Shown: positions 1 through 32,409 of the stretch, piece by piece
How positions within the stretch are numbered: the stretch's first letter is position 1
How the letters are laid out: every line of letters begins with the position of its first letter
Source of the DNA: a virus
Virus record (IMG/VR): IMGVR_UViG_3300021368_000083
Span: 1 to 32,409 of that record
Length of the DNA stretch: 32,409 nt
Direction: 5' to 3' (one strand)
Notes under the pieces: model-generated
What the model saw: only the letters and a program-made list of their open reading frames with translations
What the model was told of the DNA's origin: nothing
Database searches by the model: none
Position numbers and translations under genes: made by a program

Positions 1-25
1 CGTCTACCGATTCCGCCACACCGAC
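1..25 (-). tRNA. tRNA-Leu, 5' part only (runs off the window)
   Basis: Read on the minus strand, the first 25 bases carry the 5' acceptor strand GTCGGTG, the linker TG, and the start of a D-arm (GCGGAATCGGTAGACG) of the form typical of bacterial leucine tRNAs. The anticodon lies outside the window, so the isotype rests on the D-arm only. It lies four bases downstream of tRNA-Arg, so the two probably form one tRNA cluster at the end of the transcript. Cyanomyoviruses often carry small tRNA clusters. Confidence 0.7.
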
Positions 26-29
26 AAGG

Positions 30-103
30 CGACTCAGGTAGGATTTGAACCTACGACCGACTGCTTAGAAGGCAGTTGCTCTATCCAGCTGAGCTACTGA
101 GTC
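30..103 (-). tRNA. tRNA-Arg (anticodon UCU)
   Basis: A full cloverleaf reads on the minus strand. The acceptor stem GACTCAG pairs with CTGAGTC, the D-stem GCTC with GAGC, the anticodon stem ACTGC with GCAGT around loop CTTCTAA, and the T-stem GTAGG with CCTAC around TTCAAAT. The anticodon is TCT, giving arginine and reading AGA/AGG. Position 30 is the discriminator base (G), and CCA is not encoded. AGA is a common codon in AT-rich phage genes, which may explain why the phage carries it. Confidence 0.95.
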
Positions 104-120
104 AATAAAGAAGGAGACAA

Positions 121-480
121 TCAGAATTGATTGAATCCTGTACCAGACATCCAACCATCTGGTCCTGTATGAAAATTCTCTGATCCACCACCAAACTCTG
201 GAAGAGGGTTGAGTTGAGTAGTGGTTTTGCCTCCCTTAGTAGCAACATTATACAGCACTTCGTGGATATTGTCCACTTCTTTTGACATGTCTTCAGAATC
301 TGCACTGAGTAATTGCTTTTCTTCTTCTAACTGTTTTACCATATCAAGATACTCTCTCTGTTTTTCAGAAAGAATAGGAGTAGGACCAAACCATGGGTCA
401 TCTTCTAGAATAACAGGAGCAGGAACTCCAGTGTAAGGTTTTACTTTCATGAATCTTTTAATTGAATTGATAATTTTCAT
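121..480 (-). CDS. Conserved-looking small protein of unknown function
   Basis: A 119-residue protein I do not recognise. The start at 480 is chosen because its ATG overlaps the stop of the upstream cell-wall hydrolase as ATGA; an alternative upstream start would lengthen the overlap. The N-terminus is basic and slightly amphipathic (MKIINSIKRFMKVK). A charged helical segment follows around residues 38-75 (SEKQREYLDMVKQLEEEKQ). The C-terminal third is rich in glycine, asparagine and aromatics (PLPEFGGGSENF, GPDGWMSGTGFNQF) and is likely flexible. No transmembrane segment, cysteine pair or catalytic motif is visible. It is the last protein gene before the tRNAs and is probably co-translated with the hydrolase. 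A virion or lysis role is possible but not shown. Confidence 0.65.
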   Translation of the reverse strand: MKIINSIKRFMKVKPYTGVPAPVILEDDPWFGPTPILSEKQREYLDMVKQLEEEKQLLSADSEDMSKEVDNIHEVLYNVATKGGKTTTQLNPLPEFGGGSENFHTGPDGWMSGTGFNQF

Positions 481-833
481 GATTGCCAGTAGTAGTGGTA
501 GAAGTTTCCATTGGGGGCACACATTGGATCTTCTGACGCTACACGATATCGTAGCATACTCTGACCCTTGAAGTCTGTACGATCACCGATCATATTATAT
601 GCTGTGAGCATCTTAACATTATCTTTAAGACGATTCACAACTGCATCTTTAGCAGTAGGGTTCCAATAAAGAAATCCTTCATATTGATTGGGAGAATATA
701 CAACATCCGCAACCGTGTTTGGATATTTAGGTGAGCGGACACGATTAATAATAGATACTGCCACACAATATTCATCCATTGTGTTTGGTGCTGCTTCAAC
801 TTGTACTGCTCTTGCTAAATGATCATAATCCAT
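477..833 (-). CDS. SleB-like cell wall hydrolase
   Basis: A 118-residue protein matching the SleB/Hydrolase_2 family of peptidoglycan hydrolases, known from spore-cortex lytic enzymes and phage lysins. The family signature is seen from the N-terminus: LARAVQVEAAPNTMDEY with the conserved glutamate (E in VEAA), then VAVSIINRVRSPKYPNT, then VVYSPNQYEGF. The length equals the bare catalytic domain. No signal peptide or wall-binding repeat is present, so a holin or virion location would be needed to reach the wall. The ATG at 833 overlaps the GIY-YIG gene by 11 bases; a TTG start 60 bases upstream is possible but would lie inside that gene. It probably acts in lysis or in local wall opening at infection. 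The family call is firm; the stage of action is inference. Confidence 0.85.
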   Translation of the reverse strand: MDYDHLARAVQVEAAPNTMDEYCVAVSIINRVRSPKYPNTVADVVYSPNQYEGFLYWNPTAKDAVVNRLKDNVKMLTAYNMIGDRTDFKGQSMLRYRVASEDPMCAPNGNFYHYYWQS

Positions 834-1290
834 TGGCGTCAGCGCCGCCAGTATTTCCAAAATCAAAATAATCTTTCCTGTAGTAACGTCCAAGTATGTT
901 GGAATTATAAAAGGCAGGAGTGCCGTCTGTCAAGGCTTTTGTCAGAACATCATGGAGAAAAAGTTGCCTTGTCTCTTCATAGTTTACACGTCCTGGCGTG
1001 GTGTGGAGCGAGAGTATGACACGACTAAAACTGTCCTTACCATACTCCTTGATGTCGTCCTTTAGTTCTGGACATGACCCGTAATATTTTTTCCAGTCAC
1101 TCTCTGAAGTGACTCTACGCTTACCCCCCTTTGGTTTCCTTTTCTGCCAAAAATACTTTCTCCCAATGTACTGTCGTTCGTTGGAGAGATTGGTAATGAT
1201 ATAAACAAAACCGTAGTTATCCCGAATAAGGTCCCGATCAAAAACGGTGCCCATATATCTCCAAGGGTTTGGGTAATCTGTTTTTTCCAC
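823..1290 (-). CDS. GIY-YIG-like endonuclease domain protein
   Basis: A 155-residue protein with a GIY-YIG-type fold signature near residues 26-45 (YGFVYIITN, then RQYIGRKYF), where GFVY and YIG replace the two halves of the motif. Downstream are a basic stretch (KRKPKGGKRR), the pair SDWKKYYGSC and a glutamate in VNYEETRQLF that could be the catalytic metal ligand. Family members include T4 Seg homing endonucleases, and relatives are frequent in T4-like phages. No DNA-binding NUMOD-like domain is seen, so it may be a domesticated nuclease. The start is GTG at 1290; the alternative ATG at 1254 has a better ribosome site (GGAG) but would drop the NPWRYMGTVFD segment, which I recall as conserved in relatives. 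A late-promoter-like element lies 21 bases upstream. Confidence 0.7.
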   Translation of the reverse strand: MEKTDYPNPWRYMGTVFDRDLIRDNYGFVYIITNLSNERQYIGRKYFWQKRKPKGGKRRVTSESDWKKYYGSCPELKDDIKEYGKDSFSRVILSLHTTPGRVNYEETRQLFLHDVLTKALTDGTPAFYNSNILGRYYRKDYFDFGNTGGADANGL

Positions 1291-1310
1291 ATAATCATAA
1301 TATCCTCTAG

Positions 1311-1318
1311 TATTTATT
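1311..1318 (-). promoter_or_regulatory. T4-type late promoter (AATAAATA)
   Basis: The minus strand reads AATAAATA, matching NATAAATA, the form of T4 late promoters reported for T4-like phages. It lies 21 bases before the GTG of the GIY-YIG gene and overlaps the stop codons of the two upstream reading frames. It would separate the GIY-YIG/hydrolase/small protein/tRNA group from the ribonucleotide reductase operon. Confidence 0.6.
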
Positions 1319-1565
1319 CAGTCCCACGGGTCTGGTATTTCTTTACTGACTCCTCCCACTCCTTCAGACTGCTCTGACAATCTGGTGGTTCTGGATCCTT
1401 GATCCCCTTTAGTGTCTTCCACTGACCGTACATTGCCTGAAGCATCCACGACTGGGCTAGTGAACGTGGTCCCTCTTTCAACAATTGGATTTGATATTGA
1501 GATAGACCAGCCTTCATCTCCAAAAACTCCTGTCTCCACGATGTGTGGGGTGATTTGTCTGTCAT
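1314..1565 (-). CDS. Possible overlapping small gene inside the previous one
   Basis: An 83-residue reading frame in the +1 frame relative to the 1318-1806 gene, almost wholly inside it. It begins MTDKSPHTSWRQEFLEMKAG with a GGGAGG ribosome-site-like sequence three bases before the ATG, closer than usual. It has the look of a folded helical protein (QYQIQLLKEG, AQSWMLQAMYGQW) with a charged tail (SSLKEWEESVKKYQ). Against it, the third codon positions are G-rich, unlike the neighbours, while the other frame shows the expected G at first positions. It may be a true nested gene, the end of a frameshifted product, or a shadow. Confidence 0.35.
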   Translation of the reverse strand: MTDKSPHTSWRQEFLEMKAGLSQYQIQLLKEGPRSLAQSWMLQAMYGQWKTLKGIKDPEPPDCQSSLKEWEESVKKYQTRGTE

Positions 1566-1806
1566 CTTCCTCCCATAGTTCATGCAATTTTTTGGTTTCT
1601 AAGTCAACACCTGCCATGGTATTCAAAACTTTACCATCCCAATACCATTTTTCCACATATGAGAAAAGGTATTTAAGAATAGTATCAAGAGGTGGTTTCT
1701 GTTTACTGATCCACCTCTTTATTTTCTGCAGCGTTGTTTCTTTTTCCTTGTCAAAGACAATTTCAAAATTATAATTTAAACCCTGCGAAGGTGTCTTTTT
1801 TGACAT
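1318..1806 (-). CDS. Protein of unknown function downstream of nrdB
   Basis: A 162-residue protein with no family I recognise. The ATG at 1806 overlaps the end of nrdB by 38 bases, and no other in-frame ATG occurs before residue 65. The N-terminal half is basic and aromatic (KIKRWISKQKPPLD, LFSYVEKWYWDGK). The middle is acidic and beta-like (FGDEGWSISISNPIVE, FTSPVVDASGN). The tail is rich in S, G, E and R and probably disordered, ending IPDPWD. Many codons over the second half begin with G, which supports real coding in this frame. The last 240 bases overlap a second plausible minus-strand frame (1314-1565). Function unknown; co-transcription with nrdAB is likely. Confidence 0.6.
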   Translation of the reverse strand: MSKKTPSQGLNYNFEIVFDKEKETTLQKIKRWISKQKPPLDTILKYLFSYVEKWYWDGKVLNTMAGVDLETKKLHELWEEDDRQITPHIVETGVFGDEGWSISISNPIVERGTTFTSPVVDASGNVRSVEDTKGDQGSRTTRLSEQSEGVGGVSKEIPDPWD

Positions 1807-2953
1807 CTTGTTTAATGCTCCCGATCATGTATGACTCTACCTCTGTCTCTTGTGGTGCTACTTGTAGTCCTTTAGAAGACAACCAGTGTGCTGTCCAAGG
1901 TAGTGGGTTATTACTAATAGGAGTGTCAAAGATTGCCTTAAGACCAATAGATTTCAGGCGACGATTGGCAGTCCACTCAACATACTTAGCAAGTAGTTTA
2001 TCATTGAGACCAATGATAGATCCATCCTTGAACAAATACTCTGCCCAAAGTTTCTCTTCTTCTACACACTGTTTAAACATATTATAAACGTTATCCTCTT
2101 CTTCCTTGGCAATCTCTGCCATCTCAGGATCATCACCATCACGCCACTTATTCAGAATGTTCTGAGTGACAGTCATGTGTTGTGATTCATCTCTTGCGAT
2201 GAGTCCGATAATTTTAGCACTTCCTTCCAGAAGTTTAAGTTCCCCGAATGCGAAAGAACAAGCAAACGACACGTAAAATCTAATTCCCTCAAGGATATAG
2301 ACATTAGCGACCGCTCTATATAATTTTCTTTTGATATCATGGAGTTCCCATGCTGCGGTTGGTGATTCTCTCCACCCCTCACGCCACATATTACCTGTAT
2401 CATATACATGAGCTGCCTGTAGGAACTCATCATATGCACGTGTAACTGATTGTGCTCGTGAGAGGATCTTCTCGTCGTCTAGAATGTGGTCAAAGACGAC
2501 AGAGGGATCTGGGTATACATTTTTAATGATATGCGTATAGGAACGACTATGGATCATCTCCATGGTCTGCCAAATATTCATGCACCCTTCAAGCTCAGGT
2601 AGTGAGCAATAAGGCAGGAATGCCATGCCAGGACCACGACCTTGTACGGAGTCCAAGAGGATCTGATACTTGAGATTGCTAGTAAATATGTGTTTTTGTG
2701 CATCATTTAGAGTTTGATAATCGGCACGATCTTTCTGCAAAGAAACCTCTTCTGGTCTCCAGAAAAATCCAAGTTGAGTTTGTGTTAGTTTATCAAAGAT
2801 AGGATACTTAAACTTATCATATCTTTGAACACCTAGTGGTGGTCCAAAGAACATTTTTTGTTTCGTTGTATCTACTTGGTCAGTATTGAATACTGTAATA
2901 CCGTCTACACTAGTCATGGGTTTATCATTGATCCTAAATTTTGCAGCTGTCAC
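1769..2953 (-). CDS. nrdB: Ribonucleoside-diphosphate reductase class Ia, beta subunit (NrdB)
   Basis: This 394-residue protein is the radical-generating small subunit that, with NrdA, reduces ribonucleoside diphosphates to deoxy forms for phage DNA synthesis. Di-iron ligands follow the E. coli pattern: D78 in DRADYQ, E132 and H135 in EMIHSRSYTH, the glutamate of LEGIRFYVSF, and E/H in RDESQH. The radical tyrosine is Y139 in SRSYTHII. The C-terminus GFKL resembles the NrdA-binding tail. Length matches the family (T4 NrdB is about 388). The start is GTG at 2953, decided by a strong GAGGAGG site six bases upstream. The gene overlaps the end of nrdA by 20 bases, so the two are translationally coupled. 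Confidence 0.98.
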   Translation of the reverse strand: MTAAKFRINDKPMTSVDGITVFNTDQVDTTKQKMFFGPPLGVQRYDKFKYPIFDKLTQTQLGFFWRPEEVSLQKDRADYQTLNDAQKHIFTSNLKYQILLDSVQGRGPGMAFLPYCSLPELEGCMNIWQTMEMIHSRSYTHIIKNVYPDPSVVFDHILDDEKILSRAQSVTRAYDEFLQAAHVYDTGNMWREGWRESPTAAWELHDIKRKLYRAVANVYILEGIRFYVSFACSFAFGELKLLEGSAKIIGLIARDESQHMTVTQNILNKWRDGDDPEMAEIAKEEEDNVYNMFKQCVEEEKLWAEYLFKDGSIIGLNDKLLAKYVEWTANRRLKSIGLKAIFDTPISNNPLPWTAHWLSSKGLQVAPQETEVESYMIGSIKQDVKKDTFAGFKL

Positions 2954-5252
2954 AATCGTCCTCCTCGGTTGTAAATATGTCTTCTAACAAATTCTGAATT
3001 GATTCTTTTTTCTCGTCAGTTAATTGTGGTTCTTCTCCTTTCTGATCATATGTGTTCTGATAATATGAAGTCTTCCAACCATACTTATAGGTCTTTAGAA
3101 GATCACCTGCCATAACAGAAACTGGCACCTCATTGTTGTCATAATTTTCTGGATTATAACTCCAGTTACCAGAGATCGCTTGATCAAAGAACTTCTGCAT
3201 AGCAGAGACAACTTTGATATAACCATCATTGTCTTTCATGTCCCAAAGAAGCGTGTAATTATTCTTGTAAGTTGTGAACTGTGGAACAATTTGCTTAAGG
3301 GGTCCCTTCTTTGATTTTTTAGTGGACAAGTATCCACGAGGTGGTTCAATTCCGTTTGTGGCATTTGACACAACGGAACTGCTCTCTGAAGGCATTTGTG
3401 CGGACAACGTGCTGTGTCGCAATCCAAACTCTTTGATGTCAGACCGTAAAGAATCCCAATCATGATTCAATTCACTTCCACAGAACTCATCAATGTCACG
3501 CTTGTACGTGTCAATAGGGAGGAGACCGTCTGCATACTTGGTGCGAGAGAAATATTCACATGCTCCCTTTTCTTTTGCAATTGTGTTGCTGGCTTTGAGT
3601 AGATAGTACTGGAAAGATTCAGACAAGTCGTGGACAAGTTTCCATGCTGCTGGGTCATCGTAATGTGCTCCATGTTTTGCTAGGTAATGTGCCAATCCGA
3701 TATAACCAATACCTAAACTTCTTCGTGCAAGTGTAGAACGTTCTGCTGCACTTACTGGATAGTTTTGGTAGTCAATCAATTCCTCAAGTCCACGAACAGA
3801 AAGGTCACATAGTGCTTCCAGTTCATCAAGAGACTTAAGTTTACCTACATTGACTGCAGATAAAATACATAGTGCAATTTCTCCTTCAGTATCATCAATA
3901 TGATTGATGGGATCTGTAGGCAAAGTAATCTCTTGGCAAAGATTACTCATGTTTACTTTATCCTTGAATGATGAATGACTATTACAGTGATCAATGTTCA
4001 TCAAGTATAGACGACCAGTCTCTGCACGTTCTTTCAGGAGATCAAGAATAAGTTCTTGAGCGCCGATAGTTTTCTTCGGAATAGATCCATCAGATTCATA
4101 ACGTGTATAGAGATCATCAAAATCATCAGTGCCAAAAGCATCATAAAGACCTGGGACATCGTGAGGTGAGAATAAGGTGATGTCTCCATTTGCAATGAAT
4201 CTTTCGTAGAAGAGTTTGGAGAGTTGGATTGAGTAATCAAGTTTTCTGACACGGTTATCTTCTGTTCCTTTATTATTTTTTAGTACAATAATATCTTCTA
4301 TTTCTTGGTGCCAGATAGGAAAGTGGACAGTCGCTGACCCACCTCTGATCCCGTTTTGAGTGCAGCATCTGACAGTTGATTCAAACTTTTTAAGGAAGGG
4401 GACCACACCTGTGTGTTGAACTTCTCCGCCTCTGATTTTAGCGTTGATTCCCCTGATTCTACCTGCGTTAATACCGATACCAGCCCTTTGTGAGACATAG
4501 TAGCCAATAGCCATATCACTGCTAAAGATACTATTGAGGGTGTCATCAACATCAACCAGAACACAAGATGCAAATTGACGAAGAGGTGTTCGGACCCCTG
4601 CCATGATTGGTGTTGGGATGTTGATTTTGTGTCTGCTGATTGCGTTGTAGTATTCTCTGACATACTCCAGTCTATCCTCTTTATAGTTTTGGAATAGTGT
4701 TGCAGCAATCATCATGTACATATACTGTGGAGTCTCGTAGACTTCTCCAGAACTACGATCTTGCACCAAGTACTTATCAACTACCTGACGCAATCCAGCA
4801 TACGTAAACAACATGTCTCGGTCATGATCAATGACACGATTCAATGCTTCCCACTCTTCATCACTATATTTACCAATGATACCAGAGTCGTAGATACCTT
4901 TCTCTACACACTTTGTAGCATGTTCTAGAACGGGAGGATACCCATTGGTCCATTCAGGACCAAACACCTGCTTACTAAGACCATATAGAAGCAATCTAGC
5001 AGCAACAAATTGGTAGTTAGGTGCATCCAAACTAATCAAATCACTTGCAGAACGCACAAGAATCTCTTGAATTTCAGCAGTGGTGATACCATCATAAAAC
5101 TGAATCCCAGAATTCATTTCAACTTGAGAAGAACTGATGCTCCCGCCAAGACCTTCGCATGCTTCTTCTACTACCTTGTGGATCTTTTCTAGGTTCAAGG
5201 GTTCCACAGACCCATTACGCTTACGAACTTTTGTTCCGTGACCGTTGCTCAT
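2934..5252 (-). CDS. nrdA: Ribonucleoside-diphosphate reductase class Ia, alpha subunit (NrdA)
   Basis: This 772-residue catalytic subunit reduces ribonucleoside diphosphates. An ATP-cone allosteric domain occupies about residues 5-90 (VRKRNGSVEPLNLEK). Active-site residues are C230 (FASCVLV), N437-L-C439-Q-E441 (SNLCQEITLP) and C462 (IALCILSAVN), at or near E. coli numbering. The radical-transfer tyrosine pair is in TSYYQNTYD. The C-terminal CDSCKI carries the redox-active cysteine pair reloaded by thioredoxin or glutaredoxin. The start at 5252 is supported by an ATGA overlap with the primase stop and a GGAAG site upstream; an ATG 12 bases earlier lacks one. The gene sits with primase and nrdB as in many cyanomyoviruses, supplying dNTPs beside the replisome genes. 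Confidence 0.98.
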   Translation of the reverse strand: MSNGHGTKVRKRNGSVEPLNLEKIHKVVEEACEGLGGSISSSQVEMNSGIQFYDGITTAEIQEILVRSASDLISLDAPNYQFVAARLLLYGLSKQVFGPEWTNGYPPVLEHATKCVEKGIYDSGIIGKYSDEEWEALNRVIDHDRDMLFTYAGLRQVVDKYLVQDRSSGEVYETPQYMYMMIAATLFQNYKEDRLEYVREYYNAISRHKINIPTPIMAGVRTPLRQFASCVLVDVDDTLNSIFSSDMAIGYYVSQRAGIGINAGRIRGINAKIRGGEVQHTGVVPFLKKFESTVRCCTQNGIRGGSATVHFPIWHQEIEDIIVLKNNKGTEDNRVRKLDYSIQLSKLFYERFIANGDITLFSPHDVPGLYDAFGTDDFDDLYTRYESDGSIPKKTIGAQELILDLLKERAETGRLYLMNIDHCNSHSSFKDKVNMSNLCQEITLPTDPINHIDDTEGEIALCILSAVNVGKLKSLDELEALCDLSVRGLEELIDYQNYPVSAAERSTLARRSLGIGYIGLAHYLAKHGAHYDDPAAWKLVHDLSESFQYYLLKASNTIAKEKGACEYFSRTKYADGLLPIDTYKRDIDEFCGSELNHDWDSLRSDIKEFGLRHSTLSAQMPSESSSVVSNATNGIEPPRGYLSTKKSKKGPLKQIVPQFTTYKNNYTLLWDMKDNDGYIKVVSAMQKFFDQAISGNWSYNPENYDNNEVPVSVMAGDLLKTYKYGWKTSYYQNTYDQKGEEPQLTDEKKESIQNLLEDIFTTEEDDCDSCKI

Positions 5253-6238
5253 ACTTTCTTCCAAGTGTTAAATTTAAGGGTTGCTTCTAATCCCCGATAG
5301 ACATTACAGTCTACCAGAGATTGCACATCATGTCCAGCTAAGAACATGTCATTGATGTCTTTCTCTTTTATTCCAGTAGGCCAAATGACTACCTTGTCTC
5401 CTCTGTCAATGACTTTGGAGATTCTATTGACGATTTCTCTATTGCGTGGTTCATTATCAAAAACCCAAATATAATTGCTCCAACCAAACGTCCGAATATC
5501 AACATCGGACCCAGCCATAGCAACCGAGTTTTCCAAGAAGGTTGAGTCAAATGGTCCCTCCACAATATAGATCGGATTTTCTGTATTAATTCTATCCTGT
5601 CCAAAGATCTTGGGTTGTGCCTCGTCCAGCATGATCGTGATGTATCTTAACTTTGCCTTGGGGGCTAGTGATCTGCCTTGGAATCCAAAAAGGTTACCTT
5701 GTTTGTCTTTGAAAGGGATGATGATGCGGTCGCTATCTTGTCTTAAGGTGTCAAAAGTTTTCTTTTGTTTATTTGTCCATGCTTTAAATTTAGGACAGTA
5801 GTGAAAATAATCTAGGTCTTTGATACCTCTTTTTTCAAGATAGATTCGCGCTGGGTGAGAACTATTTAGGTCCGATATTTTCTGTAAATCGGTATCTCTT
5901 TTAACAAATTTTGGTTCGCTGAAATTTAATTTAGGGTTGGGTACGGTAGTTCCTTTGCCAGACTTACCTTCTTTAAATTTCTCCATGACATACTGGTCAT
6001 GTAAAAAACTATCTTGATCCTTAATAAAATTTGATAAGGTTCTACCCATGCCACAATTATGACATTTATATACAAAATCGTTCTTAATCTTAAACAAATA
6101 TCCCCTCGCCTTATTGCGTCTCTTTTGCGAGTCACCACAGTAAGGACACCTGAAATTGTACAGGTCTGCCTTCTTGCGACTGAAAAGATTCAGGCGAGGG
6201 GATATTAAATTGATATACTTAACGTCAAGATAACTCAC
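5249..6238 (-). CDS. 61: DNA primase (T4 gp61-like)
   Basis: This 329-residue primase makes RNA primers for lagging-strand synthesis with helicase gp41. An N-terminal zinc-binding domain is formed by C31-x2-C34 (FRCPYCGDS) and C59-x2-C62 (YKCHNCGMG). A TOPRIM catalytic domain has the acidic E227 in IYIVEGPFDS and an aspartate/glutamate cluster at 261-263 (WVFDNEPRN). T4 gp61 is about 342 residues, so it is full length. The start appears to be GTG at 6238, with a 14-base overlap with the upstream coiled-coil gene and no strong ribosome site; the first in-frame ATG is too far inside. It ends in an ATGA overlap with nrdA. Confidence 0.92.
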   Translation of the reverse strand: MSYLDVKYINLISPRLNLFSRKKADLYNFRCPYCGDSQKRRNKARGYLFKIKNDFVYKCHNCGMGRTLSNFIKDQDSFLHDQYVMEKFKEGKSGKGTTVPNPKLNFSEPKFVKRDTDLQKISDLNSSHPARIYLEKRGIKDLDYFHYCPKFKAWTNKQKKTFDTLRQDSDRIIIPFKDKQGNLFGFQGRSLAPKAKLRYITIMLDEAQPKIFGQDRINTENPIYIVEGPFDSTFLENSVAMAGSDVDIRTFGWSNYIWVFDNEPRNREIVNRISKVIDRGDKVVIWPTGIKEKDINDMFLAGHDVQSLVDCNVYRGLEATLKFNTWKKV

Positions 6239-6656
6239 TAAGGGGCATCACCACTGAAGGTAGTGTACCAACAGGAGTGCCAGTTGTCAAGCGGTCCTGT
6301 GACGGTTGAATAACTGGTTTGATTATTGTTTGTCCGAGTGGAGAAACCATGAAACTAATAATAGCAAGCCCACCAAAAATAGTCCACATTTTCTTTTCCA
6401 TGAGGCGAAGTCGTTCATCAATTTTTCTGATGTCTCTTTCACAACCTTTCTTTATCTCCAGTGATTGTCGGTTAACCTCACGATGAAGACTCTCTACCTT
6501 CTCAAACAAGACAGCATCTATCCTGTCCTGTTTATCTAGTTTTTCATTATGAACGGCAAGCAACTTACCCATTTGAATTGAATTTTCTTGTAGCGATTCA
6601 ACTACTCTTTCCAATCTTTCAAGGATAGCTGTGTTTATATTGGTATTGTCGTCCAC
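6225..6656 (-). CDS. Coiled-coil protein with one transmembrane segment
   Basis: A 143-residue protein. Residues about 8-85 are a long charged heptad-like helix (ILERLERVVESLQENS, LHREVNRQSLEIKKG). One hydrophobic segment follows near 92-108 (MWTIFGGLAIISFMVSP), then a short proline- and threonine-rich tail. Architecture resembles small phage membrane proteins of the XhlA/haemolysin type or anchored tethers, but I cannot assign a family. The start is GTG at 6656 with GAGG eight bases upstream. It overlaps the primase start by 14 bases and follows the 6671-7369 gene by 14. A lysis accessory or membrane anchor is possible. Confidence 0.7.
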   Translation of the reverse strand: MDDNTNINTAILERLERVVESLQENSIQMGKLLAVHNEKLDKQDRIDAVLFEKVESLHREVNRQSLEIKKGCERDIRKIDERLRLMEKKMWTIFGGLAIISFMVSPLGQTIIKPVIQPSQDRLTTGTPVGTLPSVVMPLSELS

Positions 6657-6670
6657 AATAAGGCCCTCAA

Positions 6671-7369
6671 TCAGACGTTTCTGATAGCAAAGTCAAGAGC
6701 GGATTGATATGTGGTAGCATCTTTGTTCAGCATGTACTGGAACTGTTGCTTATGTGTATCATCCAACTGAGCATAGCAAGCAGCAATACGTTTTGCTGAA
6801 AAGTTATCTAGGTTCTGGGTAGAACCATCGCCAAACTGAATCTTCGCGAAGTTAGTTTCGCCCTGAGGATTAAGTTCGCTGGTTGCCACATCTAGTGCAA
6901 CCTGCACTACATCTTGATTTTCCATAATGTTATCACCTGTAAATTCTACTGAGTTATTCATTTTCTGAAGCTTCTTCGTCTGAGAAGTTGCTTTCTTTTT
7001 GAAGTCAGACAAACGTGCCTTCATTAATACATCCATTTCTTTCGTCTTGGACTGCATTTTTTTCTTCGCTTCATCACGTTTTTTCTGCAGATCTTTTTGG
7101 CGGTTCAGTTTTTTCATCTGACCGATCTGTTTCTGTGCTCTCTCAGTCTCAGAGGGAGCAGCTTCAGAAATAGTTGTTTCTAATTCTTCCTTCATTTTCC
7201 TACGTTGAATACGATTAAAAAGAGCACGAGCGCCTGATGTTCGTCCATCAACTTTATCTTGATTGGACTTTTTAATACGACGGTGTTGTCTAGGATTAAC
7301 AAATACAAAAGCGGGTGGTAATGCCAAACCACTTCCGTCACCTGCTGTCATTTCTGAAATGTTTTTCAT
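6671..7369 (-). CDS. Basic coiled-coil protein, possibly virion-associated
   Basis: A 232-residue protein of unknown function. The start at 7369 is chosen by ATGA overlap with the upstream gene. It begins MKNISEMTAGDGSGLALPP, followed by a strongly basic segment (NPRQHRRIKKSNQDK). Residues about 55-135 are a lysine/glutamine-rich coiled coil (MKKLNRQKDLQKKRDEAKKK). A small C-terminal domain is mixed helix and strand (ENQDVVQVALDVATSEL, FAKIQFGDGSTQNLD, QFQYMLNKDATTYQSALDF). The basic charge and MKxxxE-type beginning recall capsid-core or DNA-associated proteins of T4-like phages, which is inference only. It belongs to the run of small genes under late-promoter-like elements. Confidence 0.75.
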   Translation of the reverse strand: MKNISEMTAGDGSGLALPPAFVFVNPRQHRRIKKSNQDKVDGRTSGARALFNRIQRRKMKEELETTISEAAPSETERAQKQIGQMKKLNRQKDLQKKRDEAKKKMQSKTKEMDVLMKARLSDFKKKATSQTKKLQKMNNSVEFTGDNIMENQDVVQVALDVATSELNPQGETNFAKIQFGDGSTQNLDNFSAKRIAACYAQLDDTHKQQFQYMLNKDATTYQSALDFAIRNV

Positions 7370-7722
7370 ATCAGATCCAATTCCTTTAGACAATTGTCAT
7401 CTATATCCTTATTTAGTGCGGGAGGAAGTCTATCTAAAAACAATAAAAATGCTTTAAGAATAGACCAGTAAGGTTTCTCCAGTTTAAAAAACAACAACGG
7501 AGTTGCTGCATCACCAAACATATTATACAAGCATATAATATGATTTAAAATCAAATGCTTTTTAAACTCCCCCGTGGTGTGATACCTACGGAGGAGTCGT
7601 TTAATATATTTAAATTTTTTAATGTCTTCCTCAAAGTCAGCATATGTAACCGACTGAGGATTATCATAATTTTTAATGGCAAAAAGGACCCAATTGTCCT
7701 GATTCAATTCATCAAATTTCAT
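7366..7722 (-). CDS. Conserved T4-like marine phage protein of unknown function (DUF7207-like)
   Basis: A 118-residue protein of a type I recall as widespread in T4-like cyanophages and pelagiphages. The recognisable core is YADFEEDIKKFKYIKRLLRRY followed by LILNHIICLYNMFG and PYWSILKAFLLFLDRLP. It is mainly helical; the hydrophobic helices are amphipathic rather than clearly membrane-spanning. The ATG at 7722 has GAGGA a few bases upstream. It ends in an ATGA overlap with the 6671-7369 gene and follows the 7729-8019 gene by six bases. In relatives, this family is often near structural genes, but its role is not established. The DUF number is from memory. Confidence 0.8.
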   Translation of the reverse strand: MKFDELNQDNWVLFAIKNYDNPQSVTYADFEEDIKKFKYIKRLLRRYHTTGEFKKHLILNHIICLYNMFGDAATPLLFFKLEKPYWSILKAFLLFLDRLPPALNKDIDDNCLKELDLI

Positions 7723-7728
7723 TCATCC

Positions 7729-8019
7729 TCACTCGGTATCTGCTGCGATAGTATCATCTTCCTGAGTTTCATTAGCATTAATGTCAGCATTAGCAAGAGT
7801 AACTAAATGCTCTGCTTTGTGACGTGTTGCTCCAGATGAATCGGTGTATGTAAAATACGACCACCATCCAGGTGCATTGATACCACGAGCTTTGTTCACA
7901 GATAGTGCTGCTTCTGTTTCATCAACAAAGACAACAGTTTTTGATTGTGATGACGCTGCGATGCCTCTACCAGCCTTTGTGACGTTGGCATTGCTGTCAG
8001 TTCTTCCGTATAGAGACAT
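7729..8019 (-). CDS. Conserved cyanophage protein (MSLYGRTDSNANVTK type)
   Basis: A 96-residue protein with a sequence type common in cyanomyoviruses: MSLYGRTDSNANVTKAGRG at the N-terminus, then SKTVVFVDETEAALSVNKARG and PGWWSYFTYTDSSGATRHKAE. The second half predicts a small beta-rich domain with conserved tryptophans and a TRHKAEH segment; the tail is acidic (NANETQEDDTIAADTE). No enzymatic motif is visible. A good GGAG site lies four to five bases before the ATG at 8019, and a TATAAATA late promoter lies 33 bases upstream, so it should be expressed with virion genes. A structural role is plausible but not demonstrated. Confidence 0.85.
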   Translation of the reverse strand: MSLYGRTDSNANVTKAGRGIAASSQSKTVVFVDETEAALSVNKARGINAPGWWSYFTYTDSSGATRHKAEHLVTLANADINANETQEDDTIAADTE

Positions 8020-8051
8020 GGGTTCTCCAGTAAATGACTTTATCTAAATTT

Positions 8052-8059
8052 TATTTATA
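8052..8059 (-). promoter_or_regulatory. T4-type late promoter (TATAAATA)
   Basis: The minus strand carries an exact TATAAATA, the T4 late-promoter core recognised by gp55-type sigma factor with host polymerase. It lies 33 bases before the ATG at 8019, immediately after the terminator-like hairpin at 8065-8082. A terminator followed by a late promoter separates this gene group from the 67-residue gene upstream. Confidence 0.75.
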
Positions 8060-8064
8060 AGAAA

Positions 8065-8082
8065 GGGGGACTATTGTCCCCC
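8065..8082 (-). terminator. Stem-loop terminator after the 67-residue gene
   Basis: A perfect seven-base-pair stem, GGGGGAC with GTCCCCC, closes a four-base loop six bases after the stop of the 8089-8292 gene. On the minus strand it is followed by TTTC and further T-rich sequence, a moderately good rho-independent terminator that merges into the next late promoter. Confidence 0.7.
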
Positions 8083-8088
8083 GTCCTA

Positions 8089-8292
8089 TCACGCTTCTTC
8101 GCGTGTTTGGATTGCTTTGGTTACAACTTCTAGAAGTTGGTCATCCATTTCGGTCTTAGTGAGTTTAACTGCCTTACCTAGAATTGCTAGGCAAATGTCA
8201 ATTAGTTTTTCTCCTAGTTCCTCATTCTCAGGAATGTTGTCTACAGCATCGCGAATGACTTTAGATGCTAGTGGTAGTAAAAATGAAAGCAT
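8089..8292 (-). CDS. Small helical protein of unknown function
   Basis: A 67-residue protein, MLSFLLPLASKVIRDAVDNI followed by a helical acidic/basic region (NEELGEKLIDICLAILGKAVKL, DDQLLEVVTKAIQTREEA). The N-terminal hydrophobic stretch is only about 12 residues, so it is more likely an amphipathic membrane-surface helix than a full span. Similar short proteins occur in several phages, but I know no assigned function. It is a single-gene unit: a late-promoter-like element (8318-8325) precedes it by 26 bases and a terminator hairpin follows within seven. Such an independent unit suggests a need for separate expression, as for lysis or abundant virion proteins; this is inference. Confidence 0.75.
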   Translation of the reverse strand: MLSFLLPLASKVIRDAVDNIPENEELGEKLIDICLAILGKAVKLTKTEMDDQLLEVVTKAIQTREEA

Positions 8293-8317
8293 GATCTTAA
8301 TTACAAGGTGCAGTAAC

Positions 8318-8325
8318 TATTTATT
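8318..8325 (-). promoter_or_regulatory. T4-type late promoter (AATAAATA)
   Basis: The minus strand reads AATAAATA, a NATAAATA late-promoter match, 26 bases before the ATG at 8292 and overlapping the stop of the upstream 42-residue gene. Its position matches the spacing seen at 1311, 8052 and 9014. Confidence 0.6.
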
Positions 8326-8449
8326 TAACACCCATCTTCTGTCCGTTATTATCCTTAATCTGTGGCATTACTTCCACAGTTTTCTTCTTTGACTTCCTTT
8401 CTTTGTCCTTAGACTCACACTCTTCACGTAGTTGTCTGAAGTTTTTCAT
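8321..8449 (-). CDS. Very small protein, MKNFRQLREE type
   Basis: A 42-residue gene beginning MKNFRQLREECESKDKE and ending NNGQKMGVK. It is supported by an ATGA overlap of its start (8449) with the stop of the 8446-8985 gene, an arrangement repeated throughout the window. The protein is very hydrophilic and lysine-rich with no predicted fold. Its N-terminus resembles that of the 70-residue protein at 9006-9218 (MKDFKKLREQ), and both recall the short capsid-targeting peptides of T4 internal proteins. Function unknown. Confidence 0.65.
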   Translation of the reverse strand: MKNFRQLREECESKDKERKSKKKTVEVMPQIKDNNGQKMGVK

Positions 8450-8985
8450 TTTTTCTTGCTCATTCCAATGATTTTACTGACCTTCTTACGACGTGCTAGA
8501 AGATACTTGTCGGACTTATCGTGATCTCCATCATTATCAACGTCCTTATCTTCCTTACCTACTGGGTCAAGTTTCTTTTCTTTGATCTCCTCACCTTCTG
8601 GTTCAAAACCTGCCTTAACACAGTTGTCAACACGCTTACCACCCTTCATCTTGGTGCCCATTTGCTTGTAACCTTTCCAGCAAGCTTTGCCATCAAGACC
8701 TTTCTTCTTCTCAATGATGATTACTTCACCATCAACTTCAATCTCTTCACGCTCAAGAACAACCTCTTCAGCAACTGACTTTTCTTTCTTGTCAATCTTT
8801 TTCTTTTTCTTGGTAACGTCCTCTACTTCAGCACCATGAGATTGAGGATCCATACCCTCAAATGCCTCAGGAATATTGCTACCTTGGAAGCAATCACCGT
8901 CCATCCATTGAGTATACATCTCCATTAGAGATGCAGAATAGGCATCATTATGCACTACTTTATTAACAGGTCTCTGCTTATCCAT
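8446..8985 (-). CDS. Acidic/basic low-complexity protein with EF-hand-like loop
   Basis: A 179-residue cyanophage protein. Residues 1-30 include a tryptophan-containing N-terminal region (LMEMYTQWMDGD). Residues 56-95 are a run of lysine and glutamate. A compact motif KKKGLDGKACWKGYKQMGTK with a second cysteine in VDNCVKAGF (residues 94-126) recurs, from memory, in several cyanophage proteins. Residues 148-159 (DVDNDGDHDKSD) fit an EF-hand/dockerin-type calcium loop, with D at 1, 3, 5, 7, 9 and 12 and G at 6, followed by a basic helix (KYLLARRKKVSKII). No catalytic motif is visible. A TATAAATA promoter lies 28 bases before the ATG at 8985, pointing to late, probably virion-related expression. 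Confidence 0.8.
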   Translation of the reverse strand: MDKQRPVNKVVHNDAYSASLMEMYTQWMDGDCFQGSNIPEAFEGMDPQSHGAEVEDVTKKKKKIDKKEKSVAEEVVLEREEIEVDGEVIIIEKKKGLDGKACWKGYKQMGTKMKGGKRVDNCVKAGFEPEGEEIKEKKLDPVGKEDKDVDNDGDHDKSDKYLLARRKKVSKIIGMSKKK

Positions 8986-9005
8986 TGTTTAAAATTGAAG
9001 ATCTT

Positions 9006-9218
9006 CTATGGTTTATTTATAGCACGAATGTCTTTTACCCACTCTCTAAACATCCTTCCGTCCTCTGTAACCACAATTGCATAGTTCACACCAGTGCGAT
9101 GAACGGTTCCTTTGTCACCAGTTCTAGCAGACATAACGATATCTCCCTCAGAAATCACATCATTCTGACGATGTGCTTGGCGGAGTGCTTGTTCTCTCAG
9201 TTTCTTGAAATCTTTCAT
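9006..9218 (-). CDS. Small SH3/KOW-like domain protein
   Basis: A 70-residue protein with a charged N-terminal peptide, MKDFKKLREQALRQAHRQND, then a small beta-barrel-like domain. That domain reads GDIVMSARTGDKGTVHRTG, NYAIVVTEDGRMFREWV, a pattern of short strands and glycine turns like SH3 or KOW folds. The start at 9218 is fixed by ATGA overlap with the nucleotidyltransferase stop. The last ten codons contain the late promoter for the next gene. Related small proteins with an MKxFxxL beginning are frequent in cyanomyoviruses. A nucleic-acid or virion-binding role is possible; I assign no function. Confidence 0.75.
   Translation of the reverse strand: MKDFKKLREQALRQAHRQNDVISEGDIVMSARTGDKGTVHRTGVNYAIVVTEDGRMFREWVKDIRAINKP
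9014..9021 (-). promoter_or_regulatory. T4-type late promoter (TATAAATA)
   Basis: An exact TATAAATA on the minus strand, 29 bases before the ATG at 8985 and lying inside the 3' end of the 9006-9218 gene. The same spacing to the start codon is seen at the other NATAAATA sites. It would let the 8985-8321 genes be transcribed late, independently of the cassette upstream. Confidence 0.75.
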
Positions 9219-9778
9219 TTAAAATTAGCGGGCAAATTTGCCTTTATCTCTTGCATAAGAGCACGGCAATCATTATCATTTAATGCTCTAGGAATGCCAG
9301 AACGAAATGTTTTAAAGTCACCAGCAAATGCAGCGCGTCTCATTTTCGTTCCTGAAATAGCGAATGTATCACCATCAGCGTCTCTACTCCCAGAAGATTT
9401 TATTTCAATCTTCCTGAATGAGAAATCCTTTCCGTTATATTTATGGAGGAATTGCATAGCAGCAACTCTATCCGAACCTACAAGGAATATCACTTCATTA
9501 TATCCAGCAAGCATCAAATCCTGAAGGATAGCAACAGGTTGTTTTGGTCCAGAAAATATTTTACCACGATGTTCTGGGAACATCTTATTCATGTAATGTA
9601 ATTTGCGATCTGGTGGGAGAGGATTGCTACCTTTCTTATCTACAGTTTGTGAAATGTAGATGCGATAGTCGTGCGACCCTGCTGCTTGTTTCACACCAGC
9701 AAAATTCTCTTTATGTCCAGTTGTTGGTGGTTGAAACCTACCAAAAGTAAAATAACACTTGTTGCAATTTAACGCCAT
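9215..9778 (-). CDS. Nucleotidyltransferase of the HIGH-motif (cytidylyltransferase-like) superfamily
   Basis: This 187-residue enzyme belongs to the superfamily that transfers a nucleotide to phosphate-bearing substrates, such as NMN or phosphopantetheine adenylyltransferases and CTP-dependent cytidylyltransferases. The N-terminal nucleotide-binding signature is FTFGRFQPPTTGH at about residues 10-22, with TTGH as the HxGH motif. The C-terminal ISGTKMRRAA corresponds to the ISxTxxR motif. A Rossmann strand follows the substrate region (EVIFLVGSDRVAAMQFL). Related genes are common in cyanomyoviruses, but the substrate is not known. The ATG at 9778 overlaps the ligase-like gene by ten bases, so the two are coupled. 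NAD or nucleotide-sugar metabolism and RNA 5'-end chemistry are possible roles. Confidence 0.85.
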   Translation of the reverse strand: MALNCNKCYFTFGRFQPPTTGHKENFAGVKQAAGSHDYRIYISQTVDKKGSNPLPPDRKLHYMNKMFPEHRGKIFSGPKQPVAILQDLMLAGYNEVIFLVGSDRVAAMQFLHKYNGKDFSFRKIEIKSSGSRDADGDTFAISGTKMRRAAFAGDFKTFRSGIPRALNDNDCRALMQEIKANLPANFK

Positions 9779-10962
9779 TGCTTCTGAAGAGTAAAGTTAT
9801 TGTATGCAAACTCCATGCGATTGACAAACTTGATCATGCTGCCATCTTTGTGAAGAACATATCCTTCAGGAGTAGTAACCTTATATCCTTTTTCAGTCTG
9901 AACGTATGTTCTAAACTCTTCTAGGTGGTCAAGTTTATCTATAACCATTTGTTTAACTGCCTGAAGCTCTTTATATAAAGCAAGCATTGACTTGAATTTA
10001 TATACATTATCTACCACGTAATTCTGACTGCCATATACAAGATTTCTTTTTGCAGTTAGGTTCGCAACAGTTTTAATTTTTGATAGTTCCTTCTCCATCT
10101 TGTCACCATAGAAATTGAGCATGTCATACATCGCTTCATCTACATTTCCTATGCTACGAGCATTTTTAATTTCATTATTAAAAAATTGTTTGAGGTAAGA
10201 TGCTATATGAAATTTTTTATCTCCTGTTGTACCAGTTTTTGCTACCAATTCATCAAGAAAATCACCACACATCTGACACATGCGTTCAATCTTAGAGATG
10301 TAGTTATCAAACTTTTGCATCTCAGTTGATGTAAACCCAACCTTATGCATTGGAGTATCATTTTTTACTACTAAAGCATCATTAGACCCATCTACATCAG
10401 CTCCTGCAAGTGCTTGCATAGATTGAAAATCATCGCCTCTATAATGTGTATGAAATACTACTCCAATCTTTGCTCTACCTGCTGCTACTCCGATAGGATG
10501 GTCAGTAGGAATACCATATGTAATAGTATTAGGTCTAAAGGTATGCAGTTTTTCACCTTTAATAACTTCAGTCTTTAATGTTGAACTAGTAAACAATAAG
10601 TCTCCCTGTACTATCCCTTTTATACCTAGGGTAGAAAAGTATCTCAAAGAGAATTTTAATTTCTCTGCTAAATCTCCCTCATAATATAGATCAACATCAA
10701 CATCTGTATAACAAATCTTTGGTGTTTTTGCAAAGACAGATTTAGTACCAACAAAAAACATTCCACTGTTAGGATCTGTTCCACATATAACTGATGGAGC
10801 ACCATCCCACTTGGTTTGCATGAAACCACCACTATCTTCCTGACCTAACATCTTACGAAGTTCTTTTAAAAAAGATACAGCAGCTTTACAACCCTCAACT
10901 CCATAGTTAAGCATCTCATCTTCTAGATGTTCTAGGTGTTTTAGTTGTTTAATATTTGCCAT
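9769..10962 (-). CDS. Uncharacterised protein with ligase-like nucleotidyltransferase motifs
   Basis: A 397-residue protein of a cyanophage family without known function. By eye it carries the order of motifs of DNA/RNA ligases and capping enzymes. Motif I is K51-WDG (MQTKWDGAPSV). A GE-type motif III appears as IVQGDLLF (residues 117-124). Candidates for motif IV are NDALVVKND (193-202) and, nearer the end, EGYVLHKDG (366-374). A motif-V-like SMIKFVNR follows at 375-382. About 160 mainly helical residues (cysteine pair CQMC near 235) separate the two halves. If real, K51 would be the adenylated lysine. The start shares one base with the upstream stop (TAATG), and the next gene is another nucleotidyltransferase. 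The motif reading is inference; a structural or capsid-related role cannot be excluded. Confidence 0.55.
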   Translation of the reverse strand: MANIKQLKHLEHLEDEMLNYGVEGCKAAVSFLKELRKMLGQEDSGGFMQTKWDGAPSVICGTDPNSGMFFVGTKSVFAKTPKICYTDVDVDLYYEGDLAEKLKFSLRYFSTLGIKGIVQGDLLFTSSTLKTEVIKGEKLHTFRPNTITYGIPTDHPIGVAAGRAKIGVVFHTHYRGDDFQSMQALAGADVDGSNDALVVKNDTPMHKVGFTSTEMQKFDNYISKIERMCQMCGDFLDELVAKTGTTGDKKFHIASYLKQFFNNEIKNARSIGNVDEAMYDMLNFYGDKMEKELSKIKTVANLTAKRNLVYGSQNYVVDNVYKFKSMLALYKELQAVKQMVIDKLDHLEEFRTYVQTEKGYKVTTPEGYVLHKDGSMIKFVNRMEFAYNNFTLQKQWR

Positions 10963-12113
10963 TAGTCGTTAAATACCGTTGCAATACTTTCACCCTTCAT
11001 TTTGTATCCTGACTGTAACTTGTCTGGGTATACACGATCTGGATCTGCAGCAGACCCTTTATCTGAAGTATTTCTTATGTTGAAAGACATGTCAAGCAGT
11101 GGAGTTTTCAGATTAATATTGACTCTCTTTGCACCACCAGTTTCACCACCATATGATATTGATACATTACTAGCACTGGATGCTTTGTTCAAAAATGCCT
11201 CATCAATTTCCATATGTTTTATCTTACCTTTGTTAAGATGAACATAATGGAATCCATATCCCAAGGAACCTTTGATAAGTTCTTTCAACAATGCCTTGTT
11301 ATAGTTTGGAGAAGAATCTAATACTTTAAAGTTCCTATTCCCTGATTGGTATTCATTAAAAGTTCTACAAAATAATTCTTCATCTAATCCAAAAGTTTTC
11401 ATCAAAGCTTTACCAGCTTCGGTTGTAATCTGAGATGCTTTTACTTGATCAACTGGAAATACTTCTTTCTTCAATCCCAGATTAGATAGATTAGTAGTTC
11501 CACTCATCTTTAATGAGAGGTAATATTTGTGCAATGGTTTTCCTTTACACTTAGATTCTAAAGTTAAGTCAGTAACTGTAGCACCAATATTATATCCAGT
11601 TGATGGTGACGCAGTTCCTATTTGCCAATGTCCATTGACAATCTTCATAGGTCTAGGTTTATTTTCTGCACCTTCTGCAATTACTCTTATTGCAATACAA
11701 TCCTCAAGGTGATAATGTTTTACTAAACCGTAAATAAAATCTTTGTATTTGTTACTCGCTAAGTCGTCTGGATTTTCAATCCAGTCATTGATACCTGCTT
11801 CTAGTTGTTCTTCAAATAAATTACCTCTATTACCTGTACCACGATTACCTCTACTACCATCACCAAAGTCAAAATTGAGAGAGGTTAGTTTTAGTTTCCT
11901 TTTTATCTCTGCCTTTGTAAATTCTGTCTGTAATGCTCTAGCAATCTTTACTGCTTTTTTGTTACTCGGATTAAATGCAAGAGGATTCTCCATGCCATAT
12001 GTAGTGACAAGATAATTCCATAACCTCAATGCTTCTGCTGCTGCAGCATTATCCATATGCTTTACAGAAGAACCTGCATCAGAAAACGTAGACGGTATTA
12101 AATTATAAGCCAT
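10962..12113 (-). CDS. Uncharacterised protein, possible PD-(D/E)XK-type nuclease
   Basis: A 383-residue protein I do not recognise from a named family. After a helical N-terminal region there is a glycine/arginine-rich patch (GDGSRGNRGTGNRGN, 85-98). It is followed by FEEQLEAGIND (E101/E102), VTDLTLESK (D182, E186) and YYLSLKMSGTTN (K202). The order E, D, then xLK after a strand is what a PD-(D/E)XK nuclease core could look like, but serine stands where the acidic residue normally precedes the lysine, so the call is weak. The ATG at 12113 has an excellent GGGGAGG site seven bases upstream, formed by one arm of the preceding terminator. It is the first gene of a tightly overlapping cassette with two nucleotidyltransferase-like proteins. 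Confidence 0.5.
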   Translation of the reverse strand: MAYNLIPSTFSDAGSSVKHMDNAAAAEALRLWNYLVTTYGMENPLAFNPSNKKAVKIARALQTEFTKAEIKRKLKLTSLNFDFGDGSRGNRGTGNRGNLFEEQLEAGINDWIENPDDLASNKYKDFIYGLVKHYHLEDCIAIRVIAEGAENKPRPMKIVNGHWQIGTASPSTGYNIGATVTDLTLESKCKGKPLHKYYLSLKMSGTTNLSNLGLKKEVFPVDQVKASQITTEAGKALMKTFGLDEELFCRTFNEYQSGNRNFKVLDSSPNYNKALLKELIKGSLGYGFHYVHLNKGKIKHMEIDEAFLNKASSASNVSISYGGETGGAKRVNINLKTPLLDMSFNIRNTSDKGSAADPDRVYPDKLQSGYKMKGESIATVFND

Positions 12114-12149
12114 AAAAAAACCTCCCCGTCTAGTTATTTAGAGGGGAGG
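12114..12149 (-). terminator. Terminator of mazG that also supplies the next ribosome site
   Basis: On the minus strand the stem CCTCCCC (12149-12143) pairs with GGGGAGG (12127-12121), extended by TCTA/TAGA, and is followed by seven Ts (12120-12114). This is a textbook rho-independent terminator, nine bases after the mazG stop. The seven Ts run directly into the ATG of the next gene, so the downstream arm GGGGAGG is also a near-perfect ribosome-binding site at seven-base spacing. Formation of the stem would hide that site. Confidence 0.85.
12135..12142 (-). promoter_or_regulatory. Late-promoter-like element inside the terminator hairpin (TCTAAATA)
   Basis: The minus strand reads TCTAAATA, one mismatch from TATAAATA, within the upper stem and loop of the mazG terminator, 22 bases before the ATG at 12113. 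The distance to the start codon matches the exact late promoters at 1311, 8318 and 9014. It would explain how the cassette is transcribed after a terminator. The mismatch at the second position makes it tentative. Confidence 0.35.
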
Positions 12150-12157
12150 ATGTTACA

Positions 12158-12562
12158 TTATCGGTCATTTGCTGCCCTGACTTCAGATCGTTTGATCTCA
12201 AACTTACCGCCAGGATAACGTTTCTCTAGTTTTTTCACATTCCGTTCAATGACTTCATCAAAAGAGACATCCAATGCCATTGTTGCTTGAGCGACATACC
12301 ATAGAAGGTCACCCAACTCAATAATAAGATGCTCACGGTTATCTTCGTTCCAAGGTTTTCCTTGGAAAACCATCTTCTTAATGATTTCAAGAAACTCACC
12401 CCCTTCAGCATTAATCCCAACACCAGCAGTAAGAAGACGCTCAATATTGGCACCCTCACGATCCAACTCGCCAATACGATCAGCGAAATCAACAAAGTTT
12501 GTTGAAGCCTCCGAAGTGACTTCTGAAACAAACTCTTCATAGCGATTAAAATTGATAGTCAT
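12158..12562 (-). CDS. mazG: MazG-like nucleotide pyrophosphohydrolase
   Basis: This 134-residue protein belongs to the MazG/all-alpha NTP pyrophosphatase family, which hydrolyses nucleoside triphosphates to monophosphates and pyrophosphate. The metal-binding helices are visible as EGGEFLEIIKK (residues 53-63) and HLIIELGDLLWYV (78-90), giving the E-x2-E plus E-x2-D arrangement. The C-terminal region DEVIERNVKKLEKRYPGGKF is a family hallmark. mazG is a common auxiliary gene of cyanomyoviruses, thought to adjust nucleotide pools or stress signalling; its true substrate in phages is debated. It follows the halogenase by one base and ends just before a strong terminator, so it is the last gene of its operon. 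Confidence 0.93.
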   Translation of the reverse strand: MTINFNRYEEFVSEVTSEASTNFVDFADRIGELDREGANIERLLTAGVGINAEGGEFLEIIKKMVFQGKPWNEDNREHLIIELGDLLWYVAQATMALDVSFDEVIERNVKKLEKRYPGGKFEIKRSEVRAANDR

Positions 12563-12563
12563 A

Positions 12564-14141
12564 TTAAGAATAAATGTTTTGTTGTAGAAATTCGTAAGAT
12601 GTTGGAAGTGTAAGAACTTTTTCCTCTAGTATTTTAACATAGTTTCTAAATTCCTTGTAGAGTTTATCAACATCATCTTGAAGATTATCTTTCGCAGAAT
12701 CTGAGAAGACTTTATAAAGATAATCTGCATAAGGAACATGTCCCATGCCTGCCATGATATATGCAATACCATGTTTTTCAGGATCCCATCTGTGTGCTAG
12801 AGAATGCATCTGATGTACATTTTCATAGTGATTTGTTGATCCATTATCATATGAAATATGAACTTTTCTTTGTGCAAACAATCTAGGATCAGAAAGTTTA
12901 AACCAGTCTTTAAGTTCAGTTTGATATTTCCAGTAAGGAGTATCACTTCTTTGAGAAAGTTTATAATGAAGAGAAACAAAATACATGTATCCAGTTACAA
13001 CTAACTGACAAGTATAGTTGTAAGAGTCTCTATCAAAACCAGTAATATTATACTTACGTCTATCAAGAATTTCAATTAGTTGCTCAATCATTTCATGGGT
13101 AGACACAAGTCCTGTAGATTCTAGTGGTTCAATAAAACCAAACGCAAGACCTACACCAACTACATTTTTAACCCATCCTCTTTCTCTCACTCCATGTCGG
13201 ATATTAATCTTACGAATATCAATATCTTCATTACCTACATGTTTTTTAAACTCCTTTTCTGCATCATCATCACTGATAAAATCACTAGAGTAAACATATC
13301 CAGATCCCATACGATTCCATAAAGGAATATTCCATGACCATCCACTACTTAATGCTGTGCAATTGGTAACGTTGCAGAGCTCTGTCTTTTTATCTTTATA
13401 TGGTAAATGAGTTGCAATAGCTCTATCGTTATCTAACCATGGTTTGAAAGAAACAAACTCAGATCCCATTTCCTTTTCTAGGAGTAAAGATTTAAATCCA
13501 GTACAATCAACATACAGATCTGCAGAGTATTCAGTTCCAGAATCTCCAACTAAAGAAGTGATGTATCCGTCTTCATCTTTTTTTACGGCAACAACATCGT
13601 CAATGTAATGCTTTGCTTTCTTACAGAATCTTTTCTTAAGAAACTTTCCAAAAAGACCAGCATCAAAATGATATGCCGAATCTTTTTTCAATGAGAATTG
13701 AAATTCAAAACCAGGATTGTCAGTCATCCTATTATGTTTTGCTAACCAATAAGCCTGATTCATAAACTCATTGAAAGAGTCTGGTCCCAAATCATATTTT
13801 GCGCGGACAACAGACCACCTACCAAAAGAATCTTCATTATGATACCCTGCAAATGGGTATTCAAATACCTCACCATTACCATCTCTAAAATTAGTAAATC
13901 TAATTGAAGTTTTATAGGTGGCATTGCAATGAGGCATCCACTCTTTATCTTCAATTTCAAGAATATAATTCAAATAAGAATTAAATTTAGTAATAGTAGA
14001 TTCACCTACTCCAACTGGATTGGAATTCTTTCCTTCAATAACAGATACTTTAATATCTTTACCAAATTTTTTACATAAAGCAGCAGCAGTCATCCAACCA
14101 GATGACCCACCGCCAACAACCATAATACTTTTAATCTTCAT
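12564..14141 (-). CDS. FAD-dependent tryptophan-halogenase-like protein
   Basis: A 525-residue flavoprotein of the PrnA/tryptophan halogenase family, which uses FADH2, oxygen and halide to halogenate aromatic substrates. The FAD-binding GxGxxG-type loop is VVGGGSSGW (about residues 8-16). The GVGEST segment follows at 44-49, and a lysine in NATYKTSIRF (K77) stands where the catalytic lysine of PrnA is found. The diagnostic WxWxIP motif is intact as GWSWNIPL (268-273), and FIEPLESTG (about 336-344) supplies the conserved glutamate region. Length is as expected for PrnA-type enzymes. The start at 14141 is fixed by ATGA overlap with the gp41 stop. Genes like this are annotated in some cyanomyoviruses, but their substrate is unknown and a flavin reductase partner is not in this window. 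Confidence 0.92.
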   Translation of the reverse strand: MKIKSIMVVGGGSSGWMTAAALCKKFGKDIKVSVIEGKNSNPVGVGESTITKFNSYLNYILEIEDKEWMPHCNATYKTSIRFTNFRDGNGEVFEYPFAGYHNEDSFGRWSVVRAKYDLGPDSFNEFMNQAYWLAKHNRMTDNPGFEFQFSLKKDSAYHFDAGLFGKFLKKRFCKKAKHYIDDVVAVKKDEDGYITSLVGDSGTEYSADLYVDCTGFKSLLLEKEMGSEFVSFKPWLDNDRAIATHLPYKDKKTELCNVTNCTALSSGWSWNIPLWNRMGSGYVYSSDFISDDDAEKEFKKHVGNEDIDIRKINIRHGVRERGWVKNVVGVGLAFGFIEPLESTGLVSTHEMIEQLIEILDRRKYNITGFDRDSYNYTCQLVVTGYMYFVSLHYKLSQRSDTPYWKYQTELKDWFKLSDPRLFAQRKVHISYDNGSTNHYENVHQMHSLAHRWDPEKHGIAYIMAGMGHVPYADYLYKVFSDSAKDNLQDDVDKLYKEFRNYVKILEEKVLTLPTSYEFLQQNIYS

Positions 14142-15523
14142 ACATTCCACTCGGCAAATTTGGATAATCTAGTTTGGGATTCTGCAAACTGGGAGAACTG
14201 TTCTCCCGTATCTTCATCTGAAATATTAATTTCTGATGCGTCATCCGCTACATCATACAGCTTCATTTTTGATCTGTCAATTCCCACCATGAATTTTCGT
14301 GAGGCAGCGGTTTCATTGTATCTGTTTTTAAGTTGTTTGACCATGATGCGACCTTGTTGTTCCAACTCCTCAGTAGAGATAAGGGCAAACATAAGATCAG
14401 CAGTGGCAGGTAGACCAAAAGACTCAGAAGTATCGGTAAGATCTGGATCACTATTCCCATAACCAGAACGAGTAGTCTGAGTAGCACTAATAATAGGTAC
14501 GTTACACTCCACAGCAAAGCCACGGAGCTCCTCAGCAATCGCTTTAACATAGGTATACGAGTTAACAATCGCACCTTTGTACCTCACACTTGCACATATG
14601 TTTAAATAATCAATAAAAATAATATCGGGTTTGAAATCTTTCTTTAGTTTAAGATCACTTAAGAGTGCCCTGAAATGTCCTGCATGTGCAGACGCTGTTG
14701 GATACTCTTTAATGATAAGTTTGCCCTGAGTTTTACGAGCAATCTCATTAACTTTACTAGAGAAAAGAACTTCGGGTAGATCAGCAAGATCTCTAATACT
14801 AACGTTCAGAAGGTTTGCATCAATTCGTTCAGCAATTTTCTCCTCTGCCATTTCACATGTAATGTAGAGAACGTTCCTCCCCTGAGTGAGCGCGGCACCA
14901 GCGCAGTGGCACATGAATAGACTTTTCCCGACGCCTGTACCAGCAAGAGCGATGTTGAGAGTCTTATTAGGGAGACCACCTTTGGTAATGTAGTTAAACT
15001 TATCAAGGTCAAAGGGAATCTTTTCTTCTGTTCTGTGGTAGAAATCATATCTGTCTGTTGCTTGTTCTATGTAATCGTGTCCGATGTGTTCATCAAACGA
15101 AACCGCCAAGGCTTCTTGGAGAATGGAGGGTATCGCATCTCGCGAAATCTTCTGATCGCCGCCGTCCGCAATCTTGATTGATTGCATGAGTGCGAGGTAT
15201 ATAGCTCGGTCCTTGCACCACTTTTCTGTGGCGTCAAGCAACCAGTCGTAGTCAACCCACTCGTCCGAGAGGTTGGATACTGCCTGTACCGAATCTTTGA
15301 ACGATTCGTCAGTAAGATCATTACGGTTTTGTAGATTAATCGTAAGAACTTCTTTAGTAGGAACTTTATCGTACTTACTAGCGAAGTCAGCAATCTCTTC
15401 GTAGATAATTTTCTCATGGTAAATCTCATAATATTCTGCCTTTAAGAAAGGCACTACCTTACGATAATATTCTTCGTTAAAGAGAAGGTTTCGTAAAATA
15501 ATTTCTTCAATTCGTTCAGCCAT
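14138..15523 (-). CDS. 41: Replicative DNA helicase (T4 gp41-like, DnaB family)
   Basis: This 461-residue RecA-fold helicase unwinds DNA ahead of the phage polymerase and forms the primosome with gp61. The N-terminal helical domain spans about residues 1-165. The Walker A motif is LAGTGVGKSLF (193-203) and Walker B is PDIIFIDYLNI. A further conserved helicase motif includes ISATQTTRSGYGNSD. The C-terminus is acidic (SEINISDEDTGEQFSQ), as in T4-like helicases that bind partners. T4 gp41 is about 475 residues. The start shares a base with the methyltransferase stop (TAATG), and its stop overlaps the halogenase start (ATGA). It is thus part of one continuous block with polymerase, UvsX and the restriction-modification pair. 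Confidence 0.95.
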   Translation of the reverse strand: MAERIEEIILRNLLFNEEYYRKVVPFLKAEYYEIYHEKIIYEEIADFASKYDKVPTKEVLTINLQNRNDLTDESFKDSVQAVSNLSDEWVDYDWLLDATEKWCKDRAIYLALMQSIKIADGGDQKISRDAIPSILQEALAVSFDEHIGHDYIEQATDRYDFYHRTEEKIPFDLDKFNYITKGGLPNKTLNIALAGTGVGKSLFMCHCAGAALTQGRNVLYITCEMAEEKIAERIDANLLNVSIRDLADLPEVLFSSKVNEIARKTQGKLIIKEYPTASAHAGHFRALLSDLKLKKDFKPDIIFIDYLNICASVRYKGAIVNSYTYVKAIAEELRGFAVECNVPIISATQTTRSGYGNSDPDLTDTSESFGLPATADLMFALISTEELEQQGRIMVKQLKNRYNETAASRKFMVGIDRSKMKLYDVADDASEINISDEDTGEQFSQFAESQTRLSKFAEWNV

Positions 15524-16374
15524 TAGAATTTAATTTTTGCAAATGATTTTTCACTCAACCTTTTCTGAATTAGTCTACCATAATCTTCATGTAATTCGCA
15601 ACCCAGATAGTGCCTTTGTAATGATTTGGATACTAAAGCAGTTGTACCAGATCCCATAAAAGGATCTAATACAATGTCACCTTCTTCACTTCCAGATTTA
15701 ATACACGGTTCAATTAGTTCTGGTGGATACACAGCAAAGTGTGCTCCTTTATATGGTTTGGTTTTAACTTCCCACACAGTTTTCTTACGCTTCAATCCTT
15801 TACCATCTACAGTTGGTTCTTTGATAGCATCAACATCAAAATAATAATTCTGACTTTTGCTAAACAAAAAGATATACTCATGTGATTTAGTACATCTATC
15901 TCGTACACTTTCAGGCATAGGATTAGGTTTATTCCAGATAATATCTTGTCTTAGATACCATCCGTCTGCTCTCATAGCAAAAGCAAACATCCAAGGAATA
16001 CCAATAAGATCTTTTTCTTTAAGACCTTCTAGTTTGTTACCTCGTCTAGCACATGTGCTAGGTAAATCTTGGTTAGTTTTAGATACTGATTGTTTATGAA
16101 TTGCTTGTCCTTTACCTGGTCTATAGTTATAGTAACTATCACCAAGATTAACCCAGCATGTTCCATCATCAGTAAGACAATTTCTTACCTCACGAAATAC
16201 TTTTACGAGATTGTCAACATATTCTTCTGGTGTTTGTTCCAGACCAATTTGATCTTGTTCACCACCATAGTTTCTCAAACCATAATAAGGCGGTGATGTT
16301 ACACACATCCTCGCCTTACCAGTAAACTCTTTTAATGTTTCACGACAATCACCAAAGAGAATTGTGTCCTTCAA
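15523..16374 (-). CDS. Site-specific DNA methyltransferase, beta class (probable cytosine-N4)
   Basis: A 283-residue SAM-dependent DNA methyltransferase. Catalytic motif IV is TSPPYY (residues 26-31); SPPY is usual for cytosine-N4 enzymes, while adenine-N6 enzymes generally have DPPY. The SAM-binding motif I lies near the end as DPFMGSGTT (237-245). This order, catalytic motif first with a target-recognition region between, is the beta class. The start is TTG at 16374, which overlaps the nuclease stop as TTGA; the next ATG (residue 23) would remove the N-terminal GDCRETL region. It directly follows an MvaI/BcnI-like nuclease; enzymes of that family are partnered by N4-cytosine methyltransferases. 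The likely job is protecting phage DNA from that nuclease and perhaps from host enzymes. Confidence 0.93.
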   Translation of the reverse strand: MKDTILFGDCRETLKEFTGKARMCVTSPPYYGLRNYGGEQDQIGLEQTPEEYVDNLVKVFREVRNCLTDDGTCWVNLGDSYYNYRPGKGQAIHKQSVSKTNQDLPSTCARRGNKLEGLKEKDLIGIPWMFAFAMRADGWYLRQDIIWNKPNPMPESVRDRCTKSHEYIFLFSKSQNYYFDVDAIKEPTVDGKGLKRKKTVWEVKTKPYKGAHFAVYPPELIEPCIKSGSEEGDIVLDPFMGSGTTALVSKSLQRHYLGCELHEDYGRLIQKRLSEKSFAKIKF

Positions 16375-17060
16375 TTTAGAGTCTCCTTAACAAATAATTT
16401 ATCCATATCTTCGTGACGGATACGAAAAGCAGTACCACGATTTCTTACTCCCTTACCTTTATTATACTGAGTGTAAAGTCTGAAGTCAATAGAAATTACA
16501 TCTTCTTCAATTAACTCTTTGAACTTTTCTTTTGTAGTTCCTTTAAACAAGTATGCTTTATTATAATGAAAGTATTCAACACCTCCAATCTTTTTTGTCT
16601 CTGCTAATACTTTAATACAATTAGGAAATTTCTTACCAAATTGCTCTACCAACTGAGTCCAATTCCATTTTACAATGGTGACATCTTTACATTTAACATA
16701 GAGATGCTCTTCATCAGTTTCAAAATAATACCCTCTCTTGTTAGGTGTTTTTTTAACTGTAGATTGAGCAGTTTTTTCACCAACATATTTGGTATGTGGG
16801 AATCCATATCCCTCAAGAAATTCAATTTGTGTCATTTGCCACTCACCTTCTTTGTTGAAGAGAGTTTGTAGTCCACTAGCAGTTGCTCGCTTAACTTTTA
16901 ATTCGTTACCTTCAATGTCTGGTCCTGCTATGTTATTTTCTTGCAGTCCCAATTCATCTTCAAATGTATTACCAACAGCACCATCACCTTTACGTTGAGA
17001 TTTAATAAATCCCTTTTCTTTAATAGTTTTGTACTTAGTAATAAATTCAGAATAGTTCAT
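16371..17060 (-). CDS. Type II restriction endonuclease, MvaI/BcnI family
   Basis: A 229-residue nuclease with the signature of MvaI/BcnI-type enzymes, which cut CCNGG-like sites. The N-terminal GFIKSQRKGDGAVGNTFEDELG carries the conserved RKGD...GNTFE block with glutamate E34. The catalytic PD-(D/E)XK core is D48-x4-E53-L-K55 in PDIEGNELKVK, with the spacing I recall for MvaI. The C-terminal half has AETKKIGGVEYFHYNKAYLF and ends with RNRGTAFRIRHED, the GTAFRI block typical of the family. All catalytic residues look intact and the length fits (about 230-250). It starts one base into the uvsX stop (TAATG), and its stop overlaps the methyltransferase start. The exact target cannot be read from sequence. 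Confidence 0.88.
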   Translation of the reverse strand: MNYSEFITKYKTIKEKGFIKSQRKGDGAVGNTFEDELGLQENNIAGPDIEGNELKVKRATASGLQTLFNKEGEWQMTQIEFLEGYGFPHTKYVGEKTAQSTVKKTPNKRGYYFETDEEHLYVKCKDVTIVKWNWTQLVEQFGKKFPNCIKVLAETKKIGGVEYFHYNKAYLFKGTTKEKFKELIEEDVISIDFRLYTQYNKGKGVRNRGTAFRIRHEDMDKLFVKETLN

Positions 17061-18073
17061 TAGTTTCCGTAGGTAAATTCTTCTCTGGCAGCTTCTTCTA
17101 GTTTTGCCATTACTTCTTCGGTAAAATACTTCTCAGGATTAGAGAGAATAGATTTAGGATAAACAGAAGATTCACCAAACTTAATGCGATTCCCCACCCG
17201 CTTGAAGATTCCGTACTGTTCACCCAATTCCAGTAGCCCGTAATACTTGTCAAGTCCACGGTCGTCAAAAAATAGACGAGTTTCAACTTTACTACCCTCC
17301 TTGGTTAGACGAGATTTCTTTGCTTCGCACTTGATGATGTTACCCACCAGTTCAGTGCCATCTTTCTCCTTCTTCTTGCCAAGATAGATGATAGTAGATG
17401 CAGCATACTTAAGACCTGTACCGCCTCCCATCTCCTTTGCAGGGACATAGGAACCGATCACATCATAGGTATGGTTTGTGACGATCATAGGGACTTGTGC
17501 CTGACCAAGCTTCAATGTTAGCACACGGAAGGCACCTTTGATCAACTGTGATTTGGTCATGTCACGAACTTGTTTGTCGTTAGCAACATCTTCCATCTCT
17601 TTATTGGTTGAAAGCATACCAAGAGAGTCTAGCACAAACATCATTGGTTGTCTGCTCTCCTTTGGTTCCTTAAGATACTTGTCAAGGATCCTGCATGCCT
17701 GTGTCCTGAACTCCTCAATGGTAGCAACAGGGAACAGTACCATACGAGAACTGTCAATGCCACGAGACTCAATCATGTCACGGGAAATGGCGGATTCAGT
17801 TTCAAAATAAATGACGCCACCTGTAGGATTAGCGTCAAGGAAATTACGAACGACGCTGAGAGCAAAAAAAGTCTTGCCCGTGCTTGATTCTCCTGCCAAG
17901 GCTGTAACTTTGTTGGAAGGCAAGCCTCCAAACAACGAACCACTAACCAAGGCGTTAAAGATATAACTGCCAGTATCAACGTAATTAGTAATGTCGCCAG
18001 CAGCAACTCCTTCACTAACCAAACCAGCAAATTCGTTTCCACTATCTTTAATTACAGTATCTAAAAATCCCAT
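17060..18073 (-). CDS. uvsX: Recombinase UvsX (RecA/Rad51-like)
   Basis: This 337-residue strand-exchange protein coats single-stranded DNA and drives recombination-dependent replication and repair in T4-like phages. The Walker A motif is [10 protein letters not shown] (residues 61-70). An ATP-sensing glutamate appears in [15 protein letters not shown], and Walker B in [11 protein letters not shown]. The DNA-binding loop region includes [10 protein letters not shown] and [15 protein letters not shown]4 UvsX is about 390 residues, so this version is shorter, mainly at the C-terminus, as in other cyanomyoviruses. The ATG at 18073 overlaps the preceding 58-residue gene by 13 bases. Its stop shares a base with the restriction nuclease start. 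Confidence 0.96.
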
Positions 18074-18237
18074 TGTGTTGCTTCATCCTCATAAAAGTTT
18101 ACATAAGTATAATTGTCTCGCATTAGTTTAGCAAACGCAAGAGCAGTTTTGTAGTCTTCAAAACATTTGATGTCTTCAGATCCAATTTGACCGACTACGT
18201 GATTTGTCCATGTTACCACAAAGACTTTCTTACTCAT
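18061..18237 (-). CDS. Small protein between gp43 and uvsX
   Basis: A 58-residue gene starting [20 protein letters not shown] and ending [11 protein letters not shown]. Its ATG at 18237 overlaps the polymerase stop as ATGA, and its 3' end overlaps uvsX by 13 bases; this fit between two certain genes is the main evidence. The pattern of a first beta strand, a short helix ([15 protein letters not shown]) and a second strand (YTYVNFYED) suggests a small alpha/beta fold. Small genes at this place are seen in other cyanomyoviruses. No function can be assigned; a replication accessory role is possible from position. Confidence 0.8.
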
Positions 18238-20723
18238 TCAAAGAAACTCCCAATTGACACAGTTTTTTGATGGGTCCATCCGATACATTGTAACACATTT
18301 TTTAATGGTTCCAAGAAAGATTTCTCAAACTGTGTCTGATAATCCACATACTTTTCAATACCAAATTCTTTAGGTAATTGCCCAAAGAAACTGATACAGT
18401 TTTCATGGATTGGATTAGGTGTTTTCAAATACATGAATTTAATCTTCTCACCCTCTTGGATGAGAGGATGTTTGTTTTCTACTCCGTGTTTTTTAACATA
18501 GTGATTATACAACAATGCTCCTCGCACATGGATTGGAGTCCCTTTGGAGTATATTTCGTTTGGGTGGCGATATTTTGCAAGGTTATTAACTCCTCGCGGG
18601 AAAGCAACTTCTTCATATGGTCGCATTCGGGTTTCCGACCGCACGTCATTGATGAAATTGATAAGCTCATCATTTGTTTTCCCGATAATAATCTTAAATG
18701 CTGCATACAACTTGTCTCTAAAATACGCAGGAGTAGAACTCCTTGCTGTTTCAAGACCCATGATCTTCATCTTGGGTTCTTTATATCTAACTCCCTCACT
18801 ATCCCAAACATTAAGAATGTAACGCTTCTTTGCAGTCCAGATGCCACGGTCTGCAATGTTCTCACGCTTCATTTGCATCTTTTGGTCATACGCTGATACG
18901 TACGACGCAAGTTCTTCATATGAACGTTCAATAAAAGGTTCCAATTTCTCTTGGCAGATCTTGTCAAGTATGTCCACAATTGCTGCTTTGTCGCCAGACT
19001 TAGCACTAAAAAATTTATTAACAAGAGGTCCGAGGTTAAGATAAATTGAGTCGGTGTCAGATGCGATAACATAATCAACCTTATCAGTAGAGAGTAGTTT
19101 ATTTAGATATTCATTCATTTTGTTCTCAATCCAGCGAATTGAAACCTGACCACTCAATGTGATTGCTTCAGCATTAGCAAGACGATAATATCTAAAGTGT
19201 TCATTACCAATGGCACCATAAGCAGAGTTCAAAGAAATCTTCTTTGCCATCTGAATATTATTACAGCGAGCGATCTCATTCATGAGTTCAACAGTAGGAG
19301 TTTTTTCATACTCCTGCTTCGCTTTAATCATTTTCTTTTTAAAAATAACCCTAGAGTCATACATCTTCTGCATCATCTGGGGTAGGAATCCATGAACATC
19401 TTTTCTGTACTGTGCTCCATTAGCACACGTAGAAAACTCAGGATCTAGTTCAACTTGTTTGTTTAGAATCCCCTCAACGCTCGCGCTGGGATGTCTAGCT
19501 TCCCTGAGTGTTTCTGGCGAGATATTGTACTGCATGATAAGATGAGGATACAGACTATTAAGGTCAAAACTAACAACCCAATCATAGAATCCTGGTTTCG
19601 GTTCCTTGACATATGCTCCTGCGTATTTTGCATCTTTTGTCGCTTCTTTTTTAGGAGGAATTGCAATCTTCCTCTTCAGAAGTTCCACATAAATGTAGTT
19701 GTCCCACATACGAACTTGTGAGAACACATCTTCATAATTTACCTTGGCATCATATGCCATAGTAAATGCAAGTTCAATCAATTTCATTTTATCATCAAGT
19801 TTATCAACCAGACGTACGTCGTGGATGTTATACTCAATGAATTTTTGCCAATCGTTCTCGTAGAACTCTTTGAATGTATCGTACTCAGAGTGATCTAATT
19901 TCTTTTGTCCGAGTTCAACAAAGGCAATATGATCCAACCTATAAGACTCTTGATTCTGATAGGTAAATTTCCTATACAAGTCATAATAATCCAGCGTAGA
20001 AATTCCTGGTAGATCATAAGCGACCTGCTTTCTTCCTTTAATGAAAATCTCTCTAGAAGAAATAAGTTTCCAAGGGCTAAGAGTCCTAGTAAACTTCTCA
20101 CCAAGTACCCTATCAATACGCCTAGCAATATAGGGAATATCAAACAACTGAACATTCCAACCTGTAACAACGTCAGGACAATTTTCATTCCAATACTGAA
20201 GAAATGCTGAAAGCATTGACTCTTCAGAATTAAAATGCATGTAATCAACCATAGAATCTTTGTTGTCAAATGGACGAGCTCCAAAGACAACAATGCGACC
20301 AGTATATGAATCTTTGATACTGATCGCTAAGATCTCTTGGTCTGCAGTTTCAATGTCGGGAAAACCATTCTCTGCTGCGGTTTCAATATCAATAGTAAAC
20401 ACACGAATCTTAGAAACGTCATAACGAATCTCTTCTTCGGGATGCTCTTGAGCAATATATTGATACAGATACCTGCTGTTTCCGTAAATAGGAAACTCCT
20501 CAACTTCTTTATACTTTTTGATGAACTCTTTCGCTTCGTTAATAGAACCCATGTTAAGAGGTTCAACGCAGTTACCTTCTAGTGTCCTCCACTCAGAATA
20601 ATTCTTTGTAGGGACATACAGGGTAGGACTGAAAGATACCCTGTATGAAAAAGGTTGACCACCTTCATAACCACGGACCAGCAGGCGGTTGCCTGCCTGT
20701 TCAACATTAGTATAAAACTTCAT
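18234..20723 (-). CDS. 43: DNA polymerase, family B (T4 gp43-like)
   Basis: This 829-residue replicative polymerase has a 3'-5' proofreading domain. Exonuclease motifs are FTIDIET (D112, E114), TGWNVQLFDIPY (N190, D195) and YNIHDVRLVD (298-306, D302). Polymerase motif A is FDLNSLYPH (D387), motif B is KKISLNSAYGAIGN (494-507), and motif C is ASDTDSIY (D556, D558). All catalytic residues are present. T4 gp43 is about 900 residues; the shortening is usual for cyanophage versions. The C-terminus ([10 protein letters not shown]) is short, resembling the tail by which gp43 binds the sliding clamp gp45. The start overlaps the upstream gene by ATGA, and the stop overlaps the 58-residue gene by ATGA. 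Confidence 0.98.
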   Translation of the reverse strand: MKFYTNVEQAGNRLLVRGYEGGQPFSYRVSFSPTLYVPTKNYSEWRTLEGNCVEPLNMGSINEAKEFIKKYKEVEEFPIYGNSRYLYQYIAQEHPEEEIRYDVSKIRVFTIDIETAAENGFPDIETADQEILAISIKDSYTGRIVVFGARPFDNKDSMVDYMHFNSEESMLSAFLQYWNENCPDVVTGWNVQLFDIPYIARRIDRVLGEKFTRTLSPWKLISSREIFIKGRKQVAYDLPGISTLDYYDLYRKFTYQNQESYRLDHIAFVELGQKKLDHSEYDTFKEFYENDWQKFIEYNIHDVRLVDKLDDKMKLIELAFTMAYDAKVNYEDVFSQVRMWDNYIYVELLKRKIAIPPKKEATKDAKYAGAYVKEPKPGFYDWVVSFDLNSLYPHLIMQYNISPETLREARHPSASVEGILNKQVELDPEFSTCANGAQYRKDVHGFLPQMMQKMYDSRVIFKKKMIKAKQEYEKTPTVELMNEIARCNNIQMAKKISLNSAYGAIGNEHFRYYRLANAEAITLSGQVSIRWIENKMNEYLNKLLSTDKVDYVIASDTDSIYLNLGPLVNKFFSAKSGDKAAIVDILDKICQEKLEPFIERSYEELASYVSAYDQKMQMKRENIADRGIWTAKKRYILNVWDSEGVRYKEPKMKIMGLETARSSTPAYFRDKLYAAFKIIIGKTNDELINFINDVRSETRMRPYEEVAFPRGVNNLAKYRHPNEIYSKGTPIHVRGALLYNHYVKKHGVENKHPLIQEGEKIKFMYLKTPNPIHENCISFFGQLPKEFGIEKYVDYQTQFEKSFLEPLKNVLQCIGWTHQKTVSIGSFFE

Positions 20724-20995
20724 TCAGTAAGCAGTGCGGGTTTTCCACCATAGTACCGAGTAATCATGTCGCTACTCGGATCAACAAATGTAATTATATC
20801 AGAAGATCGGATGACTGCCTCCTTTTTAGTGGCAAAAGGGAGCCAGTCTGTCAACTGGTCCCCATCAATCAGCATAGGATCAACTAAGATGCAGTCTGGA
20901 TCACCAAACGTTACATCTTCAATTTCTTCAACTTGCGCCAGCAGCCACTGGTCCTTCAGTAACAGCACTTTCAGTAGTTTTTCCAAGGATATCAT
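20720..20995 (-). CDS. Small conserved cyanophage protein upstream of gp43
   Basis: A protein of about 91 residues with the core KVLLLKDQWLLAQVEEIED, then FGDPDCILVDPMLIDGD, WLPFATKKEAVIRSSDIITFVDPSS. The alternating strands suggest a small beta barrel, similar in style to its neighbour at 20928-21329. The start is uncertain: ATGs at 21001 and 20995 both lie inside the neighbour and neither has a normally spaced ribosome site; 20995 is closest to the expected beginning of the conserved core. It overlaps its upstream gene by 68 bases and the polymerase start by ATGA. From memory, similar proteins sit in this position in other cyanomyoviruses. Function unknown. Confidence 0.7.
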   Translation of the reverse strand: MISLEKLLKVLLLKDQWLLAQVEEIEDVTFGDPDCILVDPMLIDGDQLTDWLPFATKKEAVIRSSDIITFVDPSSDMITRYYGGKPALLTE

Positions 20996-21329
20996 CTCCA
21001 TTATTAGGTAGGAAAGCAAGATCAACACCTGCCTCTTTTAATTTAGTCACGTAGTTAAGAAGGATCTCACCAGAAGGTGGCATTGCAGTAACCACTGCAG
21101 TAGGAGATACCCGATGATCCTCATAAGGAGTGAAAGGATTCCACCTGCGATATGTTACGTTGTAAGCTTCAACATTTCCATCCTCTTGGGAAAGAGTAAG
21201 GGTAAGAGGATAAAGCATTTGATATGCAACAAACTTATCTTCTTCCCTAATCTGAGTGAAGTTACAGATAACATGTTCACCAGTCATCAGATGAATGATA
21301 CGGACATTATGATCAATAGATTCAGCCAT
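20928..21329 (-). CDS. Conserved cyanophage protein, possibly Sm/beta-barrel-like
   Basis: A 133-residue protein starting MAESIDHNVRIIHLMTGEHV, a highly conserved sequence type in cyanomyoviruses and related marine T4-like phages. The N-terminal half, with MTGEHVICNFTQIREEDKF and AYQMLYPLTLTL, has the strand-turn-strand look of a small barrel, and the LxTGExV pattern recalls Sm/LSm proteins; this is only a structural suggestion. A middle stretch YRRWNPFTPYEDHRVSP is conserved, and the C-terminal quarter is low-complexity. A sigma-70-like promoter lies immediately upstream, the leader is about 14 bases and no ribosome site is visible. It heads the operon that continues with the 20720-20995 gene, gp43, the 58-residue gene, uvsX, the restriction-modification pair, gp41, the halogenase and mazG. 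Confidence 0.85.
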   Translation of the reverse strand: MAESIDHNVRIIHLMTGEHVICNFTQIREEDKFVAYQMLYPLTLTLSQEDGNVEAYNVTYRRWNPFTPYEDHRVSPTAVVTAMPPSGEILLNYVTKLKEAGVDLAFLPNNGDDILGKTTESAVTEGPVAAGAS

Positions 21330-21349
21330 AGTTTAAAAACGTTTCTAGT

Positions 21350-21378
21350 AGTATAGCAAGTAAAAAGGGGACCGTCAA
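21350..21378 (-). promoter_or_regulatory. Sigma-70-like promoter for the polymerase operon
   Basis: On the minus strand TTGACG (21378-21373) and TATACT (21355-21350) are separated by exactly 17 bases, a close match to the TTGACA-N17-TATAAT consensus of the host housekeeping sigma factor. The -35 box is the loop of the hsp20 terminator hairpin. Predicted transcription start is near 21343, leaving only about 14 bases before the ATG at 21329. Confidence 0.75.
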
Positions 21379-21387
21379 GTCCCCTTT
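21361..21387 (-). terminator. Terminator after hsp20
   Basis: A perfect nine-base-pair stem, AAAGGGGAC (21387-21379 on the minus strand) with GTCCCCTTT (21372-21364), encloses a six-base loop TTGACG. The Ts at the end of the stem are extended by two more (TTTTTA), and the hairpin begins eight bases after the hsp20 stop. It is a good rho-independent terminator. Confidence 0.85.
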
Positions 21388-21395
21388 ATGTTAAT

Positions 21396-21800
21396 TTAAA
21401 ACCAAGTCTTTCTTTTCTGATGTTCGGGGAGTTCTTTTTTGAGTACGATGGTGAGAAGACCATCCTCGTAATCAACTGATTCAACCTCTACATCATCTGC
21501 CATTTGCCAGTTTCTTGCAAATGTTTTATAAGATATTCCTCGGTGTGTATATTCCCTGTCTTTTGTTTCTGGACTCTTTTCAGCAGAGACTGTTAGAACA
21601 TTCCTTTCTGTCTCAACCTTAATATCTCCTCTTGAAAATCCAGCAAGAGCGATTTCCAAAGTGGTTCTACCATCAGTTCCATTAACGATGTTGTAAGGAG
21701 GGTAATTCTTTCCACCTCCTGCAAGAGCTTCAAGTCTGCTGAATGTTTCATTGAATCCAATTGAATATGGGGTATAGGTTTCCCATTGAAAGTCTACCAT
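21396..21800 (-). CDS. hsp20: Small heat shock protein Hsp20 (alpha-crystallin family)
   Basis: A 134-residue ATP-independent holdase chaperone. The N-terminal arm has MVDFQWETYTPYSIGFNETF. The alpha-crystallin domain covers about residues 36-120, with PPYNIVNGTDGRTTLEIALAGF, VLTVSAEKSP and YEDGLLTIVLKK. A short tail (LPEHQKRKTWF) follows. The start at 21800 is chosen because GAGGA lies seven bases upstream and the Hsp20 domain fits; an ATG 39 bases earlier has no ribosome site. Hsp20 genes are a hallmark of cyanomyoviruses and are thought to help virion protein folding or protect host proteins, but the client is unknown. A TATAAATA promoter with a hairpin-rich leader of nearly 90 bases precedes it, and a terminator follows, making it a single-gene unit. 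Confidence 0.95.
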   Translation of the reverse strand: MVDFQWETYTPYSIGFNETFSRLEALAGGGKNYPPYNIVNGTDGRTTLEIALAGFSRGDIKVETERNVLTVSAEKSPETKDREYTHRGISYKTFARNWQMADDVEVESVDYEDGLLTIVLKKELPEHQKRKTWF

Positions 21801-21864
21801 GATTGTGTCCTCGTAAGCAACATTAAGTGTATGACCCATACGGCATCATACTTGGAGTAAAAGG

Positions 21865-21895
21865 GGGACCGCAGTCCCACACCTCTTACGGAGGT
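21865..21895 (-). other. Two stem-loops in the hsp20 leader
   Basis: On the minus strand ACCTC pairs with GAGGT (21895-21881, five-base loop), and just after it GGGAC pairs with GTCCC (21878-21865, loop TGCG). The second is followed by CC and TTTT, so it looks like a weak terminator or attenuator. Both lie between the TATAAATA element and the hsp20 start, so a transcript from that promoter would contain at least the second. They may terminate read-through from regA or modulate hsp20. Confidence 0.5.
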
Positions 21896-21902
21896 ATTTA
21901 TA
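21895..21902 (-). promoter_or_regulatory. T4-type late promoter (TATAAATA) for hsp20
   Basis: An exact TATAAATA on the minus strand, in the intergenic region between regA and hsp20. It lies about 95 bases before the preferred hsp20 start, farther than the other late promoters in the window, because a structured leader intervenes. Confidence 0.7.
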
Positions 21903-21913
21903 GTGGTAGCCTT

Positions 21914-21953
21914 GGTTTATATGGTGTATAAACCGAAAGATATTATTCGGTTT
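21914..21953 (-). terminator. Overlapping stem-loops at the end of regA
   Basis: Stem 1 on the minus strand is AAACCGAA (21953-21946) with TTCGGTTT (21937-21930); its eight-base loop contains the regA stop codon. Stem 2 is GGTTTATA (21934-21927) with TATAAACC (21921-21914). The two share bases 21930-21934 and cannot form together. Stem 1 ends in TTT and may act as a weak terminator; neither has a long T-run. The arrangement looks like a switch between two folds. Confidence 0.5.
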
Positions 21954-22368
21954 CCTGTTTCTTACGACCAATATTATACTTAGATTCAAGAGTCCAAGCT
22001 TCCTTATCACGGAAAGCAAGTACTTTGATTTGATTTAATGGAGCAAGATCTTCAATTTTTTCTTTATTAACAACAGAAATTAAACCCCAATCAGAAAGGA
22101 GTTGTGCAATTCTATTTCTCCTCTGAAAATCATTTAAAGAGAAATTTGTATTCTTTCCATCAAGAGCGAACAACTCTTTGAAGTGTACAATATAATACTT
22201 TCCCTGCTTATGCAGGATGTGACAAGATTGATAGATCTTTTTTTCCTTACGTGATGCAACACCAATCCTTGTTAGCGTTTCTCTCACTTTTAGAAAATCA
22301 TCAGGTTCACTAAGAACCACTTCTACCATATCATTTTGTTTCCACTGGATCTCAGTTTCACCGCTCAT
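21943..22368 (-). CDS. regA: Translational repressor RegA
   Basis: A 141-residue homologue of T4 RegA, an RNA-binding protein that represses translation of many early phage mRNAs by binding near their start codons. The core is unmistakable: DDFLKVRETLTRIGVASRK, YQSCHILHKQGKYYIVHFKEL, RIAQLLSDWGLISVV and ESKYNIG. T4 RegA is 122 residues; this one has about 13 extra N-terminal residues if the ATG at 22368 is used. That start has AAGG eight bases upstream; an ATG at 22329 would match the T4 beginning (MVEVVLSEP) and is a fair alternative. It overlaps gp62 by 11 bases, keeping the T4 order 62-regA. It probably controls the clamp-loader and polymerase genes around it. Confidence 0.95.
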   Translation of the reverse strand: MSGETEIQWKQNDMVEVVLSEPDDFLKVRETLTRIGVASRKEKKIYQSCHILHKQGKYYIVHFKELFALDGKNTNFSLNDFQRRNRIAQLLSDWGLISVVNKEKIEDLAPLNQIKVLAFRDKEAWTLESKYNIGRKKQETE

Positions 22369-22750
22369 GTTTTCCACCTTTGCTCAATGCCTTTTTAATA
22401 TGATCTAGTTGATCCTTAGTGAGAATCCTAAGAGCTTGGAGTGCTTTATCGTCATTATAACCATAATACTCTTTTACTAACTCAAGATAATCAATAGAAT
22501 CTTTACGAGCCCAAGGAGAGAAACGCTTCCTTGGCTTCACACTATTTATAAAAAAGTCATACTGCATCTTCTTTGGTAGATGCGGGTTCTTATTCATCTC
22601 ATTGGAAAATAAGACAGTATCCGTAAAAGAGCTGAGGCACCTGTTAATAATGTAAGGAGGATAACCTCGCTCAGCATCAAGGTCGCCATCAAGAATACTC
22701 TTTTTTGATTGATTGATACTGTAGAGATAGTCTTTCAGTTGGTACGTCAT
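22358..22750 (-). CDS. 62: Clamp loader small subunit (T4 gp62-like)
   Basis: This 130-residue subunit joins gp44 to form the ATP-driven loader that places the gp45 clamp on DNA. The diagnostic block is RGYPPYIINRCLSSFTDTV with LFSNEMNKNPHL, followed by YDFFINSVKPRKRFSPWARK. It is shorter than T4 gp62 (about 187), as is usual in marine T4-like phages. The C-terminal region (YNDDKALQALRILTKDQLDHIKK) is helical. It overlaps the upstream membrane protein gene by 62 bases and regA by 11. In T4, gp44 and gp62 are adjacent; here four genes, including Dam, lie between. Confidence 0.92.
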   Translation of the reverse strand: MTYQLKDYLYSINQSKKSILDGDLDAERGYPPYIINRCLSSFTDTVLFSNEMNKNPHLPKKMQYDFFINSVKPRKRFSPWARKDSIDYLELVKEYYGYNDDKALQALRILTKDQLDHIKKALSKGGKHER

Positions 22751-22901
22751 TCCAGTGTCTAATTACTCCAAATATAATAAAAGCGTTAGTGACCATGTAA
22801 CTAACAAAAATAACGGTGCGTATGATAGCAACGTAATTATCAAAAGGAGCTGTCTTGTCGTCACTGAAACTACCTAATGCGTATTTCCAAATTTGCCACA
22901 T
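22689..22901 (-). CDS. Small membrane protein conserved in cyanomyoviruses
   Basis: A 70-residue protein starting MWQIWKYALGSFSDDKTAPFDNY, followed by one or two closely spaced hydrophobic segments (VAIIRTVIFVSYMVTNAFIIFGVI, about residues 24-47) and RHWNDVP. I recall the core through VIRHWNDVP as conserved in other cyanomyoviruses; the last 15 residues lie in the overlap with gp62. Its start shares one base with the preceding 46-residue gene (TAATG). It is an integral membrane protein by sequence. Its place among replication genes gives no clear role; holin, membrane tether or host-modifying functions are all possible. Confidence 0.8.
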   Translation of the reverse strand: MWQIWKYALGSFSDDKTAPFDNYVAIIRTVIFVSYMVTNAFIIFGVIRHWNDVPTERLSLQYQSIKKEYS

Positions 22902-23041
22902 TAGAATTTAGCAGTGACTCCAACAATTTTCGCATTGGGGTTGCGAGCAAGAGCAACTTGACGTGCTTCTTGATAATCACGAGCATGAACCTGCTCCTTA
23001 AAAACGGTTCCTGCTACGTAGAGGGTGACTTCACATTTCAT
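22901..23041 (-). CDS. Small conserved protein (MKCEVTLYVAGTVFKEQV type)
   Basis: A 46-residue gene with the sequence type MKCEVTLYVAGTVFKEQV, ARDYQEARQVALARNPNA, IVGVTAKF, which I recall from other cyanomyoviruses. The pattern is two strands, one helix and a final strand, a compact alpha/beta fold. Its start at 23041 lies 11 bases inside the end of dam, and its stop shares a base with the start of the membrane protein gene. No catalytic motif is seen. Position between dam and gp62 suggests expression with the replication set. Confidence 0.8.
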   Translation of the reverse strand: MKCEVTLYVAGTVFKEQVHARDYQEARQVALARNPNAKIVGVTAKF

Positions 23042-23870
23042 AATTAAAAAGGACTAGTTCCTTACGAGACGCTTGATCTATATTATAACTCCCCACAGAG
23101 CGCATGGTGTAAGTGTGTGCAAATTCCGCAACTGTCCACTCCTTAAAACGGTCACGAATCATCTGAGACGAATTGTAAGATATAAGTTGAGGACCGACAA
23201 AACGGTCACAAATAGTAGCAAACCCATCATGGTCAAATCCTTTGTGCATACTTCCACGCTTACCATATAAATTGGATCCGATTTCATAGGGTGGATCAAG
23301 GTAGGTGAATATGTTTTTGTCATCAGTAAGGAGTTCTTGGTAGCGACCATTAGTAATCTTCCAATTTTCAATTAGTTCTGTATATGCTGGCAATCTTTCA
23401 ATTCCACGCATTGAAAAATTAGATTCAGATGCTTGCTTAGAGAATGATGAAGACTCAGTTAAACCAGAGAAACTACACTTGTTAATAACATAGAAAGCAC
23501 AAGCACGATATAGATGAGAAGTGTCAGAATCATTTACAAGATCTTTTGCTTCTTCAAACAATCCACGTGCAGATTCTTGATCTGGATACCTAGACTTTAG
23601 TTCTTGAAGACGTTTGTACATGTTGTACCCATCGTCCTGCAAAGTCTTCCAAAAATTAGTCAACGGTTCATACAAATCGTTGACCCAAATATTCAGTCTA
23701 GGATATCTTTTAGTAACCTCAAGGGCGACACTACCGCCGCCCAAGAAAGGTTCACGATACTCTGTTACCTGGGAAAGGTCTGGGAGGAATCGGAACAGGT
23801 TTGCCAGAGCCCTGCTCTTGCCGCCTGGGTACCTCAGGGGTGTCTTCAGTGATTTCAAAGTTTGGGGCAT
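23031..23870 (-). CDS. dam: DNA adenine-N6 methyltransferase (Dam, D12 class)
   Basis: A 279-residue SAM-dependent enzyme of the Dam family, which methylates adenine in GATC-like sites. The SAM-binding N-terminal motif is PLRYPGGKSRAL, followed by REPFLGGGSVAL. The DNA-contact region includes INKCSFSGLTESSSFS, and the catalytic motif IV is YLDPPYE. Length is close to Dam enzymes (T4 Dam is about 259, E. coli 278). The start is ATG at 23870; a TTG 18 bases upstream is possible. The first 119 bases overlap the upstream HTH-like gene, which is unusual even here. It may protect phage DNA from host nucleases. This and the SPPY-type enzyme give the phage two methyltransferases of different class. 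Confidence 0.95.
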   Translation of the reverse strand: MPQTLKSLKTPLRYPGGKSRALANLFRFLPDLSQVTEYREPFLGGGSVALEVTKRYPRLNIWVNDLYEPLTNFWKTLQDDGYNMYKRLQELKSRYPDQESARGLFEEAKDLVNDSDTSHLYRACAFYVINKCSFSGLTESSSFSKQASESNFSMRGIERLPAYTELIENWKITNGRYQELLTDDKNIFTYLDPPYEIGSNLYGKRGSMHKGFDHDGFATICDRFVGPQLISYNSSQMIRDRFKEWTVAEFAHTYTMRSVGSYNIDQASRKELVLFNYEM

Positions 23871-24051
23871 TGTACTTAAGGTATTCAAAGAATGTCATTT
23901 TCAACTCCTTCTGGGTCATACCGCAATGTTTTGCTGCGGTAGGTAGATTCATTGTAGCATAAAAAAGTCCTTCATGAGCTTCTTTTACATTTTCAGGAGT
24001 TGTCTTTTTATTCAACGGAATTCGCAACTCATCATAACTTCTGTTAAACAT
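23752..24051 (-). CDS. Small HTH-like protein downstream of gp44
   Basis: A 99-residue protein with a conserved cyanophage beginning, MFNRSYDELRIPLNKKTTPEN, and a helix-turn-helix-like segment at about residues 25-52 (LFYATMNLPTAAKHCGMTQK, ELKMTFFEYLKY). Residues after about 68 (TPEVPRRQEQGSGKPVPIPP) are proline- and glycine-rich and lie wholly over the start of dam. They read like an out-of-frame extension, so the ancestral protein probably ended near residue 68. The ATG at 24051 lies 40 bases inside the end of gp44. The HTH suggests DNA binding and a regulatory job, not proven. Confidence 0.8.
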   Translation of the reverse strand: MFNRSYDELRIPLNKKTTPENVKEAHEGLFYATMNLPTAAKHCGMTQKELKMTFFEYLKYNAPNFEITEDTPEVPRRQEQGSGKPVPIPPRPFPGNRVS

Positions 24052-24956
24052 GCTAGTAAATTAATTTCTTGATCAGGAACAATAGGAATGCTGTTCATAT
24101 ATTTGGCAATGATAAGAACTGCCTCAGGAATAGAAGCAGGTTTCAATACGTTGTACAGACTATCATAAATCTTACGCATTACCATAGTAGGATCATTGTC
24201 CATATGTTGGACAACCCAATTCTTAACTGTAGTAAACTCCTTCTTCTTTAAAGCACTAAGGAGACTATCCAAGTTAACATCGGCAACGTCAACAAGAATA
24301 GCAGAATTAATACTTCCAGTGGCAGCATAACGCTGACACTCATTAATAAGACGACGCCAGTCAGGATAGTACCGTTTCGTAAGTTTAGCGAGAACTTTGT
24401 CTTCATACTCTACATTCTCATTTGTTAGAATAGTTTTAAGACGTGTAAAAAACTCACCTTGAAGTTTTACTGCTTGATCATTTTTAATCCTAAAATCAAC
24501 AACTGTGCAACGTGAGTGCAATGGTTCAATGATCTTGTTAATGAAGTTGCAGGTAAAAATAAATCTACAGTTACCATGAAACTCCTCCACAGCAGTCCTC
24601 AAGGACAGTTGCACGTCATTAGTGGTGTTGTCTGCCTCATCAATGATAACGACCTTGTGGGACGCTCCAGAAGTCAGGGATACCGTAGTGGCAAATTGCC
24701 TCACACGGTTCCTCACGGTGTCTAGGAAGCGTCCTTCATCCGATCCGTTGATCACGATGTAAGAGGCACCAATCTCCTCACACAGTGCCTTAGCGATGGT
24801 GGTCTTACCAACACCTGCAGTACCACTCAACAAAAGGTTAGGCAATTCTCCCTGATTAACAAATCCCTTAAACACTTCTTTAATAGTGTCAGGAAGAATA
24901 CAATCATCAACTTTATTGGGGCGGTATTTCTCCACCCACAAAAACTCTTTACTCAT
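24012..24956 (-). CDS. 44: Clamp loader ATPase subunit (T4 gp44-like)
   Basis: This 314-residue AAA+ protein is the ATP-hydrolysing part of the gp44/62 clamp loader. The N-terminal FLWVEKYRPNKVDDCILP is the classic clamp-loader beginning. Walker A is LSGTAGVGKTT (residues 43-53), Walker B is VVIIDEAD (102-109), and the SRC motif with its arginine finger is in PLHSRCTVVDF. T4 gp44 is 319 residues, so it is full length. The ATG at 24956 is chosen because the protein aligns from MSKEFLW and it starts two bases after the previous stop. Together with gp45 and gp62 it gives a complete sliding-clamp system in this window. Confidence 0.97.
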   Translation of the reverse strand: MSKEFLWVEKYRPNKVDDCILPDTIKEVFKGFVNQGELPNLLLSGTAGVGKTTIAKALCEEIGASYIVINGSDEGRFLDTVRNRVRQFATTVSLTSGASHKVVIIDEADNTTNDVQLSLRTAVEEFHGNCRFIFTCNFINKIIEPLHSRCTVVDFRIKNDQAVKLQGEFFTRLKTILTNENVEYEDKVLAKLTKRYYPDWRRLINECQRYAATGSINSAILVDVADVNLDSLLSALKKKEFTTVKNWVVQHMDNDPTMVMRKIYDSLYNVLKPASIPEAVLIIAKYMNSIPIVPDQEINLLACLTEVMMSCEFR

Positions 24957-24958
24957 AA

Positions 24959-25474
24959 TTAAATCCAATCAGGTTTGCGTTCTGGTTTGCGAAGGTAATT
25001 ATCTTTCACCCAAGGTTTAGACGCAATGTATCTTTTGTATGCTGTAATATCATCAATGGTTTTATCATACTTCCATTGATCAGGCATTGCTCTAGCAAAT
25101 TCCCAAGTCTCGTCTGCCACAGATCCGAGATATTGAAATGGAAAAATCTTCTCAGCATGGAGAATAGTTTTCTCACAACTGTGTATTTTACCATACCTGT
25201 ATGTGTACTCTTCACATAATGCTAGACCATGACGTATCAACCATGACCAACGATGTTGTGCCCAGATAGTACATGGGTGATTACGAAAAGCACCCTTATC
25301 TGTTTTGTATGGTGTACCATCAAGTTTAGGTAATTCGCCAAAACCACGACCCCATTTTTCAGATGCCACAATAGATAACATTTGACATGTTTCTAAAGGC
25401 ATCTTGACAATATGTTTGTCAGGTAATACCTGAGCAGACTTTATTGGACTGAGGTCGGTAACGAATATATTCAA
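24959..25474 (-). CDS. Conserved phage protein of unknown function (LPDKHIVKMPLET type)
   Basis: A 171-residue protein with the beginning MNIFVTDLSPIKSAQVLPDKHIVKMPLETCQM, split here as MNIFVTDLSPIKSAQ plus LPDKHIVKMPLETCQML. Further marks are FRNHPCTIWAQHRWSWLI, LALCEEYTYRYGK and FARAMPDQW. This His-, Cys- and Trp-rich pattern recurs in many large marine phages, but I know no established function. The conserved KH, HPC and Y-RYGK groups suggest an enzyme or a nucleotide-binding protein. The start is TTG at 25474, overlapping the gp45 stop as TTGA; the next ATG would remove the conserved DKHIVK block. Placed between clamp and clamp loader, it probably serves DNA replication or repair. Confidence 0.8.
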   Translation of the reverse strand: MNIFVTDLSPIKSAQVLPDKHIVKMPLETCQMLSIVASEKWGRGFGELPKLDGTPYKTDKGAFRNHPCTIWAQHRWSWLIRHGLALCEEYTYRYGKIHSCEKTILHAEKIFPFQYLGSVADETWEFARAMPDQWKYDKTIDDITAYKRYIASKPWVKDNYLRKPERKPDWI

Positions 25475-26142
25475 GGTTCAAGGGCAATGTAATAAGTAAG
25501 GTCAGTGTTAGTATTGGTCCACTCAGAAATTAGATGCTGAGATACTTTAACAGTATAGTCACCAGGTAGGACACGAATGTTTTCAATCTTAAGATCAAGA
25601 GAATAGGTGCCAGTAGAACAACCCGCCACGGTGATATCGTAAGTATTACTGGTATCATTTTCTTTGTCCCTAAGGATAATTTTAATGGTATCAGATTCTT
25701 CCTCAGATTGGAAGGTCAAGTCAGGAAGACTATACACAGCAGACGCTTTTTGCAATGCAATCAAATCAGATTCAGTTAGATTGAATTGAATGTCTGCACC
25801 AGGAAATTTTACATTTTTTTCTGGAGCACTCTTGAGTGTAATTTCTGGATCAGAAAAATAATACTTAGCAGACTGACGACCGCCACGGATGCTGACAAAA
25901 TCGCCAGATGTGAATTCCAACTGAGGATCGTTAAACAGAGAGATCCCAGAAAGAAACTGACTGAGATCATAAATCGCGAAGTCCACAGGAAATACTTCTT
26001 CGCCAGTGAATTTTGCCAGAATGTTTTCTGCATTGGAGATAGTCCTAACTGTAGATCCTTTGCGGAATACGATTGATGAGTTAATCGTTGAGAAATTTTT
26101 GAGGACATCTAGCGTGTTTTTTGAAAGTGTAACTTTGCTCAT
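25471..26142 (-). CDS. 45: Sliding clamp (T4 gp45-like)
   Basis: This 223-residue protein forms the trimeric ring that tethers polymerase gp43 and, in T4, also activates late transcription with gp55 and gp33. Recognisable parts are MSKVTLSKNTLDVLKNFSTI, FAIYDLSQFLSGISLF, VSIRGGRQSAKYYFSD and the C-terminal DLTYYIALEP. T4 gp45 is 228 residues. The start at 26142 overlaps the DUF3310 gene stop by ATGA, and its stop overlaps the next start by TTGA. Late-promoter-like TATAAATA elements elsewhere in the window are consistent with clamp-dependent late transcription. Confidence 0.95.
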   Translation of the reverse strand: MSKVTLSKNTLDVLKNFSTINSSIVFRKGSTVRTISNAENILAKFTGEEVFPVDFAIYDLSQFLSGISLFNDPQLEFTSGDFVSIRGGRQSAKYYFSDPEITLKSAPEKNVKFPGADIQFNLTESDLIALQKASAVYSLPDLTFQSEEESDTIKIILRDKENDTSNTYDITVAGCSTGTYSLDLKIENIRVLPGDYTVKVSQHLISEWTNTNTDLTYYIALEP

Positions 26143-26435
26143 TGATTGTAGGTTTCAGTAACGTTAGTTTTATCAGAGAAGTGGAGAAGAAGAATGCCGT
26201 AGTGTAGAATCTTAATGATATCACGTCGGGCAGTTCCCTTTTTATCGTATCGGGAAGCATACTTTAGGATGTTACTTCGGCAAAATGCCTCAGCATCACC
26301 ACATGCTTCAATCAAATCTAACGTTTGAATTTGATCATTTCCAGCAGAGTAGTGTTGTTTGTAAGTTCCAGTGATGTAATCACGGAGCTCCGTGAGGAGC
26401 TCTTCTTCATTATATTTGTAAGTCACGGCATGCAT
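26139..26435 (-). CDS. DUF3310 family protein
   Basis: A 98-residue protein matching the DUF3310 type found in many phages. The marks are IQTLDLIEACGDAEAFCRSNILKYASRYDKKG followed by RRDIIKILHYGILLLHF, here quoted in two pieces. Members have been linked to nucleotide kinase-like or dNMP-related activity in T7-like phages (gene 1.7), but that function is not shown for cyanophages. It has a 13-base overlap with the previous gene and an ATGA overlap with gp45, so it belongs to the clamp operon. Confidence 0.85.
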   Translation of the reverse strand: MHAVTYKYNEEELLTELRDYITGTYKQHYSAGNDQIQTLDLIEACGDAEAFCRSNILKYASRYDKKGTARRDIIKILHYGILLLHFSDKTNVTETYNQ

Positions 26436-26590
26436 ACGTATTCAATATCTTCATAATAGCACTCTTGACTTTCGCCGTCAAGGTTGATGACTGTAATAAT
26501 GTCATCAACTACCTTTGTAACTCTTGCAGATCCCATTCCACTAATGTGGATGATACTACCGATAAAGGTGCAATCTCCTACTTTAGGCAT
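26423..26590 (-). CDS. Small SH3-like protein
   Basis: A 55-residue protein, MPKVGDCTFIGSIIHISGMG then SARVTKVVDDIITVINLDGE and YYEDIEYVCMP, with the strand pattern of a tiny SH3-like barrel. The start at 26590 is chosen because GAGGA lies eight bases upstream and the frame fits an eight-base overlap with the AAA+ gene; an ATG 84 bases further upstream would lie deep inside that gene. No motif indicates a function. It is probably co-translated with the CobS-like protein. Confidence 0.75.
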   Translation of the reverse strand: MPKVGDCTFIGSIIHISGMGSARVTKVVDDIITVINLDGESQECYYEDIEYVCMP

Positions 26591-27677
26591 CTTCAGTTTC
26601 CTCCTCGTTAACTTGAACTCCTGCATCAATCTTATCATACAATTCAATGAAAGATTGCTTGGTCTCTTCATCAAAACGATTTACACAAACTTTAATTGCT
26701 TTCATACGGTTGTTCCAGATAGCATATGCTCTCATGATATGAACAAGACGACGAGTGGAAATCACTTCATCAATACCACCATCTTTGAAAGTTTTGCGGA
26801 TGATGTCTGCCCAGTTAGCAAGGTTAGTGCAGAACTCTTCATCATGCTTACCAAGTGCTGCAGCAACACGAAGAAGAATTTTAGTTTCAGTAGCAGGAGT
26901 AGGATACTCTTGCTCAAATGTCAATGCGAAACGCTCAAGGAAAGCTTCATTAAGAACATTTGTACCAATAAACCTTCCATCATCAGACCCCTTACCTTTA
27001 GTATTTGCAGTTGCAATAACATTGAATCCTTTAGCAGGGTGAACATAACGACCAGTCTTCTTCAAGAAGATACCTTTGCCTTCAAGAATAGATTGAAGAC
27101 ACAAGATTTTGTTAGAGGCGAGATCCACTTCATCTAGAAGCAGCACAGCTCCCCTCTCAAGAGCTTCCACGACGGGTCCGTTATGCCAAACAGTGTTGCC
27201 ATCAACAAGACGAAACCCACCAATAAGATCATCCTCGTCGGTTTCAATGGTAATGTTTACACGAATCAATTCCCTATTTAGAGTCGCGCATGCTTGCTCA
27301 ACAGAGAAGGTCTTACCATTTCCTGACAATCCAGTAATGAAAGTAGGATAGAAAACACCAGACTGGATAATTTTCTTGACATCAGCAAAGTTGCCGAAAG
27401 GAACATAGTTATCATCCTTAGAAGGAATCAAATTTTGCTCAACAGCAGGAGCAGCAGAAGGTGCTTGGTAGGTTTGCTCAAGTTTTTCTTGAACAGTCAG
27501 ATTCCACTTACCAATTCCTTGCTTATAAGATTTAAGACGCTTTTTAACAGTAGCGAGAGAGCAGTTGTAGTGCTCAGATGCTTCAAACAATTGCTTCGTA
27601 TTAACTTCTGTACCGCATTTGTCGGTAAGATAAGAAACAAGATCTTCAGTTGAAACAGGAACGGGAGCGAAAGGCAT
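26583..27677 (-). CDS. cobS: MoxR/CobS-like AAA+ ATPase
   Basis: A 364-residue AAA+ protein of the type annotated in cyanomyoviruses as CobS, after the ATPase subunit of cobaltochelatase. An N-terminal region (residues 1-75) has a helical putative HTH (LFEASEHYNCSLATVKKRLK). The ATPase core has Walker A TGLSGNGKTFS (115-125), Walker B AVLLLDEVD (177-185), sensor 1 in FNVIATANTKGKG and an arginine in NEAFLERFALTF. The C-terminal part includes VISTRRLVHIMRAYAIW. True cobalamin synthesis by the phage is unlikely, since the other subunits are not seen; pairing with the neighbouring VWA protein is the family pattern for MoxR-type remodelling machines. The start at 27677 has a leader of about 18 bases and no ribosome site. 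Confidence 0.85.
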   Translation of the reverse strand: MPFAPVPVSTEDLVSYLTDKCGTEVNTKQLFEASEHYNCSLATVKKRLKSYKQGIGKWNLTVQEKLEQTYQAPSAAPAVEQNLIPSKDDNYVPFGNFADVKKIIQSGVFYPTFITGLSGNGKTFSVEQACATLNRELIRVNITIETDEDDLIGGFRLVDGNTVWHNGPVVEALERGAVLLLDEVDLASNKILCLQSILEGKGIFLKKTGRYVHPAKGFNVIATANTKGKGSDDGRFIGTNVLNEAFLERFALTFEQEYPTPATETKILLRVAAALGKHDEEFCTNLANWADIIRKTFKDGGIDEVISTRRLVHIMRAYAIWNNRMKAIKVCVNRFDEETKQSFIELYDKIDAGVQVNEEETEDA

Positions 27678-27701
27678 GTGATGTGTGTGTTGTATGAATA
27701 T

Positions 27702-27737
27702 AGTATAAGGTGAAAGGTGGTCGTTTGGGACCACCTT
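27702..27737 (-). promoter_or_regulatory. Hairpin and -10-like element before cobS
   Basis: On the minus strand AAGGTGGTC (27737-27729) pairs with GACCACCTT (27722-27714) around a six-base loop, 11 bases after the VWA gene stop. TATACT follows at 27707-27702. There is no good -35 box at 16-18 bases, and the hairpin is followed by only a short T-run (TTT), so it may be a weak terminator plus a weak or activator-dependent promoter. The layout mirrors 21350-21387 and 29886-29924. Confidence 0.5.
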
Positions 27738-27748
27738 GGACCAGTTTG

Positions 27749-29869
27749 TCAACTGACATACTCAACAAAAGAACTAAGGAGTTTTTTGTTGGTGGACTTA
27801 TTGCCCAACATTTTCTTGAATGCGCGGGAGATATCTCCCTTCTTAGCACCAGACTCAACATTGAACTCAGCAGTTTCATTCAATGCATTGTTAGAGATAG
27901 CATATAAAGCAGTGAATGCTTTAGGGTTTTTAATTACAGCAGACTTCTCTTTTTTCCACTGTTTTTGAATCTCACTATATCCTTCATAAGTTGCATAACG
28001 TCCAACAAAATTTTGAAGTGCAGAACCTGGAAGAACACGGAACCCAAGAACATTTACATCAGGATTTCTATCACGAACTTGCTTAATGAAAATGTTAGTT
28101 ACATTATCATATTCAAACTGTTCGTAGGTACGACCAGTTTTACGGTCACGAAGGATTTGATAATAATCAAGACGACGTGGACGAACTGAATACTCATCCT
28201 TATGATCAAGATAAATTTCATGACCATAAGCAGCGCAACTACCTTCACCATCAGAAAGAATGCAAACATTAACTTTCTGAAGATCATTCTCTTGTTTGAA
28301 CTGGGGAATAATATAGTTCAACATAATAACTGCTTCATTCAAAGGTGTCCCAGACAAACTAAGACCATGGGTAGGATGGTATCCACCACCTCTGTATGCA
28401 GATGCTTCACGGAACAAGTTCTTAGACATACGCTCATAATTACGAGAATTAGAACGAGATGAAACCATATTCATCAAATGGAACCATTCGCCATTGATAT
28501 AAACCATGTTCTTTTTAACATCAGAATAGTCATGGTCATGATATGTATCATTATTACCTTCTTTAATGCGATTAACAACGAACCAATCATTAGTAAAAGC
28601 ATATACTTCAAAAGGAATCTGAACTTTCTTACAGAAAGCAGTAAGATTCAAAAGTTGTTTTACTGTGGCAAGCAATTCATTTGCCATAGAACCAGACCAA
28701 TCCAGAAGAAAAATCAAACCATGATTTTTACCATCAGGAACTACAGTTACTTTTTTAAATAGATCTTCGTTGTACTTATAGGTATGCAATTTAGCAGTGT
28801 CAAGAACACCAGTTTTTGATTGACCTGCACGAGCATAAGCATCAGCAGATTTCTTACACTCAAACTCTTTTACAAGGTAGTTAACTTCTTTTTGAGAACT
28901 TTTACGGAACTCATAATACCTTGCATCAACATACTCATAAACTTCTGGATTAGATGATGCTTGACTATCAATCCAGTCATGAACTTCAGTCCAATCTACA
29001 ACATGCTTTTCAAGATCAACAGACTCTGGAATCTCAACATAGATAGGATTTTTACCAGTTTGACGAGAAGAAAGATTCTCTGCAGAATCATCAAATGCAC
29101 GTTGAGTTTGAGAAGTTGTTCCTCCATTATCACCAGCATCTTCTTCCTCTTCTTCATCATCCCAATCATCTTCCTCTTCTTCATCCATACCAGAAGGAAT
29201 GTTTGATCCAGACTGAGGTACTACCTGAGGTTGATCTTCATCAGATTCTTGAGTAGACTCAGTGGTCTCTTCACTTTCAGTATCTCCTTGCTCAGCATTT
29301 GGTGCTGCAGAAACTTCTGCTACTTTTTCAGTTTGACTAAACTCAAAAACATCAGCAGCAATCTGCAATACCTCTTCAAAGGTTTCTGCATTCTCAGTAC
29401 GCTCAACAAATACTAGTTCAGATGCTCCAAAAGGAATCATTGCACTAGCACCAATTTTGAAGTGAAGGTTGATGCGATCAATCAAACTAAAGTTATTAAG
29501 ATCTTCTCCAATAATACTGAAGAAATCTTTATCATTCAATTCTTTATATCCACCAGCAAAAGATTTACGAAGACCAGGAAACTTACGCTTCATAAGTTTC
29601 TCAATACGAGCATCTTCAATAACGTTGATAAAATCTTTAGGACAATCTACAGTATCTCTCCAGTCTTCATTAGGAGTAAACAAAGCATGACCAACTTCAT
29701 GACCCACAAGCATGTCGTATACAATACCAGATGCTTTGTCCCACATTGGCAGGGTCAAGACACGACGGTCCACATCAAAGGAAGCAGTAGGAACCTTGCG
29801 ATGTTCTACAACTAGGTTCTCAGTAGCAAGAAGTCTTGCGAGGTTTCCTTTGATTTGTTGGGTTTGCAT
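27749..29869 (-). CDS. HExxH metallopeptidase-like / VWA-domain protein (CobT-like)
   Basis: A 706-residue protein with three parts. Residues 1-185 contain a zinc-metallopeptidase-like motif, H57-E-V-G-H61 (VGHEVGHALF), with a possible third ligand at E85 in NVIEDARIEKL. Residues about 190-255 are a very acidic, low-complexity linker. From about 380 there is a von Willebrand A domain whose metal-ion site is D390-WSGS (LDWSGSMANE) with later conserved residues (AVIMLNYIIP, VCILSDGEGS). CobT-type proteins share the NxxEDARxE segment, acidic linker and terminal VWA, which supports pairing with the downstream CobS-like AAA+. The peptidase motif makes proteolysis possible, but catalysis is not proven. 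The start at 29869 follows a sigma-70-like promoter by about 10 bases and has no ribosome site; an upstream in-frame start would precede the promoter's -10. Confidence 0.88.
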   Translation of the reverse strand: MQTQQIKGNLARLLATENLVVEHRKVPTASFDVDRRVLTLPMWDKASGIVYDMLVGHEVGHALFTPNEDWRDTVDCPKDFINVIEDARIEKLMKRKFPGLRKSFAGGYKELNDKDFFSIIGEDLNNFSLIDRINLHFKIGASAMIPFGASELVFVERTENAETFEEVLQIAADVFEFSQTEKVAEVSAAPNAEQGDTESEETTESTQESDEDQPQVVPQSGSNIPSGMDEEEEDDWDDEEEEEDAGDNGGTTSQTQRAFDDSAENLSSRQTGKNPIYVEIPESVDLEKHVVDWTEVHDWIDSQASSNPEVYEYVDARYYEFRKSSQKEVNYLVKEFECKKSADAYARAGQSKTGVLDTAKLHTYKYNEDLFKKVTVVPDGKNHGLIFLLDWSGSMANELLATVKQLLNLTAFCKKVQIPFEVYAFTNDWFVVNRIKEGNNDTYHDHDYSDVKKNMVYINGEWFHLMNMVSSRSNSRNYERMSKNLFREASAYRGGGYHPTHGLSLSGTPLNEAVIMLNYIIPQFKQENDLQKVNVCILSDGEGSCAAYGHEIYLDHKDEYSVRPRRLDYYQILRDRKTGRTYEQFEYDNVTNIFIKQVRDRNPDVNVLGFRVLPGSALQNFVGRYATYEGYSEIQKQWKKEKSAVIKNPKAFTALYAISNNALNETAEFNVESGAKKGDISRAFKKMLGNKSTNKKLLSSFVEYVS

Positions 29870-29885
29870 GTGTCTCTGTTGCTGA

Positions 29886-29915
29886 TGTATACAGCATAAC
29901 AAAGAAACTGGTCAA
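29886..29915 (-). promoter_or_regulatory. Sigma-70-like promoter before the VWA gene
   Basis: TTGACC (29915-29910, minus strand) and TATACA (29891-29886) are separated by 18 bases. The -35 box starts in the loop and runs into the 3' arm of the gp46 terminator-like hairpin. The predicted start near 29879 leaves a leader of about ten bases before the ATG at 29869. Confidence 0.55.
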
Positions 29916-29924
29916 CCGACCAGT
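29907..29924 (-). terminator. Stem-loop at the end of gp46
   Basis: A perfect seven-base-pair stem, ACTGGTC with GACCAGT, with a four-base loop, overlaps the gp46 stop codon. On the minus strand it is followed by the T-rich TTCTTTGTT. It is a moderate rho-independent terminator candidate. Confidence 0.55.
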
Positions 29925-31657
29925 CCATGTGTCACTTCGTTAACTGTCTCAGTTAGCACCGAGAAATTTTTTGTTTTGTCAACCGTAATTGTTCTGTCAA
30001 ACTTATCGTCTAATCCCTGCTTGTGACTGATTACAAACACTTTGGTACTATCATCAAAGTTGCGAAGGATCCATCCTAGATCAGATGTGCCCGATTGGTC
30101 AAGCGATCCATCAAATATTTCATCTAAGATGAGTAAGTTAGTATCCACAGAATTCTTAAGCTTAGCGATAGAACGCCAAGTAAGCAAAAGAGATATATCA
30201 ATACGAGCTTTCTCTCCTTCACTAAAAGACTCATAGGAAAATACATCACGGTATCTAGATTTAATTATCTCCTCAAAGTTCTCATCTAGGGTGAAATTGA
30301 CATAGAACTCCATCCTTTGCAAGAAATCGTTAATTAACTTATTCATGGTAGGAAGATAAGTCTTGATAATTCTAGACTTAATACCATTATCTTTAAGGAG
30401 TTGACTTGCTGTTGTTAAAACGTCACGATCTTTTTTGAGAATAGCATGCTGCTTACCAAGATCTTTCTTTTCGTTTACAAGTGTTTGTAGTTTATCAAAC
30501 TCCGCTTTCTTGTCAACATTATCACCTTGCAGTTCTTTGATTTCATCCTGAAGTGTCTCTACTTGCTTACGAATTGTCATCAACTGAAAATTAGTTTGAG
30601 AGATAGTAGTATTGATATTGTTGACTTCAGTAGATAACTCAGTAAACTTAGAAAATCTATTCTCTTCTTCTAGAATCGCATTATTTAAATCTTCATAACC
30701 CATGGTCATCTCGTCAACCTTTGACTGACCCGCTTCTAGTTTTTCACTACGAAACTCTTCTGATAGTTCTTGTGTGCATGTTGGACACACATGATTATTT
30801 TCAAAAAACTCATGCTCTTTCTTGCATGTGTTTAGTTTATGTGTCACCTTGATCAAGAACGTGTTCAACTTCTTGAGTTTTTCATTAGAACTTTGATAGT
30901 CCTGCATTTCTTTATTAAGATTTCCGATTTGCTCTGTCAGGAGTGCCACATCTTCTGCACCCTGAAGTTCAGTTTTCTTATATGCAAAAATCTTTTCTTC
31001 TTTCCTGTCAATTTCTTCTTGAGTACGTTTCTCTAAAGTCAACATGTGTTGCTTTTGAATCTCAATTTTATCTCTGATAAGATCAAGTTGATATTCAATA
31101 TCACGTATCTCATCTAAGTTTTCTCTGTTCTTATCTTTTAGAAGAACATTCATTGTAGAGAATACTTGAATGTCTAAAATGTCTTCAATAATATCGCGAC
31201 GTTGTGTAGTCGGAAGACGCATAAATGGAACGAATGTAGAAGAACCAAGTACCACAATTTGTGTGAATGACTTGTAGTTCATCTTTAGAACACTCGCCTC
31301 AAAATTCTTTTGTTGTTCTGCTAAACTACTTTCCTGATTCCAAAGTTTACCATTAGCATAGATCTCAAGTTTATTTGGTTTAATACCACGAACAACTTTA
31401 TACTGTTGCTTACCGATACGAAACTCAATTTCAACAATAGTATCTTTCTCATTGATACTATTGACCAACATACTTTTATTAATTTTACGGAAAGGTTTTC
31501 CAAACAAAGAAAAAGTAAGAGCATCTAGAATGGTGCTCTTACCAGATCCATTTGATCCTACAATTAAATTTGTTCTACCCGCTTCAATATCAATTTCGTT
31601 AAAAACATTTCCAGTAGAGAGGAAATTTTTCCAACGAATTTTTTCAAAAATAATCAT
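29912..31657 (-). CDS. 46: Recombination endonuclease subunit gp46 (Rad50/SbcC-like)
   Basis: A 581-residue ABC-type ATPase that, with gp47, resects DNA ends for recombination-dependent replication and host DNA degradation. Walker A is VGSNGSGKST (residues 33-42). Two coiled-coil arms flank a zinc-hook C291-PT-C294 (HVCPTCTQEL), which dimerises the complex. The ABC signature is ESFSEGEKARID (about 476-487) and Walker B is LLILDEIFDGSLD (508-520). A D-loop and switch histidine follow (VFVISHKQG). T4 gp46 is 560 residues. The start shares one base with the DUF3110 gene stop (TAATG). Confidence 0.97.
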   Translation of the reverse strand: MIIFEKIRWKNFLSTGNVFNEIDIEAGRTNLIVGSNGSGKSTILDALTFSLFGKPFRKINKSMLVNSINEKDTIVEIEFRIGKQQYKVVRGIKPNKLEIYANGKLWNQESSLAEQQKNFEASVLKMNYKSFTQIVVLGSSTFVPFMRLPTTQRRDIIEDILDIQVFSTMNVLLKDKNRENLDEIRDIEYQLDLIRDKIEIQKQHMLTLEKRTQEEIDRKEEKIFAYKKTELQGAEDVALLTEQIGNLNKEMQDYQSSNEKLKKLNTFLIKVTHKLNTCKKEHEFFENNHVCPTCTQELSEEFRSEKLEAGQSKVDEMTMGYEDLNNAILEEENRFSKFTELSTEVNNINTTISQTNFQLMTIRKQVETLQDEIKELQGDNVDKKAEFDKLQTLVNEKKDLGKQHAILKKDRDVLTTASQLLKDNGIKSRIIKTYLPTMNKLINDFLQRMEFYVNFTLDENFEEIIKSRYRDVFSYESFSEGEKARIDISLLLTWRSIAKLKNSVDTNLLILDEIFDGSLDQSGTSDLGWILRNFDDSTKVFVISHKQGLDDKFDRTITVDKTKNFSVLTETVNEVTHGLVG

Positions 31658-31920
31658 TATCGGTCAGATGGTGGTACTATAAAATCGTCAGATGTAATGA
31701 TAGAAAATCTTTGTCCTTGAGTTCTACATGCAGCAATAATGAGATCATTCTCAGCTTCCACAACTTCAAGATCTGGAGTATCATCAACCTCCTCTAACTG
31801 AAGAAGATACCTCATAGCATCGTCTTGCTGCTCAAACAAAGGTATGATACGACTGCCATCATCGGTAAAAACAGAGTATATACCAGACGGTTGATCTTGT
31901 AAAGTGATGATGTACAACAT
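31657..31920 (-). CDS. DUF3110-like protein
   Basis: An 87-residue protein resembling the cyanobacterial DUF3110 family. The beginning MLYIITLQDQPSGIYSVF, the block IIPLFEQQDDAMRYLLQLEE, the VVEAENDLIIAACRTQG segment and the ending SDDFIVPPSDR fit that pattern of strand, helix and strand. The family is otherwise mostly known from cyanobacteria, supporting a cyanobacterial host and probable past acquisition. It is placed between gp47 and gp46, three bases after the former and one base overlapping the latter. Function unknown; the position suggests it is always expressed with the recombination nuclease. Confidence 0.75.
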   Translation of the reverse strand: MLYIITLQDQPSGIYSVFTDDGSRIIPLFEQQDDAMRYLLQLEEVDDTPDLEVVEAENDLIIAACRTQGQRFSIITSDDFIVPPSDR

Positions 31921-31923
31921 TCA

Positions 31924-32409
31924 TTAAACTGCTTCGCATGACTCTATGTAGAGAGATTGCATTAGTTTCTTGAGATCGGTTTTATCTACCGCAAGATCAA
32001 TCTCATCAATATATTCACTCAACAAAGTTAGAGTATCCTTTATGTTTAATTCTACATCATCTAGATCCTCTGTGTCAACTAATGTTTCTACAATTTTAAC
32101 ATCATGAACACCTACGTTGTAAAGACGATCAACCAATGTTTCAAACATTTGGTAGTCTCGTTTTTCTTCAACGATAAGTTTGATGAACTTGTCTTTATAA
32201 TTAGACACATCTTGTTTGTTGTAGTCCACACTGGCGTCGTCATAGAAGATTTTCTCAAAGATTTCATACGGGTTCTTGATATACTTAAGCTTGTCACTTT
32301 CAGTATCGTAGATATGGAATCCGCGAGTGTCCTTATAATCATTCCAGAACATCTGATAAGGGTTTCCTAGGTATTGAACATTGCCATGCTTTGATTTGTG
32401 ATGTAAGTG
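31924..32409 (-). CDS. 47: Recombination endonuclease subunit gp47 (Mre11/SbcD-like), 5' part outside the window
   Basis: The C-terminal 161 codons of the phage Mre11-type nuclease. The frame is open to the window edge, and the first visible residues HLHHKSKHGNVQYLGNPYQM match the last metal-binding GHxH motif and the following strand of the phosphodiesterase domain, so the start near 32352 is not genuine. The remainder, NDYKDTRGFHIYDTESDKLKY, corresponds to the T4 gp47 region ending the nuclease domain, followed by the capping domain and a helical gp46-binding tail (TLLSEYIDEIDLAV, LKKLMQSLYIE). T4 gp47 is 339 residues, so about half is missing here. Confidence 0.93.
   Translation of the reverse strand, partial: HLHHKSKHGNVQYLGNPYQMFWNDYKDTRGFHIYDTESDKLKYIKNPYEIFEKIFYDDASVDYNKQDVSNYKDKFIKLIVEEKRDYQMFETLVDRLYNVGVHDVKIVETLVDTEDLDDVELNIKDTLTLLSEYIDEIDLAVDKTDLKKLMQSLYIESCEAV

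Follow-up and report, generated by a model that had tools for sequence, protein, structure and literature searches.

The four genes at positions 9,006 to 12,113 of the window (IMG/VR record IMGVR_UViG_3300021368_000083, positions 1 to 32,409, the whole stretch of 32,409 nucleotides that was analysed, from a marine cyanophage) appear to form a nucleic-acid-processing cassette that is expressed late, contains a hypervariable nuclease and sends at least part of its products into the phage head, a reading to which we give about an even chance of being right. The features of the cassette are listed in Table 1. In the order P0001 to P0004 the genes overlap by 1, 10 and 4 bases; the ORF coordinates bear out the original prediction on this point. 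Relatives keep overlaps between cassette genes. The start of P0003 lies 10 nt upstream of the P0002 end in 125 of them, and the distance is 4 nt in 27. Cassette genes are present in several hundred cyanophage records, and the cultured phages S-RSM4 and Sf-CH1b have the full set of four.

Table 1. Positions of the cassette genes and associated elements in the window.
Feature	Positions	Strand	Description
P0001	10962-12113	minus	383 aa, PD-(D/E)XK nuclease-like, variable slot occupant
P0002	9769-10962	minus	397 aa, Pfam DUF6267, ligase-like adenylyltransferase motifs
P0003	9215-9778	minus	187 aa, HIGH-superfamily nucleotidyltransferase
P0004	9006-9218	minus	70 aa, small domain, fused C-terminally to the nucleotidyltransferase in many cyanophages
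Leader lock	12111-12149	minus	hairpin, T-run and ATG; kept in relatives with varied stems
5' arm, CCTCCCC	12143-12149	minus	leader hairpin
CTAAATA	12135-12141	minus	T4-type late-promoter-like, loop of leader hairpin
3' arm, GGGGAGG	12121-12127	minus	also the Shine-Dalgarno sequence
T7 run	12114-12120	minus	between hairpin and ATG
ATG of P0001	12111-12113	minus	end of leader
TATAAATA	9014-9021	minus	late promoter word, overlaps the end of P0004 and precedes the gene at 8446-8985

Upstream of P0001, where a strong terminator with promoter-like and ribosome-site elements had been predicted, the DNA reads CCTCCCC-TCTAAATAACTAGAC-GGGGAGG, followed by seven T and the start codon. This terminator-like hairpin (RNA minimum free energy -17.6 kcal/mol, z -3.05) carries CTAAATA in its loop and the Shine-Dalgarno sequence in its 3' arm. 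A scan of the window for hairpins enclosing TAAATA found it to be the sole one with a G+C-rich stem and a terminal T-run; three further, weaker matches lack these features, and 0.6 matches of any strength were expected from Markov-resampled sequence. Among relatives, 110 of 193 slot starts have the leader lock, compared with 43 of 1514 other ORF starts. Wherever contigs allowed a call, a search for the leader pattern in DNA alone gave matches only at the junction between mazG and the cassette, at loci of the type mazG, element, slot gene, P0002, P0003, P0004. Downstream, where a late promoter had been predicted, the T4-type late promoter word TATAAATA occurs exactly, though by count (4 in the window, 2.0 expected) the word is no rarer than chance.

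The arrangement resembles that of T4 genes e, soc, 49 and I-TevI, in which the Shine-Dalgarno sequence lies inside a hairpin with a late promoter in its 5' side or loop (PMC3014915). The cassette leader shares with the gene e type of lock both the sequestered Shine-Dalgarno sequence and the late promoter within the hairpin; unlike it, the cassette hairpin has a T-run behind it and may therefore also terminate transcription. By this analogy the cassette is probably switched on late in infection. Read-through transcripts from gp43-uvsX-gp41-mazG would meet the hairpin, where they may terminate and where the ribosome-binding site would be hidden. Transcripts from the loop promoter would, as for T4 gene e, start just past the 5' arm, and we propose that the late mRNA is therefore free for translation.

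The first gene had been described as a possible PD-(D/E)XK protein, and structure prediction together with motif conservation supports this. The P0001 model (pLDDT 87.1) matches MspI with a Foldseek probability of 0.98, and in VIA its residues 85-378 match HinP1I with Z 9.7 over 213 residues, followed by MspI with Z 8.1; lower matches include EcoRV and resolvases, the Holliday-junction resolvases with Z 5.0-5.6. As judged from the model, the fold of P0001 is thus supported as that of PD-(D/E)XK nucleases of the HinP1I/MspI type. Within its family E101, D182 and S200-x-K202 are invariant, and, as in these enzymes, an Asp lies about 18 residues ahead of the x-x-K strand motif. The acidic position of (D/E)-x-K is taken by Ser in P0001 and likewise in other slot families; HinP1I and MspI also have a non-acidic residue there. 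P0001 differs from them in the Ser before x-K, in its late-type promoter and in belonging to a set of many families that replace one another. No function for any slot family, that of P0001 included, came from Pfam, PHROGs, NCBIfam or PADLOC, and sequence profiles of P0001 and of slot family F1 found nothing convincing in the PDB. The P-SSM4 protein PSSM4_153 was considered as a relative of P0001 and set aside, its alignment being unconvincing.

The four genes had been expected to stay together across relatives. This is true of P0002, P0003 and P0004, while the first gene is exchanged for other nuclease-like families, about a dozen of which occupy the slot across relatives. The slot families are highly divergent (HHalign detects no homology between P0001 and family F1), and of the eight families tested, seven conserve D...S-x-K at a level of at least 90%. 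In 179 of 192 loci P0002 is followed by P0003 or fused with it, and fusions comprise three of P0002 with P0003 and 16 distinct ones of P0003 with P0004. One clade has added P-loop kinases and a Pol-beta-like nucleotidyltransferase to the module, and most of these proteins have capsid-targeting-like N-termini.

The hypervariability of the slot and the HinP1I/MspI-like fold of P0001 would also fit a restriction-like weapon, in which the slot nuclease would cleave host or competitor DNA at a short site that the phage genome itself avoids. The window contains neither CCGG (20 expected) nor TCGA (61 expected), in agreement with such a role. However, CCGG and GGCC are also depleted, and TCGA is also missing, in cyanophages with unrelated slot families, and TCGA is present in L010 and L011, the slot proteins of which are 88-90% identical to P0001. 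Tetranucleotide avoidance does not follow the slot family, and restriction at a fixed site is therefore unsupported; we consider this explanation improbable. Unlike type II restriction-modification systems, P0001 has no cognate methyltransferase beside it. Its neighbours are mazG and P0002, and the N6_N4 methyltransferase of the window adjoins an MvaI/BcnI gene at 16371-17060, away from P0001.

Alternatively, the cassette could serve late DNA maturation, with the slot nuclease resolving branches or junctions in place of T4 endonuclease VII (gp49), the ligase-like protein sealing nicks before or during packaging, and the nucleotidyltransferase as a passenger or helper. The late-type promoter, the position ahead of head genes and the matches of the P0001 model to Holliday-junction resolvases are consistent with this, as are the hairpin lock of the same kind on T4 gene 49 (PMC3014915) and the listing of Enase VII for only 5 of 16 cyanophage genomes (PMC3037559). 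Against it, HinP1I and MspI are clearly better matches than the resolvases, and a structure-specific housekeeping enzyme is not expected to swap among about a dozen families. We regard a maturation role as unlikely.

For P0002, predicted to be a KxDG ligase-like protein, the predicted structure and the conserved motifs point in the same direction. Motifs I, III and IV occur in order, the series being K51xDG, D121, Y174, E366G and K378, and K51, D53, G54, D121, Y174, E366 and G367 are invariant over 60 sequences. This order corresponds to the KxDG, VxGD/E, EGYV and IKxxN of ATP-dependent RNA ligases such as Naegleria RNA ligase and T4 Rnl2. RNA and DNA ligases are the top VIA matches of the model, the best with a Z of 7.3 over 172 residues, which is under 8, and in BFVD the first named matches beyond its own family are RNA ligases; at the level of models, RNA ligases would be the closest structural relatives. 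P0002 is unlike them in several respects: motifs IIIa and IV are separated by a helical insert of about 130 residues (at about 212-345), no domain follows motif V, and motif V lacks the form K-x-K and reads K-x-V, with K378 invariant and V380 in the second position. HHalign detected no homology to phage Rnl2 (probability 0.2), a Foldseek search of the PDB with the model returned no significant match, and the sequence profile found nothing convincing there. A search of papers gave no functional description of DUF6267.

P0003 retains its assignment as a HIGH-motif nucleotidyltransferase, again from predicted structure and conserved motifs. Its (F)GRFQPPTTGH and ISGTKMR, invariant across diverse relatives, correspond to the GRFxPPTxGH and ISxTxxR of nicotinamide-nucleotide adenylyltransferases and other HIGH nucleotidyltransferases. 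It belongs to the PHROG cytidyltransferase family and is a relative of T4-GC190; a literature search for a cyanophage 'cytitidyltransferase' found no paper. The HIGH and ISxTxxR motifs, a weak similarity to NMN adenylyltransferases and the naming of virion relatives as NMNAT in several papers would fit an NAD module, in which P0003 raises NAD+ or counters an NAD-depleting defence and the ligase-like protein draws on or benefits from this. We give this little probability. The NCBIfam nadR score of 18.8 bits is far below the equivalog cut-off of 341, MJ0951, a UPF0348 protein, is the best match among PDB profiles, and the nuclease would be left unexplained. P0003 also differs from NMN adenylyltransferases and other known HIGH nucleotidyltransferases in having relatives that are joined to those of P0002 or P0004 and that occur in virions.

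T4-GC190 was found in purified S-SM1 virions by mass spectrometry (PMC3037559), and proteome papers report NMNAT-like proteins or a cytidylyltransferase in virions of S-SCSM1, S-CBWM1, S-SZBM1 and S-CREM2; according to their authors, the NMNAT-like proteins could be carry-over. In these virion proteomes, supplementary tables aside, relatives of P0001 and P0002 are not reported. The paper on DLP6 contains no virion proteome. The original prediction had held detection as structural virion proteins against an enzymatic role. Detection in virions does apply to P0003 relatives, and it shifts the reading towards a virion-carried enzyme while the enzyme assignment stays.

T4 internal head proteins are diverse, share a common N-terminal targeting sequence and are loaded into the head (PMC3012670). 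Similarly, a capsid-targeting-like N-terminus occurs among relatives of P0002 and of P0003 (17% of each, a figure that counts related sequences, versus 2% of other ORFs), but P0001 to P0003 of the window lack such a start (MAYNLIPS, MANIKQLK and MALNCNKC). A further difference is that T4 IPI inhibits a restriction enzyme, while the cassette set looks enzymatic. The virion detections, the targeting-like starts and the head-protein genes nearby would also agree with a role in the head core only, as scaffold or filler proteins with folds that are relics. As the residues of the catalytic motifs rank with the best-conserved positions in families that diverge widely, we find this very unlikely.

In the favoured reading of a late, partly packaged processing cassette, a PD-(D/E)XK nuclease continually exchanged between phages would be followed by a ligase-like adenylyltransferase and by a HIGH nucleotidyltransferase of the kind found in virions, with the small fourth domain joined to it or next to it. 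The products would act jointly on nucleic acid that is broken or targeted, most probably at the time when the contents of the head pass into the next host. The genes with their overlaps, the synteny, the exchange of the first gene, the motifs and the predicted folds come from the present analysis, and the virion detection of P0003 relatives comes from papers; late timing, packaging of P0001 and P0002, enzymatic activity and substrate are inferred. More tentatively, and with clearly less chance of being right than wrong, T4-like cyanophages may keep a late-locked slot in which divergent S-x-K PD-(D/E)XK nucleases are exchanged ahead of a fixed ligase-nucleotidyltransferase pair, the set being injected with the DNA as an arms-race weapon or a repair kit. 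The cassette offers a leader switch that is open to direct test, as well as diverse S-x-K nucleases and DUF6267 enzymes. If the favoured reading is true, it would account for the NMNAT-like enzyme in virions, connect this enzyme with a nuclease and with a ligase, and reveal that marine phages of very high abundance have a slot in which nucleases are exchanged.

The source phage is a T4-like cyanophage. In transcription order, uvsX, an MvaI/BcnI-type gene, an N6/N4 methyltransferase gene, the gp41 helicase gene, a tryptophan halogenase gene and mazG lie 5' of the cassette of four minus-strand genes (products P0001 to P0004), and genes for lysine-rich proteins and a head protein lie 3' of it. 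The order gp43-uvsX-gp41-mazG-cassette-head protein genes is kept in cultured relatives, with gp61-nrdA as an additional part of it in Syn9, S-SM1 and Sf-CH1b. In agreement with the original prediction, the four ORFs overlap by 1, 10 and 4 bases, a terminator-like leader stands upstream and TATAAATA overlaps the 3' end. The leader before the P0001 ATG reads CCTCCCC-TCTAAATAACTAGAC-GGGGAGG-T7; the hairpin's 3' arm is the Shine-Dalgarno sequence, its loop contains CTAAATA, and the T-run makes it terminator-like.

Cassette genes and other features observed in the window
Feature	Position	Strand	Remark
P0001 ORF	10962-12113	minus	
P0002 ORF	9769-10962	minus	
P0003 ORF	9215-9778	minus	
P0004 ORF	9006-9218	minus	
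MvaI/BcnI-family restriction endonuclease gene and adjoining N6_N4 DNA methylase gene	15523-17060	minus	Endonuclease Pfam E 2e-46; insertion between uvsX and gp41
Tryptophan halogenase-like gene	12564-14150	minus	Pfam E 9e-102; between gp41 and mazG
D12-class N6-adenine DNA methyltransferase gene	23031-23888	minus	Pfam E 5e-29
Lysine-rich protein carrying GKACWKGYKQMGTKMKGGKRVDNCV and DVDNDGDHDKSD motifs, plus short MKNFRQLREE protein	8321-8985	minus	

Foldseek matched the AlphaFold2 model of P0001 (pLDDT 87.1) to MspI (prob 0.98, E 1.8e-3), and VIA-align returned HinP1I (Z 9.7 over 213 residues) and MspI (8.1), followed by Holliday-junction resolvases and EcoRV. Together with the residues invariant among 38 aligned sequences (E101, D182, S200 and K202), these matches strongly support P0001 as a predicted PD-(D/E)XK-type protein by fold and motif, in which Ser replaces the acidic residue ahead of x-K.

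A DNA-pattern search for the leader across viral contigs gave 48 loci after removal of duplicates. Wherever the flanks suffice, the element follows mazG or lies at a contig edge, and it precedes a first gene, the slot, and then P0002. The original note had proposed checking whether the four genes stay together across cyanomyoviruses; P0002 does follow the slot gene, but the slot holds a P0001-family gene in 11 loci and a gene from another family in 36. When all ORFs immediately 5' of P0002 relatives were clustered, 16 groups resulted, two or three of which may be false slot genes. Eight groups were tested. Seven of them hold a single [SDEQNT]-x-K triplet conserved at 90%; it is always S-x-K, and a conserved Asp precedes it by 13-39 positions. 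Conservation in the eighth (F8) was too low for a call. Group F1, whose members are on average 29% identical in pairwise comparison and share just 19 columns at ≥90%, still kept the Asp and S-x-K signature. HHalign linked some pairs of groups and left others unlinked. A hypervariable slot with a conserved leader hairpin, or lock, is established at the sequence level.

In the window (1-32409) TCGA and CCGG are absent (61 and 20 expected, respectively) and GGCC occurs twice against 16. Site-specific restriction by the slot protein is unsupported as the cause, because the depletion of all three sites extends to phages with unrelated slot families, and two related loci, L010 and L011, keep TCGA though their slot proteins are 88-90% identical to P0001; the avoidance does not follow the slot gene.

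P0002 matches DUF6267 over its full length (E 2e-121). Residues invariant in 60 sequences include K51, W52, D53, G54, Q119, G120, D121, H171, Y174, E366, G367, V369 and K378. In order and local context its KWDG, VQGD, EGYV and IKxxN match the Rnl2 motifs I, III, IV and V, which read KIHG, VFGE, EGYV and IKxKN in the Rnl2 alignment; a helical insert separates motifs IIIa and IV. For the model (pLDDT 89.9), Foldseek against the PDB gave no significant match, but RNA ligases headed the VIA-align results (Naegleria RNA ligase at Z 7.3 across 172 residues; T4 Rnl2, 6.1; then mostly DNA ligases) and were the first named BFVD matches beyond its own family. HHalign detected no homology to Rnl2. Fold and motifs moderately support a ligase-like protein, an assignment that stops short of any named ligase family.

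P0003 carries GRFQPPTTGH and ISGTKMR and matches PHROG cytidyltransferases and, weakly, NMN adenylyltransferases; a HIGH-type nucleotidyltransferase is well supported. The possible PD-(D/E)XK protein, the KxDG ligase-like protein and the HIGH-motif nucleotidyltransferase originally proposed are thus supported by predicted structure and motifs, the second at moderate strength. P0002-P0003 fusions occur in S-PM2 and at two other loci (L187, L200), and many cyanophages have a P0004 relative fused C-terminally to the P0003 relative (16 distinct fusions). Segments like the lysine-rich and MKNFRQLREE proteins (8321-8985) are joined to P0003 and P0004 relatives in PHROG families. The name 'ribonucleotide reductase alpha subunit' (GenBank, PHROGs) finds no support in the P0004 sequence; for this family of 70-90 aa it looks, like 'NrdB', to be a propagated misannotation.

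At 184 of 193 slot starts, TAAATA occurs no more than 62 nt away. A hairpin enclosing it, with the Shine-Dalgarno sequence in the 3' arm, precedes 110 of the 193 (38 distinct stems) versus 43 of 1514 other ORF starts, a control rate that is if anything too high because the control set includes some alternative starts belonging to those same genes. Structures of this kind are also used by T4 genes e, soc, 49 and I-TevI, and late transcripts of gene e begin within the structure and are translated (PMC3014915). We infer late timing of cassette expression.

In one clade (L180, L192, L194, L195, L203), an extended module 3' of the DUF6267 gene encodes P-loop proteins resembling adenylate kinase and zeta/polynucleotide kinase, and its P0003-type HIGH nucleotidyltransferase domain is fused to a Pol-beta-like domain; the N-termini of the module's proteins are mostly capsid-targeting-like. 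With a pattern modelled on T4 internal proteins, N-termini resembling the T4 capsid-targeting sequence were counted in 16/93 P0002 relatives, 28/169 P0003 relatives and 15/711 other ORFs, p values being meaningless here because the sequences are related. T4 has a capsid-targeting sequence, and T-even internal proteins are diverse (PMC3012670). The P0003 family, T4-GC190, is a cyanophage core gene, and in S-SM1 its product was identified experimentally as a virion protein (PMC3037559). NMNAT-like or cytidylyltransferase proteins were also reported in virions of S-SCSM1, S-CBWM1, S-SZBM1 and S-CREM2, possibly by carry-over according to the authors (PMC9602691, PMC10665884). Packaging has been shown by others, for P0003 relatives only, and we infer that the cassette proteins may have a joint function and substrate.
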